Shown in pieces: positions 1 to 64,000 of a stretch of 64,000 bases of DNA. Position 1 is the stretch's first letter; every line of letters starts with the position of its first letter. Both the position numbers and the translations under genes were made by a program. Below the pieces are notes generated by a model. That model was given only the letters and a program-made list of their open reading frames with translations, was not told where the DNA came from and ran no database searches. This DNA is from Chromohalobacter marismortui (GTDB taxonomy: Bacteria > Pseudomonadota > Gammaproteobacteria > Pseudomonadales > Halomonadaceae). The stretch covers positions 372,001 through 436,000 of the forward strand of contig NZ_SOBR01000003.1 in assembly GCF_004364315.1 (NCBI RefSeq), given 5' to 3'.

Positions 1-493
1 CAGCCGTGACCAGGTGAACGCGTGCCTCGAGTCGGACACCGGACATCCCCAAGGGTTCGCGGATACCCTCCTGGTTATCGATGGCAAACTCCTGGGGCAA
101 TACGTGAAGGATACGCTGCCCTTCGGAAATGGCTCGCGCCCGGGCCGAGTCGATGACGCGGTCGATATCCGAAGGAGTGACTTCGCGCTCCTTGATGGCC
201 ACGACACCGTCGGAATTCATCGAGCTGATGTGACTACCGGCAACGCCAACATACACCGAGTGAATATCGCAACCCGCCATCAACTCCGCTTCCTCGACGG
301 CGCGCTGTATCGACTGCACGGTCGACTCGATATTGATGACGACCCCTTTTTTCATGCCGCGCGAGGGGTGCGAACCAATGCCTGCGATCTCGATGCTTCC
401 ATCATCGGACGGCTGACCAACGATAGCGACTACCTTGGACGTTCCGATATCCAGCCCAACCACCATGTTGGAAGCATTGGATTGTCCTGCCAT
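1..493 (-). CDS. ftsA: Cell division protein FtsA (partial, N-terminal part)
   Basis: Actin-fold protein that tethers FtsZ to the membrane and recruits later divisome proteins. Only the first 164 codons lie in the window; the gene continues past the left edge. The start is ATG at 493-491, preceded by AGGAG about 12 bases upstream. The translation opens with MAGQSNASNMVVGLDIGTSK, whose VGLDIGTSK is the phosphate-1 motif of the actin/Hsp70 fold. The downstream reading (GMKKG, then a repeated pattern of acidic and Val residues) matches the FtsA 1A/1C region. It is the last dcw gene visible here and follows ftsQ after an unusually long 203-base gap that holds its own promoter. Identity is secure. 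Confidence 0.95.
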   Translation of the reverse strand, partial: MAGQSNASNMVVGLDIGTSKVVAIVGQPSDDGSIEIAGIGSHPSRGMKKGVVINIESTVQSIQRAVEEAELMAGCDIHSVYVGVAGSHISSMNSDGVVAIKEREVTPSDIDRVIDSARARAISEGQRILHVLPQEFAIDNQEGIREPLGMSGVRLEARVHLVTA

Positions 494-563
494 AGGTCGG
501 GGTCACTCCTCGAACTGCACTGGGTTTAAAAGCCATTGAGACACAAAAAAACGTGTTGAGCCA

Positions 564-591
564 ATTATAGGAACAGGAAACTTAAAGTCAC
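564..591 (-). promoter_or_regulatory. Putative sigma-70 promoter for ftsA (ftsAZ)
   Basis: On the minus strand GTGACT (591-586) is followed after 16 bases by a perfect TATAAT (569-564), inside the 203-base ftsQ-ftsA gap. This would give ftsA and downstream genes transcription independent of the upstream dcw promoter. It is read from sequence only. Confidence 0.55.
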
Positions 592-696
592 CACCCAACA
601 GGTTAAAACGGCCTCAGAATACGGTGATTTTTGCAAAAAGGGAAACCCGAGTCGCCCGGATTTCGTGGCCTGGCGCCGAAAAAGGCAATTGTGACG

Positions 697-1419
697 TTAC
701 TCAATCGCCTCGGTTTCGGTTTCTCCATGCCAGGCCACCGCAACCCCATTGGGATAGCGTAAATCAATGTAGCGGATTTGCGACGCCTGCGCTCCCAACT
801 GGCGTTGCCAGGCCGCGGTAAAACGCGCCAGGCGAGACGCTAGGTCGGCGCGTCCCAGCATCACCCAGACACTATCATTGACCTGGAAACGCCACGCCCC
901 ACGATCCTCCAACCGCAACTGCGTGACTTTTAAATCCAGCACGTCCAAGCGGCGACGCAGCGAGTCGAGATACGCCAACACCTCAGGCCCGCTCCCCTTG
1001 GGCCCTGCCAGATCCGGCAAGGACTTATCCAAATCCTCGACCGGGCCTGGCGAGAAAGGCTCACCCTGCGTATTGAGAAGCTTGTCATCGTTCCAGTGCG
1101 CCACCGGCACTTGTTCGAAAAGCTCGAAGCGCAAGGCATTGGGCCACTCACGCGAGACTTTCACTTCCGAGAGCCAGTCGATTTCGCGCGCCTCATCGCG
1201 CACCTGATCGAGATCGATGGATAGCCACGTCTCACCGCTGACCAAGGGGGCCAGATTGTGCTGCAAATAGGCCGCCGAGACATAGTGCAGATCGCCGCCG
1301 ATGGAAACCCGTTCTATGGGCCGGTCGAGCCAGATCCACAACGTACGCCCGCCAGCACCGAGCAAAACAACGAACAGAATCAAACCTAGCAAGGCACCGC
1401 GCAAACCGGCCTCCTTCAT
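697..1419 (-). CDS. ftsQ: Cell division protein FtsQ
   Basis: Bitopic inner-membrane divisome protein that links early and late division proteins through FtsB/FtsL. The 240-residue product has one transmembrane segment near residues 5-30 (ALLGLILFVVLLGAG). A POTRA domain follows (about 35-105, RVSIGGDLHYVSAAYLQ) and then the FtsQ C-terminal beta domain. The frame is open 23 codons further upstream to 1488, but that extension lies within ddl. I chose ATG 1419 because it falls 7 bases after the ddl stop and leaves a normal short cytoplasmic tail. The ribosome site is weak, so translation probably depends on coupling with ddl. The long gap to ftsA is the odd feature of this neighbourhood. Confidence 0.93.
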   Translation of the reverse strand: MKEAGLRGALLGLILFVVLLGAGGRTLWIWLDRPIERVSIGGDLHYVSAAYLQHNLAPLVSGETWLSIDLDQVRDEAREIDWLSEVKVSREWPNALRFELFEQVPVAHWNDDKLLNTQGEPFSPGPVEDLDKSLPDLAGPKGSGPEVLAYLDSLRRRLDVLDLKVTQLRLEDRGAWRFQVNDSVWVMLGRADLASRLARFTAAWQRQLGAQASQIRYIDLRYPNGVAVAWHGETETEAIE

Positions 1420-1426
1420 TGCCGCA

Positions 1427-2371
1427 TCACTCGTCGCTCGTGGTGTCGAGAATCCGCAACACCAAGGCATCGAAGTCGAGCCCGGCATGCGCCGCTGCTT
1501 GCGGAACCAGGCTGTGGTCGGTCATGCCCGGCACCGTGTTGACTTCAAGCAACCAGAAGCGGCCTTGCGCATCGCGCATCACATCCACACGCCCCCAGCC
1601 CCGGCCGCCGATCACCTCGAATGCACGGCGGCATAGCTCGCCCAGCGCCCGCTCATCGGCGGCCTCGAGACCACATGGCAAGAGATAGCGCGTGGTGTCG
1701 GAATGATACTTGGCCTGGTAATCGTAAAAGCCGCTGGGCACCTCGACACGAATCGCCGGCAACACCTCGTCGCCGAGCAGCGACACGGTATACTCCTCGC
1801 CCTGCACGAACCTTTCGGCCATGATGGCATTGTCGAAACGCGCCGCCTCGGTATGGGCGGCGATCAACGCATCCCGCGTATCGACGATGCTGATCCCGAT
1901 GGTCGAGCCTTCATGCACCGGCTTGACGATCATGGGCAGTCCGAGGGTCGCGATGACCGCATCCCAATCCACCGCACCTTCCAGCATGACGCTCTCCGGC
2001 GTGGGCAGGCCGTGGGCACGCCAGAACTGCTTGGTCCGCTCCTTGTCCATGCCCAGCGCCGAAGCCAGCACGCCGCTGCCCGTATAGGGAATGTCCAGCA
2101 ACTCCAGGGCGCCTTGCAGGGAGCCGTCCTCACCGTCGCGGCCATGCATGGCGATGAAGACATATTCCGGTGCAAGCGCCTCGAGGCCGCTCAACCCACC
2201 GCCGGCGAAATCGAACCCACGCGCGTCGACGCCACTGCGCTTGAGCGATGCCAGAATCGCACGCCCACTGAGCAGCGACACTTCACGCTCTGCAGAACGC
2301 CCCCCGTAAACCACGACGACGCGCCCCCGATGCGGGCGCTTCGCGCGCGTGCGCGTCACGCTGTCATTCAT
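1427..2371 (-). CDS. ddl: D-alanine--D-alanine ligase (DdlB type)
   Basis: ATP-grasp ligase making the D-Ala-D-Ala dipeptide that MurF adds to the peptidoglycan precursor. The 314-residue length is standard. Visible motifs are [12 protein letters not shown] near residue 21 (first substrate loop), [12 protein letters not shown] in the ATP-grasp domain, and [15 protein letters not shown] near the end (Mg and ATP ligands Glu and Asn). The start ATG at 2371 overlaps the murC stop as ATGA, so the two genes are translationally coupled. The position between murC and ftsQ is the classic dcw location for ddlB. Confidence 0.96.
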
Positions 2372-3834
2372 AGTTCCATTCCATCCAGATGTAACCGGCA
2401 GCCGGCCAGACGCAACGAGATACCACCGATGTCGCCAGCCCCTTGGGTGATCAGGATGTCGTCGGGACGCAGCACGTGCGACAACAGCGTCGGCAGTTCC
2501 TGCTTGCTTTCGACGAACAAGGGATCGACCTGACCGCGTTGACGTATCGAACCGGCCAGTGTCCGGCCTTCCGCGCCTGGGATGGGAGCCTCCCCGGCGC
2601 TATAGACGTCCAGTAGCAACAACGTATCCACACCCGAGAGAACGCGTACGAAATCCTCATACAAGTCTCGGGTGCGTGAATAGCGATGCGGCTGGTAGAG
2701 CATGACCAAACGACGCTCCGGCCACCCGGCACGCACCGCGTCGATGACCATCTCCACCTCACGCGGATGGTGACCGTAATCATCGACCAGCATGACGTCG
2801 CCTTCGGCGGCCGGCGCCGGGAAATGTCCATGTACCTGGAAGCGCCGCCCCACGCCGGCAAAGTTGGCGAGTCCGCGCTGAATGGCGGCGTCCTCGACGC
2901 CCGCGTCACTGGCGACGGCAATCGCCGCCAGTGCATTGAGAGCGTTATGCCGGCCAGGCATGCCCAACTCGATCTCGAGCGGCGCCATGCCCGGCGGACG
3001 CTCGGCAGTGAAGTGCACCACGCCACCGCGCTGGACGAAATTGCACAACCGGTAATCGGCGTCCTCGGCAAACCCGTAGGTCACGAACTGGCGCTGAATG
3101 CGCGGAATCAGGCCACGCACGTTGTCATCGTCGAGACACAGCACCGCCAGCCCGTAGAACGGCAGGTTATGCAAGAACTCCAGGAAGGTGTCCTTGAGCC
3201 TGGAAAAGTCCCCTGCGTAGGTTGCCATGTGATCGGCGTCGATATTGGTGACGATCGACACCATCGGCTGCAAGTGCAGAAAAGACGCATCCGACTCGTC
3301 GGCCTCGGCCACCAGGTAATCACCCTCTCCCAGACGTGCGTTGGCCCCGGCACTGGTCAGCTTGCCGCCGATCACGAAGGTCGGGTCGAGCCCACCTTCG
3401 CCGAGCAGCGTCGAGGTCAGGCTGGTGGTCGTGGTCTTGCCATGCGTGCCCGCCACGGCGATGCCATGGCGAAAGCGCATCAGCTCGGCAAGCATTTCCG
3501 CACGCCGCACCACGGGAATGCGGTGCTCACGCGCCCAGCGGATCTCCGGGTTCTCGGTGTCGACGGCCGTGGAGACGACCAGGACATCGGCCCCCTGGGC
3601 GTGCTCATCGACGTGCCCGATGCACACGCGAATGCCGCAGTCGCGAAGATGCCGCGTGACCGGCGACTCACGCAGGTCGCTGCCGCTGACCGTATAGCCT
3701 TGGTTGGCCAGCACTTCCGCGATCCCGCACATACCGGCACCGCCGATGCCCACGAAATGAATATTATGAATGCGGCGCATGCCCAACCCGGTACGACTCG
3801 GGCGGGTTGCGCCGGCAACGTCATGCGTTGTCAA
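2368..3834 (-). CDS. murC: UDP-N-acetylmuramate--L-alanine ligase
   Basis: Adds L-Ala to UDP-MurNAc, the first amino-acid ligation of cytoplasmic peptidoglycan synthesis. The 488-residue reading has the Rossmann-like domain [16 protein letters not shown] at about 27-42 and the ATP P-loop GTHGKTT at 129-135. [12 protein letters not shown] and [10 protein letters not shown] are Mur-ligase signatures. Two starts are possible: TTG at 3834-3832 and ATG at 3780 (MRRIHNIHF). I favour the TTG because GGAGG (3845-3841) sits 6 bases upstream. MurC proteins also usually carry residues before the MRRI motif. The TTG start overlaps the 3' end of murG by 14 bases. Confidence 0.95.
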
Positions 3835-4915
3835 GATTAGCCTCCATGCACCCTGCCACCAGGCGCTCGATCGCTTCCAGGCGCGCCTCGGAGCGTGCCG
3901 CCATTGCCATGGTGGCCAGAGTCTCGGGTTCGAGAAGTACCGCCAGTTCCTCGGCGAGGCTCGCCGCCGATAAATGGTCCTGCGGCATCAAACGCGCAGC
4001 CCCGGCATCGACCAATTGCCGCGCGTTGAGCGTCTGATGATCGTCGACGGCATGCGGGTACGGCACCAGGACCGCAGGCTTGGCCGCTGCAGCGAGCTCG
4101 GCGATCGTCAAGGCACCGGCGCGGCAGACAATCAGGTCCGCCCAATCATAGGCCGCCGCCATGTCGTCGATGAAGGCGCTGACCGTGGCGCCGACCTCCA
4201 TCTCGGTGTACGCCGCCCGGGTCGCCATTTCCTTGTCGCGTCCGGCCTGATGCCGTACCTCGGGGCGCCTGTTCGCCGGCAATTGCGCTATCGCCCGAGG
4301 GACCGCTGCATTCAGCGCCTGCGCACCGAGCGAGCCCCCCAATACCAGCAACCGCAAGGGCCGCGTGCGTAGCGTCTCCGCATCACGCGGCGTCTCGCCG
4401 AGCGTTGCGATATCGCCACGCACGGGATTTCCCACCACCTCCGCCATGCGCTCGCCGAACGCGCCGGGAAAGGCGGCATAGACGCGATGCGCCAGACGCG
4501 CCAAATAGCGATTGGTCATCCCCGCTACGGCGTTTTGTTCATGAATGATCAAACGCCGACGCATCATCCACGCGGCCAGTCCACCGGGGCCGCTGGCAAA
4601 GCCACCCAGCCCCACCACCCGTTGGGGATCGAATGTCGCGATCACCTGACGTGCTTGCCAGATGGCCTTGGCCAGACGCCATGGCGCCAGCAGCCAACCG
4701 GCGACCCCGTTGCCACGCAGGCCGGAGACCTGCACGCGATGCAAGGTCAACCCCGCCGCCGGCACCAACTGGTTCTCGATACCCCGGGGGCTGCCCAGCC
4801 ATTCCACCACGACACCGCGTTCGCGCAGCGCCTTGGCCAGTGAAAGCGCGGGCACCACATGGCCACCGGTGCCTCCGGCCATGATCAGAACACGGGACAC
4901 TTGCGGGTGAGGCAC
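3821..4915 (-). CDS. murG: UDP-GlcNAc:undecaprenyl-PP-MurNAc-pentapeptide GlcNAc transferase
   Basis: Peripheral inner-membrane glycosyltransferase (GT28) converting lipid I to lipid II. The frame is open to 5023, but the start chosen is GTG at 4915-4913. It overlaps the ftsW TAG by one base and has AGGAG 7 bases upstream. This gives 364 residues, close to the family norm of about 355. The GTG start yields [19 protein letters not shown], placing the first glycine-rich loop GGTGGH at 14-19. [10 protein letters not shown] and the donor-binding stretch [13 protein letters not shown] are also present. The upstream extension lies wholly inside ftsW. Confidence 0.96.
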
Positions 4916-6099
4916 TAGCGCTCTCCTCGTTCTTGCTGCTTGGCTTGGCGTGCCGCCTGAGTGGCCCGCGTCTTGGCCCGCATTTCGGCATCGACGCGAA
5001 GCAACAAGGCGACCATGACGCAACTGACCGCCAGACTAGAGCCACCATAGCTCAACAACGGCAAGGTCAGCCCCTTGGTCGGCAACATGCCGGTACTGAC
5101 AGCGATATTGATGAATGCCTGTGCCCCGAACACCAACGAGATGCCATAGCACAGGAAGGCGGAGAAGGCCCAGCCTCGCAACTCTGCCTGGCGCCCGATG
5201 CGCAGCCCACGAAAGACGAGCAAGGCGAAGAGGCAGACCACGCTCACGGCCCCGACCAGCCCCAGCTCTTCGGCCAGTACCGCAAACACGAAATCGGTAT
5301 GCGCTTCGGGCAGATAGAACAGCTTCTGAATACTGTTGCCTAACCCCAGGCCTAGCCAGTGCCCACGCCCAAAGGCAATCAATGCTTGCGTCAACTGATA
5401 ACCGCTGGAGTATTGCTCAGCCCAGGGATTGGCAAAACTCGTGATACGCTCCAGGCGATAGGGCTCGGAAACGGCAAGCAAGACACCGGCGCCAACGACC
5501 AGAATCATGACGAGCCCAAAGCGTCCCAGCGGCGCCCCCGCCAACAGCAGCATGCCCATCATGCAACCGCCGATCACCACGATGGCGCCGTAATCCGGCT
5601 CGAAAATCAACAGCACCACGTACACCGCAAGCACCACGAACGGGCGCAAGAAGGCGCCCCAGTCTCGGCGTACTTCGGGCAGATAACGTTGCAGGTAATC
5701 GGCAAAGTAGACGATGAGACACAACTTGGCGACTTCCGACGCCTGGATATTGATAAACCCCAGGGGAATCCAGCGCTTGCTGCCATTGACCTCATCACCG
5801 ATGACCAGCACCGCAATAAGCAGCACGATACCCAACAGCAGCAGCCCGGGCCCCAGGGCACGCCAACGTTTGAGGGGGATGCACACCGCCACGAGCCCGA
5901 GAAAGCCAGAGAAAAGCACAAAAATGCCGTGACGAATACTGAAATAGTAGGGGTTGCCGGTGAGACTGGCCGCGATCTCCGTCGATGCCGAAGTCACCAT
6001 TACCCACCCCACCAGCAACAGGGAGAGGGTCGCCAACAGCAACCATCCATCGGTGGCTTGTCCACGGGTGGAGAGTCGCTCTTTCCACTGCCCTAGCAT
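4915..6099 (-). CDS. ftsW: Septal peptidoglycan polymerase FtsW (SEDS family)
   Basis: Multi-pass SEDS glycosyltransferase that polymerises lipid II at the septum together with FtsI. The 394-residue product has about ten hydrophobic segments. It carries the SEDS motifs NGSKRWI (near residue 105), EPDYGA, FVFAVLAEELGLVG and the C-terminal PLLSYGGSS. ATG at 6099 is preferred over ATG 6126 because GGAGG lies 6 bases upstream and it overlaps the murD stop by only 7 bases. Dcw context and pairing with ftsI separate it from the paralog RodA. The C-terminal tail is basic and Gln-rich (QAARQAKQQERGER). Confidence 0.95.
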   Translation of the reverse strand: MLGQWKERLSTRGQATDGWLLLATLSLLLVGWVMVTSASTEIAASLTGNPYYFSIRHGIFVLFSGFLGLVAVCIPLKRWRALGPGLLLLGIVLLIAVLVIGDEVNGSKRWIPLGFINIQASEVAKLCLIVYFADYLQRYLPEVRRDWGAFLRPFVVLAVYVVLLIFEPDYGAIVVIGGCMMGMLLLAGAPLGRFGLVMILVVGAGVLLAVSEPYRLERITSFANPWAEQYSSGYQLTQALIAFGRGHWLGLGLGNSIQKLFYLPEAHTDFVFAVLAEELGLVGAVSVVCLFALLVFRGLRIGRQAELRGWAFSAFLCYGISLVFGAQAFINIAVSTGMLPTKGLTLPLLSYGGSSLAVSCVMVALLLRVDAEMRAKTRATQAARQAKQQERGER

Positions 6100-7460
6100 A
6101 CCGCCCCTCCCTGCTTCACCAGCCATTGCCGAAAGGCGTCGCCACGTGCCCTATAGTGGGGAAACTGATCGAGGCTGGCGCAGGCAGGCGACAACAGAAC
6201 GGCGTCGCCGACGGTAGCGATGGACTGAGCCCGACGCATGGCGGATTCAAGGTCCGTCAAACGGGTCACCGGCATCCACTCGGAGAGGACACGCTCGAGA
6301 CGCTGAGCGTCGCGTCCGAACACCACGACCTCCCGCGCATGACGCCGCAGTGGCTCGACCAATGGCGTAAAATCGGCACCCTTGCCGTCACCGCCCGCCA
6401 ACAGGATCAGGCGCCCCTCGAGCACCGGCCCCACCCCTTCAATCGCCGCCAGGGTCGCGCCCACATTGGTGCCTTTGGAGTCGTTGATCCAGCGCACGCC
6501 ATCACGTTCGGCGACCAGCTCACTACGGTGCGGCAAACCGGAAAAGCGCTCGAGCACGCGACGCATCGCCTCCAGCGACAATCCCAGCTGCGTCCCCATC
6601 GCCAGCGCCGCCAGGGCGTTGGCATGATTATGTCGCCCCGGCATGCGGACACGGCGCGTCGGCATTATCGGCATGTCGCCATGCACGAGCCAGGCATCAC
6701 CGGAACGCGCGTCGATCCCCCAGTCTTCTCCCGTGGGAGAACGAGTAGTGAAGCGCACCACATCGGCGACCTGGCTAGCGGGCCATGTCGCGGCATCGTC
6801 GGCATTGACGACGGCATGACGCGCGCCGCGAAAGATGCGCTGCTTCGCCGCCTGATAACGGTGCATGTCGCCATGACGATCCAGGTGGTCCTCGCACAGA
6901 TTTAGAAAAGCCACCGTCTCGGCGCCCAACCAGAGCGTGGTTTCCAACTGAAAGCTAGACAGTTCGAGGACGAATAGCGCCGCCTCCGGGACCTCGACGA
7001 GCAAGTCAAGCGCCGGCGTCCCCAGATTGCCCCCGACGGCGACCCGCCACCCCGATGCCTGCGCCATCTCGCCGAGCAGCGTGGTCACCGTGGACTTGGC
7101 ATTGGAGCCAGTGATCGCGGCTATCGGGGCACGGCACGCACGCACGAAAAGCGCCATTTCACCGACCACCCGCGGGCCTTCGCCTGCGGCATTCACGTAC
7201 TCGGCAAGTCCCGGCGTGCGCAAATCGACGCCCGGACTGACCACGATTTCACGTGCCTCTTGCATATCCAGCGCTTGCAGCGGACCACACACCACCTCGA
7301 CATCGGGATGCGCGGCTTTGAAGGCCTCCAGGCCGGCAGGCGCCTCACGCGTGTCGGCGATCATGAATGGCACGCCCTGACGCGCCAGATGCCGCGCGAT
7401 CGCCTGGCCGGAGAGCCCCAGACCGATGACCAGCGTATAGGCAGTCGGCACCTTGACCAT
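6093..7460 (-). CDS. murD: UDP-N-acetylmuramoylalanine--D-glutamate ligase
   Basis: Adds D-Glu to UDP-MurNAc-L-Ala. It has 455 residues, with an N-terminal uracil-binding Rossmann domain (LVIGLGLSGQAIA, about 10-22), the P-loop GSNAKST at 118-124, and Mur-ligase motifs LNLCEDHLDRHG and FSGLPHRSE. The WINDSKGTN stretch is typical of MurD. The ATG at 7460 lies one base from the mraY stop, so coupling is likely. The GSNAKST form, with Ala instead of Gly, is a natural variant I recall from other gammaproteobacteria. Confidence 0.96.
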   Translation of the reverse strand: MVKVPTAYTLVIGLGLSGQAIARHLARQGVPFMIADTREAPAGLEAFKAAHPDVEVVCGPLQALDMQEAREIVVSPGVDLRTPGLAEYVNAAGEGPRVVGEMALFVRACRAPIAAITGSNAKSTVTTLLGEMAQASGWRVAVGGNLGTPALDLLVEVPEAALFVLELSSFQLETTLWLGAETVAFLNLCEDHLDRHGDMHRYQAAKQRIFRGARHAVVNADDAATWPASQVADVVRFTTRSPTGEDWGIDARSGDAWLVHGDMPIMPTRRVRMPGRHNHANALAALAMGTQLGLSLEAMRRVLERFSGLPHRSELVAERDGVRWINDSKGTNVGATLAAIEGVGPVLEGRLILLAGGDGKGADFTPLVEPLRRHAREVVVFGRDAQRLERVLSEWMPVTRLTDLESAMRRAQSIATVGDAVLLSPACASLDQFPHYRARGDAFRQWLVKQGGAVC

Positions 7461-7461
7461 G

Positions 7462-8544
7462 TCAGCGAATCTTCAACGTGGCGAGCCCCATCAAGACCAG
7501 CACGACGGTGATGATCCAGAAACGCACGATGACTCGCGGCTCGGGCCAGCCCTTGAGTTCGAAATGGTGGTGCAACGGCGCCATGCGAAAGATTCGTCGC
7601 CCTGTCAGCTTGTAGGAGCCGACTTGCAGCATGACCGAGACCGTTTCCATGACGAACACGCCGCCCATGATGAACAGCACGATTTCCTGACGCACGATGA
7701 CAGCGACCACGCCCAAGGCCGCGCCCAGTGCCAGCGCCCCGACATCTCCCATGAATACTTGAGCGGGGTAGGTGTTGAACCACAGGAATCCCAGACCGGC
7801 CCCCGCGATCGTGCCACAGAAGACGGCCAATTCGCCGGCACCCGGTATCAGGGGAATATGCAGATATTGCGCGAAGACGGTATTGCCGCTTGCGTAAGCG
7901 AAGATCGCCAACCCCATGGCCACGAGCACCGTGGGCATGATCGCCAGCCCGTCGAGGCCGTCGGTGAGATTGACCGCGTTGGAACTGCCCACGATGACGA
8001 AATAGGTCAGCACGATATAAAAAAGGCCCAGCGGTACCACGATGTTCTTGAACAAGGGCACGATCAGACTGGTTTCGACAGGGCTGGCGGCCGTCAGATA
8101 AAGCACCGCGGCCGCCCCCAGCCCGATAGCCGATTGCCAGAAATACTTCCAGCGTGCCGGCAAGCCACGCGGATTCTTCTCCACGACCTTGCGATAATCG
8201 TCGACCCAGCCAATGGCGCCGAAGCCCAGCGTCACGGCCAGCACCAACCAGACATAGTGGTTGGTGAGATCGCCCCACAGCAGGGTACTAATGGCAATGG
8301 CGATGAGGATCATGGCACCGCCCATGGTCGGCGTGCCGGCCTTGGAAAGATGCGACTGCGGCCCGTCGTCGCGCACTGCCTGGCCAATCTGGCGCTCGAC
8401 AAGACGCCTGATGACTTGCGGCCCCAGCCACAAGCACAGCATGAGGGCGGTCAGCGTCCCCAGGATCACGCGCAGGGTCAGGTAATTGAAAACGTTAAAG
8501 GCGCTTTGGTAATTCGCCAAAAAATCAGCCAGGAAAAGCAGCAT
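7462..8544 (-). CDS. mraY: Phospho-MurNAc-pentapeptide transferase (lipid I synthase)
   Basis: Integral-membrane enzyme that transfers phospho-MurNAc-pentapeptide to undecaprenyl phosphate. Its length of 360 residues is the classical size. The protein has about ten transmembrane segments. It carries the PNPT motifs GTPTMGG (near 70), GWVDDYRKV (catalytic Asp pair), [13 protein letters not shown] (catalytic Asp), and the C-terminal [11 protein letters not shown] loop with three consecutive histidines. It sits between murF and murD as in other dcw clusters. Confidence 0.97.
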
Positions 8545-8553
8545 GAGTCGCGT

Positions 8554-9912
8554 TCACCTTGGTGCATCCGTGCGCAGCTCGGCAATCAAGCGTTCCATGC
8601 CGGCACTGCGCGACCCCTTGACCAGCACGCTGGCCCCGGAGGGGAGATGGTCGTGGGCATAACGCACGAGCGTCGCCCAATCATCGAAATGACACGCTGA
8701 ATCGCCGAATGCCGCCACCGCAGGGCGGGCATCGGCACCGAACGTGCCGAGAAAGTCGATCTTCAGTTCCCGCGCAACGTGACCTAGCTCGGCATGCAAG
8801 CGTTCGCTGTCGTTACCCAGTTCTCCCATGGCGCCCAGGAAACACCAACGGGGCGCGGGCATACCGGCCAGCACCGTCAAGGCGGCGCGGACCGCACCGG
8901 GATTGGCATTATAAGTATCGTCCAGCAAACGTGCGCCGCGCACACCGGGCACGCATGCCATGCGCCCCGGCATCGCCTCACAGGCCTCGAGCCCGGCGAC
9001 GATATCGTCGCTCGCAACGCCCAGCGCCCATGCTGCCGCCGCACTGGCCAGCGCATTGAGCACATTGTGGCGCCCCAACAGGGCCAAGTGAACCCGACCC
9101 AGCGGATCGCCATCCACGGATAGCGTGAAAGCATAACGCCCGGCGTCGTCACAGGCCAGCGCCAAGGCGCGCACCCGTGCCGTGGCATCGAGTCCGAAAT
9201 CGACCACCTCGACCTCACCCGCCAGTTCCCGCCACAGAGGATAAAACCGGTCGTCGTGATTGAGCACCGCGGTGCCCGAAGACGGCAAGCCTTGCAGAAT
9301 TTCCGACTTGGCCTGGGCGATCTGCCCCAGCCCGCCGAACTCCCCGACATGGGCTCCCGTGACGTTAGTGATCACCGCGACATCGGGGCGGGCCAGGGCC
9401 GTTGTCCAGGCGATTTCCCCCAGGTGATTGGCCCCTAACTCGACGACAGCACGGCGATACGCCGACGACAATGCCAGTAGCGTCTGAGGCACACCGATAT
9501 CGTTGTTGAGGTTGGCATGCGTGAACAGGGTCGGCTGCGAACGGGACAGGATCGACGCCAGCATTTCCTTGACCGTCGTCTTGCCACTGTTGCCGGTCAC
9601 CGCCACCAGTTCGCCTGACCAGGCACGCCGCCGAACGCGCCCCAACATCCCCAGCGCCAAGCGCGTATCAGCCACTTCGATCTGAGGCAGTGATGTCGCC
9701 ACGCGCCGCGACACGATCGCACCTGCCGCGCCCTTGTCGCGCGCCTCCTCCAGAAAGTCATGACCATCGAAGCGCTCGCCGACCAGTGCCAGGAACACAT
9801 CGCCCGGTGCGATCCGACGCGTATCGCTCACCACCTGGCCCGTGACGGCCTCCACGTCGGGCGCAACAGCGCCCAACCAGCCGGCGATCTCGTGCAACGT
9901 CGTCGTGCTCAT
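8554..9912 (-). CDS. murF: UDP-MurNAc-tripeptide--D-alanyl-D-alanine ligase
   Basis: Joins D-Ala-D-Ala to UDP-MurNAc-tripeptide, finishing the cytoplasmic pentapeptide. The 452-residue protein has the N-terminal uridine-binding domain with SDTRRIAPGDVF near 29-40, the P-loop GNSGKTT at 107-113, and the Mur-ligase motifs GANHLGEIAWT and LLDDTYNANP. Its ATG at 9912 overlaps the murE stop (ATGA). The 9-base spacing to mraY suggests continuous translation of the operon. Confidence 0.96.
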   Translation of the reverse strand: MSTTTLHEIAGWLGAVAPDVEAVTGQVVSDTRRIAPGDVFLALVGERFDGHDFLEEARDKGAAGAIVSRRVATSLPQIEVADTRLALGMLGRVRRRAWSGELVAVTGNSGKTTVKEMLASILSRSQPTLFTHANLNNDIGVPQTLLALSSAYRRAVVELGANHLGEIAWTTALARPDVAVITNVTGAHVGEFGGLGQIAQAKSEILQGLPSSGTAVLNHDDRFYPLWRELAGEVEVVDFGLDATARVRALALACDDAGRYAFTLSVDGDPLGRVHLALLGRHNVLNALASAAAAWALGVASDDIVAGLEACEAMPGRMACVPGVRGARLLDDTYNANPGAVRAALTVLAGMPAPRWCFLGAMGELGNDSERLHAELGHVARELKIDFLGTFGADARPAVAAFGDSACHFDDWATLVRYAHDHLPSGASVLVKGSRSAGMERLIAELRTDAPR

Positions 9913-11432
9913 GCCTCACGCTCCCGGCGTCGCTCGAGCGCGGCTTGCGCGACCTCGACATCGCTGAACGGATAGCGTCGCCCATCGATGTCTTGATAGG
10001 TTTCATGTCCCTTGCCAGCGATCAACACGAGGTCGTCCTCGCCGGCTGCCTGCAGGGTACGCTCGATTGCCTCGCCGCGACCCGCCACGCATTGCGCGCG
10101 CACATCCGACGCCAGCCCCGCCACGACCTGATCACGAATCGCCGCCGCCGGCTCGCCACGCGGGTTGTCGTCGGTGATCACCAGACAGTCGGCCAGCGCC
10201 CCCGCCGCTTGCGCCATCAGCGGCCGCTTGCCGCGGTCGCGGTCGCCGCCGCATCCGAACACGCACCATAGCTTGGCCCCGTCCTCGGCGGGCACATGCG
10301 CACGTAGCGCAGCGAGTGCGTTGTGCAATGCCTCCGGCGTATGCGCATAGTCGACCACCACCGTGGGGGCGCCATCGGCGGTCACCCGCTGCATGCGACC
10401 GGGCACCGGCGCGAGCCGCGCAGCGGCATCGAACAGCGCCGTCCAATCGCTGCCCAGGCCATGCAGCGTCGCCATCGCCAGCAGAACGTTGTCGAGATTG
10501 AAACGCCCCAACAGCGACAGTTCCAATTCACGTTCTCCCTCCGGCGTCGCAATCAAGGCACGCTGCCCGAGCGTATGCGGGAACCAATCGATGACACGCA
10601 AGGTCGTGGCTTCGTCACACCCCGTGGCGAGCACGCGCACCCCCTTGGGGAGGCCGGCGAGCATCAAAGGCGTCAGGCGATCATCACCGTTGACCACCGC
10701 CAGCGATAGTTCACGATGCTGGAACAGTCGTGCCTTGGCCGCGGCGTAGGCCGCCATGCTACCGTGATAATCGAGGTGGTCGCGGCTGATATTGGTAAAC
10801 ACCGCCGCCTGGAACCGACACCCCCGCACGCGTCGTTGCTCAAGCGCGTGGGACGAGACTTCCATGGCGACGCGCTCGATACCCTGCGCGCCAAGGCTCC
10901 CCAACGACGCCTGCAACGCCAGTGGCCCCGGTGTCGTCAGCGCTCCAGGCTCAAGTCGTCCGGGGCGTCCGACACCCAGGGTACCGATCACCGCCGCCGG
11001 CGTGCCCAATTCTTCCGACAGAGCCGCAATGTAATGCGTGACCGAGCTCTTGCCATTGGTGCCGGTCACGCCTATCAAGGTCTGTGTCTCGGGGACATCG
11101 AAAAGATAGCGACCGAATTCGCCCAGGCGCCCGAACAGCCCCGGCACGCCAAGCACGCGCGCATCCTGCACAGGCGTCTCGTTCGGCAGCGCGTCGGTGT
11201 CGCAAAGCACCGCCTCCACGCCGGCCGCCAGTGCCTGCTCGATGAAAGCGCGTCCATCGGCATGCACCCCCGGCACGGCCAAAAACACCACACCAGGCCC
11301 CGCCTCTCGACTATCGAGGGTCATCGCACAGGTGGAGGAAAAGGGGCGCCAACCGTCGAGCCGCGCGGGCGTCGCTTGCGATGGCCAGAGTAACGCCAGG
11401 CCATCCACCAAACGTTGCGTACCGATTTCCAT
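9909..11432 (-). CDS. murE: UDP-MurNAc-L-Ala-D-Glu--meso-diaminopimelate ligase
   Basis: Adds the third amino acid of the stem peptide. Visible are the P-loop GTNGKSS (near residue 124), MEVSSHAL, and NISRDHLDYHG. A DNPR motif near residue 422 is the established marker of meso-diaminopimelate rather than lysine specificity, as expected for a Gram-negative. The start is either ATG 11432 or GTG 11435, one codon apart; both overlap the ftsI TGA. The GTG has better spacing to AGGAG (8 against 11 bases). The difference is one residue. Confidence 0.96.
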   Translation of the reverse strand: MEIGTQRLVDGLALLWPSQATPARLDGWRPFSSTCAMTLDSREAGPGVVFLAVPGVHADGRAFIEQALAAGVEAVLCDTDALPNETPVQDARVLGVPGLFGRLGEFGRYLFDVPETQTLIGVTGTNGKSSVTHYIAALSEELGTPAAVIGTLGVGRPGRLEPGALTTPGPLALQASLGSLGAQGIERVAMEVSSHALEQRRVRGCRFQAAVFTNISRDHLDYHGSMAAYAAAKARLFQHRELSLAVVNGDDRLTPLMLAGLPKGVRVLATGCDEATTLRVIDWFPHTLGQRALIATPEGERELELSLLGRFNLDNVLLAMATLHGLGSDWTALFDAAARLAPVPGRMQRVTADGAPTVVVDYAHTPEALHNALAALRAHVPAEDGAKLWCVFGCGGDRDRGKRPLMAQAAGALADCLVITDDNPRGEPAAAIRDQVVAGLASDVRAQCVAGRGEAIERTLQAAGEDDLVLIAGKGHETYQDIDGRRYPFSDVEVAQAALERRREREA

Positions 11433-13144
11433 CACTCGGACATCTCCTGTTGATCGGGGGGTACATCGAGAAGACGCAACGCCTTGCCCACTACGCGGCC
11501 GAAGACCGGTGCCGCCACCAGGCCGCCGTAATAGGCGTCTCCCTTGGGATGGTCAATCATCACAACGGTCACGATACGCGGGTCGGAGACCGGCGCGATG
11601 CCCGCAAACAAGCCGCGATAGGCTTTCTGCTGATATCCCCCATCGGTCACCTTGCGCACCGTACCCGTCTTGCCGGCGATGCGGTATCCCTCGACCATCG
11701 CCCGCGAACCACCGGCACCGGGCTGCACGATTTTTTCCATCATTTCCAGCAGCTCATGGGCGATCTTCGGCGACATGACCTGCTTACCGAGCTGCGGAGA
11801 ACTACGCTTCAACAAGGAAGGCCGTAGACGGCGGCCATCGTTGGCAAGCGCGGTGTACGCACTGGCCAGTTGGAGGGGCGTCAAGGAAATACCATAACCG
11901 TAGGCCATGGTCGCCTGCGCACTGCGGGAAAGGCCGTACAGAGACGGCAGACTGCCACTCCCTTCCCCGGGAAAGCCCGTGCCGGGTGCTTGGCCCAGCC
12001 CCAGCTCTCGGTACTGCTGCCAGATCGTGTCTTTATCCAACTTCAAGGCAATATGCGACATGCCGATATTGGAGGAATGCAATAGTATGCCCCCCGGCGT
12101 CAGCTTGCCGTAATTGCGAAAGTCACTGATCGTGTAGCCATCGATCACCATCCACCCCGGCGAGGTATCGATCACCGTGTCGGTGTCGATCTTGGCCGTC
12201 GCCAGCGCCGCCGACATTGCCAACGGCTTCATCACCGAGCCAGGCTCGATAGCGTCGGTGATTGCCTGATTGCGCAGACCGGCAGCATCGATGGAAGCGC
12301 GATTATTGGGGTTGTAAGAAGGCAGGTTAACCATCGCCAAGACTTCACCGCTACGCGCATCCATCATCACCAACGAACCGCCATCGGCATTGCGCTTGTC
12401 GACCGCTTTTTTCAGTTCACGATAGGCCATGTACTGCAAACGCAGGTCTATCGATAGCGTCAGATCACCGCCTGGTTTGGCATCCTTGAGCAAGTGCAGG
12501 TCGCGCACCAGGCGGCCCTTGCGATCCTTGAGTACACGCCGCTTGCCCGGCTGCCCGGAGAGATACTTGTTATACGCCAGTTCCAGGCCTTCTTGGCCCT
12601 GATCGTCGATATTGGTCACCCCGACGAGTTGCGCGGTCACTGCACCTGAAGGGTAATAGCGCTTGTATTCATCCTTGGAGTAGACCCCTGGCATATCGAG
12701 GGCCAGCGCTGGCTGCGCCGCCTCTGGTGTCATGCGTCGTCGCAGGTACATGAACTCATGGTCGGCATAACGCTCGACTCGCGACTCGAGCGTCTCAGGG
12801 TCCATGTTCAAGGCATGCGCGAGCGTCGCCAGTTGAATCGGGTCGGAAGGCAGCTCCTGAGGGTTGGCCCATAACGTGACCACCGGCGTGGAAATCGCCA
12901 GAGGGTCGCCATTGCGGTCGGTGATCATGCCACGGTGTGCCTTGATAGGCTCGACGCGCAGCGTACGCGCATCGCCTTGATTCTGCAGAAAATCGCGATC
13001 GATCACGTTGAGATAGACAATGCGCCCCACCAGCGCGCCCAAGGCCACGACAATCAACGTCAACATGAAAACATAACGGCCGCGTCCCGACGGTCCCGTG
13101 CTGGGTGGACGACGCGTCGAGGTCGATGGACGCTCGCGGCTCAT
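11432..13144 (-). CDS. ftsI: Peptidoglycan transpeptidase FtsI (PBP3)
   Basis: Septal class B penicillin-binding protein. The 570-residue product has a basic cytoplasmic tail and a transmembrane helix at about 25-45 (FMLTLIVVALGALVG). The pedestal domain contains the RGMITDRNGD motif near 71-80. The transpeptidase has SVMK at 303-306 (catalytic Ser and Lys), SSN at 357-359 and KTGT at 492-495. The SxxK tetrad SVMK rather than STFK or STVK is a small deviation that keeps both catalytic residues. The ATG at 13144 overlaps the ftsL stop (ATGA). Confidence 0.97.
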   Translation of the reverse strand: MSRERPSTSTRRPPSTGPSGRGRYVFMLTLIVVALGALVGRIVYLNVIDRDFLQNQGDARTLRVEPIKAHRGMITDRNGDPLAISTPVVTLWANPQELPSDPIQLATLAHALNMDPETLESRVERYADHEFMYLRRRMTPEAAQPALALDMPGVYSKDEYKRYYPSGAVTAQLVGVTNIDDQGQEGLELAYNKYLSGQPGKRRVLKDRKGRLVRDLHLLKDAKPGGDLTLSIDLRLQYMAYRELKKAVDKRNADGGSLVMMDARSGEVLAMVNLPSYNPNNRASIDAAGLRNQAITDAIEPGSVMKPLAMSAALATAKIDTDTVIDTSPGWMVIDGYTISDFRNYGKLTPGGILLHSSNIGMSHIALKLDKDTIWQQYRELGLGQAPGTGFPGEGSGSLPSLYGLSRSAQATMAYGYGISLTPLQLASAYTALANDGRRLRPSLLKRSSPQLGKQVMSPKIAHELLEMMEKIVQPGAGGSRAMVEGYRIAGKTGTVRKVTDGGYQQKAYRGLFAGIAPVSDPRIVTVVMIDHPKGDAYYGGLVAAPVFGRVVGKALRLLDVPPDQQEMSE

Positions 13145-13467
13145 GGGCGAATCACCTCGACGTCATTGACATCGGGCACATGCATGTCCAACCGCTGGGT
13201 GGCGATTGTCTCGACACGTCCCGGTGCCGACCAGGTGCTCTCCTCGAGCAGCAGTCGCCCCCAGGCGGTCTGCAAGCTATCACGCTGTTTTTCCAAGTCC
13301 TGGAAGCGCGCATACTGCACGCGTGTTTGATGCGTACTGACAATGGAGGCCAACGCGCTGGCCAATGTCATCAAGATCAGCACCAGCAGAATAACGTGGC
13401 GCCAACGCAAACGCCCCGCGAACGGCCAGTTTGCCTTGGGCGAGGTATTTCGTCCTTGAGCCACCAT
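13141..13467 (-). CDS. ftsL: Cell division protein FtsL
   Basis: Small bitopic divisome protein that forms the FtsQ-FtsL-FtsB complex and activates FtsW-FtsI. The 108-residue product has one transmembrane helix (HVILLVLILMTLASALASIV, roughly 24-43) followed by a periplasmic coiled coil (RFQDLEKQRDSLQTAWGRLLLEE). I chose ATG 13467, with GAGG 6 bases upstream, over TTG 13473. The sequence is poorly conserved in this family; size, topology and position between rsmH and ftsI give the assignment. Confidence 0.9.
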   Translation of the reverse strand: MVAQGRNTSPKANWPFAGRLRWRHVILLVLILMTLASALASIVSTHQTRVQYARFQDLEKQRDSLQTAWGRLLLEESTWSAPGRVETIATQRLDMHVPDVNDVEVIRP

Positions 13468-13475
13468 CACCAACC

Positions 13476-14471
13476 TCAGTCGAGTTTCCGAGCCACACGC
13501 ATCACGGCACTGCGCGCACGAGGATTGTCGGCTACCTCGTCCTCCCCTGGACGACTCGCCTTGCCCACCATGGCCAGGCGTCGATTCAACTGCGTGTCAC
13601 GCACCGGAAAGTCACGCGGTAAATGCGTATCGCCACGAGCCTGATCGCGAATGAAGCGCTTGACCAACCGATCCTCCAAGGAGTGGAAACTGATCACTAC
13701 TAGCCGCCCCCCCGGCGCCAACGCCTCGAGAGCGGCTGCGAGCGCGGCCTCTAGCTGTTCGAGTTCAGCATTGACATGAATGCGTATCGCCTGAAACACC
13801 CGCGTTGCCGGGTGCTTGCCTTTTTCCCAGGCGGGATGCGCAGCCTTGACGAGTTCCGCCAAGTCCTCGGTATGCGTCAACGGCCGCTCGGCACGACGCG
13901 CGATGATCGCTTTGGCAATGCGCCGCGCGAAACGTTCCTCGCCATAACGCTTGAAGACATCGACCATCTCGCGCTCGTCGACTCGCGCCAGCCAGTCGGC
14001 GGCACTTTCCCCTTGCGTGGGGTCCATGCGCATGTCGAGCGGTCCATCGCGCAAGAAGCTGAATCCCCGCGCGGGATCATCGAGCTGCGGCGATGACACC
14101 CCGACATCCAGCAACACGCCCGCCAAGCGGCCGTGCAGCGCATGGTCATGAGCAATAGCATCCAGCTCGGCGAAACGGCCGTATTGAAGGGAGAAGCGCG
14201 GATCGTTGAGCCTGGCCCCCTCGGCCAGAGCGTCCGGATCACGATCGATGGCCAGCAAGCGTCCTTGTGGCGATAATCGCTCGAGAATAACGCGGGAATG
14301 CCCACCGCGACCAAAGGTGCCGTCCAGATAACTGCCATCGGGATCGGTCACCAGTGCATCTACCGCGCCGTCGAGCAATACGCTCGCATGTCGGTAGTTA
14401 GCCACTCGCTCATCGGCCGCATGCGGCGTATCGGAAAGCGGGTCCTTCTCGGGATGGTCACGATGCTGCAT
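13476..14471 (-). CDS. rsmH: 16S rRNA (cytosine-1402-N4)-methyltransferase
   Basis: SAM-dependent methyltransferase (MraW) modifying C1402 in the ribosomal P site. The 331-residue protein has [13 protein letters not shown] near the N-terminus, the SAM loop [31 protein letters not shown], and the C-terminal [15 protein letters not shown] signature. It is the first gene of the dcw cluster here. mraZ, which normally precedes it, is absent, and the RNase P RNA gene lies 100 bases upstream in the same direction. The N-terminus is somewhat longer than usual (about 25 residues before the conserved HASVLLD), so a shorter start is possible. Confidence 0.96.
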
Positions 14472-14571
14472 GAATCACTCGGGCATTGGGGCCTGCCGCC
14501 GCTGTTTCAGGCCGCCCGAAGGCAGACGTCGCGGCATGACGCGCACAGACCCGGAGATCTGAAATTCGAAT

Positions 14572-14924
<353 letters not shown>

Positions 14925-14933
14925 AAGCAGGCA

Positions 14934-14962
14934 AGAATAACAGCCCCTCGTAGGCCCCTCAA
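14934..14962 (-). promoter_or_regulatory. Sigma-70 promoter of rnpB
   Basis: TTGAGG (14962-14957), 17 bases, then TATTCT (14939-14934) on the minus strand. The mature 5' end inferred from helix P1 (14924) lies 9 bases downstream of the -10 element, which fits initiation at or very near the mature end. The promoter abuts the end of rsmI. Confidence 0.65.
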
Positions 14963-14989
14963 GCGCGCGAGTGGCTCATGCGCATATTG

Positions 14990-15850
14990 TTACCCATCGC
15001 CGTCCTTGAGGGCTTGGGCACACTGATACCAATATTTCTTGCGCCCCCCGAGTCGGCCAGCCACGACCGTCGCCGCCGCTTTGACGCCAACCCCTTCGGC
15101 AAGCATCGCCGCCAACCACGCCTCGCCCTCGGCCAAGGCGTGCGTTTCGTCATCCGGAGGCGCAGCGCCCGCGACCATGATCACGAATTCGCCACGCGCC
15201 TGATTGGGGTCTTCCTGCATACGCCTCCCCAATGTCTCGGCATCCGCATCGAGAAAGGTTTCAAACGTCTTGGTCAACTCGCGCGCCAGCACCACGCGGC
15301 GCGTGCCGAATAACGCTGCGATGTCTTGAAGTGTCGCTTGGATGCGATGCGGCGACTCGTAATAGACCAGGGTTTCTTCGCGCTCCCGCCCCTCCATCAG
15401 ACGTTGGCGACGCGGCCCGCCCTTTGCCGGCAAGAATCCTTCGAAGAGAAAACGATTCGTGGCCAGCCCCGCCGCTGACAGCGCCGTGATCAAGGCACAG
15501 GCGCCCGGCACCGGAATCACGCGATGTCCGCTGGCACGCAGCTCGCGCACGACCACATAACCGGGATCGGAGATCAAGGGAGTCCCGGCATCGCTGATCA
15601 AGGCCACGTTCTTTCCCGTATCCAGCGCTTGACGCAGCGTTTCCACGCGCATCTGTTCGTTATGCTCATGTAGCGAGACCAGCGGCTTGTCGATCCCCAG
15701 CGGACGCAGCAGGCGCGCGCTATGCCGGGTATCCTCGGCAGCGATCCAGTCCACTTCGCCCAACACCCGGGTCGCTCGGGGACTCAGGTCCTCGAGATTC
15801 CCAATCGGCGTAGCGACCACGTACAATGCCCCTTCAAATCCTTCGCTCAT
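14990..15850 (-). CDS. rsmI: 16S rRNA (cytidine-1402-2'-O)-methyltransferase
   Basis: Tetrapyrrole-methylase-fold enzyme that 2'-O-methylates C1402, the same nucleotide that RsmH N4-methylates. The 286-residue protein shows LYVVATPIGNLEDLSPRA near 9-26, AAEDTRHSARLL, LISDAGTPLISDPG, VPGACALITALSAAGL and YYESPHRI, all hallmarks of RsmI. Ser/Asp-rich loops form the SAM site. It is divergent from lpoA with a 137-base gap. Its ribosome site is weak. Genomic proximity of the two C1402 methylases is conserved in many Gram-negatives. Confidence 0.96.
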   Translation of the reverse strand: MSEGFEGALYVVATPIGNLEDLSPRATRVLGEVDWIAAEDTRHSARLLRPLGIDKPLVSLHEHNEQMRVETLRQALDTGKNVALISDAGTPLISDPGYVVVRELRASGHRVIPVPGACALITALSAAGLATNRFLFEGFLPAKGGPRRQRLMEGREREETLVYYESPHRIQATLQDIAALFGTRRVVLARELTKTFETFLDADAETLGRRMQEDPNQARGEFVIMVAGAAPPDDETHALAEGEAWLAAMLAEGVGVKAAATVVAGRLGGRKKYWYQCAQALKDGDG

Positions 15851-15853
15851 TCG

Positions 15854-15881
15854 TTAATATCCCGGTTGCGACGCCTATAAT
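15854..15881 (+). promoter_or_regulatory. Putative sigma-70 promoter of the lpoA operon
   Basis: TTAATA (15854-15859), 16 bases, then a perfect TATAAT (15876-15881), about 107 bases before the lpoA start codon. Confidence 0.5.
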
Positions 15882-15987
15882 GGAAACTTCGCGTCGTGTC
15901 GCTAGCGCCCGCATCAGATCCCGCTTGCGTCAGACAACGTCCGGAAAGGGAACTGTCCGAGCCATACCGCCAAAAAGGAATGACACC

Positions 15988-17773
15988 ATGCCCATATCAC
16001 TGCGCAGCTTACTCGGGCTCGCCCTGATCGCTTTAGTCCTTGCCGGGTGTGCCGGTGGACCTGTAGGCAGCGGAACACAGCGCTCCTCACCCGGCCCGAG
16101 CGCCAGTGCACTACTCGACAAGGCTCAGGACCAATCCCCCGCGCAGGCGGCGCAGAGCAGGCTCCAAGCGGCCGATATCCTAGCACGACAAGGCAACGAC
16201 GAGCAGGCGCTGAACGTCGCTCGCGACATTGATACTTCACGCTTGAACCGTGGCGCCCGCATCGACTGGGCACTTCTGGTCTCCGATTTGAGCCTGCGCA
16301 AGAAAGGTGGCCGCAGTGCACTGGCGGCCACACAGATACTCAGCGATATCGACAACCTCCCACGCGACGCACAGCAAACATTACGCCATCGTCGCGGCCT
16401 GGCACTGACATTGTTGGGCAACTCTCGTGCGGCAGCGACGACCCTGATCGATCTGCAACGCGATGGCGCGCCTTTCGAGCTCAATGATGACATCTGGAAA
16501 CCGCTTTCACGCCTGAGCGTCAACGCCCTCGACGACATGGCCGATAATGCCGACTCACTGACCCAAGGCTGGGTCGCGCTAGCCCGTTCATACCGCCAGA
16601 GCGGAGGCAACATATCGCGCCTCACCGACTCACTGAGCGATTGGCGTGAACGCTACTCAAGCCACCCCGCCGCACGCCGCCTGCCGGGTAATTTATCGGC
16701 GCTGCGCGAACTACGTGGACGCGAAGTCACGCGTGTTGCCGTCTTTCTCCCCGAGTCGGGCCCATTGACCAATGTCGCCAACGCCATCAAAACCGGCATC
16801 CAGGCACGCAACAGGGCGGCACTCAATCAAGGCGAGCGCACTCCGCAACTGACGTATTACGACAGCAGCGCAGGCAATCTGGAGGCACTTTACGCCCAAG
16901 CCACCATGGGCGGTGCCCAGGTGGTACTCGGCCCCCTCGACAAAGAACTCGTGTCACGTCTCGAACAACGCGACGCGGTACCCTTGCCGACGCTGGCCTT
17001 GAATTATGGCAAGCATCCACGCAACTTGGCCGACAACCTTTATCAGTATGGCCTGTCTGCCGAGGACGAGGCTCGCCAGATCGCCACGCGCGCACGCATG
17101 GACGGGCACTCGAAAGCCGCTGCGCTGGTACCCGATAACGAGTGGGGAGCACGCGTCCTCGATGCCTTCAAGCAAAGCTGGGAAAGCCACCAGGGCAAGC
17201 TCGAAAGCGTGGTTCATTACGCCCCCAAGGGTCCCGTCAGCGATGCGGTAAAACGCCTGCTGAATGCCGGCAAGAACGGCGCTCACAACGAAGACATTGA
17301 CATGCTCTTTCTGCTGGCACTGCCCCGCTATGCACGTCAAGTTCCTCCCATGATGGAATATTATTACGCTGGCGACCTCCCCATCTATGCCACATCGCAG
17401 GTCTATAGCGGCCAGCCACAGCCGCGTGCCGATCATGATCTCAATGACGTCATGTTCGTCGACATCCCCTGGCTGATTCCGGATGCCGCCATGGGCGGAG
17501 AAAAAGCCCTTCCATTTTACGCCACCTATCGCAATCTCGATGCCCGCAGCAACCCGAACATCCTCAAGCTCAACGCCATGGGCGTCGACGCTTACGAACT
17601 GGCACGACGCCTGCCGCTGATACAGGCATTACCTTCGATGGAAGTCTTCGGTGCCACGGGCACGCTAAAGGCGCGCGACGATGGCCGGATCAAGCGCGAT
17701 CTCCCCTGGGCACAGTTCCAGGCAGGCGTCCCCGCGCCACTCCTGAAAGGGCTCTCCGTTCCGGATATCGGCG

Positions 17774-17793
<20 letters not shown>
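15988..17793 (+). CDS. lpoA: Outer-membrane lipoprotein activator of PBP1A (LppC family)
   Basis: Outer-membrane lipoprotein that reaches through the periplasm to activate the bifunctional synthase PBP1A. ATG 15988 is chosen over upstream codons because AAGGA precedes it. It opens a clean lipoprotein signal with lipobox VLAGC and Cys21. The 601-residue product has a helical, TPR-like N-terminal half (about 45-245). The C-terminal half, beginning near VAVFLPESGPLTNVANAIKTG, has a periplasmic-binding-protein fold. The end overlaps yraN by 20 bases. The order lpoA-yraN-diaA-dolP is the same as in Escherichia coli. Confidence 0.93.
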
Positions 17794-18759
<966 letters not shown>

Positions 18760-18769
18760 GGAATTCGTC

Positions 18770-19336
18770 ATGATACGTCAGGCCATTCTCCCTCTTCTTC
18801 TCGGCATCACACTGGTGCTGACCGGCTGCGCCTCTCCCGCCACTGATGACCAAGGCGGGGAGAACTACGGTAAACGCACGCCCGGCATGCAGGTGGAAGA
18901 TGAAAACATACAAGACAAGATCGCCAGCAACCTGGTGCGGACCGACGCACGATTTCGCGACGCGCATATCAACATCGACAGCTACAACGGCATAGTGCTT
19001 CTCACCGGCCAAGTGGCCAGTGAAGAGCTCAAGCAAAAGGCCGGCAATATTGCGGAGCGGGTCAGACGGGTGCGCATCGTCCACAACGAACTGCAAGTCG
19101 CCGCCAACTCGCCGATTGGCCAGCGCATGACCGATCTTTGGCTCACCGGGCGCGTCAAGGCGAACCTGGCCACCGACGAACGCATCGACGCCAGCCGGAT
19201 TCAGGTCACCACCGAGAACAGCACGACCTATCTGATGGGGATGGTGACACACCGGGAGTCCGATATCGTGGTCGATATCGTCTCGCAAATAGGCGGGATT
19301 CAACGAATCGTCAAGGTCTTCGAATATCTCGATTGA
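18770..19336 (+). CDS. dolP: Outer-membrane lipoprotein with two BON domains (DolP/YraP)
   Basis: Periplasm-facing outer-membrane lipoprotein linked in enterobacteria to outer-membrane integrity and BAM function. AAGGA lies 8 bases before ATG 18770. The signal peptide ends in lipobox LTGC with Cys20. Two BON domains follow: the first at about 50-110 (NIDSYNGIVLLTGQVASEELKQ), the second at about 125-188 (TENSTTYLMGMVTHRESD). It closes the lpoA operon and is followed by a hairpin terminator. Confidence 0.92.
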   Translation: MIRQAILPLLLGITLVLTGCASPATDDQGGENYGKRTPGMQVEDENIQDKIASNLVRTDARFRDAHINIDSYNGIVLLTGQVASEELKQKAGNIAERVRRVRIVHNELQVAANSPIGQRMTDLWLTGRVKANLATDERIDASRIQVTTENSTTYLMGMVTHRESDIVVDIVSQIGGIQRIVKVFEYLD

Positions 19337-19350
19337 ACATCGAGCATCCA

Positions 19351-19378
19351 GCAGGGCCACAGGCCCTGCGTTTGCTTT
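19351..19378 (+). terminator. Intrinsic terminator after dolP
   Basis: GCAGGGCC (19351-19358), loop ACA, GGCCCTGC (19362-19369), then a T-rich tail GTTTGCTTTG. It lies between convergent dolP and sspB. Confidence 0.7.
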
Positions 19379-19379
19379 G

Positions 19380-19850
19380 TCACTTCACTACTCGCAGTGA
19401 CGGGCGCCCCTTGTCACGCGGAGCGTCTTCACTTTCGCCCCGGGCTTCCTCTTCGTCACTCGCCTCCACGCTTTCCAAGGCTGGACGCTCTTCGCCTGCC
19501 TCCTGAGAAGCCTCGTCATGCGCCTCGCTGTCCGGCATGACCGGCTCATGACCAAAGACCATGCCGACACCGTTTTCGCGTGCGTACAAGGCAATCAGCG
19601 CCTCCATGGGCACGATGACCTGCATCGGCTGACCAGAGAAGCGCGCCCCAAAGGTCACGGCAGCGTTCTCGATACTCAGGTCACGCACCGCAGAAGGCGA
19701 GACGTTGAGGACAATTTGACCATTCTGAACATACTGCCTGGGCACGCTTACACCTTCACGCTCGGCATCGACAACGATATACGGCGTATGCTCGTTGTCC
19801 AGCAACCACTCGTAAAGTGCGCGGGCCAGGTACGGGCGACTGGAAAGCAT
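19380..19850 (-). CDS. sspB: ClpXP specificity-enhancing factor SspB
   Basis: Adaptor that binds ssrA-tagged proteins and delivers them to ClpXP. The 156-residue product has the folded substrate-binding domain (about 1-105, RPYLARALYEWLLDNEHTPYI at the start). A long acidic linker rich in Glu, Asp and Ala follows. The C-terminal peptide RPSLRVVK is the ClpX-docking tail, nearly identical to the tail I recall from E. coli. The ATG at 19850 has GAGGAAG upstream. It follows sspA in the same direction with a 65-base gap. Confidence 0.96.
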   Translation of the reverse strand: MLSSRPYLARALYEWLLDNEHTPYIVVDAEREGVSVPRQYVQNGQIVLNVSPSAVRDLSIENAAVTFGARFSGQPMQVIVPMEALIALYARENGVGMVFGHEPVMPDSEAHDEASQEAGEERPALESVEASDEEEARGESEDAPRDKGRPSLRVVK

Positions 19851-19915
19851 AGAACACTTCCTCTTTCGGTTCGCGGCGACGCTTCATAAGCGCTGCGCTC
19901 ATGGCGCGGCAACGC

Positions 19916-20542
19916 CTAAGTGCGCATTTCCTTTTCAGCCTCCAGCAGAGATGCCTTGAAGGCATCACGACTGAAGAGGCGCTCCATGTAATTCATCAGC
20001 GGCTTGACTTGCTTTTCCGGCAGCTCGACGCCAAGCGCCGGTAGTCGCCATAGAATCGGCGCAATACAGCAATCTACCAGCGAAAACTCGTCGCTCATGA
20101 AAAAAGGCATGTCTTCGAAGATCGGTGAAATACCCGTGATACTCTCACGCAACTCCTTGCGCGCCTTCTCGGCATCTTTCTTGCTGCCCTGCTGGATCGT
20201 TTCGACCAACGGGCACCACTCGCGCTCGATGCGGTGCATCCACAGGCGACTCTGAGCACGCGCCACGGGATAGACAGGCAACAGCGGCGGATGCGGAAAA
20301 CGCTCGTCCAAGTACTCCATCATGACCTTGGACTCATAGAGCACCAGGTCACGATCCAGGAGGGTCGGCACGCTATTGTACGGGTTAAGATCGGCAAGCT
20401 CTTCGGGATGGTTGTCGTCATTGACCTCAATGAAATCGACGGCCACCCCCTTTTCTGCCAACACGATACGCACGCGATGGCTATAATGATCATCGCTACC
20501 GGAATAAAAGGTCATCGACGACCGCTTGGCCACTACACCCAT
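19916..20542 (-). CDS. sspA: Stringent starvation protein A (RNA-polymerase-associated GST-fold)
   Basis: Glutathione-transferase-fold protein that binds RNA polymerase and alters transcription under starvation or acid stress. The 208-residue product has the thioredoxin-like N-domain ([43 protein letters not shown]) and an all-helical C-domain with [21 protein letters not shown]. The catalytic residue of true GSTs is not evident, as known for SspA. ATG 20542 is supported by GAGGA 7 bases upstream; the internal ATG 9 codons later is the alternative. petABC, often found between sspA and rpsI in related bacteria, is absent. Confidence 0.95.
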
Positions 20543-20685
20543 GAAACATTCCTCGCTTCAGTTCGAACCTGGATGATAACACGTTAATCAGGCGCACGAA
20601 TGCCACCCATCGCCAGGCATTGGCTGCCAACTGGATGCATGAGGTCGTGCCCCATACCAGCGAATCACTATCGCGCGCGCCAAGC

Positions 20686-20715
20686 AAAAAGGCCCGGACA
20701 ATGAGCCCGGGCCTT
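20686..20715 (-). terminator. Intrinsic terminator of the rplM-rpsI operon
   Basis: A perfect 9-base-pair stem AAGGCCCGG / CCGGGCCTT (20689-20697 with 20707-20715) is followed on the minus strand by five T residues (20690-20686), 39 bases after the rpsI stop. Confidence 0.85.
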
Positions 20716-20753
20716 TGCGCATTGCACACCGACGGGTGCGAAACGCTGCGTCT

Positions 20754-21143
20754 TTAACGCTTGGAGAACTGCGGACGGCGACGCGCCTTGCGCAGACCGA
20801 TCTTCTTACGCTCGACCTGACGGGCGTCGCGCGTCACGTAGCCTGCATCGCGCAGCGGACGGCGGAAGTCTTCATTGTAGGCGAGCAAGGCACGCGTGAT
20901 GCCGTGACGAATCGCCCCTGCCTGCGCAGAGCCACCGCCACCGCTCACGGTGACATAAACGTCGAACTGGCCTGTGGTCTCAGTCAATTCGAACGGCTGG
21001 CGCACCACCATCTCACCGGTGACACGACCGAAATAGTCGTGCAACTCACGGTTGTTGACGGCGATTTTGCCGGTGCCCGGCTTCAAAAAAACCCGAGCTG
21101 TGGAAGTCTTGCGGCGCCCGGTACCGTAATACTGCTGTGTCAT
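20754..21143 (-). CDS. rpsI: 30S ribosomal protein S9
   Basis: Small-subunit protein whose C-terminal tail reaches the P-site tRNA. The 129-residue product starts with [20 protein letters not shown] and ends with the classic basic tail [18 protein letters not shown]. It contains [20 protein letters not shown], the S9 signature. The gene lies 13 bases after rplM and is co-transcribed with it. Confidence 0.98.
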
Positions 21144-21156
21144 GGCGAAGAATCCC

Positions 21157-21585
21157 TTAGAGGTTCAGTTCAAGCGGCTGCTGCGCGGCGTGCGGGTGCT
21201 CGGCACCGGCATACACCTTGAGCTTGGAATACATGGCGCGGCCCAGCGGACCTTTCGGCAGCATACCCTTGACCGCGCTTTCGATGACGCGCTCCGGCGC
21301 GTGATCGATCAACTTCTCGAAGGACATGGAGCGCAGACCGCCCGGATAGCCGGTATGACGGTAGTAATTCTTGGCTTGCGCCTTGTTGCCGGTGACACGC
21401 ACCTTTTCGGCGTTGACGACGACGATGTAGTCGCCGGTATCGACGTGAGGGGTGTACTCCGGCTTGTGCTTGCCACGCAAGCGGCGAGAGATTTCGGTGG
21501 CCAGGCGGCCGAGCGTCTTGTCAGTCGCATCGACGACATACCAGTCGCGTGTGACGGACTGTGGCTTAGCACTGAACGTCTTCAT
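21157..21585 (-). CDS. rplM: 50S ribosomal protein L13
   Basis: Early-assembling large-subunit protein. ATG 21585 gives the standard 142 residues. The upstream in-frame extension to 21729 is non-conserved and covers the promoter and leader. Signatures include [32 protein letters not shown] and [13 protein letters not shown]. The transcript has a leader of roughly 110 nt with hairpins. In E. coli L13 is reported to repress its own mRNA; a similar arrangement here is inference. Confidence 0.98.
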
Positions 21586-21605
21586 GGGTGAATCACCAAT
21601 TGCTT

Positions 21606-21695
21606 GTGTGGACGTCACGCGCATTAAGGGCGTGATCAGCCAATCCCTATTTTTCTTGGTTGCCTCGTCCCGCAAGACGGACAACGTTAGAGCGA
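21606..21695 (-). promoter_or_regulatory. Structured 5' leader of rplM-rpsI, candidate L13 autoregulatory site
   Basis: Between the predicted start of transcription and rplM are two potential hairpins. One is TCACGC/GCGTGA (21630-21635 with 21615-21620, perfect 6 bp, 9-nt loop). The other is a longer imperfect stem built from GTTG/CAAC and GTCC/GGAC around 21659-21685. Presence of stems is observed; regulatory function is inference. Confidence 0.35.
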
Positions 21696-21701
21696 GCGCG
21701 C

Positions 21702-21729
21702 ATTGTACATGACGTTTCTCCGACCACAA
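21702..21729 (-). promoter_or_regulatory. Sigma-70 promoter of rplM-rpsI
   Basis: TTGTGG (21729-21724), 16 bases, TACAAT (21707-21702) on the minus strand, about 120 bases before the rplM start. The hexamers and the strongly expressed operon make this a credible promoter. Confidence 0.55.
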
Positions 21730-21757
21730 AGCACGATTTTGCGCTTAACGGCCATCC

Positions 21758-22933
21758 TCACGGCTTGTGCGGCAATGCCAGGTACTCCTTGGATTGCATT
21801 TCCTGCAAGCGAGACAACGTCCGCTCGAATTCGAACTCCAGCTGGCCATGGGTGTAAAGCGATTCGATGGCGACCTCGGCGGAGAGGAGCAGCTTGACAC
21901 CGCGATCGTAGAACTCGTCGACCAGGTTGATGAAACGCCGCGCCAGATCTTCCGTCGCCCCACTCATCTGCGGCACATTGGAAACGAGCACGGTATGGAA
22001 TTCCCGTGACAACTCGATGTAATCGTTCTGACTGCGAGGCCCATCGCAGAGTGTCTCGAACTCGAACCATACGACATCTTCATGTAGCCGACGAGGCTGC
22101 AGGACACGGTGATTGACGTGGATCTCGGCGTCCCTCTCGCCTTCGGCGCCCGCAATGGCATGAAAGCTGTCGTCCAGCGCACGGTCGGCGCTCTCACCCA
22201 GCGGATGATAGAAGATGTTCACTTGCTCCAATGCGCGCAACCGATAATCGACCCCCGAATCGACATTGACCACCTCGCAGTGCCGCTTGAGCAGATCGAT
22301 GGCGGGAATGAAACGGGCACGCTGCAGACCATTCTTGTAGAGGTCGTCGGGCACGATATTGGACGTCGTGACCAGCACCACTCCCTGGGCAAACAACGCC
22401 TCGAGCAGGTTAGCGAGGATCATCGCATCGGTAATGTCCTTGACGAAGAACTCATCGAGACAAATCACCCTGGCTTCGGAGGCAAACTTGGCCGCGATCA
22501 GCGTCAGCGGGTTCTTCTCGCCCTTGTAATGCGTCAACTCATTGTGCACACGCTGCATGAAGCGATGGAAATGCGTGCGCATCTTGTCGGCAAACGGCAG
22601 GGTCTCGTAAAACGTATCCACCAAATAGGTCTTGCCACGCCCTACCCCTCCCCAGAAATACAATCCCAGCACCGCCGGCGGCGCATCGAAGGGAGAGGGG
22701 GCAGACTTCTTGGCAAACAACTTGGCGACCTTGGACTTGAGACCATCGCCACTTGCCGACGGGCCATTCGACGTTTGTCTTGGCGCGCTGACCAACTCGT
22801 CATAGAGCCGTTGCAAGTGCTTGACGGCTTCTTCCTGGCCGGGATCATATTGAAAATCGTCGCGCTGCAAATCCTGACGATATTTTTCCAAGGGCGTGCG
22901 TGCGCCCGCAGACGGCGGCATGGTGGCACTCAT
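21758..22933 (-). CDS. zapE: Cell division protein ZapE (AFG1-like ATPase)
   Basis: P-loop ATPase of the AFG1 family; in E. coli ZapE associates with the FtsZ ring late in division. The 391-residue protein has Walker A GGVGRGKT at 95-102, Walker B ICLDEFFVKD, and family stretches FHRFMQRVHNEL, TTSNIVPDDLYKNGLQR and RRFINLVDEFYD. A low-complexity Ser/Gly/Lys insert occurs around 52-80, just before the ATPase core. It is divergent from zapG. A TATAAT box lies at 22978-22973 about 40 bases upstream, with no good -35 element. Confidence 0.93.
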   Translation of the reverse strand: MSATMPPSAGARTPLEKYRQDLQRDDFQYDPGQEEAVKHLQRLYDELVSAPRQTSNGPSASGDGLKSKVAKLFAKKSAPSPFDAPPAVLGLYFWGGVGRGKTYLVDTFYETLPFADKMRTHFHRFMQRVHNELTHYKGEKNPLTLIAAKFASEARVICLDEFFVKDITDAMILANLLEALFAQGVVLVTTSNIVPDDLYKNGLQRARFIPAIDLLKRHCEVVNVDSGVDYRLRALEQVNIFYHPLGESADRALDDSFHAIAGAEGERDAEIHVNHRVLQPRRLHEDVVWFEFETLCDGPRSQNDYIELSREFHTVLVSNVPQMSGATEDLARRFINLVDEFYDRGVKLLLSAEVAIESLYTHGQLEFEFERTLSRLQEMQSKEYLALPHKP

Positions 22934-23033
22934 GGGGTCGAACTACACCTCGACTGATCGATGAAAGCTGCCATTATACGCGTCATCACGACGCTTGCAT
23001 GGACTCACGCCGTGTGGCGCAGCCCTTTTGGGT

Positions 23034-23064
23034 TTGACCCGCCGCGCCAAGACATCGATATAAT
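23034..23064 (+). promoter_or_regulatory. Putative promoter of zapG
   Basis: TTGACC (23034-23039) lies 19 bases before a perfect TATAAT (23059-23064). An overlapping GATATA would give 17-base spacing. The start codon is 65 bases downstream. Confidence 0.45.
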
Positions 23065-23128
23065 GGCTCGATACCAATATGCCAACGCATTGCATACCGC
23101 ATGCCCCGTGACGACCAAGGAGAGCATT

Positions 23129-23584
23129 GTGAACGAGAGCAACATCGACTGGATTCTGGCCATCGCGTGCTTTCTGGCGGGCATCGGTATCGGTGCCCTC
23201 GGGTACCACCTGCTGAATGCCAATGTGGCGCGCAATCAGAAGGTGCGACAACGTCTGGCAGAAGCGGAACTGGAGCTCAGTCAAGTGAAGGATGCCCTGA
23301 ACGACCACTTCGCCAAGGCGTCCGATTTGGTCACCAGCATTCAGCGCCAGAGCCATGAGCTCGAACAAGAGCTATCGCAAGGTGCCGACCGCCTCGTCGA
23401 CGATCTGCAGCTCAAACGCCGCTTACACCCCCGCCAGGCGGACGAAGCGCAGGAGAATGAATCCGACCCTCCCCAGATGCCGCGCGATTATGCCGAAGGC
23501 ACGAAAGGCACGCTTTCGGAAGATTATGGCCTCGAGCCACGCAAGCAGCGCGTCACCGAAGAAGAGGCGCCTCCGCGTTACTGA
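23129..23584 (+). CDS. zapG: DUF1043 membrane protein YhcB/ZapG
   Basis: Small inner-membrane protein implicated in envelope growth and division. I chose GTG 23129, preceded by AAGGAG at 7 bases; the upstream open frame is non-conserved. The 151-residue product has a transmembrane helix at about 8-27 (ILAIACFLAGIGIGALGYHLL). A cytoplasmic coiled coil follows (RQRLAEAELELSQVKDALND and onward). The tail is charged and proline-rich, ending EEEAPPRY. The YhcB pattern of an N-terminal helix plus heptads and a conserved DHFAKASDLV stretch is clear. Confidence 0.88.
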   Translation: MNESNIDWILAIACFLAGIGIGALGYHLLNANVARNQKVRQRLAEAELELSQVKDALNDHFAKASDLVTSIQRQSHELEQELSQGADRLVDDLQLKRRLHPRQADEAQENESDPPQMPRDYAEGTKGTLSEDYGLEPRKQRVTEEEAPPRY

Positions 23585-23636
23585 CCTGCTCTCGGGCATC
23601 CGCCCTGCTCGATGCCTCCCCCATCACCCGACACGG

Positions 23637-23672
23637 GCGCCGACCGCTTTCAGAGTGGTCGGCGCTTTTTCT
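23637..23672 (+). terminator. Intrinsic terminator after zapG
   Basis: A perfect 9-base-pair stem GCGCCGACC / GGTCGGCGC (23637-23645 with 23657-23665) followed by TTTTTCTTT. It separates zapG from the convergent Nif3-like gene. Confidence 0.88.
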
Positions 23673-23684
23673 TTCCGGAAACGT

Positions 23685-24443
23685 TCAGGCGGGGTTGTCG
23701 ATATCGACAAAACGGTGCGTGATCGCGAAACGCGACGCCAGCCAATCTCCCAGGGCCCGAACGCCATCGCGCTCGGTGGCGTGATGACCGGCCGCGACGT
23801 AGCTGACGCCCATCTCGCGCGCCATATGGGTCGTGCGCTCCGAGATTTCTCCCGAGACGAACGCATCGACACCCGCCTCGGCCGCCAACGGCAACATATC
23901 CTGAGCCCCACCGGTACACCACGCCACGCGTGCGATCGGCCGAGCATGACCTGCAACGACCAGCGGAGCACGCCCCAACCGGCGCTCGACATGCTCTGCA
24001 AAGGCGTCATGTGCCATCGACGTTGGCATGTCCCCATACCATAAGAGCCCCCGCCCGAGCGCGCCGTCGAGACAGCCTAGCGGCGTGAGGTCGAGACGCT
24101 CAGCAAGCTGCGCGTTGTTGCCCAGGGTCGCATGCGCATCCAACGGCAAATGGTATGCCGCCAGGTTGATGTCATGGGCCATCAACGTCGCCAGGCGACG
24201 GCGCTTCATGCCCGTGATCGCCACCGGTTCATTCTTCCAGAAATAGCCATGATGAACGAGCACGAGGTCGGCGTTCCAGGCCACGGCTTCATCGAGCAGC
24301 GCCTGATTGGCGGTGACGCCACTCAACACGCGTGACACGGAGTCACGCCCCTCCACTTGCAGGCCATTGAGGGTGTAGTCCTTGAAATCGCCGGGCTCCA
24401 GTTCGGACTCGATCGCGGCGATCAGTTCTTGTCGAGCACTCAT
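23685..24443 (-). CDS. Nif3-like dinuclear metal-binding protein (YbgI family)
   Basis: Member of the Nif3/YbgI (GTP cyclohydrolase 1 type 2-like) family, 252 residues. VLVHHGYFWKNEP near 60 supplies the paired histidines. NLAAYHLPLDAH and the C-terminal YVAAGHHATERDG supply further His/Asp/Glu ligands of the two-metal site. The short form, without the extra inserted domain, matches bacterial YbgI. The biochemical role is uncertain. It is divergent from the DegS-like protease across a 102-base gap containing an inverted repeat. The Nif3-algW adjacency is also known to me from pseudomonads. Confidence 0.88.
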   Translation of the reverse strand: MSARQELIAAIESELEPGDFKDYTLNGLQVEGRDSVSRVLSGVTANQALLDEAVAWNADLVLVHHGYFWKNEPVAITGMKRRRLATLMAHDINLAAYHLPLDAHATLGNNAQLAERLDLTPLGCLDGALGRGLLWYGDMPTSMAHDAFAEHVERRLGRAPLVVAGHARPIARVAWCTGGAQDMLPLAAEAGVDAFVSGEISERTTHMAREMGVSYVAAGHHATERDGVRALGDWLASRFAITHRFVDIDNPA

Positions 24444-24473
24444 GCGCGGCTCCAGACAGGCTAGGGATGCAAT

Positions 24474-24496
24474 GTTACACTCGGCGCCATTGTAAC
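24474..24496. repeat. Inverted repeat in the divergent Nif3/degS intergenic region
   Basis: GTTACA (24474-24479) and TGTAAC (24491-24496) form a perfect 6-base dyad with an 11-base spacer, placed between divergent genes. It could be an operator or overlapping -10 elements; nothing in the sequence decides. Confidence 0.3.
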
Positions 24497-24545
24497 GGCT
24501 GCCCGACGGGGCAGCGACTACCCGCTTGCCAACGAGGAATCGTAC

Positions 24546-25820
24546 ATGCGTCGCTCGCTGATGTCGCTTATCTGGCCCATCATCAGTGGCATATTGCTCG
24601 CCATCGTGCTGCTCAACGCCTTCCCCCGGTTGCTAGGCGAGCGCACCACCGACGATGCCGCCGCCCTCATCCCCGATACCGGTGCCGTACGCGCCATCGC
24701 CGAGCATACCGACACTGCCGAACACGCCCCGGAGGTCATCGAAGCGGCACCCTTGAACCGGTCCCAAGGCCCGACGAGCTACGCCAACGCAGTCGATAAA
24801 GCCGCCCCCGCCGTCGTCAACGTTTATTCATCCCGCATCATAGAACGTAGCAATCATCCGTTGATGTCCGACCCCTTCTTCGAGCAATTCTTCGGCAAGG
24901 ACATGCCCCAACGCCAGCGCATGCTATCCAGCCTAGGCTCTGGCGTCATTGTCAGCCCCAAAGGGTATGTACTCACCAACAATCACGTCATTCGCAATGC
25001 CGATGAGATACAGGTCGCCCTCCGCGATGGCCGGGAAACGCTTGCCAAAGTCGTCGGCACCGACCCCGAAAGCGATCTCGCGGTCCTCAAGATTCCGGCC
25101 GAGGACTTGCCCGTCATCAAGCTCAGCGACTCCGAAAAAGTGGCGATTGGCGATGTCGCCTTGGCGATCGGCAACCCCTTCGGCATGGGCCAGACCGTCA
25201 CCATGGGAATCATCAGTGCCACCGGGCGTGATCATCTCGGACTGAATGCCTATGAAGACTTCATTCAAACGGATGCGGCGATCAATCCAGGCAACTCCGG
25301 CGGCGCCCTGGTCAATGCCAAGGGCGCCCTGGTCGGCATCAATACCGCCATTTTCTCACGTTCGGGAGGCTCGCAAGGCATCGGCTTCGCCATTCCCGCC
25401 AACCTGGCCCACAAGGTGCTCAACCAGATCGTCGCGCATGGGCGTGTCATTCGCGGCTGGCTGGGCATCGATGTGCAAGCGATGACACCGACGCTAGCCG
25501 CCTCATTCGGCCTCAAAACGCTCAAAGGGGTGGTCATCGTCAGCGTGGTACCCGGCGGTCCCGGCGACAAGGCCAACTTACAACCCGGCGACATTCTGCT
25601 TTCTCTCGATGGCAAGACCATCGTCGACGCGCGCGAAACCATGGCCGACATTGCAGAAATCTCGCCGGGTACCAAGCTGCCCATCACGATCGTGCGCGGT
25701 GGGAAAAAACAACACGTCACGCTTACCGTGGGAGAACGTCCACAGCCCACTCCTGCGCAGCCGGCGTCATCCGGTAAAAGCACCTCACCTCAGACAGGCG
25801 CCTCACGCAACACACAATAG
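24546..25820 (+). CDS. algW: Periplasmic serine protease, DegS/AlgW type
   Basis: Membrane-anchored trypsin-like protease with one PDZ domain. In related bacteria this type initiates cleavage of the anti-sigma factor RseA/MucA in the sigma-E envelope-stress response. The 424-residue product has an uncleaved N-terminal transmembrane helix at about 7-25. The catalytic triad is His147 (TNNHV), Asp177 (ESDLAV) and Ser251 (GNSGGAL). A single C-terminal PDZ domain at about 305-395 is followed by a Pro/Ser/Thr-rich tail. GAGGA lies 7 bases before ATG. One PDZ and the membrane anchor favour DegS/AlgW over DegP/DegQ. The pseudomonad neighbour hisC is missing downstream. Confidence 0.88.
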   Translation: MRRSLMSLIWPIISGILLAIVLLNAFPRLLGERTTDDAAALIPDTGAVRAIAEHTDTAEHAPEVIEAAPLNRSQGPTSYANAVDKAAPAVVNVYSSRIIERSNHPLMSDPFFEQFFGKDMPQRQRMLSSLGSGVIVSPKGYVLTNNHVIRNADEIQVALRDGRETLAKVVGTDPESDLAVLKIPAEDLPVIKLSDSEKVAIGDVALAIGNPFGMGQTVTMGIISATGRDHLGLNAYEDFIQTDAAINPGNSGGALVNAKGALVGINTAIFSRSGGSQGIGFAIPANLAHKVLNQIVAHGRVIRGWLGIDVQAMTPTLAASFGLKTLKGVVIVSVVPGGPGDKANLQPGDILLSLDGKTIVDARETMADIAEISPGTKLPITIVRGGKKQHVTLTVGERPQPTPAQPASSGKSTSPQTGASRNTQ

Positions 25821-25889
25821 CCCCATCGGATATACCGGCGGGGCAAGTTGAAGACGCAGCTAACCCCGCTCAAAAGCACGCACTCTGAT

Positions 25890-27200
25890 CTATTTCAAAC
25901 GACTTTCCGCCGAACGCGCATGCGCCGTCAACGACTCGCCGCGCGCGAGCACAGACGCCGTGCGTCCCAATGTGGCCGCCCCCTGCGCCGAGCAGTGAAT
26001 CAGCGATGAGCGCTTCTGAAAGTCGTAGACCCCCAAGGGAGAGGAAAAGCGTGCGGTACCCGAGGTCGGCAGGACATGGTTGGGACCGGCACAGTAGTCA
26101 CCCAATGCTTCCGCCGTATAGCGACCCATGAAGATGGCGCCAGCGTGACGTACTCCCGCGGCCATAGACTCGGGATCGCCAACCGACAGTTCGAGATGCT
26201 CGGGCGCAATGCGGTTGACGATCGTCAGCACCTCATCGCGATCGCGACATTGGATCAAGGCCCCGCGTGACGCCAACGACTCGCGAATGATCGCCTCGCG
26301 TTCCATGGTAGGCAGCAAACGCTCGATCGCGGCTTGAACCGCATCCAGGTGGGTCGCGTCCCAGCCCACGAGAATCGCCTGTGCATCCTCATCGTGCTCG
26401 GCCTGCGAAAACAGGTCCAGGGCCAACCATTCGGGATCGGTCTCGCCATCGGTCACCACCAGAATTTCGGAAGGCCCGGCGATCATGTCGATGCCCACTT
26501 GACCGAAAACCGCGCGCTTGGCCGTGGCCACATAGATATTGCCGGGCCCGACCACCTTGTCGACGCGCGGGATGCTCTCGGTGCCATACGCCAGCGCCGC
26601 CACGGCCTGGGCGCCTCCCACGGTAAAGACGTAATCGACACCGGCCAGGTGAGCAGCAGCCAACACGAGCTCATTGAGTACGCCATCCGGCGTGGGCACC
26701 ACCATGACGATTTCACGCACGCCGGCCACGTGCGCGGGAATGGCATTCATCAGCACTGATGAGGGGTAGGCTGCCTTGCCGCCCGGCACATAGATGCCGG
26801 CACGATCCAGCGGCGTGACCTTCTGGCCCAGCACACTGCCATCGGCCTCGGTGTACTGCCAGGACTCAGGTTTCTGGCGCTGATGATAGAGCCGAATGCG
26901 CTCGGCGGCGTGCGTCAGGGCCTCACGCTGCGCGTCCGGCAAGCTCTCGTAGGCCTGCTGCAGCCGCGCTGCACCCAGCGTCAATTCGCCGATGTCGCGC
27001 GCCTGCATGCGATCCAGACGATTGGTGTACTCCACCACCGCGGCGTCGCCTCGCGAGCGCACGGCATCGATGATCTCTTCGACACGCTCGGCTACCTGCT
27101 TGTCGGAGACACCTTCCCACGCCAACAGCGCATCCAGGCGCGTATCGAAATCGGCTTGAGTAGTGCTCAAGCGCGCTACGTTCACGGCATTGTCAGTCAT
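25890..27200 (-). CDS. hisD: Histidinol dehydrogenase
   Basis: NAD- and zinc-dependent enzyme oxidising L-histidinol to histidine in two steps. The 436-residue protein shows [52 protein letters not shown], the Zn-ligand region [12 protein letters not shown], and the catalytic IAPEHLEL with Glu-His. It is followed by a gap and then the convergent protease gene. hisD lies just downstream of hisG, 17 bases away, so the two are co-transcribed. Confidence 0.96.
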
Positions 27201-27217
27201 CTTGCCCTCTCGTGTTC

Positions 27218-27871
27218 TTACGCCTGAGTCTCGCCACGCCGCACCGCGACCGCATGGCCTAGACGCTCGATCAATGGCTTGAGCCGATCATGCTTCATGG
27301 TCATCGACGCCTTGTTGACCACCAGTCGTGAGCTGACGTCATCGATCAACTCACGCGGTTCCATGCCATTGGCACGCAGCGTATTGCCAGTATCGACGAT
27401 ATCGACGATCTCGTCGGCCAGATTCATCAAGGGCGCCAGCTCCATGGCGCCATAGAGCTTGATCACTTCGGCCTGGATGCCCTGCTGGGCATAGTATCGA
27501 CGCGCCACATTGACGAACTTGGTGGCCACGCGTCGCCGCGCATGCTTGGGTTGCGCCCCGACGACACCGGCGGTCATCAACTTGCAACGCGATATCTCCA
27601 GATCCAGAGGCTCATACAACCCCTCGGCGCCGTGCTCGAGCAAGGTATCCTTGCCGGCCACACCGACATCGGCGGCACCGAGCTGCACGTACGTGGGTAC
27701 ATCGACCGCGCGGATCACCACGAGCTTGACATCGGGCAGGTTGGTATCGAACAGCAACTTGCGGCTCTTGCCGAAGTCGTCCGCCGGTTCGATGCCTGCA
27801 TCGGCCAACAGCGGGAGCGTTTCTTCCAGTATGCGCCCTTTGGACAGGGCCAGAATCAGTTGCTTTGACAT
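27218..27871 (-). CDS. hisG: ATP phosphoribosyltransferase, short form catalytic subunit
   Basis: First enzyme of histidine synthesis (ATP + PRPP to PR-ATP). ATG 27871 gives 217 residues. This is the short HisG form, which by known family behaviour needs the regulatory subunit HisZ, not encoded in this window. Signatures are [34 protein letters not shown] and the PRPP loop [16 protein letters not shown]. There is no clear ribosome site. It lies 64 bases after murA in the murA-hisG-hisD arrangement. Confidence 0.95.
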
Positions 27872-27935
27872 GATGTTGGCACGTCTATTGAACTTGGCGT
27901 TCCACCATGGCGGAACGCGAGAATGAAACCGCCAC

Positions 27936-29210
<1,275 letters not shown>

Positions 29211-29465
29211 TTAGACGCCCACGTTTTCAGGAGCTGTCTCCCACTGAGACGGGGTGTAGGTCTTGATGCTGATGGCATGCAAGGCACCACTGGCGATTTC
29301 ATCGGACAACGCCGAATAGATCATCTGTTGACGCTTGACGGGAGACAGGCCGTCAAAGACATCGCCGACGGCGACCACCTGGAAGTTACAGCCCTCACCT
29401 TGAATATAAAACTGGCAATCTTCGATGCGCGATTCGAGTAGGGCCTTGACGTCGCTGGGTTGCAT
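29211..29465 (-). CDS. ibaG: BolA-family protein IbaG (YrbA)
   Basis: Small BolA-like protein of 84 residues, class II BolA fold, which in enterobacteria partners monothiol glutaredoxin and Fe-S metabolism. It contains an invariant-histidine-equivalent region and the core QVVAVGDVFDGLSPVKRQQMIYSALSDEI with the terminal HAISIKTYTPSQW. AGGAG precedes ATG 29465 by 10 bases. Its place between mla and murA is highly conserved. Confidence 0.93.
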   Translation of the reverse strand: MQPSDVKALLESRIEDCQFYIQGEGCNFQVVAVGDVFDGLSPVKRQQMIYSALSDEIASGALHAISIKTYTPSQWETAPENVGV

Positions 29466-29550
29466 GGGGCGCTGACTCCTGTTCTACGGCACGGCACGCA
29501 TAACCTGCGCGGGTGCGTTATCAAGTCGGGATTTCGAACGGGCATGATAA

Positions 29551-29579
29551 AGAAAACGGACGCCGTTGGCGACGTCCGC
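29551..29579 (-). terminator. Intrinsic terminator between mlaB and ibaG
   Basis: Minus-strand stem CGGACG / CGTCCG (29578-29573 with 29562-29557), with additional inner pairing, followed by TTTTCTTT. It would separate the mlaFEDCB transcript from ibaG-murA-hisG-hisD. Confidence 0.65.
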
Positions 29580-29617
29580 TTTGTACACTGGCGCGTTGAG
29601 GGGCACGCCCATGCCTG

Positions 29618-29971
29618 TCATGACGCTCGTGAAGGCGCTCGTGCTTCATGGTCGGGCAGCAAGGGGCCCAACTCCGCCATGGTCGTCAAACGTACCAAGG
29701 GTGGCGACAGCGTCACGTGACGGATATGGATATCATGCGCCTGCGCGCTGCGCAGCCACTCGAGCAGGACACTGAGCACGGCACTGCTGGCGCAATCGAC
29801 ACCGGTCAGGTCAAACTCGACCTCGGTGTCACGCGGCAAGCCTAGCAACCATTCCCGGCCTTTGGCCGCCAGCGAGGCGGCGCTGTCGAAATCCGCTTCG
29901 CCGTCGACTTTCAGTGTCCGCTCATTGCACACTTCGAGTCGGGCGTCGGCGCGTTCGAGCAAGACAGTCAT
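29618..29971 (-). CDS. mlaB: STAS-domain protein MlaB
   Basis: Cytoplasmic STAS-domain subunit that stabilises the MlaF ATPase in the MlaFEDB phospholipid transporter. ATG 29971 overlaps the mlaC stop as ATGA; the longer open frame to 30022 lies inside mlaC. The 117-residue product contains FDLTGVDCASSAVLSVLLEWLRSA, the STAS beta-strand and helix with the conserved Ser region. A basic and acidic tail of about 20 residues extends beyond the domain. E. coli MlaB is about 97 residues, so this tail is extra. Confidence 0.88.
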   Translation of the reverse strand: MTVLLERADARLEVCNERTLKVDGEADFDSAASLAAKGREWLLGLPRDTEVEFDLTGVDCASSAVLSVLLEWLRSAQAHDIHIRHVTLSPPLVRLTTMAELGPLLPDHEARAPSRAS

Positions 29972-30636
29972 TGATCGCTGCCACCAGCCTCGAGCTCGTC
30001 GGTCGCCACTTGAGGTGCCCAACCATCGATGACCGCATCGATGTCGCGATTATTGTCACGCATGGCCTGATCGAACTGATTGCGGAACGTCAGCCCCAGG
30101 TTGATGCCATTGACAATGACATTGATCACACGCCACGCCCCTTCACGCTTGTGTAACGTGTACTCGACCGGGTACACCTCGCCATTGGTAGAAACCACTT
30201 CCATTTTAACGCTGGCCTGGTTTTCGTAACGCCGCTCATCGCTGCCTTCAAGAACGCGTATGTCGCGATAGTCGAACGTCACGAGTCCCTGTGCATAGGT
30301 ATCGATGAGCGTGTCACGGAACACACCCACGAAGCGCGAGCGTTGCTCGGGCGTTGCAATACGGAAGTAACGTCCCATCACGCTAGCGGCGATGTAATGG
30401 AAGTCGGCAACATCGTCGAGGCTCGCGTCGACCAGCGACTCGAGCTCTTCCTCGTGCTTAGCGTAATAATCCTTGCGCCCTTCCAGCTTTTTCATTAACG
30501 CGGCGACGTTATCCTCGATCAGTTGCTGCGGATCCTGCTGGGCCTGCGCCGTCAGCGTAACGCACCACAAGCATGCCAACAGCAATATACAAAGGTACTT
30601 GAAACGCAAGGCTGCGCATTGCTTTGAACCCATCAT
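29968..30636 (-). CDS. mlaC: Periplasmic phospholipid-binding protein MlaC
   Basis: Soluble lipid chaperone shuttling phospholipids between the OmpC-MlaA complex and the inner-membrane Mla transporter. ATG 30636 (ATGATG) is set by AGGAGG 7 bases upstream; the longer frame lies in mlaD. The 222-residue product has a Sec signal peptide (LCILLLACLWCVTLTAQA then Q). The MlaC domain follows, with AASVMGRYFRIATPEQRSRFV and KREGAWRVINVIVNGINLG. The C-terminus is acidic. Confidence 0.92.
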   Translation of the reverse strand: MMGSKQCAALRFKYLCILLLACLWCVTLTAQAQQDPQQLIEDNVAALMKKLEGRKDYYAKHEEELESLVDASLDDVADFHYIAASVMGRYFRIATPEQRSRFVGVFRDTLIDTYAQGLVTFDYRDIRVLEGSDERRYENQASVKMEVVSTNGEVYPVEYTLHKREGAWRVINVIVNGINLGLTFRNQFDQAMRDNNRDIDAVIDGWAPQVATDELEAGGSDQ

Positions 30637-30653
30637 CCTGAAGCCTCCTCGGC

Positions 30654-31118
30654 TCAATTGCCTGACATGTTCGACACGAACTGTTGGATCAATTCTTCCA
30701 GCACCAACGCCTGCTGTGTATCGCGAATAGTATCGCCATCCTTGAGCATGTCGGGGGAGCCCCCCACGCTCAAGCCGACATACTGCTCGCCCAGCAGTCC
30801 CGACGTGAGAATCGATGCCGTGCTGTCCCGCGGAATCTTGCCTTCGAGATTCTCGTCGATCTCCATGGTGACCTGGGCATCGAGCCACTTCGGATCAAGG
30901 CGTATACCACTCACCCGACCGACCGTCACACCGGCCATGGCCACCCGAGAGCCCGACTTGAGCCCTCCCACATTGGCGAAATTGGCCTGCAGCGTGTACG
31001 TATCTTGCGGCATGCCGAAACCGAGGCCGCTGACCCGCAGGCCGAGAAACACCATGCCCAGAATGCCGGCCAGGACGAACAGCCCCACGCCGAGTTCCAT
31101 CATCTTGCTGCGCTTCAT
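30654..31118 (-). CDS. mlaD: MCE-domain protein MlaD
   Basis: Inner-membrane anchored MCE protein forming the hexameric lipid channel on the transporter. The 154-residue product has an N-terminal transmembrane helix (about 8-28, [19 protein letters not shown]). A single MCE domain follows ([29 protein letters not shown]). The C-terminal helix is [16 protein letters not shown]. The start overlaps the mlaE stop (ATGA). Confidence 0.94.
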
Positions 31119-31897
31119 CCGAGTTCTCCAAACATCAGCGCGGTCAGCACGAAATCCAGTCCGAGCACCGCCAGGGAGGAATAGACCACCGTACGGGTCG
31201 TGGCCCGCGAGATACCTTCCGACGTGGGGGTCAAATCATAGCCCTGAAAAACCGCGATCCAGGTGACCACGAGGCCAAACACCACGCTCTTGAGCATGCC
31301 GTTGAGAATGTCGTCGACGAACGTGACGTTGCTCTGCATGTTGCTCCAATAGGAACCGTCGAATACACCCAGCCACTGAACGCCGACCAGATACCCGCCC
31401 CAGATACCGACGACACTGAAGCCCACGGCCAGCAGCGGCATCGAAACGAAGCCGGCCCACAGGCGTGGCGCCACGATGCGCCGCAAGGGATCGACACCGA
31501 TCATCTCCATGCTGGTCAATTGTTCGGTCGCCTTCATCAAACCGATCTCGGCGGTCAATGCCGACCCGGCACGCCCCGCGAACAGCAATGCCGTGACCAC
31601 CGGGCCCAACTCTCGCAACAGCGACAAGGCTACCATCTGCCCGAGCGCATCCTCCGCACCGAAACCGACCAGAATAGTGAAGCCCTGCAAGCCCAGCACC
31701 ATGCCGATGAAAAGCCCCGAGACCAGCACGATCGCCAGCGACATGACGCCGATGAAATGCATTTGTCTCAACCAGAGATGCCACCCCTCACGCGAGGGAA
31801 CGGCCAACGCTGCCTGCACCAGGAACATCGCCGCCCGGCCCAATGCGCTCAATGTCTCGAGCGTCCCCCGGCCGAGCGACATGATAGACCGAATCAT
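31115..31897 (-). CDS. mlaE: Phospholipid ABC transporter permease MlaE
   Basis: Membrane permease of the Mla transporter, 260 residues with about five or six hydrophobic segments. The signature [44 protein letters not shown] is the MlaE/permease coupling region. It overlaps mlaF and mlaD by 4 bases on each side, so the complex subunits are translationally coupled. Confidence 0.95.
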
Positions 31898-32745
31898 CGC
31901 CCTCCCCCCTTGACGGCCAGAATATCGCGATAAAAATCAGGCGCCGGATAATGAAACGGCACCGGGCCATCGGGCTCGCCATGCACGAATTGCTTGACGC
32001 GCGCGTCACTATCGACATCCAGCGTCTGCGGCGTGCCGTGCGCCATGACCTGGCCATCGGCGATGATATACACGTAATCCGCGATGGACAGCGTTTCCTT
32101 GATATCGTGCGACACGATGACCGCCGTCAGCCCCAGCGCTTGATTGACCGTCTTGACCAACTGCACCAGCACGCCCATGGAAATCGGATCCTGGCCGACG
32201 AAAGGTTCATCGTAGAGCACCAGCTCGGGGTCGAGCGCCACGGCACGTGCCAGCGCCACACGCCGGGCCATGCCGCCGGAGAGCTCCGCCGGCGACAAAC
32301 TGCGCGCGCCGCGCAAGCCTACCGCTTGCAGCTTCATCAGCACGATATCCCGCACCATGGCTTCCGGCAGATCGGTGTGCACACGTAGCGGAAACGCCAC
32401 ATTCTCGAAAACGCTCAAGTCCGAAAACAGCGCGCCACTCTGGAACAGCATGCCCATGCGCCGACGCATGCGAAACAACGCACGACGGGACAGTCGATGC
32501 ACATCTTCTCCGTCGATGCACACACGCCCGGCATCCGGCACCAACTGCCCACCGATCAATTTGAGCAGCGTGGTCTTACCCGTACCACTGGGGCCCATGA
32601 TCGCGGTAATCTTGCCTTTGGGAATACTCAGGTCGACGCCACGAAAGATATCATTCTCGCCACGCGAGAAATGCAATCCCTCGACATCGACCAGGGTCGT
32701 GTCAGTCACGTAACGTTCACCCACGTCTCGATAATTATCGAACAT
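31894..32745 (-). CDS. mlaF: Phospholipid ABC transporter ATP-binding protein MlaF
   Basis: ATPase subunit of the MlaFEDB complex. The 283-residue product has Walker A GPSGTGKT at 51-58, Q-loop Gln102 (LFQSGALF), signature LSGGM at 155-159, Walker B VLYDEP with Asp179-Glu180, and a His-switch VSHD. The C-terminal extension beyond the core is about 35 residues. ATG 32745 has AGGA 5 bases upstream; GTG 32709 is the alternative. It is the first gene of the mla operon, divergent from kdsD. Confidence 0.94.
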
Positions 32746-32781
32746 CGTATCCTAACTCTAGCGATCACCGCCAGCCTCGCC

Positions 32782-32810
32782 TTGCAACACGCTCGTCGAG
32801 TGCGTTTAAT
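32782..32810 (+). promoter_or_regulatory. Putative sigma-70 promoter of the kdsD-lpt operon
   Basis: TTGCAA (32782-32787), 17 bases, TTTAAT (32805-32810), 80 bases before the kdsD start. Confidence 0.5.
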
Positions 32811-32889
32811 GAGCGCCCCAATTGACTCGCCGCTCACCGGGCATCGGCGAGGCTTGAGCCCAAGGCCGCGAAGGGCAACAATCACCATC

Positions 32890-33870
32890 ATGAACACCGT
32901 TACCGAGCAAGATTATCGAGCCAGCGCGCGACGCACGCTGACACTCGAATCACACGCCATCGCTGCATTGATCGAACGCCTCGATGCCGCCTTCGACCAT
33001 GCCTGCCAGTTGCTGCTGCAATGCGAGGGCCGCGTCGTCGTCACCGGCATGGGCAAATCCGGGCATATCGCCCGCAAGATCGCCGCCACGCTTGCCAGCA
33101 CCGGCACACCGGCTTTTTTCGTCCATCCCGGCGAGGCCAGCCACGGCGACCTGGGCATGATCACCTCGCGAGACGTGGTGCTGGCGCTCTCCAACTCAGG
33201 TGAAACCGCCGAAGTCACGGCACTGTTACCCCTTCTGAAACGCATGGGAACGCCCCTGGTCAGCATGACCGGGCGCCCCGGCTCAAGCCTGGCATGTCAC
33301 GCCGAAGCGCATCTGGACACCGCCGTCGCCCGGGAGGCGTGCCCACTCGATCTCGCACCGACCACATCGACGACCGCCGCGCTGGCCATGGGCGATGCCT
33401 TGGCAGTCGCATTGCTGGAGGCACGTGGCTTCACCGCAGAGGATTTTGCCTTGTCGCATCCCGGCGGTAGCCTGGGGCGACGCCTACTGCTCAAGGTCGA
33501 AGACCTCATGCATCACGGCGAACGCCTGCCGCGTGTCGCGCTGGGCAGTCCGCTACGCGATGCCTTGCTGGAAATCACTCGCCAGGGACTCGGCTTTACC
33601 TGCGTCATCGATGAAACCGGTCACCTGGCCGGCATCTACACCGATGGTGACCTGCGGCGCACCCTCGACCGTCACGACGACCTGCACCATCTGCGTGTCG
33701 ATGACGTCATGACGCATGGCGGCAAAACCATTCGGCCGTCGCTGCTCGCCGCCGAGGCCGTCAAAATCATGGAAGACAACCGCATCACGGCACTCGCCGT
33801 GGTCGACGACGAAGGCCGCCCGGTCGGAGCGTTGCATATGCACGACCTACTGGCCAGCGGTGTCATTTGA
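32890..33870 (+). CDS. kdsD: D-arabinose 5-phosphate isomerase
   Basis: Converts ribulose-5-phosphate to arabinose-5-phosphate, the first step of Kdo synthesis for LPS. The 326-residue product has an N-terminal SIS domain (VVVTGMGKSGHIARKIAATLASTG, HPGEASHGDLGMI, LSNSGETAEV) and two C-terminal CBS domains (about 205-326). ATG 32890 is the first methionine of the conserved part. The ribosome site is weak (GAAGG is 15 bases away), so the start is a little uncertain. A 9-base inverted repeat AGCCTCGCC / GGCGAGGCT (32774-32782, 32846-32854) spans its leader. Confidence 0.94.
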   Translation: MNTVTEQDYRASARRTLTLESHAIAALIERLDAAFDHACQLLLQCEGRVVVTGMGKSGHIARKIAATLASTGTPAFFVHPGEASHGDLGMITSRDVVLALSNSGETAEVTALLPLLKRMGTPLVSMTGRPGSSLACHAEAHLDTAVAREACPLDLAPTTSTTAALAMGDALAVALLEARGFTAEDFALSHPGGSLGRRLLLKVEDLMHHGERLPRVALGSPLRDALLEITRQGLGFTCVIDETGHLAGIYTDGDLRRTLDRHDDLHHLRVDDVMTHGGKTIRPSLLAAEAVKIMEDNRITALAVVDDEGRPVGALHMHDLLASGVI

Positions 33871-33878
33871 GGCCCCCT

Positions 33879-34421
33879 ATGACGCACTCCGCCAATTGGC
33901 ATGAAAAGGCACGGCGCATCCGTTTACTGGCGCTGGATGTAGACGGCGTCCTCACCGATGGCACGCTGCACTTTCACAGCGATGGACAGGAAACCAAAAG
34001 CTTCAACATTCTCGACGGCCTCGGCATCAAGCTACTGCAGCAAGGCGGTGTCGACGTGGCATTGATCACCGGGCGCGAATCCCCCATGGTCAGCCGACGC
34101 GCCGAGGCACTGGGCATCGCCCACGTCTTGCAAGGCCGCGAGGATAAACTCGTGGCGCTCAATGCCCTATGCGAACAACTCGCCCTACCGCTGGCATCAG
34201 TCGCCTACTGCGGTGATGACTTACCGGATCTGGCCGCGATTCGCGCTGCGGGGCTCGGCCTGAGCGTGAGCAACGCACCGGCCTATGTGCGCGAGTACGC
34301 TGACTGGATCCCTTCGCGTCCAGGCGGTCAAGGCGCGGTACGCGACATCTGTGACGCCTTGCTGACCTGCCAGGGACGCTGGGACGCCAGCCTGGCACCG
34401 TACCTTGACGATCTAGAGTGA
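33879..34421 (+). CDS. kdsC: 3-deoxy-D-manno-octulosonate 8-phosphate phosphatase
   Basis: HAD-family phosphatase that releases Kdo from Kdo-8-phosphate. ATG 33879, with GAGG 6 bases upstream, gives 180 residues. It has the HAD nucleophile motif LALDVDGVLTDG (catalytic Asp pair), ITGRESPMVSRRAEALGI, and YCGDDLPDLAAIRAAGL (motif III/IV). It lacks a large cap domain, as known for the tetrameric C0-type KdsC. The TTG at 33867, overlapping the kdsD stop, is an alternative start. Confidence 0.95.
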   Translation: MTHSANWHEKARRIRLLALDVDGVLTDGTLHFHSDGQETKSFNILDGLGIKLLQQGGVDVALITGRESPMVSRRAEALGIAHVLQGREDKLVALNALCEQLALPLASVAYCGDDLPDLAAIRAAGLGLSVSNAPAYVREYADWIPSRPGGQGAVRDICDALLTCQGRWDASLAPYLDDLE

Positions 34422-34429
34422 GCCCCACC

Positions 34430-35017
34430 ATGCCGACTTTCTTCTCTTCTCGTAAATGGACACGCATCGCGCTGTTGCTGGTCCTCATCGTGCTCGGCAT
34501 AGGCTTGGCGATCGTCGAACAGCGCAACACGCCGTCGCCAGGCCCCGTCCCTAGCGACTCTGCCGGTGAGCCGGATTATTACCTCGAAGGCGTCACCATG
34601 ACGCGCTTCAATAAGCAAGGCATTGCTCACCAAACACTGACATCGCCACGCCTCGTGCACACGCCTGCCGACGATGTCATTCGCGCCACGTCACCGGACG
34701 CCACGATACGTGACGAAGCAGGCCGCCAATGGAATATTACAGGCGACAAGGGACGCCTCGGGCCGCAGCGCGATCTGCTCACCCTGACCGGCAACGCCCA
34801 ACTCGTGCAACCCGAGCAGGGCTGGCGTCTCAACACCGACGTACTGCATTACCAATCCAGCGATGGCCACGCCTGGAGTGACAGCGAGGCCGTGTTGCGG
34901 CAGCATGAGCAACGCGTGCGCGGCAATCGCTTCGATGCCTGGATCGACACCGATCAAGCACGTCTCAGCGGTGATGTGCGAGGCCACCACCCACAGCTTG
35001 CCGAGGACGAATCATGA
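34430..35017 (+). CDS. lptC: LPS export protein LptC
   Basis: Bitopic inner-membrane protein that receives LPS from LptB2FG and passes it to LptA. The 195-residue product has a transmembrane helix at about 14-32 (IALLLVLIVLGIGLAIV). A periplasmic beta-jellyroll follows (YYLEGVTMTRFNKQGIAHQTLTS and GRQWNITGDKGRL). GTG 34418, overlapping the kdsC stop, is an alternative start. The stop overlaps lptA (ATGA). Confidence 0.9.
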   Translation: MPTFFSSRKWTRIALLLVLIVLGIGLAIVEQRNTPSPGPVPSDSAGEPDYYLEGVTMTRFNKQGIAHQTLTSPRLVHTPADDVIRATSPDATIRDEAGRQWNITGDKGRLGPQRDLLTLTGNAQLVQPEQGWRLNTDVLHYQSSDGHAWSDSEAVLRQHEQRVRGNRFDAWIDTDQARLSGDVRGHHPQLAEDES

Positions 35018-35538
35018 TGACACGACCACTGACGACGGCACTGGTCTGCGCCGCGCTGGGACTCGCCAGCCACACGGCGCTCGCACTGGAAAGCGATGCC
35101 AATCAACCCATCGAGATCGCCGCCGACCGACTGGATCTCGACGACCAGGCCGGTACCGCGGTCTATACCGGCGATGTCGACATGCAGCAAGGCAGCATGC
35201 AATTGACCGCCGTGCGCGTAGAAATCGAACGCAATGCGCAAGGCGAGGTGTCCACCGTCACGGCCCATGGTAGTGATAGTGAACGCGCCTATCTCGAACA
35301 GAAGCCCGCCCCCGACGAACCCGTCGCCAAGGGCTGGGGCGATACCGTGATCTACCATGCCGCCGAGCGGCGCGTGGAACTCATCGATAATGCCGAGCTT
35401 CATCAAGCCGGGGACACCTTCAATGGCGCCTATGTCGAATATTTTCTCGACCGCCAGCAGGTGCATGCCCGCTCCGACGATGACGGCAAGGGCGATCAAC
35501 GCGTGCGCATGACGCTGACGCCTCGCAATAACCAGTGA
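35014..35538 (+). CDS. lptA: LPS transport periplasmic protein LptA
   Basis: Periplasmic bridge protein of the Lpt machine. The 174-residue product has a signal peptide ending in TALA then LES. The OstA/LptA domain follows (QPIEIAADRLDLDDQAGTAVYTGDVDMQQGSMQLTA). The family pattern ADR-L-D and YTGNV-like turns are clear. It overlaps lptC by 4 bases and lies 45 bases before lptB. Confidence 0.94.
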   Translation: MMTRPLTTALVCAALGLASHTALALESDANQPIEIAADRLDLDDQAGTAVYTGDVDMQQGSMQLTAVRVEIERNAQGEVSTVTAHGSDSERAYLEQKPAPDEPVAKGWGDTVIYHAAERRVELIDNAELHQAGDTFNGAYVEYFLDRQQVHARSDDDGKGDQRVRMTLTPRNNQ

Positions 35539-35583
35539 CATCGCCATGATTCTTCTACCCAAGCCAGGCAGGATCCGACACCC

Positions 35584-36309
35584 ATGAAGACCCTGAGCGC
35601 CGCCAACCTCGCAAAGAGCTACAAGGGCCGCCGCGTGGTGCATGACATCAGCCTGACCATACGCCAGGGCAGCATCGTCGGCCTGCTCGGCCCCAACGGT
35701 GCCGGCAAGACCACCTCGTTCTACATGATCGTCGGGCTGGTCGGCGCCGACGCCGGCAGCGTGCATATCGACGAACGCAACCTGTCGCACGCCGCCATGC
35801 ACGAACGTGCCCGCGCCGGCATCGGCTACCTTCCCCAAGAAGCCTCGATCTTTCGCAAGCTCTCGGTCGCCGACAACATCATGGCGATTCTCGAAACGCG
35901 CCGCGATCTCGACAAGGCCGCGCGCAAGGCGCAACTCGAGCGCCTCCTCGAGGAGTTTCATGTCACCCACATCCGCGACAACCCCGGCATGAGTCTCTCC
36001 GGGGGGGAACGGCGTCGCGTGGAGATCGCTCGGGCGCTGGCCACCGAACCCGCTTTCATCCTGCTCGACGAGCCCTTTGCCGGGGTTGATCCAATTTCCG
36101 TCGGCGAGATCAAGAGCATCATTCGCCAGCTACGAGATCGCGATATCGGCGTCTTGATCACCGACCACAACGTGCGTGAAACCCTGGACATCTGTGACAA
36201 CGCCTATATCGTCGGCAACGGGCAGATCATCGCCGAAGGGCATGCCGACGCCATCCTGGCCAACCAGAAAGTACGCGACGTCTATCTCGGGCATGAGTTC
36301 CGACTGTAA
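35584..36309 (+). CDS. lptB: LPS export ABC transporter ATPase LptB
   Basis: Cytoplasmic ATPase powering LPS extraction with LptF and LptG. The 241-residue product has Walker A GPNGAGKT at 36-43, Q-loop [15 protein letters not shown], signature LSGGE at 138-142, Walker [13 protein letters not shown] with Asp162-Glu163, and His-switch ITDHNV. These, together with the lptA neighbour and the C-terminal YLGHEFRL, identify LptB among ABC ATPases. Confidence 0.96.
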
Positions 36310-36345
36310 GCGCAAGCTATTGGCATCGCTCATCGCTCATATAAA

Positions 36346-36361
36346 TGGCATGGTTGTTGCT
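36346..36361 (+). promoter_or_regulatory. Sigma-54-type -24/-12 element upstream of rpoN
   Basis: TGGCATGGTTGTTGCT matches the -24/-12 consensus TGGCAC-G-N4-TTGCW except for one T for C, with the correct GG-to-GC spacing. It lies 73 bases before the rpoN start. No enhancer-binding site was recognised. A chance match cannot be excluded. Confidence 0.4.
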
Positions 36362-36368
36362 TCCATTC

Positions 36369-36397
36369 TTGCAAGTGGCATCGTTGCGGGATAACGT
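36369..36397 (+). promoter_or_regulatory. Putative sigma-70 promoter of rpoN
   Basis: TTGCAA (36369-36374), 17 bases, TAACGT (36392-36397), 37 bases before the rpoN start. It overlaps the region just downstream of the sigma-54-like element. Confidence 0.4.
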
Positions 36398-36433
36398 ACG
36401 GGCACCGTTTCAGGAAGCGACGATCGATTCTCC

Positions 36434-37867
36434 ATGTCCATGAAACCCACGCTGCAGCTTCGTGTCGGCGCCCAGCTGACGATGACGCCTCAATTACAGC
36501 AAGCCATCCAGCTCCTGCAGTTGTCGACGCTGGACTTGCGCCAGGAGATTCAGCAGGCGCTGGACTCCAATCCCATGCTGGAACTCGAGGAAAGCTTCGA
36601 CGAACGCGAGGTCAGCGAATCTCCGCAGGAAGATGACTGGACGGACGACATTCCCGAGAACCTGTCGCTGGATAGCGAATGGAGCGACACGTATCAGGAT
36701 GCCGGCGCCTCGCCGTCGGGTAAGGGCAGTGGCAGCGAAGAAGGCCCCGACATAGAGCGCAATGTCGCGCATACCAGCCTGCATGACCACCTGGCCTGGC
36801 AGCTCGCCATGGCGGACATGACCCCGCGCGAGCATGACATCGCCGAGAGCCTGATCGATGCCGTGGGCACCGATGGTTACCTCACGCTCTCGCTCGACGA
36901 ACTGGTCGACGGTCTTCGCGGTCAAGGCCTCGCCGGGCTCAAGATCGGCGATGTCGAGCACGTCATGATGCGCGTGCAGCAGTTCGATCCTACCGGGGTC
37001 GGTGCTCGCGATCTACGCGAATGCCTATTGCTTCAACTCGGCGCCCTCCCCGAGGACATGCCTCTGCTGACTCAGGCCAAGCGTCTGGTGCGCCAGTTTC
37101 TAGACGCCCTGGCCGGCAACGATCGCAAGTTGCTCAAGCGACGCCTGCGCCTCGACGACGAGGAGCTCGATCATGTCATCGCACTCGTGCGCACGCTCGA
37201 TCCACGCCCCGGCCTCGCCTTCGAGGACAACAGCAACGACTATGTCATTCCCGATCTGATCGCACGCCGCATTCGAGGCGACTGGCGCATCGAGCTCAAT
37301 CCCGACGCGCTGCCTCGGGTGCGCATCCAGCCGGATTACGCCGCGCTCATCAAACGTGCCGACAAGAGCGACGACAACACCTTCCTCAAGCAACACCTGC
37401 AGGAAGCCAAGTGGTTGCTCAAGAGTCTCTCGAGCCGAAACGACACCTTGCTGCGTGTGGGCCAGGAGATCATGGCACGCCAACTGGACTTCCTCGAACA
37501 TGGCGAGGAAGCCATGAAACCGCTGATTCTGGCCGATATCGCCAGTGCCGTGGACATGCACGAGTCGACCATTTCCCGTGTCACGACACAGAAATTCATC
37601 CATACGCCACGCGGTGTCTTCGAGCTCAAGTATTTCTTCTCCAGCCACGTCGGTGGGCAAGGCGAAACCGACGCGCACTCCAGCACGGCGATTCGTGCAC
37701 GCTTGAAGAAACTGATCGGTGACGAGCCACCGCGCAAACCCTTGTCCGATAGCAAACTCGTCGATCTGCTGGCCCAGGATGGCATCCAGGTGGCACGCCG
37801 CACCGTCGCCAAGTACCGCGAAGCAATGGGCATTCCCCCTTCCAGCGAGCGCAAGCGACTCGCCTGA
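36434..37867 (+). CDS. rpoN: RNA polymerase sigma-54 factor
   Basis: Alternative sigma factor for nitrogen, motility and related genes, requiring AAA+ activators. The 477-residue product has the Gln-rich region I (LTMTPQLQQAIQLLQLSTLDLRQEI), an acidic region II (about 50-110), and the core-binding domain. A helix-turn-helix region precedes the RpoN box ARRTVAKYREAMGIP near the C-terminus. No strong ribosome site precedes ATG 36434; a second ATG is two codons later. It starts the conserved rpoN-hpf-ptsN-rapZ-ptsO operon. Confidence 0.97.
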   Translation: MSMKPTLQLRVGAQLTMTPQLQQAIQLLQLSTLDLRQEIQQALDSNPMLELEESFDEREVSESPQEDDWTDDIPENLSLDSEWSDTYQDAGASPSGKGSGSEEGPDIERNVAHTSLHDHLAWQLAMADMTPREHDIAESLIDAVGTDGYLTLSLDELVDGLRGQGLAGLKIGDVEHVMMRVQQFDPTGVGARDLRECLLLQLGALPEDMPLLTQAKRLVRQFLDALAGNDRKLLKRRLRLDDEELDHVIALVRTLDPRPGLAFEDNSNDYVIPDLIARRIRGDWRIELNPDALPRVRIQPDYAALIKRADKSDDNTFLKQHLQEAKWLLKSLSSRNDTLLRVGQEIMARQLDFLEHGEEAMKPLILADIASAVDMHESTISRVTTQKFIHTPRGVFELKYFFSSHVGGQGETDAHSSTAIRARLKKLIGDEPPRKPLSDSKLVDLLAQDGIQVARRTVAKYREAMGIPPSSERKRLA

Positions 37868-38003
37868 AAGTGGGCGAGTTGCGCACAGTTGCCACGCTGC
37901 GTAGACTCGCCACGGCCGTCGTCAGCCAGCGCTCGCTCAGGGCTATGCAGCGCTCTAAAAAGGGTTACAATCGAAGAGCCAACCGATGGAATAGGAGCGT
38001 GCC

Positions 38004-38312
38004 ATGCAAGCCAATATCACCGGTCACCACATCGAACTGACCGATGCCCTACGCGACTACGTCAATGAAAAGCTCGCGCGTCTGGAACGTCACTATGACA
38101 ACATCACCACCGTCCAGGTCACGTTATCCATCGAGAAAGAACGTCACTTGGCCGCATGCACGCTTCATGTCGCAGGCGCGGACCTTCACGCCGATGCGCA
38201 AAGCGACGATATGTACGCCGCTATTGATGCCCTAGCCGACAAGCTCGATCGCCAACTCGTCAAACACAAGGAAAAGGTGCAGGCACGCGCTCAGGGCGCC
38301 GGTGCCCGTTAA
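38004..38312 (+). CDS. hpf: Ribosome hibernation-promoting factor (short HPF/YhbH)
   Basis: Small protein that binds the 30S subunit and promotes 100S dimer formation in stationary phase. The 102-residue product has the beta-alpha-beta-beta-beta-alpha fold (ITGHHIELTDALRDYVNEKLARLERH, then DDMYAAIDALADKLDRQL). It lacks the C-terminal dimerisation domain, so it is the short form. AGGAG is 7 bases before ATG, and a TACAAT box at 37966-37971 could serve as its own -10. Confidence 0.95.
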   Translation: MQANITGHHIELTDALRDYVNEKLARLERHYDNITTVQVTLSIEKERHLAACTLHVAGADLHADAQSDDMYAAIDALADKLDRQLVKHKEKVQARAQGAGAR

Positions 38313-38318
38313 TCCGCC

Positions 38319-38795
38319 ATGACATTGGAAAGCATCCTACCCCCCGAGCGAGCACTCTTCGGCGTCGCCGGGGGGAGCAAAAAGCGTGTGCTGGAGTTTT
38401 TCAGCACGTTCATCGCACAGAACACGCCAAGCCTCGACAGCCAGGAAGTCTTCGGGCGTCTCATCGGTCGAGAGCGCCTGGGCAGTACCGGCGTCGGTAA
38501 TGGTGTCGCCATTCCGCATGCCCGCAACCCCCACTGCAAAGAGCCGATCGCCGGCTTTCTACGTCTTCAAGAACCCATCGACTTCGATGCCACCGATGGC
38601 GATCCCGTCGATCTGATATTCGTCCTGCTGGTACCGGAAGAAGCCGACGACGCGCACTTGTCATTGCTCGCTCAAGTTGCCGCCATCATGAATGACAGCG
38701 GCATCCGCGCCAATCTTCGCCAGGCGCAGACCCAGCGACAGCTTTACGATGCCTTGATCGAAGCCATCCGCCAGCACGACTCCAACGCAAATTGA
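38319..38795 (+). CDS. ptsN: Nitrogen-PTS EIIA component PtsN
   Basis: EIIA-Ntr, the terminal phosphoacceptor of the nitrogen phosphotransferase system, regulating potassium transport, sigma-54 and other targets. The 158-residue product has the active-site His67 in GNGVAIPHARN and the EIIA fold stretches FDATDGDPVDLIFVLLVPEE and HLSLLAQVAAIM. It starts 6 bases after hpf. Confidence 0.96.
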   Translation: MTLESILPPERALFGVAGGSKKRVLEFFSTFIAQNTPSLDSQEVFGRLIGRERLGSTGVGNGVAIPHARNPHCKEPIAGFLRLQEPIDFDATDGDPVDLIFVLLVPEEADDAHLSLLAQVAAIMNDSGIRANLRQAQTQRQLYDALIEAIRQHDSNAN

Positions 38796-38820
38796 TACGC
38801 GCGTAAATCAAGGGGCGCCC

Positions 38821-39717
38821 ATGCAGCTTGTGATCATCAGCGGCCGTTCCGGCTCAGGCAAATCGATTGCCCTGCAAGCACTCGAGGATCTCGGTTACTA
38901 TGCGATCGATAACCTGCCGGCCAGTCTCATGGCACCCCTGATCGACGAGTTGCGTGAGGGACCGCCGTCACGTACCCATATCGCGGTCAGTATCGACGCA
39001 CGCAATCTTCCAGATGCGCTGAGACGCTTTCCCGTACTGCTCGAGGAGATCCGCGCCCGTGGCATTCAATGCCAGGTGGTCTATTTAACCGCCGACTCGC
39101 GCATCCTGCTGGAGCGATACTCGGCAACGCGGCGGCGTCACCCGCTGACGCGTAGCAGTGAAATGACGCTTGCCGAAGCCATCGAACAGGAGCAGTCCTA
39201 CCTCTCTTCGATTCGCGATATCGCCGATCTGGTCATCGACACCTCCAACCTATCGGTGCATGAGCTGCGCGGCCGCATCGCCGAACAGGTGGCACGCCAT
39301 AGCGGTCGACATCTCACCTTGACGTTCGAGTCATTCGGCTACAAACACGGCGTCCCACTGGATGCCGACATGGTCTTCGATGCCCGCTGCCTGCCCAACC
39401 CCTACTGGGACCCTCAGTTGCGTGGATTCGATGGGCGCGATACGCAAATCGTCGCATTTCTCGAAGCCTATCCCGACGTCGGGGCCATGGTCGACGACAT
39501 CCGTCAGTGGCTGGAACGTTGGCTGCCCGCCTATGTGGCCACCCATCGCAGCTACCTGACCGTGGCCATCGGTTGTACCGGCGGTCAGCACCGCTCTGTC
39601 TACCTGATCGAAGGACTGGCCCGGCATTTCGCGACGCAAATGAGCGGGGTGCGTCTGCGCCATCGCGAACTAGGGGTACAGGCGGCGTTGCCGGAGAATG
39701 GCGATGCCGCAACGTAG
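38821..39717 (+). CDS. rapZ: RNase adapter protein RapZ
   Basis: P-loop protein that in E. coli binds the small RNA GlmZ and targets it to RNase E, tuning GlmS and amino-sugar supply. The 298-residue product has Walker A GRSGSGKS at 8-15, a Walker-B-like AIDNLPASL, and the conserved C-terminal domain with SFGYKHGVPLDADMVFDARCLPNPYW and GCTGGQHRSV. It overlaps ptsO by 14 bases. Confidence 0.96.
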   Translation: MQLVIISGRSGSGKSIALQALEDLGYYAIDNLPASLMAPLIDELREGPPSRTHIAVSIDARNLPDALRRFPVLLEEIRARGIQCQVVYLTADSRILLERYSATRRRHPLTRSSEMTLAEAIEQEQSYLSSIRDIADLVIDTSNLSVHELRGRIAEQVARHSGRHLTLTFESFGYKHGVPLDADMVFDARCLPNPYWDPQLRGFDGRDTQIVAFLEAYPDVGAMVDDIRQWLERWLPAYVATHRSYLTVAIGCTGGQHRSVYLIEGLARHFATQMSGVRLRHRELGVQAALPENGDAAT

Positions 39718-39973
39718 GCTGCAGCTCATCAACAAGCGGGGACTCCACGCACGCGCCGCGACCAAGCTCGTCCAGTGCTGCCAGTCTTACACCTCGCGGG
39801 TGAGCGTTTTCCATGGTCAACGTGAAGCAGACGCCGCCAATATCATGTCGCTGCTCATGCTGGCAGCTCCCTGCGGGACCGAACTCGACATTCAGGCCGA
39901 GGGGGATGATGCCGACGACGTGCTCGAGGCCCTCGCCGCCCTGTTCGAGTCACGCTTCGAGGAAGATGTGTGA
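39704..39973 (+). CDS. ptsO: Phosphocarrier protein NPr (HPr family)
   Basis: HPr-like carrier of the nitrogen PTS, passing phosphate from EI-Ntr to PtsN. ATG 39704, with GGAG 7 bases upstream, is preferred over ATG 39698. The 89-residue product has the active-site His15 in KRGLHARAA and the second HPr region EADAANIMSLLMLAAPCGTEL. Ser46-type regulatory context is SLLML, as in NPr proteins, so HPr-kinase control is unlikely. Confidence 0.95.
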   Translation: MPQRRLQLINKRGLHARAATKLVQCCQSYTSRVSVFHGQREADAANIMSLLMLAAPCGTELDIQAEGDDADDVLEALAALFESRFEEDV

Positions 39974-40012
39974 CCCTTCTCCCACTTTGACGCCCCGAGC
40001 CATGAAAACGGT

Positions 40013-40558
40013 ATGCAATTCATCCAGCAAAGCAAGTACTCAACGGTTTATTACGATCCGCACGACGATACATTCATAAAGACGTTCCAGCCCAAACTGA
40101 TCGATCATCTGCGTTACTCACTCGGTATACGCCCACATCCTGGCCACAACTTCGCCAAGATTGCGGCCAAGCTGCAGACACTCGGTATCGCCACCCCGTC
40201 GATCGTCATAGCGAAAAAGCGCTATCTGGTTACCAGCAACGTTCGGGGCGTTGCGCTCAAGACGCGCATTCTCGATTCCCCCGACTTGCAGGCGCGTTAC
40301 CTCGATATACTGGCAACGTATTATCACCACGACATTCATTGCCGCGGCCTTCACACAGATAACTTCTTGGTCAGAGACAATGTCATTTACGCCATCGATC
40401 TCGATGCCTATAAGGCACCGACATTCTTCAAGTATTCAAAACGCGAGTTCCTGGAATGTCTGCAACGCTCCTTAAAGGGGGATGAAGCATTTCTATTCGA
40501 TCGGCTACTGAAAAGGCTGGCACTCGATGAGGACTACCAGCCACTATCGAAGCATTAA
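40013..40558 (+). CDS. Uncharacterised small kinase-fold protein (LPS-kinase/Ttg8-like)
   Basis: I do not recognise a named gene. The 181-residue product looks like a minimal lipopolysaccharide-kinase-type fold. It has a strand pair with STVYYDPHDDTFIKTF (candidate ATP Lys23), a helix KIAAKLQTLGIATPS, hinge YLVTSNVRGVAL, and a catalytic-loop equivalent CRGLHTDN at 110-117 followed by AIDLDAY (128-131). Aligned on HRDLKPEN, the catalytic Asp position is Gly. My hand count gives about 50 percent GC, clearly below the neighbours. It starts 39 bases after ptsO. Function unknown; a regulatory pseudokinase or a recently acquired gene are both possible. Confidence 0.7.
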   Translation: MQFIQQSKYSTVYYDPHDDTFIKTFQPKLIDHLRYSLGIRPHPGHNFAKIAAKLQTLGIATPSIVIAKKRYLVTSNVRGVALKTRILDSPDLQARYLDILATYYHHDIHCRGLHTDNFLVRDNVIYAIDLDAYKAPTFFKYSKREFLECLQRSLKGDEAFLFDRLLKRLALDEDYQPLSKH

Positions 40559-40572
40559 GCGTTGCAGCATTA

Positions 40573-40587
40573 ACGAACGGTGTTCGT
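40573..40587. repeat. Palindrome upstream of mgtE
   Basis: ACGAAC-GGT-GTTCGT, a perfect 6-base dyad with 3-base centre, 18 bases upstream of the putative mgtE -10. Either a small hairpin or an operator; no decision possible. Confidence 0.3.
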
Positions 40588-40602
40588 GCTTGTCTGACGT
40601 GA

Positions 40603-40611
40603 TGCTAGAAT
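40603..40611 (+). promoter_or_regulatory. Putative extended -10 promoter of mgtE
   Basis: TGCTAGAAT contains the TGn extension and TAGAAT -10, about 41 bases before the mgtE start. There is no good -35, as is common for extended -10 promoters. Confidence 0.4.
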
Positions 40612-40651
40612 GGCATCTCGCCCTAGGATCGACCAAGGATGCCGATTCCCC

Positions 40652-42004
40652 ATGAGCCCCAATCACAAGCAATTGCAACCTCGCCTGGACCGACTCAGCG
40701 ATGCCCTGGAAAGTGGTGCGCTGGACCAGGCTCGCCGCATGCTCAATCGCGGCTTGGCGCCGGTCGATGTCGCGCATCTCCTAGAGTCGACACCGCCGCG
40801 TGAGCGCAATGTGCTCTGGGAACTGGTCGAGCCCGACCTGCAAGGCGAAGTACTGCAGTATCTGGGCGACGATATACAAAGCGAGTTTCTGAGCCGCATG
40901 GATGCCGAGCAGCTCGTCTCGGCGACCGAGGGGCTCGACGTCGACGACCTCGCCGACTTGCTGCAACGTTTGCCCAACACGGTCATTCACGAAGTTCTGC
41001 AAGCCATGGAGGCGCAGGAGCGCCAGCGCATCGAGACCGTACTGTCCTATCCCGAGGACACGGCGGGCGGCTTGATGAACACCGATACCATCACCATTCG
41101 CCCGGATATCACCCTGGACGTGGTGCTGCGTTATCTACGCCGACACGAAAAGCTGCCCGACTCCACCGATACGCTACTCGTCGTCACCCGCCGCGATGAA
41201 TTGATCGGTACGCTCCCGCTCAATTTGTTGCTGGTCTCCGATCCCTCGATCCTGGTGCGCGAGGTCATGAATACCGACTTCCCCTCGGTGCAGGCCACGG
41301 CCGCGGACACCGAAGTCGCCAGCCTGTTCGAGAAATTCGACCTGATCTCTGCGCCGGTGATAAGCACTGACGGCGCCTTGCTGGGGCGTATCACCATCGA
41401 CGACGTCGTCGACGTGATTCGCGAGGATGCCGAACACCAGGTCATGAGCATGGCCGGGCTCGATGAAGACGAGGACACCTTCGCGCCGGCGTGGCGCACC
41501 GGGCGTCGACGCGCCGTGTGGCTGGGCATCAACCTGATCGCGGCGACCATCGTATCGTTCGCTATCGGCATCTTCGAATCGACCATTCAGCAAATCACCG
41601 CGCTGGCGGTGTTGATGCCCATCGTCTCCAGCATGGGCGGTATCGCCGGGTCGCAGACGCTAACGGTGCTGATTCGTGGGATTGCCCTGGGACACGTCGG
41701 CGGGGCCAACGTGCAGTGGCTACTGGTCCGCGAAATGCTCTCGGGGATGATGAACGGTGTGCTCTGGGCCGTGATCGTCGCGCTGGTCGCCATCGTGCGC
41801 TTCGACGACTACAAACTCGGCGGCATCATCGCCCTGGCGATGGTCATCAACCTCACCGTCGCCGCGCTGGCCGGCACCCTGATTCCCGTGCTGCTCAAGC
41901 GCCTCAAGATCGATCCAGCGCTTTCGGGAGGCGTGCTGCTGACGACGATCACCGACGTCGTCGGCTTCGTCGCATTCCTGGGGCTCGCCGCCGCGCTTTA
42001 TTGA
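40652..42004 (+). CDS. mgtE: Magnesium transporter MgtE
   Basis: Mg2+-gated channel/transporter. ATG 40652 is chosen; an ATG at 40610 lies inside the predicted promoter. The 450-residue product has the MgtE N-domain (alpha superhelix, about 1-130). Two CBS domains follow (about 135-260, with TDTITIRPDITLDVVL and VREVMNTDFPSVQATA). Five C-terminal transmembrane segments include the pore motif MPIVSSMGGIAGSQTLTV. No Mg riboswitch was recognised upstream. Confidence 0.95.
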   Translation: MSPNHKQLQPRLDRLSDALESGALDQARRMLNRGLAPVDVAHLLESTPPRERNVLWELVEPDLQGEVLQYLGDDIQSEFLSRMDAEQLVSATEGLDVDDLADLLQRLPNTVIHEVLQAMEAQERQRIETVLSYPEDTAGGLMNTDTITIRPDITLDVVLRYLRRHEKLPDSTDTLLVVTRRDELIGTLPLNLLLVSDPSILVREVMNTDFPSVQATAADTEVASLFEKFDLISAPVISTDGALLGRITIDDVVDVIREDAEHQVMSMAGLDEDEDTFAPAWRTGRRRAVWLGINLIAATIVSFAIGIFESTIQQITALAVLMPIVSSMGGIAGSQTLTVLIRGIALGHVGGANVQWLLVREMLSGMMNGVLWAVIVALVAIVRFDDYKLGGIIALAMVINLTVAALAGTLIPVLLKRLKIDPALSGGVLLTTITDVVGFVAFLGLAAALY

Positions 42005-42046
42005 AACGCGCAACGAGCGCCACGCTATCACACACCTGAAATAGCA

Positions 42047-42074
42047 GCGACGCAGTGCCAAGGCCCTGCGTCGC
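42047..42074. terminator. Bidirectional hairpin between convergent mgtE and pmbA
   Basis: Perfect 9-base-pair stem GCGACGCAG / CTGCGTCGC (42047-42055 with 42066-42074), loop of 10. No T-run on either side, so it may act as a 3' end stabiliser rather than a canonical terminator. Confidence 0.5.
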
Positions 42075-42083
42075 CCAACGTTC

Positions 42084-43424
42084 TTACTCGCCGGCTACCG
42101 TCATATCATCGATCAACCAGCTACCGGTGTGCACACTGCCTCGCGTATCGGTATCGTCGCCCACCCCCTGGAGATTGGCGAACATATCGCGCAAGTTGCC
42201 GGCAATGGTGAATTCCTCGACGGGATGCTGAATCTTGCCATCTTCGACCCAGAAGCCCGACGCACCACGCGAGTAGTCACCGGTCACCCCATTGACGCCC
42301 TGCCCCATCAACTCGGTAACCAATACCCCACGCCCCATCCGCGCAAGCAACTCATCCCGCGAGGCCAAGGGTGCATCGATACGCAGATTGCGCGCACCGC
42401 CCGCATTGCCCGTGGTCGTCATGCCAAGGCGGCGCGCGCTGTACGTCGAGAGCATGTAACTCGCCAAGCGTCCTCGGTCGATGAAGACATTATCGCGCGT
42501 GGCGACACCCTCATTGTCAAAAGCCGTACTCGCCATGGCCCCATATTCACGTGGCTGCTCGCGTAGAGAGAACCAGGCGGGGAAGACAGCCTCTCCTAAG
42601 CGGTCGCACAGGAAAGAGGCCTCACGATACAAGGCGCCCCCGGCGATGGCCCCCATGAAGCTGCCCACCAGGCCACTGGCAAGCTCGGGCGCAAAGAGCA
42701 CCGGCATCCGCCCCGTCGCCGGTGAGGTCGCCCCCAATCTGGCCAGGGTCTTCTCGGCGGCACGCTGTCCCACCGACTCGGGCGATTTCAAATCCGCTGG
42801 ATTGCGCACCGCGGTATAGTCATAATCGCGCTGCATGTCCGCCCCTTGGCCTGCGATCAGCATGCACGACAATGAATGGTGACTGCCCCGCTGGCTGCCC
42901 AGGAACCCATGGCTATTGCCATAGACGCGCACCCCTTCTCCGCTCGACAAGTTCGCTCCTTCGGAATTGACGATGCCGTCGACCCCGCGTCCGGCGGACT
43001 CGCAGGCGAGCGCCAGCTCGATGGCATCATCGGTACTCAACGCCCAGGGGTGATGAACGCCAAGATCAGGCAATTCCGTCGCCATCAGCGACGCGTCCGC
43101 CAAGCCAGAAGCCGGATCCTCTGCGGTATAGCGGGCAATATCCAACGCTTTTTCGACGACCGCACGCAGAGATTCATCGCTGGCATCGGACGTCGACACA
43201 CTGCCTTTTCGCTGCCCCACAAAGACGGTGACCGCAATCCCCTGATCGCGCGACAGTTCGACGCTTTCCACGTCCCCCAGGCGCACACCGACCTCGATTC
43301 CCTGGTCCACGCTGGCGCCCACCTCGCACGCATCCGCGCCCAAGCGCTTGGCCAATTCCAAGGCCTGCGCGACGCGTGCCTCCAAGCGTGCTTGCTGCTC
43401 TACGGCATCGAAGGCCTGGCTCAT
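42084..43424 (-). CDS. pmbA: Metalloprotease PmbA/TldE
   Basis: TldE subunit of the TldD-TldE protease, which processes small peptides such as microcin precursors and the CcdA antitoxin in E. coli. The 446-residue product has GSHHSLSCMLIAG, ARLGATSPATGRMPVLFAPELASGLVGSFMGAI, NVFIDRGRLASYMLSTYSARRLG and GNAGGARNLR. It lacks the HExxxH motif present in TldD, as known for TldE. Both partners are in this window, separated by darP. Confidence 0.95.
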   Translation of the reverse strand: MSQAFDAVEQQARLEARVAQALELAKRLGADACEVGASVDQGIEVGVRLGDVESVELSRDQGIAVTVFVGQRKGSVSTSDASDESLRAVVEKALDIARYTAEDPASGLADASLMATELPDLGVHHPWALSTDDAIELALACESAGRGVDGIVNSEGANLSSGEGVRVYGNSHGFLGSQRGSHHSLSCMLIAGQGADMQRDYDYTAVRNPADLKSPESVGQRAAEKTLARLGATSPATGRMPVLFAPELASGLVGSFMGAIAGGALYREASFLCDRLGEAVFPAWFSLREQPREYGAMASTAFDNEGVATRDNVFIDRGRLASYMLSTYSARRLGMTTTGNAGGARNLRIDAPLASRDELLARMGRGVLVTELMGQGVNGVTGDYSRGASGFWVEDGKIQHPVEEFTIAGNLRDMFANLQGVGDDTDTRGSVHTGSWLIDDMTVAGE

Positions 43425-43532
43425 GATCTACTCCTGTACTCATAAGGCCCGAGACACTGCTCAAGGGCTCGGTAGGATTGTCGAGGAAGCCTGATATACT
43501 GCACAGTCACCCCGAAGCATGATGGTAATGCA

Positions 43533-44054
43533 ATGTCGTCGATCGACCTCCCCGACCCGCAAGACGAAGAAGCGGGACGTCCCAGCAAGACCCAGCGCAA
43601 GCACGAGATGAGGGCCCTGCAGGCGCTCGGCGAGCGCATCATCGCCATGAGCGATGCCGAACGCGCGCGCCTGCCGCTCTCCGACGACATGCGCTTCGCG
43701 GTCGAGGAAACCTCACGTATCCGCTCCCACGAAGGCCGCCGTCGTCACATGCAGTATGTCGGCAAGGTCATGCGCCGCGAGGATTTGGCAGCCATCCAGG
43801 CCACGTTCGAGGCCATCGAACAGGAACAACTGCATCGCGATAACGCCTTTCATCGTCTCGAACGCTGGCGCGACCGGCTCATCGACGATGACAGCACCGA
43901 TACGTTGGAGGCCTTCATCGCCGACCATCCCGAGGTCGATCGTCAGACGCTGCGACAACTCATCCGCAACGCCAAGAGCGAACGTCAGCGCGAAAAACCG
44001 CCGACGAGCGCCCGCAAATTGTTCAAACTGATCCGCGAAACCGCTGACCTCTAA
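43533..44054 (+). CDS. darP: Ribosome biogenesis protein DarP (YjgA/UPF0307)
   Basis: Ribosome-associated factor of the UPF0307 family that aids late 50S assembly in E. coli. The 173-residue, strongly charged helical product has KTQRKHEMRALQALGERI, LPLSDDMRFAVEETSRIRSHEGRRRHMQYVGKVMR and LRQLIRNAKSERQREKPP, the family core. The ribosome site is weak. It is divergent from pmbA and convergent with tldD, an arrangement shared with many gammaproteobacteria. Confidence 0.93.
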   Translation: MSSIDLPDPQDEEAGRPSKTQRKHEMRALQALGERIIAMSDAERARLPLSDDMRFAVEETSRIRSHEGRRRHMQYVGKVMRREDLAAIQATFEAIEQEQLHRDNAFHRLERWRDRLIDDDSTDTLEAFIADHPEVDRQTLRQLIRNAKSERQREKPPTSARKLFKLIRETADL

Positions 44055-44075
44055 GCCAGAAAATACGGCTTTGCC

Positions 44076-44141
44076 GCTCGAAGCCAGGAATTTTCTTCTT
44101 CCAACTTCCAGCCGCGTAGCGGCGCTCTTCCCGCTTCGAGC
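44076..44141. repeat. Long palindromic extragenic element (REP-like)
   Basis: GCTCGAAGC (44076-44084) and GCTTCGAGC (44133-44141) form a perfect 9-base inverted repeat. It encloses a CT-rich arm (TTCTTCTTCCAACTTCC) and a small perfect hairpin GCCGC-GTA-GCGGC. It fills the gap between convergent darP and tldD and could end both transcripts. One copy in this window. Confidence 0.5.
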
Positions 44142-44142
44142 T

Positions 44143-45597
44143 TTATGACTGTGTCCCACCCACGGTGAGTTCGTCGATCTTGAGTGTCGGTTGGCCCACA
44201 CCGACCGGCACTCCCTGACCTTCCTTGCCACAGACACCCACGCCCGTATCCAAATCGAGGTCGTGCCCGATCATCGACACCTGCTGCATCACTTCCGGCC
44301 CGTTGCCGATCAAGGTCGCGCCTTTGACGGGCGCCGTGATCTTGCCATCCTCGATCAAATAGGCCTCGGACGCGGAGAACACGAAGCGTCCCGAGGTGAT
44401 GTCGACCTGGCCGCCACCGAAGCTCACCGCATAGATGCCGCGTTTGACGCTCTTGACGATATCCTCGGGATCATCCTGGCCCGCCAGCATGCAGGTATTG
44501 GTCATGCGCGGCATGGTGACGTGTGCATAGGACTCGCGACGCGCATTGCCGGTCGGCGCCATCCCCATGAGACGCGCGTTGAGCTTATCCTGCATGTAGC
44601 CTTTCAGGATGCCGTCCTCGATCAGCGTGTTGCACTGACTCGGCGTGCCCTCGTCATCAACGCTCAGCGAGCCCCGCCGGTCAGCTAACGTGCCATCATC
44701 GATGACCGTGACACCCGGCGCCGCAACGCGTTCGCCGATACGCCCCGCGAAAGCCGAACTGCCTTTGCGGTTGAAGTCGCCTTCGAGGCCATGCCCCACC
44801 GCTTCGTGAAGCAGGATACCCGGCCAGCCATTGCCCAAGACCACTGGCATCTGGCCAGCCGGCGCATCGACCGCTTCCAGGTTGACCATCGCCTGACGTA
44901 CCGCCTCCTTGGCATAGCGTTCGGCCACTTGCTCGTCACGCAGCCGTGCCATCGAATAGCGCCCACCACCGCCGGCACTGCCACGCTCACGACGGCCATC
45001 ACGCACCGCGATGACGCTGACGTTGAAGCGCACCAAAGGACGAATGTCGGCTGCAAGCGTGCCATCGCTGGCGCGCACCATCACCACTTCATAGACGCCG
45101 GACAGCGAGGCACTGACCTGCGTGATGCACGGATCGGCGGCACGGGCCACGCGATCCGCCGTCTTGAGCATGGCGATCTTGTCCTCGGCGGAAAGCCCTG
45201 CCAGGGGATCCACATCGGCATAGCGCCGCGTCGGCATGGCTACCTGCACCGTCTGTGGTGGCACGCGCTGACCGCTACGCGCAATCCCCGAGGCGATACG
45301 CCCGGTATCGGCCAGCGCCTCGGCATTAATCTGGTTGGAATAGGCAAAGCCGGTCTTTTCACCGGTCAGAGTGCGCACGCCGACACCGCCATCGATGTTG
45401 TACCCGGCCTCCTTGACATCGCCGTCCTCGAGGACCCAGCTTTCCTGCCAAGTGCGTTGAAAATACAAATCAGCATAGTCGATGCCCGGCCCCATGGCGT
45501 GCGCCAGGCCGGTGTCCAGCGCCGATAGGTCGAGCCCACCCGGCGCGAGGAGCAAAGAGGTCGCCTGATCCAAGGCGCTGTCATTGAGTGCGTTCAT
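44143..45597 (-). CDS. tldD: Metalloprotease TldD
   Basis: Catalytic zinc subunit of TldD-TldE. ATG 45597 overlaps the yhdP stop as ATGA; the longer frame to 45633 lies in yhdP. The 484-residue product has the zinc motif HEAVGH at 264-269 within [24 protein letters not shown]. The C-terminal [10 protein letters not shown]-like stretch ([23 protein letters not shown]) and [17 protein letters not shown] are typical TldD signatures. Confidence 0.95.
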
Positions 45598-48500
45598 CGG
45601 GCGCTTTCCAGTGTCAGTTGCGGCGACGACCATGGGCCGTGCACGCGGTAATGTATCTGCGTTGCCTTATCGAGCCAGCCGCCGAACAGCTTGTGGGCAA
45701 GATACAACCCCACCCCTACCTGCGGCGCGCCGACGAGCACAGCCGCCAGCGGTAAATTCTGACTCACCGGAACGGTGATACTCAGTCGTTGATCCAGTGT
45801 ACGCTGCACGAGATCGGCCTCGCCTTGCAAGGTGAAATGGGTGGCCGAACCGTCGATTTCAACCGGGCCTCGGGTCACGAGCTTGCCGTCGAACAGCGTC
45901 GCTTCGCCCTTGACACTGTTGAAGGCCGTTCCCTCCTGCGTGATATCGGAAAAATCCAGCGTCAGGCGGCGAAAGATATTGTCCAGGTTGAGCAGTCCCA
46001 CCAGCTTGGCCGGTCCCGACTCGATCTTTCTGAAACGGCCGTTGGTCAAGGCCAGCGACACGCTGCCTTGCGCGCGTTCAACGGCAAATTGCCATGGCGC
46101 ACCGGGCCAGGCCAAACGTGCTTCTATATTGACGGTTTCGCTATTGACGACTTCGGGCTGCCCCAGGCGCACCAACGCTTCCCCCAGATTACTCCCTTTC
46201 AAGGTCATTCGCGCGCGAGTGAGACTGCCTTGTTGCCCCGCCTCTTCCCAGGCCAGCTCACCGCTCGCCGTCACGCCGTTGATCACCAGTGACAGTGGGT
46301 TGATGCTCAAGCGTCGCGATGACGTTTGCCAGTCGGCCTCGAGCGGACCGAACGTTTGTCCATCGCGACGCAACTCACCGATATGCAAGTGGCCATCCGG
46401 CCAGCGCTTGACCCCCTCCGGCAAGGCCACGGGATCCGGCGGCGTGGCGATTTCCTCACTGAGCGTCACTTTACCGTCACCCTGGGCAGCAGGGTCGGCG
46501 GGCCATAGCGAGCCCAAATCGAGATGCGTGAGATCGATATCCACCGGCTGCTCGGAATCCGGCCGCCACTGCGCGTTGCCCGCGGCGATGGGCCCTTCCA
46601 GCACCAGTTGCCATCCACTCACGAGCGGCGTGATGGCCGCTTGCAGGGCACCGCGACACCGATCGGCCATGACGACACAGGGTGTCGACACCGATATGCG
46701 TTGCAGACCGCGTGCGGCGTCCTGGCGATCACCGCCCGTTGCCCCTAGCGGTGCGCCTGCAGACTGTTTGATGACAGGTCGATTGAGGGCACGTTCTCGC
46801 AGCAGCGATATCCATTGCCGAGGGTCGAGGCGTGACGGCTGCCAGTTCAGGGTCCAGCCACTTTGCTGTGGCCATTGCGGGGTGCGTGGCCAGTCTTCCA
46901 ACCAGATCTGGCCCTGCAGACGTTCGCCTCGCGTGCGCCAACGCGCCCGTCCCCAATCGGATATCCGGACCTGTCCGCTCCCCGAGGCCACATCGGTCGT
47001 CACTTCCAACGCCCCCGCGGCATCGGCCGCCTTGCCGAAGGGATCCGGCAAATGAAGCGCCAGCCCCTGAAGGTCACTGGTGACCCTTACGCTCGCCTTG
47101 TCCTTGTCATCGAACGTCACCCGCGCACGATAGGGAAGCGTGCCTTCGACCAGCGCGGGCTGTGGCGCCAATCCCGCCCAGTCCAGAAGCCCTTCGACAC
47201 TGGCTCGTCCAGTAAAAGTGAGGCCATCACCCCCCACATCCAGATCGCCATGCAAAGGCCCTCCCCACGCGTGTGCATTGAGGTCACCGGTGAGCATGTC
47301 CTGATCCTTGCGATGACGGTAATGCAGCGTTCCTTGTACATCCTTGATGGGAAGGCGCAGCGTATCGATATACAGTCGCGAGGCCTCGACGCGGCCTTGA
47401 ATATCGGCTTGCATCATCTCGGGAACCGCCAGCGGCACCGTCAAGTCAAGGTCGGCCTGAACCTGGCCCTCACTGCGCCACCCGGCAAAGGTCTCGTCGA
47501 GCCCGTCCAGCGGCGCCGCCGCGAGAAAATCCAACAACGACTGGCTGGTGCCCGTCACCGGTCCACGAACACCCAAGGTGTTGCCCACCATGAGAACACG
47601 CGCATTCTCCGTTTCCAGCCCCATGCTCGTGGCATGCGCCACATCGGCGACAAGACTCTGATTCTCGATGGATAGATGACCCGCGACGTTTTCCAGCACA
47701 GGCCATTCGCTGTCATAGGGGAGCCGCCCCTGCTCGACATCCAGCTCCAGCTGCAGGCGATCCTCGGGGTTGACGAACAGCTGGCCTTCAGGGGCCTCGC
47801 GTTCGGTCAGCGTCTGCGATAGCGACAGAGACCCCTGGGGCACGCGTCCCTCGACCTGCGACAGCCATTCGAGCAGTTCTTCGTCCATGGGCTGGGTGGG
47901 CAACCAATCGAGCAGCGGCGTATCGATCGCGTCCACATCGGAAAATGCCAGGTCGAGATCGAGATGCCCTGGTACGTCCTCGGCCAATGGCAAGCGGACC
48001 GCGAAGGTGCCCTCCACATCGGCGCCACGCCAGGTCGCTTGTAGCGCCTTGCCCACGATCTCGAAGGCATCGCCGTCACGCTGCCACTCGACACGACCGC
48101 TGGCGGCATCCACGTCGATCGGCTGGGCATAGACGTCGGGAAAGGCCAGCACCATGCCCGGCTCATGACGAAAACGCACATGCCCCGAAGCGTTATCGGT
48201 AGTCACCCAGGCGCTGAACGGCCCGCCACCGGGAATGCCGTCCCAGGCCGACACGCGTACTCCCGTCAGTGACGTGCGTGAAAACCAGCGTCCCGCTTGC
48301 TGCCCGACCTCGAGACCCTCGACTTGCCCCGTTGGCGCCATGTGCTCGAGCATTCGCGCATGTTCATCGGACAAGGGCAGCATGCCGCCCCAAGCCGTCA
48401 GCGCATCGAGGGGAAAATCGCTGCTGCGCAGCCACCAGTCATCCCCATCGATACGTGCCTGCACCCGTTCAGGCAAGGGCAGCTTCTCGAGGCCGTCGTC

Positions 48501-49484
48501 ATCCCGCTTGACGGACAAGCCATTGGCCCAGACATTCCAGACACCCTCATCGTTACGCAACGCCTGGGCACGCACGCCGATATCCTCGAACGCCAACGGT
48601 GCGCCCTCACGTCGCGTCATGACCAATGTCGGCAGCGACAGGCGCAGGCGCACATCTTCGAGACGCGCATCGCGCCAGCGGGCCCAAAGCCGAGCATCGC
48701 CGTCTACCGTTTTCAACGTATAGCGTTGTCGAGCCGTCAACATCCGGCCCAACGAACGCAGCCCCGCGGCATTGACGTCGACTTGCAGGGCAGCGTTGAA
48801 GGCGCCCAATCCTCGCCGCCCGGGCAGCACGTCGAGTACCGCACTCAGGGTGGTCTCCGGTTGGCCTTCGACATGCATCTGCCCTTCGAGGTGGGCCCTG
48901 GCATCACCACCGGCCATCAGCACACGTGGCGCCACCAGCGTGACGTCGTCCTGGCGTCCATGCAGGACCACGCGCACGTCATGAATCGCGACACGCTGAC
49001 GCAGAAGCGCACCGACCCAGCGGTTGATAGCGGCGAGACGCAAGCGACCCGACGACTCGATCTGGTCCGGCACGTCCACCGAGGGCCACCCCCATCCGCC
49101 GTCCTCATTCTGATAGAGATGGAGGGTCGCTCGGGCGACATTGGCCCTTTCGAACACGGGATAGCCGGCACGCAATGACGCCAGCGTATCGAGACGTGCA
49201 TATGCCTTCTCGAGCCTCAACAAGGGGCGCGATTGCGGCGACTTGGTACGCAGCGTCATGCCCGACAGCGTCACTGACGGGTCCCAGCCATTCCAGCCGG
49301 CGCCCAGGTGCCGCAACTCGGCATCCGCATTGAAACGTTGGGCGAGCTGCGCTTCGATATCGTCGCGCAAGGCATCGACCTGCGTCGCCAGGCCACGCAA
49401 CGTCAGCAACACCACTGCGATGATGCCCAGTATCACCGCCACCGCGGTGAGCAGCCAACGCCCTTTTCTTCGCAACGGGGTCAT
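45594..49484 (-). CDS. yhdP: AsmA-like/TamB-like envelope lipid transport protein YhdP
   Basis: Very long inner-membrane-anchored protein of the AsmA-like clan; in E. coli YhdP, TamB and YdbH mediate phospholipid traffic to the outer membrane. The 1296-residue product has one N-terminal transmembrane helix (about 10-30, [19 protein letters not shown]). A long, repetitive beta-strand-rich body follows. The C-terminal domain ends in [49 protein letters not shown], a diagnostic DUF3971/AsmA2 ending. It overlaps tldD and lies 4 bases after rng. Confidence 0.92.
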
Positions 49485-49488
49485 GGGG

Positions 49489-50952
49489 TCACATCAGCAC
49501 GATATCGTACTGCTCTTGGGAATAGTGGGCCTCGACCTGAAAACGAATCGTCTTGCCGATAAAGACCTCCAGGTCCGCCACTGCCGTCGATTCTTCGTCG
49601 AGCAGCCGATCGACCACTCTCTGAGAAGCCAGCACCATGTAGGTTTCCGGGCTGTAAGCACGTTCCTCGCGCAGGATTTCGCGAAATATTTCGTAGCACA
49701 CGGTTTCAGCTGTCTTGAGCGTGCCGCGTCCCTGACAGGTCAAGCAGGGCTCGCATAGGGTCTGCTCGAGGCTTTCGCGAGTACGCTTGCGTGTGACCTG
49801 TACCAACCCCAACTCGGTCACACCGGTCAGCTTGTTCTTGGCGTGATCGCGTTCCAGCGCTTTCTCGAGGACGCGCAACACCTGGCGCTGATGCTCGAGT
49901 TCTTCCATGTCGATGAAATCGATGATGATGATGCCACCCAGATTGCGCAGCCGCAGCTGCCGCGCAATCGCCGTGGCCGCCTCGAGGTTGGTCTTGAAAA
50001 TAGTCTCCTCGAGGTTGCGATGCCCGACATAGCCTCCCGTGTTGACATCAATCGTGGTCATCGCCTCGGTCTGATCGATGACCAGATACCCCCCCGATTT
50101 GAGCTGTACCTTGCGTCCCAGCGCCTTCTGGATTTCGTCTTCGACGCTATAAAGATCGAACAGCGGGCGCTCGCCGGGATAGTATTCGATGCACGACTCG
50201 ACATCGGGCATGAATTCCTCGGCGAATTCCTTGAGCTTGACATAGTTTTCACGGGAATCGATCCGTACACGCTCGATATCGGCACGCATCACGTCACGCA
50301 GCGTACGAATGAACAACGGCAGATCATCGTAAAGAAGGGCCGGCGGCACGGCACTGTGCCGACGCTCATCGATTTTGCGCCAGAGTCGCAACAGGAAATA
50401 CATGTCGGCGGCCAGCTCTTCCTGGCCCACGCCCTCGGCCGCCGTGCGGATGATCACACCTCCCGGCGTATTGCCACTCATTTCCGCCTGGGAGGCTTCA
50501 ATCAGTGTCCTGAGCCGCTCGCGTTCGTTTTCGTCTTCGATACGCTGGGAGACGCCGGTATGCGGGGAGTCAGGCATATACACCAGGTAGCGCGACGGCA
50601 CCGACAGGTGCGTGGTCAAACGCGCCCCTTTCGAGCCGATGGGGTCCTTGGTGACCTGCACGACCAACGATTGCCCTTCCTGGAGCAACTGAGAGATCGT
50701 GACGTGCTCGTCAATGCTCGCGTTGGGCGCCACGACTTCATTGACATGTATGAAGGCCGCCCGCTCGAGCCCGATATCAACGAAGGCGGCCTGCATGCCC
50801 GGTAACACCCGCACCACCTTGCCCTGATAGATATTGCCTACGATCCCACGCCGACGACTGCGCTCAATGAAGGCTTCCTGCAAGACACCGTTTTCGACCA
50901 CGGCGACACGCGTCTCCATGGGCGTCAAATTGATCAGTACCTCGCCGCTCAT
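49489..50952 (-). CDS. rng: Ribonuclease G
   Basis: Endoribonuclease of the RNase E/G family that matures the 16S rRNA 5' end. The 487-residue product has the S1 domain (RRGIVGNIYQGKVVRVLPGMQAAFVDIGLERAAFIHV, about 34-70), the catalytic DNase-I-like subdomain with TTIDVNTGGYVG and IIIDFIDM (catalytic Asp residues), and the zinc link CEPCLTCQGRG. It has no long RNase E-like scaffold tail, consistent with RNase G. maf lies 31 bases upstream. Confidence 0.96.
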   Translation of the reverse strand: MSGEVLINLTPMETRVAVVENGVLQEAFIERSRRRGIVGNIYQGKVVRVLPGMQAAFVDIGLERAAFIHVNEVVAPNASIDEHVTISQLLQEGQSLVVQVTKDPIGSKGARLTTHLSVPSRYLVYMPDSPHTGVSQRIEDENERERLRTLIEASQAEMSGNTPGGVIIRTAAEGVGQEELAADMYFLLRLWRKIDERRHSAVPPALLYDDLPLFIRTLRDVMRADIERVRIDSRENYVKLKEFAEEFMPDVESCIEYYPGERPLFDLYSVEDEIQKALGRKVQLKSGGYLVIDQTEAMTTIDVNTGGYVGHRNLEETIFKTNLEAATAIARQLRLRNLGGIIIIDFIDMEELEHQRQVLRVLEKALERDHAKNKLTGVTELGLVQVTRKRTRESLEQTLCEPCLTCQGRGTLKTAETVCYEIFREILREERAYSPETYMVLASQRVVDRLLDEESTAVADLEVFIGKTIRFQVEAHYSQEQYDIVLM

Positions 50953-50983
50953 GCGTTGCCCCTAACCAGATTATCTGTCGGCA

Positions 50984-51586
50984 TTATGGCACAGCCGGAC
51001 GCTCGCCCCACAGCGAGACACCTTGGCGCGTCAATAACTTGGCAGTCTCGAAGAGAGGTAACCCGACCACCGCGGAATGACTGCCTTCGATGCGCTCGAC
51101 GAAAATCGCGGCCAGCCCTTGAATGGCATAGGCCCCCGCCTTGTCCACCGGCTCGCCGCTGCGCCAGTATGCGTCGATCTCAGCCGGCTGTATCTCGCGG
51201 AGCGTCACCCGTGTGACGACATGGGTCGACAGCATGCCATGCGGTCCCGTGACCGCAACGCCCGTCATCACGTCATGAGTGGTACCCGACAAGGCGCTGA
51301 GCATGGCGACGGCCTCCTCGCGATCACGCGGCTTGCCCAGGATACGCTGGCCCAGCACCACGGCCGTATCCGAGCCCAATGTAGGCAATGCTGTTCCTGC
51401 GGCACCGGCTTGGGCCTTGTCTCGCGCCAGACGCGCGACATAGGCGGCAGGCGATTCTCCCGCGTGCGGCGTTTCATCGACAGCGGTCGGGAACACTTCG
51501 ACGCCGACTCCGATCGAAGCCAGTAAATCCCGGCGCCGGGGTGAAGCCGATGCCAGGCGCAACGACACTGCCTGGGGAGTAGACAT
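50984..51586 (-). CDS. maf: Maf/YhdE nucleotide pyrophosphatase (dTTP/UTP)
   Basis: House-cleaning nucleoside-triphosphate pyrophosphatase of the Maf family. The 200-residue product opens with [19 protein letters not shown] and has [19 protein letters not shown] (catalytic Asp) and [32 protein letters not shown]. The SxSPRR pattern and location next to rng and mreD point to the YhdE subfamily, known for dTTPase/UTPase activity. GAGGA is 7 bases before ATG. Confidence 0.93.
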
Positions 51587-51640
51587 AGGCGCTTCCTCAC
51601 GACATGGATGAGAGACACATAATGCGGCGTGACGACAGGA

Positions 51641-52123
51641 TCACACGATTTTCAAGCGTCGCCGCAGCACTTGCATCATGGTAAACAACCACGGCCACAG
51701 GGCAGCGCCCACGAACGCGGGCAACAGAAACGCCAGGTGGATCGATACCGGCCCGAAGATCGTCCGCAACCATTGCTCGATGAGTTGAACCAAGCCCAGC
51801 AAGACGAATAGCAATACCGCCTGTTGCCAAATGGAATAGGCCCGCAGACGCTGATAAAGCAACAGACACAGATAGGTGAGAAGCGACAATGTCAGGGCAT
51901 TCTGCCCCAGCGGGGCTCCCTCGATCAGATCCAGCAACAAGCCCAGCACGAAGCCATGGAAGACACCGACACGCTGAGGAGCGACGATGCACCAATAGAC
52001 CAATGCCAGCCCCAGCCAATTAGGACGCCACATCAACCACGCATCGGCTAGCGGCATGACCTGCAGACACAGACTCACCAGCAGGGTGAGCCAGATCATG
52101 AGGAGGCCTGGCAAGCGCATCAT
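51641..52123 (-). CDS. mreD: Rod shape-determining protein MreD
   Basis: Integral-membrane member of the rod complex, 160 residues with about five transmembrane helices. Conserved are RPNWLGLALVYWCIVAPQRVGVFHGFVLGLLLDLIEGAPLGQNALTL, the MreD signature. ATG 52123 (ATGATG) overlaps the mreC stop. It is followed by maf. Confidence 0.92.
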   Translation of the reverse strand: MMRLPGLLMIWLTLLVSLCLQVMPLADAWLMWRPNWLGLALVYWCIVAPQRVGVFHGFVLGLLLDLIEGAPLGQNALTLSLLTYLCLLLYQRLRAYSIWQQAVLLFVLLGLVQLIEQWLRTIFGPVSIHLAFLLPAFVGAALWPWLFTMMQVLRRRLKIV

Positions 52124-53043
52124 GGTCGCGCCCCCTCGAGTTCGACGGGCGTCTCGGCCACGCGACCGTTCGCGACGCGTAACGCCGCTCCGATATTGAT
52201 ATCACTACTGGCGGCCACTGCCGCCGTCGGTGGAAACAGCAACAAGAAGTGTCGCGAGCGCTCGAGCTGCGCAAGTGGTCGTGCCTCGACATTGGCGAAA
52301 GAATGCTGGTCATCCCGGTCGACCCGCGTCACTTCCGCAACGGGATAACCCTCGGGGAAACGCCCCCCAAGGCCGGACGTCGTGAGCAGATCGCCTTGCC
52401 TGATATCGGCGGTAGCCGGCACATTGAGCACGCTCAGGGTATCGACCTCGCCAGTGCCCTGAACGATGAAACGCTGACCACTGCGGTTGACCTGCACCGG
52501 CACGGCATTATTGGCATCACTCACCATCAGCACACGACTGGTGTACGCGGAAACGGCAATCACCTGCCCAACCAAACCGGAAGCATCCATGACGGGCTGG
52601 CCGACGTAAACGCCATCCCGGCGCCCTCGCCCGATCACCATCTGCTGTGTAAAGGGGTCGGAATCCAGAGACAATAAGTCAGCCGTGATATAGGGCACCT
52701 CATCGCGTGGCGCAGCATTCAGCAATTCCCGCAGACGCACGTTTTCCGCCGTCAGGTTCGCCATGCGCTGGACACGATGCGACAGCGTCAACAACTGCTG
52801 ACGCAAGCGCTGATTCTCTTCTACCAAGGCACGCTGGTCCGAAAAAACCAGCGCTGCCCAGGACAACCCCTCGCTAGGCAGGCTTACCGCCCATTGCACG
52901 GGGGCCACCACGGTACTCAGTTGCGCGCGCACATCGTCCATGAACGGTAGGCGAGTATCCGCGAACATCAGGGCAAAGGCGGCAACCGCGCATAACAGCA
53001 TGCGGTAACTGGGTACTGGACCATGCGAAAACAGAGGTTTGAT
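52120..53043 (-). CDS. mreC: Rod shape-determining protein MreC, apparent AUC start
   Basis: Periplasmic scaffold of the elongasome. The 307-residue product has a membrane segment (about 14-30), a coiled coil (ALVEENQRLRQQLLTLSHRV) and two beta domains. The only ATG, at 53001, would remove the conserved N-terminus. The codons before it read KPLFSHGPVPSYR, matching MKPIFSRGP-type MreC starts, and begin with ATC at 53043-53041. GGAGG (53055-53051) lies exactly 7 bases upstream of that ATC, while the ATG has no ribosome site. No ATG, GTG or TTG occurs in frame between the upstream stop and 53001. I therefore infer an AUC start; a sequencing error or a start on the preceding CTT are alternatives. 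Confidence 0.85.
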   Translation of the reverse strand: MKPLFSHGPVPSYRMLLCAVAAFALMFADTRLPFMDDVRAQLSTVVAPVQWAVSLPSEGLSWAALVFSDQRALVEENQRLRQQLLTLSHRVQRMANLTAENVRLRELLNAAPRDEVPYITADLLSLDSDPFTQQMVIGRGRRDGVYVGQPVMDASGLVGQVIAVSAYTSRVLMVSDANNAVPVQVNRSGQRFIVQGTGEVDTLSVLNVPATADIRQGDLLTTSGLGGRFPEGYPVAEVTRVDRDDQHSFANVEARPLAQLERSRHFLLLFPPTAAVAASSDINIGAALRVANGRVAETPVELEGARP

Positions 53044-53159
53044 AAGCCTTCCTCCGCAGACAAGGCGCAGGTCTCACTAAGCTCCATCCATCGAGCCACG
53101 CGCAACGCGAGCGGCTTCAGACAAATGAACAGGCACTAGCAACACGAGCCCCAAGGGCA

Positions 53160-54206
<1,047 letters not shown>

Positions 54207-54245
54207 TCACCTAGTCCAGACCGGAACCCTGTGCGGACGCAAACG

Positions 54246-54275
54246 GTATCATCGCGGGGGTGGCGCGGCAAGCAA
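54246..54275 (-). promoter_or_regulatory. Putative sigma-70 promoter of mreB
   Basis: TTGCTT (54275-54270), 18 bases, TGATAC (54251-54246) on the minus strand, 48 bases before the start codon. Confidence 0.4.
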
Positions 54276-54279
54276 AGGC

Positions 54280-54308
54280 CTGTCAGCGCGCGCCAGATAT
54301 GATAAATT
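54280..54308 (+). promoter_or_regulatory. Putative sigma-70 promoter of gatCAB
   Basis: CTGTCA (54280-54285), 17 bases, TAAATT (54303-54308), 80 bases before gatC. It lies back to back with the mreB promoter. Confidence 0.4.
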
Positions 54309-54388
54309 CTGGGGTTGCTCCGGCGTAAAACCTTCATTGACGCGGCGCTGAACACGCGCCGCGCGGCATCCATCAAAGGTAACCCGAT

Positions 54389-54676
54389 ATGGCGATCGAA
54401 CATGCAGACGTGCTCCGTGCTGCCCACCTGGCTCGCGTCGGCTTGAGTGAGGACGAAGCAACTGGTTACGTCGATGACTTGAGCCGCATTCTGGAAATGG
54501 TCGATCAGCTTCAAGCCGTCGACACCCAAGGCATCACCCCATTGGCGCACCCGCTGGACGCCACGCAGCGCCTGCGCCCCGACGAAGTGACCGAGCGAAG
54601 CCAGCGCGACCGCTTCCAGGCTTGCGCCCCGGCCACCGAGGACGGCCTCTATCTTGTCCCGCGCGTCGTCGAGTGA
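54389..54676 (+). CDS. gatC: Glutamyl/aspartyl-tRNA amidotransferase subunit C
   Basis: Small structural subunit of the GatCAB complex that amidates Glu-tRNA(Gln) and/or Asp-tRNA(Asn). The 95-residue product has [41 protein letters not shown] and a C-terminal extended stretch ending [10 protein letters not shown], both classic GatC. AGGTAA lies 7 bases before ATG 54389. Confidence 0.96.
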
Positions 54677-54717
54677 AGCTTCCTCGTCAGGATTCGAACC
54701 AGGAGTCATATTCTTCC

Positions 54718-56178
54718 ATGCATGACAAGACCCTCACGGAGCTTGCCGCTAGTCTTGAAGCAGGCGAGTTCTCCAGCCGTGAGCTGTGCCAGGCCGCGCT
54801 GCAACGCATCGAGCAGCTCGATGGCGGACTCAACAGCTTCATTACCGTGACCGCCGAGCAGGCACTCGCCAATGCCGACGCCGCTGACCAAGCACGCAAG
54901 GCCGGTCATGCCGGCCCGCTCGCCGGCCTGCCGCTGGCGCTCAAGGACATCTTCTGCACCCAGGGCGTACGCACCAGTTGCGGTTCGAAGATGCTCGACA
55001 GCTTCGTCGCGCCCTATGACGCCACGGTCGTCGAGAAGCTGGGCCACGCCGGCGCCGTCAACCTCGGCAAGACCAACATGGACGAGTTCGCCATGGGCTC
55101 GTCCAACGAAAACAGTTTCTATGGCCCGGTCAAGAACCCCTGGGACGTGAGCGCCGTGCCCGGCGGTTCCTCGGGCGGCAGCGCCGCGGCCGTGGCGGCG
55201 GGCCTGGTACCGGCAGCGCTCGGCACCGATACCGGCGGTTCGATTCGTCAGCCGGCCGCCTTCTGCGGCATCACCGGCCTGAAGCCCACCTACGGGCGTG
55301 TGTCGCGCTACGGCATGGTGGCCTACGCATCGAGCCTCGACCAGGGCGGCCCCATGGCACGCACCGCTGCCGACTGTGCCCTGCTGCTCGAAACCATCGC
55401 CGGCCACGACGTGCGCGATTCCACCAGCGTGGCACGCGTGGTGCCCGACTACTCCGCCGAGCTCGACACCTCGCTGGCCGGCCTCAAGATCGGGCTGCCC
55501 AAGGAATATTTCGGCGACGGGCTCGACCCCGAGGTCGAAACCGCCGTGCGTGACGCGATCAAGGTCTACGAGTCGCTCGGCGCCAAGGTCTGCGAAGTCA
55601 GCCTGCCGCACACGCACCTGGCGATTCCTGCCTACTACGTCATCGCGCCGGCGGAGGCATCGTCCAACCTGTCGCGTTATGACGGTGTGCGCTTCGGCCA
55701 CCGCTGCGAGGATCCGACCGACCTCGAGGACCTCTACAAGCGCACGCGGGCCGAAGGCTTCGGCGAAGAGGTCAAGCGGCGCATCCTGATCGGCACGCAC
55801 ACGCTTTCCGAAGGGTTCTTCGACGCTTACTACCTCAAGGCACAGCAAGTGCGCCGCCTGATCCGTCAGGACTTTCTCGACGCCTTCGACGACGTCGACG
55901 TGCTGATGGGGCCGACCGCCCCCACGCCGGCCTTCGATCTGGGCGCGCAGAAAGATCCGGTCTCGATGTACCTGCAGGATATCTACACCATCGCCGTCAA
56001 CCTGGCCGGCATTCCGGGCATCAGCGTTCCGGTCGGCTTTGCCGGTAACCGCCCCGTCGGCCTCCAGGTGCTGGCTCCGCACTTCGCCGAGGCCCAACTG
56101 CTCGGCGTGGCGCATCAATTCCAGCAGGCCACCGACTGGCACCTCAAGCGTCCGGCATTCGGCAAGGAGATGGCATGA
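54718..56178 (+). CDS. gatA: Glutamyl/aspartyl-tRNA amidotransferase subunit A
   Basis: Glutaminase/amidase subunit of GatCAB. The 486-residue product has the amidase-signature Ser-cisSer-Lys triad: Lys in LPLALKDIF, the Ser pair in [14 protein letters not shown], and [18 protein letters not shown] 54718, with AGGAG about 12 bases upstream, fits the conserved N-terminus; the frame upstream runs into gatC. GC at the third codon position is noticeably high here. Confidence 0.97.
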
Positions 56179-57629
56179 TGCAGTGGGAAACCGTGATCGG
56201 GCTCGAGGTCCACGTTCAGCTCGCCACCCAGTCCAAGATCTTCTCCGGCGCGTCCACCGCCTTCGGCGCCGAGCCCAATACCCAGGCGTGCGCCGTCGAC
56301 CTCGGCATGCCCGGCGTGCTGCCGGTACTCAATGAAAACGCCGTGGCGATGGCGGTGAAATTCGGTCTCGCCGTCGACGCCGAGATCCCCGAAACCTCGT
56401 TGTTCGAGCGCAAGAACTACTTCTACCCGGATTTGCCCAAGGGCTATCAGACGAGTCAGATGGCGCAGCCCATCGTCGGCCCCGGCCAGGTCGAGATCAC
56501 CCTCGACGACGGTTCGACGCGCAGCGTCCGCATTCATCACGCTCACCTCGAGGAAGATGCCGGCAAGTCGCTGCACGAGGACTATCACGGCATGACCGGC
56601 ATCGATCTCAACCGTGCCGGCACGCCGCTGCTGGAGATCGTCTCCGAGCCCGACATGCGCTCGGCCAAGGAAGCGGTCGCCTACATCAAGGCACTGCACG
56701 CCATCGTCACCTATCTCGGCATCTCCGACGGCAACATGGCCGAAGGCTCGATGCGCTGCGACGTCAACGTCTCGGTGCGTCCCAAGGGGCAGGCCGCTTT
56801 CGGCACTCGCGCCGAGATCAAGAACGTCAACTCGTTTCGCTTCGTCGAGAAGGCCATCGCCTTCGAGGTCGAGCGCCAGATCGAACTCATCGACGATGGC
56901 GGTCAGGTCGTGCAGGAAACGCGACTGTTCGACCCGGAACGCGACGAGACGCGCGGCATGCGCACCAAGGAAGAAGCCAACGACTACCGTTACTTCCCCT
57001 GTCCCGACCTGCTTCCAGTGATGCTCGACGGTGCCTATGTCGATCACCAGCGCGCACTCATGCCTGAACTGCCCAGCGAAAAGCGCCACCGCTTCGAAAA
57101 CCAGCTGGGCTTGTCCGCCTATGACGCCGGCGTGCTGGCCTCGAGCCGTGCCATGGCCGAGTACTTCGAAGCCGTCAAGGATGTCTGCGGCGACGCCAAG
57201 CAGGCCGCCAACTGGGTACAAGGCGAACTCTCGGCCAACCTCAACCGCGAAAACCTGGAGATCGACGATAGCCCGGTCACGGCCGGGCAGCTCGGCGGCC
57301 TCATTCAGCGCGTCATGGACGACACCATCAGCGGCAAGGCCGCCAAGCAGGTCTTCCAGGCGCTGTGGGACGGCGAGGCGGACAGCGCCGATGCCATCAT
57401 CGAGGCCCGCGGGCTCAAGCAGGTCACCGATACCGGCGCCATCGAAGGCATGATCGACCAGGTCATCGCCGACAGCCCGGTTCAGGTCGCCCAGTACCGT
57501 GAAGCCGACGAGGCCAAGCGCGGCAAGATGATCGGCTACTTCGTCGGCCAGGTCATGAAAGCCTCGCGCGGCACCGCCAACCCGCAACAGGTCAACAGCC
57601 TCCTCAAGCAGAAGCTGGATCAGGCTTGA
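56175..57629 (+). CDS. gatB: Glutamyl/aspartyl-tRNA amidotransferase subunit B
   Basis: Kinase-like subunit that activates the misacylated tRNA. The 484-residue product has [22 protein letters not shown] at the N-terminus, [44 protein letters not shown] and a C-terminal tRNA-binding YqeY/GatB domain ending [19 protein letters not shown] overlaps the gatA stop by 4 bases. Confidence 0.97.
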
Positions 57630-57645
57630 CGGCATCCTGGTGGCC

Positions 57646-59367
57646 TTAATTCAACCACCACGACAGCAACAACAGTAGCAGCAGCACACCGGCCACGACT
57701 TTCCACAGCGTGGCCGGTTGCTGCCATGGCTGGTGCGGCTCAGGGTCATCACGCCGCCTGGGCGTGCGCAAATGGTAGGCGAACTCCCCCAGACGCCGGA
57801 ATCGCAGCGCACGCTGCGGATCGAGCGCACGCCGCAGTGCGTCATCGAGCTCAGCACCGATCGCCGGATTATAGCGGCGTGCACTGGTGTAGCTCATGCG
57901 CTCAAGATCGGTATGGCTGCGCAATTCGTTGGGCGCCAGCGCATAAGGCTGATGGCCGGTCAGCAGCCAGTAGATGGTCGAGGCCAATCCATATTGGTCG
58001 CTACGCCGTCCCACCTCAGTGTCCAGGGCGTATTCGGGGGCGCTATGCTCGGTCAACCCCACCTGCCGCGCCAGTTCACGCGCCCCTTGCTGGCTATCGC
58101 TTTCACGCAAGTGGCAGGCACCGAAATCCGTCAACACCAGCTGGCCATGTGTATCGACCATCAGATTATCGGGATGGATATTCTGATGCATCACATCACG
58201 ACGATGCAGGGCCTGCACTGCCTTGACCAATTGCCGCGCCAAATCCAGGCGCGCCTCGAGACTGGCCTGGGGATGACGCAACGCCCAATCGCTGAGCGAT
58301 TCGCCCTTGATGTAATCGATCAGATAATACTGGTAGCGTCGTGGTCGAGCCGAATCCACGACCTTGGGCAAGAACGGTGAGTTGACGCGCTGCACGACCC
58401 ACTGCTGAAGCGCGAAATGCTCCTGATAGGCGTTGCGCAGCGACAGCTCGGGGCTGGGCGCCTTCATCACCATCTCGCGCTCGTTGCGGGCGTCCCGCAC
58501 ACGATAGACGCGTGACTTGGCGGTGCGCGACAGCACCTCGAGCACCTCCAGCCCATCGAGACGCTCACCGGGCGTCAATTCGGGCGGCACCGGCAAGTCG
58601 CCATACAGCGGCACGGGATGCTCCGGCTCGACCTCTTCGGGCAAGCGATCGATGCGCACCAGCTGGAAGCAGAACTGATCGCCGCCGTAGCCACGCTCCT
58701 GGGCACGCCTGTGCGCCGCCTCGGCCAGACGTTCGCAGGCCGCGTCGAGATCGCTGACATCGGCGCGGATCAGTTGCACGAAATCCGAGGGCAGCAAGGT
58801 CCCGCGCACAGCCTGGGTGGTAAACAGGAAGAGATCGCCCTGCTTGAGTGAATCCGTCGCATAATCGATATCCAGGCTACCGTCCATGCCCAGTGCACGC
58901 GACGGATAGCGATAGCCGCCCAAGTCGGTGACATGGTCGCGAGACAATTGCTCGAATTCGGCCCCCCGCAGACGAAAGACCAATGTGTCGCCCATGTGAA
59001 ACAGGTGCATTTCACGACGACGGAACACCATGGCCGAGAGGGAGCAAATATAACTGCCGCCTTCGATGTAGGCGCTTTGGCTATAACTCCAGCTATTCAG
59101 GGCACGCAGCACACGATGCGCCGATGTCTTGACATCCCAATGTTCCGGGGTCGAATAATAATCGGCAAGAAAGCCTCGTACGCTCAGGTCTCCGGCCTGT
59201 TTGGCGATCGCGTTGCGCCAAGTGGAATCACTGATCAGCGCGCAAGCGCCCTTGGCGGACAGCTGAGAGCCAGCGGGCACCTGGACCGACATCGAGCTGC
59301 GATGACGACGTCGATCCGGTGCCACGAACGCCTGCCCGAAGCTGATAGAAAGGCTGCTTTCCGTCAA
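57646..59367 (-). CDS. Fused PP2C-like and Ser/Thr protein-kinase-like protein, both centres degenerate
   Basis: 573 residues: an N-terminal PP2C-fold domain (about 1-240), a protein-kinase domain (about 270-535) and a C-terminal transmembrane helix (556-572). TTG start with AGGAG 7 bases upstream. Family members I recall act as bifunctional kinase/phosphatase proteins near nitrate-assimilation genes. Here the PP2C metal-binding positions are altered. The early Asp (NQD) is not found, the DG pair reads Asp47-Ser48, the TTDG site reads TTQA (183-186) and DN reads Asp230-Gln. HMGD (124-127) remains. In the kinase, Lys302 and DFG (414-416) remain, but HRDLKPEN reads HQNIHPDN (394-401), so the catalytic Asp is Asn396. 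It may be a scaffold or sensor rather than an enzyme. Confidence 0.8.
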   Translation of the reverse strand: MTESSLSISFGQAFVAPDRRRHRSSMSVQVPAGSQLSAKGACALISDSTWRNAIAKQAGDLSVRGFLADYYSTPEHWDVKTSAHRVLRALNSWSYSQSAYIEGGSYICSLSAMVFRRREMHLFHMGDTLVFRLRGAEFEQLSRDHVTDLGGYRYPSRALGMDGSLDIDYATDSLKQGDLFLFTTQAVRGTLLPSDFVQLIRADVSDLDAACERLAEAAHRRAQERGYGGDQFCFQLVRIDRLPEEVEPEHPVPLYGDLPVPPELTPGERLDGLEVLEVLSRTAKSRVYRVRDARNEREMVMKAPSPELSLRNAYQEHFALQQWVVQRVNSPFLPKVVDSARPRRYQYYLIDYIKGESLSDWALRHPQASLEARLDLARQLVKAVQALHRRDVMHQNIHPDNLMVDTHGQLVLTDFGACHLRESDSQQGARELARQVGLTEHSAPEYALDTEVGRRSDQYGLASTIYWLLTGHQPYALAPNELRSHTDLERMSYTSARRYNPAIGAELDDALRRALDPQRALRFRRLGEFAYHLRTPRRRDDPEPHQPWQQPATLWKVVAGVLLLLLLLSWWLN

Positions 59368-59471
59368 CGATCGTCTCCTTGTCGATGATGATGAGACGGA
59401 TAATTCTTGCGAGCGATGAGCATGGCAACACCAGACGACGATTGCATGATCTCATTGACGTCCCACGCCGG

Positions 59472-59501
59472 TTGGTAAACGCTGGACGCTACTCGTATAA
59501 T
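59472..59501 (+). promoter_or_regulatory. Sigma-70 promoter of ppa
   Basis: TTGGTA (59472-59477), 18 bases, perfect TATAAT (59496-59501), 54 bases before the ppa start. Confidence 0.6.
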
Positions 59502-59554
59502 TTCTCGGATTTTCTCCCGCTGGTGTTCAACCTGCAAACCGCAAGGACTCGACG

Positions 59555-60085
59555 ATGAGTTTCAACAACATTCCCGCTGGCAAGGATCTCCCCAACGACG
59601 TCTACGTGGCGATCGAGATTCCCGCCAATCACGCACCGATCAAGTACGAGATCGACAAGGACATGGATGCGCTGGTCGTCGACCGCTTCATGGCCACACC
59701 AATGTTCTACCCGGCCAACTACGGCTTCATCAACAACACCCTGGCCGACGATGGCGACCCACTCGACGCACTCGTGGTCACCCCCTACCCGGTTCAGGCA
59801 GGCAGTGTGATTCGCGCGCGCCCGGTCGGCGTACTCAACATGTCCGACGAAGCCGGCGAAGACGCCAAGCTGGTCTGCGTCCCGCACCCCAAGCTGAGCG
59901 CCCTGTATGACGACGTACAGGAAGTCACCGACCTCCCCGAACTGCTGCGTCAGCAGATCGCGCATTTCTTCGAGAACTACAAGGATCTCGAAAAAGGCAA
60001 ATGGGTGAAGATCGACTCCTGGGATGGCGCCGAGGCCGCCCGCAAGGCCATCGAGAAAGCCGCCGACGCTTACACCAAAGCCTGA
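59555..60085 (+). CDS. ppa: Inorganic pyrophosphatase
   Basis: Family I soluble pyrophosphatase that pulls biosynthetic reactions forward. The 176-residue product, the standard size, has [44 protein letters not shown] (the PPase signature with catalytic Asp residues) and [19 protein letters not shown]. It is preceded by a near-consensus promoter and followed by a strong hairpin. Confidence 0.98.
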
Positions 60086-60103
60086 TTTCGCCTCTCACCA
60101 ACG

Positions 60104-61174
60104 TCACCCCGCGTCGCTCCCCCGACGCGGGGTGTCTGGTTCAGGGGTATCACTCGTCGAGCTAGACGCTTCGAGATCGCTACGTATGCGGGCGATCAGT
60201 TGCGATGCCTGCAACGTATAATTCGCCATCATCAACGAGTGGTTGGCGAAGATACCGAAACCGCTGCCGTTGAGCACGATGGGGCTCCATAGGGGCGCCT
60301 GCGAGGCATCGAGCTCAGCGATCAACTGATCGAACGCCGTGCCGACTCCGGCCGCTTCGATGGCCGGCGCGAAGTCTCGCCTGGCAGCGTCGAGAAGGTG
60401 CTTCAGGGCCCAGGTATTACCGCGCGCTTCGAAGAAAACGTTGTCGATACGCCACCACGGCGTGTTCACGCCATCCTCGCCGCGTTCGATATCGGCACTA
60501 CGACGCTCGGCGTGCCCCACGCTCGCTGCCAGCCGCTGGGTCTGCCGCTCGAGACGAGTCTGCACGCGCCCAAGCCAAGCCGCCAACGCTGGCGCCTCCT
60601 GAGAGAAGCTCGCCTGCTGCTCTCGCAGACGCCCCAGATAATCGCGCAGCGCCTCGCGCGCCGCCTGATAACGCCCTTCGGCGGATGGAAAACGCCAAGC
60701 GTCACTGTGCGTCTCCAGGGCATCGACGGCGTGTTGCAGAGTATCGTTAGTGCCATCGGTGATCGCACCATTGAGCGCCGCACTCATGGCCCTGACTTGC
60801 CCGAGCACGCCCTGCTCCCAGCTCGGCATGTTATCCAGCCACAGCCCCGGCGGCGCGATATCGTTACGCAAATAGCCACCGGGCTTGTCGAGCAAGCTGC
60901 CGAGTAACGTCACCGTGGTGGCGAGCACGGTCTCGCCGGGACGGGACGCATCCGTCACGGCCTCGGCACCGGAGGACTGCGCAGCGCCACGCTGCAAGCT
61001 CACCGCATCGTCGACATTGAAAGCATCGGGGCGCTGGCTCCACCAAACGCCCAATGCCACACAAACCACGAGGTAGATAACCAGCAAGGCGATCAGGGGT
61101 TTCCAGATCCAGCCATACTGAGGCGATTCCAGCACATTGCGCTGGTCACGCTCACGCTTGCGAAAAAGAGCCAT
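60104..61174 (-). CDS. DUF2333 family membrane-anchored protein
   Basis: Conserved hypothetical protein of the DUF2333 family, function unknown to me. ATG 61174 has AGGA 7 bases upstream; the longer frame is not conserved. The 356-residue product has a transmembrane helix at about 26-46 (PLIALLVIYLVVCVALGVWW). A large periplasmic, mostly helical domain follows (GGYLRNDIAPPGLWLDNMPSWEQGVLGQV, RIDNVFFEARGNTWALKHLL). The Ser/Thr/Pro-rich C-terminal tail is encoded across the terminator hairpin. Confidence 0.85.
   Translation of the reverse strand: MALFRKRERDQRNVLESPQYGWIWKPLIALLVIYLVVCVALGVWWSQRPDAFNVDDAVSLQRGAAQSSGAEAVTDASRPGETVLATTVTLLGSLLDKPGGYLRNDIAPPGLWLDNMPSWEQGVLGQVRAMSAALNGAITDGTNDTLQHAVDALETHSDAWRFPSAEGRYQAAREALRDYLGRLREQQASFSQEAPALAAWLGRVQTRLERQTQRLAASVGHAERRSADIERGEDGVNTPWWRIDNVFFEARGNTWALKHLLDAARRDFAPAIEAAGVGTAFDQLIAELDASQAPLWSPIVLNGSGFGIFANHSLMMANYTLQASQLIARIRSDLEASSSTSDTPEPDTPRRGSDAG
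60105..60134. terminator. Hairpin between convergent ppa and DUF2333 gene
   Basis: Perfect 12-base-pair stem CACCCCGCGTCG / CGACGCGGGGTG (60105-60116 with 60123-60134), loop CTCCCC. It lies entirely within the last codons of the DUF2333 gene and 19 bases after the ppa stop. No T-run follows. Confidence 0.55.
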
Positions 61175-61441
61175 GATGACGTCCTTGTATGAAGTTGAGA
61201 GCGGTGACTTCCATCCTATCACGCAGTCGCGTTTTTGCCGTCGCTATGATGCATGCTCAAGGACATCCGTCCTCGGTGGCCAAAAGGCATCACAACAATT
61301 GCAAACTAGACAGTTCGCCAGTTTTTGGGCAAACTCCGCTCACGCTAACGATATATGGCACCAGCGGCGGTATCTTGCATGATCGTGCCGTGATCTAAGC
61401 CAATCCTGAACAGGTTAACAGCGTCGATCTGGACTCATGAC

Positions 61442-61879
61442 ATGGCGAATCTTCTCGTACTCAACGGCCCTAATCTCAACCTGCTCGGTACGCGCGAGCC
61501 AGGCGTTTACGGCACCACTACCCTCGAGGATATCCGCCTGCGCCTGACCCAGCGCGCCAGCGACGCTGGCCACCGTCTCGACTGGCTGCAGTCCAACGCC
61601 GAACATCTACTGGTCGAACGTGTGCACGCAGCACGTCACGACGGCACCGACTTCATCCTGATCAACCCCGCCGCCTTTACGCATACCAGCGTTGCCTTGC
61701 GCGACGCGCTCACGGGTGTCGCGATTCCCTTCATCGAGCTGCACCTTTCCAACGTGCATGCGCGCGAGCCGTTTCGTGCGCATTCATATTTTTCGGATGT
61801 TGCTCGCGGCGTCATCGCCGGATTCGGCGCCGACAGTTACGAGCTTGCCCTGGAAGCCGCGCTGCGCCAGCTCGGCTGA
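61442..61879 (+). CDS. aroQ: 3-dehydroquinate dehydratase, type II
   Basis: Third step of the shikimate pathway. The 145-residue product has [19 protein letters not shown] near the N-terminus (catalytic Tyr and Arg), [35 protein letters not shown] and [33 protein letters not shown]. It is the standard dodecameric type II enzyme. It starts an aroQ-accB-accC string, an arrangement common in gammaproteobacteria. Confidence 0.97.
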
Positions 61880-61941
61880 CGAGGCACACGCTCCGATGGC
61901 AAACCACGCCACCTCACATTCACATTGATCGAGACAGGCTT

Positions 61942-62406
61942 ATGGATATTCGCAAGGTCAAGAAACTCATCGAACTCCTGGAAGAGTCCAATATCAGCGA
62001 GATTGAAATCCAGGAAGGCGAGGAGTCCGTACGTATCAGCCGCCACACCGGTGGTTTCAGCGCCCCCCCCGCAGCCCAGGCGCCCGCGCCCGCTCCCGCC
62101 GCTGCGCCTGCTCCCGCCGCACCCGCTCCAGCCGCCGCACACGAGGCCGAAGCCGCGCCCGCCGAACCCAGTGGCCACCCGGTGACCTCGCCCATGGTGG
62201 GCACGTTCTATCGCTCGCCAGCGCCAGGCGCCAAGCCGTTCATCGAAATCGGGCAAAGCGTCAAGAAAGGCGAAACCGTGTGCATCGTCGAAGCCATGAA
62301 GATGATGAATCAGATCGAGGCCGATCAGGATGGCGTGATCGAGGCCATCATGGTAGAGGATGGAGAACCGGTCGAATTCGACCAGCCGATGGTCATCATC
62401 TCTTGA
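61942..62406 (+). CDS. accB: Biotin carboxyl carrier protein of acetyl-CoA carboxylase
   Basis: Carries biotin between AccC and AccAD in malonyl-CoA synthesis. The 154-residue product has an N-terminal helical part, an Ala/Pro-rich flexible linker (about 41-66) and a biotinyl domain with the EAMKMMN motif; biotin would attach to Lys120. The thumb SPAPGAKPF is present, as in E. coli AccB. Confidence 0.97.
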
Positions 62407-62476
62407 GGCCGTTTGCGATCACTGCACATGAACGATCGCTAACCGCTTCCGAGCTTACATAGAGACGGACGACACT

Positions 62477-63823
62477 ATGTTGGACAAGGTACTCATCGCC
62501 AATCGTGGCGAGATCGCCCTTCGCGTGCTACGCGCCTGCAAGGAACTCGGCATCAAGACCGTCGCGGTACATTCCAAGGCCGACCGCGAGCTCATGCACG
62601 TGCGGCTGGCCGATGAAGCCGTGTGCATCGGCCCCGCGTCCTCGGCGCAATCCTACCTGAACATACCGGCCTTGATCAGTGCTGCCGAAGTCACCGATTC
62701 CAGCGCCATTCATCCCGGTTATGGCTTTCTCTCCGAGAACGCCAACTTTGCCGAACAGGTAGAGCGTTCGGGCTTCGTGTTCGTGGGGCCGCGCGCCGAC
62801 ACCATCCGCATGATGGGCGACAAGGTCAGCGCCATTTCAGCGATGAAAAAGGCCGGCGTGCCCACGGTGCCCGGCTCCGACGGGCCGCTCCCCGAAGATA
62901 ACGACGACGCGATCCTGGCCACCGCCAAGCGCATCGGCTACCCGGTCATCATCAAGGCAGCTGCCGGCGGTGGCGGCCGTGGCATGCGCGTGGTGCACAG
63001 CGAGGGCAGCCTGCTCTCCTCAGTCAGCGTGACGCGCAACGAAGCCAATTCGGCGTTCGGCGACGGCACGCTGTACATGGAGAAGTTCCTCGAGAACCCG
63101 CGTCACGTCGAGGTTCAGGTACTGGCCGACGGTCAGGGCAATGCCATTCACCTGTACGATCGCGATTGCTCCCTGCAGCGCCGTCACCAGAAGGTGCTGG
63201 AAGAAGCCCCCGCGCCGCATCTCGATCCCAAAGCCCGCGCCGATGTCCTCCAGGCCTGCGTGGATGCCTGCAACGAGATCAACTATCGTGGCGCCGGCAC
63301 CTTCGAATTCCTGTACGAAAATGGGCAGTTCTTCTTCATCGAGATGAACACACGCGTTCAGGTCGAACACCCGGTTTCTGAAATGGTCACTGGCGTGGAC
63401 ATCGTCAAGGAGCAGCTGCGTATCGCGTCCGGTCACCCGCTGTCCATTTCTCAAGAAGACGTGCAGCTCAACGGGCATGCCTTCGAGTGCCGGATCAACG
63501 CCGAAGACTCGCGCACCTTCATGCCTTCCCCCGGCAAGATCGATCTCTACCACGCACCCGGTGGTTTGGGCGTACGCATGGATTCGCATATCTACACCGG
63601 CTATAGCGTACCGCCGCACTACGATTCCCTGCTCGGCAAGTTGATCACCTGGGGCGCCAGTCGCGAGACCGCGCTGACCCGTATGCGCAATGCCCTTGAC
63701 GAGCTGCTGGTCGAAGGTATCAAGACCAACATCGACCTGCAGAAGGATCTGGTTCGCGACAGCGCTTTCCAGCAAGGTGGGGTAAACATTCATTATCTCG
63801 AGAAGAAACTCGGCCTGAGCTAG
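62477..63823 (+). CDS. accC: Biotin carboxylase subunit of acetyl-CoA carboxylase
   Basis: ATP-grasp enzyme carboxylating the biotin of AccB. The 448-residue product has [25 protein letters not shown] at the N-terminus, the ATP loop [28 protein letters not shown], and [21 protein letters not shown] with the metal-binding Glu/Asn and catalytic Arg. It follows accB by 70 bases and has the expected length. Confidence 0.98.
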
Positions 63824-63842
63824 TCAGACCGAGCGACTCGAC

Positions 63843-63866
63843 ACGGGGCGGCCTTGGCCGTCCCGT
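63843..63866 (+). terminator. Hairpin between accC and prmA
   Basis: ACGGGGCGG / CCGTCCCGT stem (63843-63851 with 63858-63866, one G-U pair), loop CCTTGG. It is followed by TTTGCGTT, a weak T-rich tail. Could be a terminator or attenuator before prmA. Confidence 0.45.
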
Positions 63867-63892
63867 TTGCGTTGATGCCCAAGGAGGCCCGC

Positions 63893-64000
63893 ATGACCTG
63901 GTTGCAACTCAAGGCCCACATCGCCCCACAGCATGCCGAAACCCTGGAAGAACTGCTGCTGGCCGAAGGTGCCCAGGCCATCACCCTTCAGGACGCTCAC
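63893..64000 (+). CDS. prmA: Ribosomal protein L11 methyltransferase (partial, N-terminal)
   Basis: PrmA trimethylates ribosomal protein L11. Only 36 codons are in the window; the gene continues beyond the right edge. AAGGAGG precedes ATG 63893. The visible start, MTWLQLKAHIAP and then LEELLLAEGAQAITLQDAH, matches the N-terminal domain of PrmA. The accC-prmA neighbourhood supports the call. Confidence 0.85.
   Translation, partial: MTWLQLKAHIAPQHAETLEELLLAEGAQAITLQDAH

Follow-up and report, generated by a model that had tools for sequence, protein, structure and literature searches.

A PP2C–Kinase Fusion of Halomonadaceae With Both Catalytic Centres Apparently Lost: a Probable Conserved Double Pseudoenzyme

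Introduction

The closest described systems come from the kinase and from the phosphatase side. Among 42 families treated in PMC12599244, seven (ActPs1-3, DLHK, GLW, CP1, and DYD) are pseudokinase-rich, and section 4 of the same paper notes that proteins devoid of the HRD Asp can be other transferases, such as SelO and SidJ. In the PP2C fold, Asp residues of motifs 2, 8, and 11 constitute the binuclear metal centre, and Pkinase-containing PP2Cs, found mainly in Pseudomonadota, have been noted as possibly having dual activity (PMC12088040). A scaffold role has been proposed for the eukaryotic PHLPP2, and some PHLPP homologues of unicellular holozoans feature both active-site residues and a kinase domain (PMC12002173).

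The word PP2C is absent from the main text of PMC12599244 and from the pseudoenzyme review PMC10211241, and the words “inactive,” “bifunctional,” and “Halomonas” are absent from the bacterial PP2C survey PMC12088040. In the open PMC literature we found neither an earlier description of the gene considered here (by titles and abstract openings) nor a Halomonas transposon essentiality screen.

Here we analyze this gene, hereafter X, identified in a 64,000-nt stretch of the Chromohalobacter marismortui genome (the window). The folds and the idea of pseudoenzymes are known; what is new is the apparent family-wide double loss in a fused pair of opposing kinase and phosphatase domains.

Results

Gene Structure and Predicted Folds

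57646..59367, minus strand: X, candidate double pseudoenzyme gene, an ORF of 573 codons (573 aa) with a TTG start
58639..59355, minus strand: PP2C-like pseudophosphatase domain, approximately residues 5–243 (AlphaFold and Foldseek; the PP2C_2 match is sub-threshold)
57772..58563, minus strand: pseudokinase domain, approximately residues 269–532 (Pfam Pkinase, E 1.5e-24; Foldseek matches to PknB)
57652..57717, minus strand: C-terminal hydrophobic helix, residues 551–572, likely membrane anchor (sequence and AlphaFold model)

A preliminary description, made from the sequence of the window, reported a full-length PP2C–kinase fusion with a TTG start, a strong ribosome site, and a C-terminal membrane anchor, and the ORF, the AAGGAG read from the DNA upstream of the TTG, and the structural models agree with it. 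Every residue named there is found in the DNA, including Q185-A186 (CAG GCT), N396 (AAT), and K302 (AAG), as well as D47-S48, D230-Q231, H398, and D414-F415-G416. At position 1, 87 out of 117 orthologues have TTG, 12 have GTG, and three have ATG.

The N-terminal PP2C-like domain is followed by the Hanks-kinase domain and then by the hydrophobic helix; this domain order, the helix, and a length of about 570–590 aa are features of the PP2C–kinase fusion family. X can be aligned nearly end to end with intact homologues, the best match from outside Halomonadaceae covering residues 4–568 (E 2.7e-116), and W555 in the C-terminal helix is present in all 145 distinct X orthologues and in 49 of 49 active homologues. 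A DotU match at the C-terminus (E 0.042) is below the cut-off and was ignored.

The AlphaFold model of the whole protein has pLDDT 79 and pTM 0.53, the mutual placement of the two halves being uncertain, and PknB kinase domains are at the top of the Foldseek matches listed for it. The N-terminal half modeled alone has pLDDT 77 and pTM 0.80; its best solved Foldseek match is PstP (E 8.5e-12, TM 0.63), and tPphA and PppA are also found. Pfam PP2C_2 scores X below the cut-off (E 0.02, 14.9 vs. 24 bits), compared to 52.7, 59.6, and 63 bits for three active homologues. According to the models, both halves have the expected fold.

Distribution and Family-Wide Loss of Catalytic Residues

Matches to X are present in all 250 sampled Halomonadaceae genomes (24 genera). 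An E-value of 8.9e-162 or better is reached in 248 genomes; the two weaker matches come from less complete assemblies, G086 (77% complete, 6.7e-93) and G089 (88%, 2.0e-6). The nearest named relatives of the window copy are from Chromohalobacter species (93–94% identity). In one single-contig genome, G204, the gene is in two pieces in different frames. Identical sequences were collapsed prior to residue counts; the rows left out were L125, L191 and L138 (the split gene of G204), plus a fragment, L176a.

Asp is absent from positions 24, 185, and 396 in all 145 distinct X orthologues. As one of the peptide patterns used to retrieve 80 loci includes residue 396, we quote apart the cleaner set of 67 distinct sequences obtained by whole-genome searches blind to the motif, where Asp is likewise never found at these positions. 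On the contrary, all 111 distinct homologues from outside the clade (from 117 loci, mostly the top of the match list and hence non-random, with unequal flanks, Halomonadaceae paralogues included) have D24, D47, G48, D127, D185, D230, and N231 in the PP2C half and K302, E321, D396, N401, and D414 in the kinase half. The catalytic losses that had been noted in a single sequence are thus family-wide and not a strain peculiarity.

In each of two trees (81 and 101 rows), a branch with SH-aLRT 100 separates the X rows from all others. Both trees were built with a quick method and midpoint-rooted, and since the roots are midpoints, the direction of change rests on the catalytic residues being general to PP2Cs and kinases.

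PP2C Half

59296..59301, minus strand: R23-S24 in place of the end of PP2C motif 1 (N-Q/E-D), from the alignment
59224..59229, minus strand: D47-S48 in place of DG of motif 2, from the alignment
58987..58989, minus strand: D127, the motif 5 Asp, kept in 145 of 145 X
58810..58815, minus strand: Q185-A186 in place of the motif 8 DG metal ligand, from the alignment
58675..58695, minus strand: R225-G-Y-G-G-D-Q231, an X-specific insertion with altered motif 11, from the alignment

The early NQD had been reported as unrecognizable, and indeed motif 1 aligns with H22-R23-S24, R23 and S24 being fixed in all 145 orthologues. In motif 2, D47 is retained in 144 out of 145, and position 48 is occupied by S (131), T (12), or A (2). 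Position 185 is Q in 124 sequences, R in 18, and P in three. The substitutions of TTDG by TTQA and of DN by DQ, also claimed previously, are both present; the latter account needs amending, as motif 11 additionally contains an insertion (R225, G226, and Y227 have no aligned residue in any of the 49 active homologues), and position 230 is still Asp in 96 out of 145 X (Glu in 23, Asn in 18, other residues in eight), making this motif ambiguous.

Hence, among Asp residues of the PP2C metal centre, that of motif 2 is kept, that of motif 8 is replaced by Gln, Arg, or Pro, and motif 11 is altered. Since the Asp residues of motifs 2 and 5 are kept and the window protein has Asp230, residual metal binding by the PP2C half is possible. 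Compensating acidic residues, which would have spoken against a loss of catalysis, are not conserved at positions 24, 185, or 396 (n = 145), with the above reservation about motif 11.

Kinase Half

58462..58464, minus strand: K302, the beta-3 Lys, kept (K 141, R 3, A 1; n = 145)
58405..58407, minus strand: Q321 at the position of the alpha-C Glu (Gln 144, Glu 1; n = 145)
58165..58188, minus strand: catalytic loop H394-Q-N-I-H-P-D-N401, N396 being at the position of the HRD Asp, from the alignment
58120..58128, minus strand: D414-F-G416, the DFG motif (D in 142 of 145; position 416 is S 101, G 38, A 4, N 1, V 1)

Out of the residues expected in an active Hanks-type kinase, the HRD Asp and the alpha-C Glu are missing from X, and the beta-3 Lys and the DFG Asp are present. 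The replacement of the alpha-C Glu is an addition to the residues listed in the preliminary description. The position of the HRD Asp accommodates nine residue types in 145 orthologues (Q 77, R 28, H 17, N 9, G 4, S 3, L 3, I 2, A 2), and position 398, eight types. Other residues of the loop are kept, namely H394 in 143, Q395 in 145, and N401 in 139 sequences.

Ranked by variability within the kinase half, position 396 falls at the 91st percentile, compared with the 25th for K302, the 35th for N401, and the 21st for D414; the phosphotransfer base has thus been released, with the nucleotide-holding residues mostly kept. Retention of Lys302, Asn401, and Asp414 points to nucleotide binding in most lineages; it may not be assumed everywhere, since K302 (R in three orthologues, A in one), N401 (another residue in six), and D414 (another residue in three) are occasionally lost.

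The loss of the HRD Asp does not imply total inactivity, as SelO and SidJ have other transferase activities. One or both centres of X could only look dead, the protein being active by an unorthodox mechanism, e.g., with the kinase half carrying out AMPylation or some other ATP-dependent transfer. The near-invariance of K302, N401, and D414, which hold the nucleotide and metal in kinases, and the existence of such activities in the bacterial pseudokinases SelO and SidJ (PMC12599244) are in line with this explanation. Still, both 396 and 398 are freely varying positions, the catalytic loop of the 145 orthologues has gained no conserved acidic residue, and the alpha-C Glu is Gln in all but one of them, so that we regard an unorthodox activity as improbable.

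Selectivity of the Loss and Selection on X

Forty-four positions are invariant in 49 active homologues; at 14 of them (G17, N22, D24, A46, G48, L94, T109, R129, L155, D185, N231, E321, D396, and W506) less than 10% of X sequences retain the residue. By our own assignment, nine of these 14, namely N22, D24, G48, T109, R129, D185, N231, E321, and D396, are in or beside catalytic motifs. Out of the other 30 positions, 26 remain unchanged in 90% or more of X, and positions 186, 230, 416, and 504 vary. Conversely, 52 residues are near-invariant in X and rare in the active set, the PP2C half containing 32 of them and the kinase half 19; these include R23-S24, N52, Q57, G104, Y152, P155, G189-T190, R225-G226-Y227, and F232-C233-F234. 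The PP2C half of X is the more constrained one, with mean entropy of 0.83 bits vs. 1.13 bits in the kinase half (46 sequences with less than 88% identity); in active homologues the respective values are 1.63 and 1.73, a small gap in the same direction.

The mean NG86 dN/dS between the window X and eight Chromohalobacter orthologues is 0.050, compared to 0.057 for aroQ, 0.042 for accC, 0.026 for ppa, and 0.175 for a DUF2333 gene (eight comparisons each), and 0.051 for gatB, 0.140 for gatA (both with low dS), and 0.010 for mreB (five each). In seven within-genus comparisons the values range from 0.025 to 0.039 for the PP2C half and from 0.040 to 0.059 for the kinase half; three more distant comparisons yield 0.084–0.141 at dS of 1.2–2.6, where the method saturates. 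X is under strong purifying selection within Chromohalobacter.

As dN/dS of about 0.05 is similar to that of aroQ, accC, and gatB, simple decay, named in the preliminary description as a possible outcome of this comparison, is rejected. A gene in early decay with pseudogene-like drift would be compatible with the missing catalytic residues, the split gene of G204, and the loss of N401, K302, or D414 in a few lineages, and it is hardly compatible with a dN/dS typical of nearby housekeeping genes, near-universal strong matches in the sampled genomes, X-specific invariant residues, and the TTG kept at position 1 in most orthologues; we consider it extremely unlikely. A double pseudoenzyme kept intact, as originally proposed, thus withstands both the search for compensating acidic residues and the dN/dS comparison.

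Intact Paralogues and the Rest of the Genome

The preliminary description raised the question of an active paralogue elsewhere in the genome. None was found in the window genome (99.99% complete) in searches with X, with the active homologue L172, and with PF00069: neither X nor the active homologue has a second match, and X is the sole Pkinase match. It is also the sole Pkinase match over the cut-off in ten of ten Chromohalobacter genomes, one of which has a further sub-threshold match. PF13672 (PP2C_2) and PF00481 (PP2C) retrieve nothing in the window genome; both profiles miss X too and so are blind to divergent PP2Cs. The window genome has one SpoIIE-type phosphatase gene and no FHA match.

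Some Halomonadaceae do have intact paralogues (e.g., L133–L137). A second near-full-length match is observed in five out of 24 genomes (G163, G010, G004, G021, and G071), the G010 copy having an internal stop. One intact copy whose surroundings were checked, L172, comes behind genes encoding domains of molybdopterin oxidoreductase and of tetrapyrrole methylase, a setting that we read as a nitrate-assimilation operon.

Such paralogues would be the natural partners if X were a dominant-negative protein or a decoy acting on an active PP2C–kinase sister. Their distribution is patchy, and as X is the only Pkinase match over the cut-off in Chromohalobacter, a decoy role could not be general; we deem it very unlikely.

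Genomic Neighborhood

59555..60085, plus strand: ppa, inorganic diphosphatase, head-to-head with X (NCBIfam NF002317, 286 bits vs. the cut-off of 200)
59368..59554, no strand assigned: divergent intergenic region common to X and ppa, with putative promoter blocks distinguished by eye in nine printed regions

The start codons of X and divergent ppa are separated by 187 bases, and the stop codons of X and convergent gatB, by 16 bases; the identity of GatB was confirmed by NCBIfam. The neighbors of X seen here are housekeeping genes.

The location next to gatB and ppa had been pointed out initially. For ppa, it holds nearly family-wide: the head-to-head arrangement is found in 80 of 80 pattern-retrieved loci and, when all 147 X loci are taken, in 143; the larger set counts some genomes two or three times (the window genome being L001, L199, and L200), and the four exceptions are two genomes each counted twice (L131/L183 and L132/L184). 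The gatB adjacency is true for the window and not even genus-wide, being observed only in Chromohalobacter loci, in seven of nine genomes with about 1.5 kb available downstream; gatB was dropped as a functional clue.

Downstream of X, a convergent PPi-PFK gene is present in 67 out of 77 pattern-retrieved loci with at least 2 kb available; its NCBIfam name is diphosphate-fructose-6-phosphate 1-phosphotransferase (646 bits for the L038 copy, cut-off 273). The ten loci without it are seven from Chromohalobacter (L031, L032, L034–L037, and L094) and three of the Salinicola type (L039, L105, and L109). Among 13 loci selected from deeper genera, nine have PPi-PFK (in L180, with other genes in between), and L179, L182, L183, and L184 do not. 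The PPi-PFK gene is often followed by mpl (26 of 90 loci within the stretch examined). In the window genome, a PPi-PFK gene with 90% identity resides beside mpl on another contig.

One of the ppa, PPi-PFK, DUF2333, or mpl neighbors is also found at 19 out of 117 loci of intact homologues. PPi-PFK is convergent and close at L147, L148/L243 (one genome), L248, and L254, and about 5 kb away at L250, L262, and L275; DUF2333 is accompanied by head-to-head ppa at L269 and L273 and is found at L257 and L258; ppa is further off at L244; and mpl occurs at L139, L145, L154, and L288–L290. The PPi gene block is thus an old, non-universal association of PP2C–kinase fusions; in the tree, these 19 loci are not a single clade.

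A link between X and pyrophosphate metabolism is plausible from this gene order. It may also be passive, since the direction of X transcription is away from ppa and the examined Chromohalobacter and Salinicola-type loci lack PPi-PFK beside X. Hanks kinases often control cell-wall enzymes, and X could bind and regulate in a role unrelated to its PPi neighbors, for instance, in envelope or cell-wall signaling: mpl is two genes away in many genomes and is also near some active homologues, and the direction of X transcription fits here as well. The head-to-head ppa, the most persistent feature of the locus and present in every pattern-retrieved case, argues the other way; we treat a PPi-unrelated role as a serious possibility, if not the expected one.

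Discussion

We consider it probable that X is a conserved double pseudoenzyme, that is, a non-catalytic, membrane-tethered regulator binding a nucleotide and/or another ligand, and we infer that it acts without phosphotransfer or dephosphorylation. The “scaffold or ligand sensor” of the preliminary description is likewise a role that we infer from the sequence. The ancestor would be a widely distributed PP2C–kinase fusion, in which both centres were apparently lost once, near the base of Halomonadaceae, with the fold, the membrane anchor, and the place beside ppa kept afterwards. The C-terminal helix would hold X at the inner membrane. The pseudokinase half probably still binds nucleotide in most lineages, as a structural or allosteric switch, and the more constrained pseudo-PP2C half, its former active site refitted, may bind a conserved ligand or partner. 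With R23, S24, and D127 fixed, D47 near-fixed, and the insertion conserved, the former PP2C site is the most likely functional surface.

An active Hanks kinase for X to modulate appears to be lacking in Chromohalobacter, which makes a non-kinase target more likely, and the PPi enzymes encoded alongside X would be the first candidates. They are the best positional guess for partners, and a guess that we expect to fail more often than to hold. In a more specific version, X would be a sensor-regulator of PPi (or of the nucleotide or phosphate state), both former pockets being used for sensing and direct binding controlling pyrophosphatase and/or PPi-PFK. Such a sensor might have emerged from a fusion residing in or near the PPi block in several families, with both activities lost in the Halomonadaceae ancestor to give a membrane-tethered binder; we hold this version to be rather unlikely.

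The probable double pseudoenzyme may serve as a natural experiment on the non-catalytic functions of a PP2C–kinase fusion, for which the intact homologues from related gene blocks would be the controls. Naming X a kinase or a phosphatase based on domain matches would misdirect phosphoproteomics as well as metabolic models of halophiles. The link to PPi, if true, would reveal an undescribed control point of PPi-dependent glycolysis.

Comparison With Known Systems

Assignment of X to defence kinases (MADS6, PD-T4-6, or PglW) was considered and rejected: the NCBIfam scores are 103.5 vs. 460 bits for MADS6 and 46.2 vs. 990 bits for PglW, PADLOC defence matches (with no cut-off given; the best at 8.4e-39) fall in the kinase half, and the genes around X are housekeeping ones.

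According to PMC12599244, the ActPs1-3, DLHK, GLW, CP1, and DYD families have in common with X the Hanks fold and loss of catalytic motifs. GLW pseudokinases resemble X in being proteobacterial and having a C-terminal transmembrane region, and differ in having GLW instead of HRD and a replaced beta-3 Lys, whereas X has H-Q-N and K302; accordingly, X was not classified as a GLW pseudokinase. DYD pseudokinases, as X, lack the alpha-C Glu, but have Arg for the beta-3 Lys and come from actinobacteria and firmicutes, while X keeps Lys302 and H-Q. EssB/YukC of type VII secretion is, like X, a membrane-anchored bacterial pseudokinase with a non-catalytic role; it has all three motifs degraded and functions in a secretion system, unlike X with its housekeeping neighbors.

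On the phosphatase side, TAB1 and PHLPP2 have, similar to X, a retained PP2C fold and a diverged active site, and are ancient and conserved; they are eukaryotic, and no fusion with a pseudokinase is found for them in the accessible text of PMC12002173. The closest relatives are intact PP2C–kinase fusions of Pseudomonadota, sharing with X the length, domain order, and C-terminal helix at about 29–38% identity, and in some cases parts of the gene block; all 111 retain the catalytic residues of both domains, whereas X keeps neither set.

Further variation among PP2C–kinase fusions

K302, the beta-3 lysine, and N401, both nucleotide-holding kinase residues, are mostly kept in X, the PP2C-like/Hanks-kinase fusion with catalytic residues lost in both halves. 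A few X lineages also lack some of these residues: K302 is replaced by Arg in locus L118 and by Ala in L132, and loci L129, L130 and L132 no longer have N401. In these lineages the pseudokinase may have lost nucleotide binding again.

X of G204, a single-contig Halomonadaceae genome, consists of two pieces in different frames, split at about residue 426 (L191, L125, L138); either the gene broke recently or the sequence is in error.

G204:C1:3475500-3483200, locus L191, split X

One genome of the same order as the window's genome carries two PP2C–kinase fusions inside a stretch of 11 kb (L197), with HGD replacing HQD in the second.

Genomic neighborhood of X

Window 54715-57629, gatA and gatB
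Window 59368-59554, ppa–X intergenic region with shared blocks
Window 60104-61222, DUF2333 protein gene adjoining ppa (Pfam, 5e-82)

Blocks resembling GAATTATACGA and GATTACCAAT, common to different genera, are found in the ppa–X intergenic region, and were interpreted by eye as a putative strong promoter of ppa (inorganic diphosphatase); in several of these regions a TATCAT-like block lies closer to X.

The DUF2333 gene is fast-evolving within Chromohalobacter (dN/dS 0.175, identity 80%), and despite this it also adjoins ppa or an intact, catalytic-residue-retaining homologue in another family (L257, L258, L269, L273).

Synonymous divergence of gatA and gatB from some Chromohalobacter relatives is 0.08–0.20 in five of the six comparisons listed (0.49 in the remaining one, for gatA). 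X and mreB give far higher values, about 0.7 and about 0.6 respectively; the contrast suggests that the gatAB segment has recombined.
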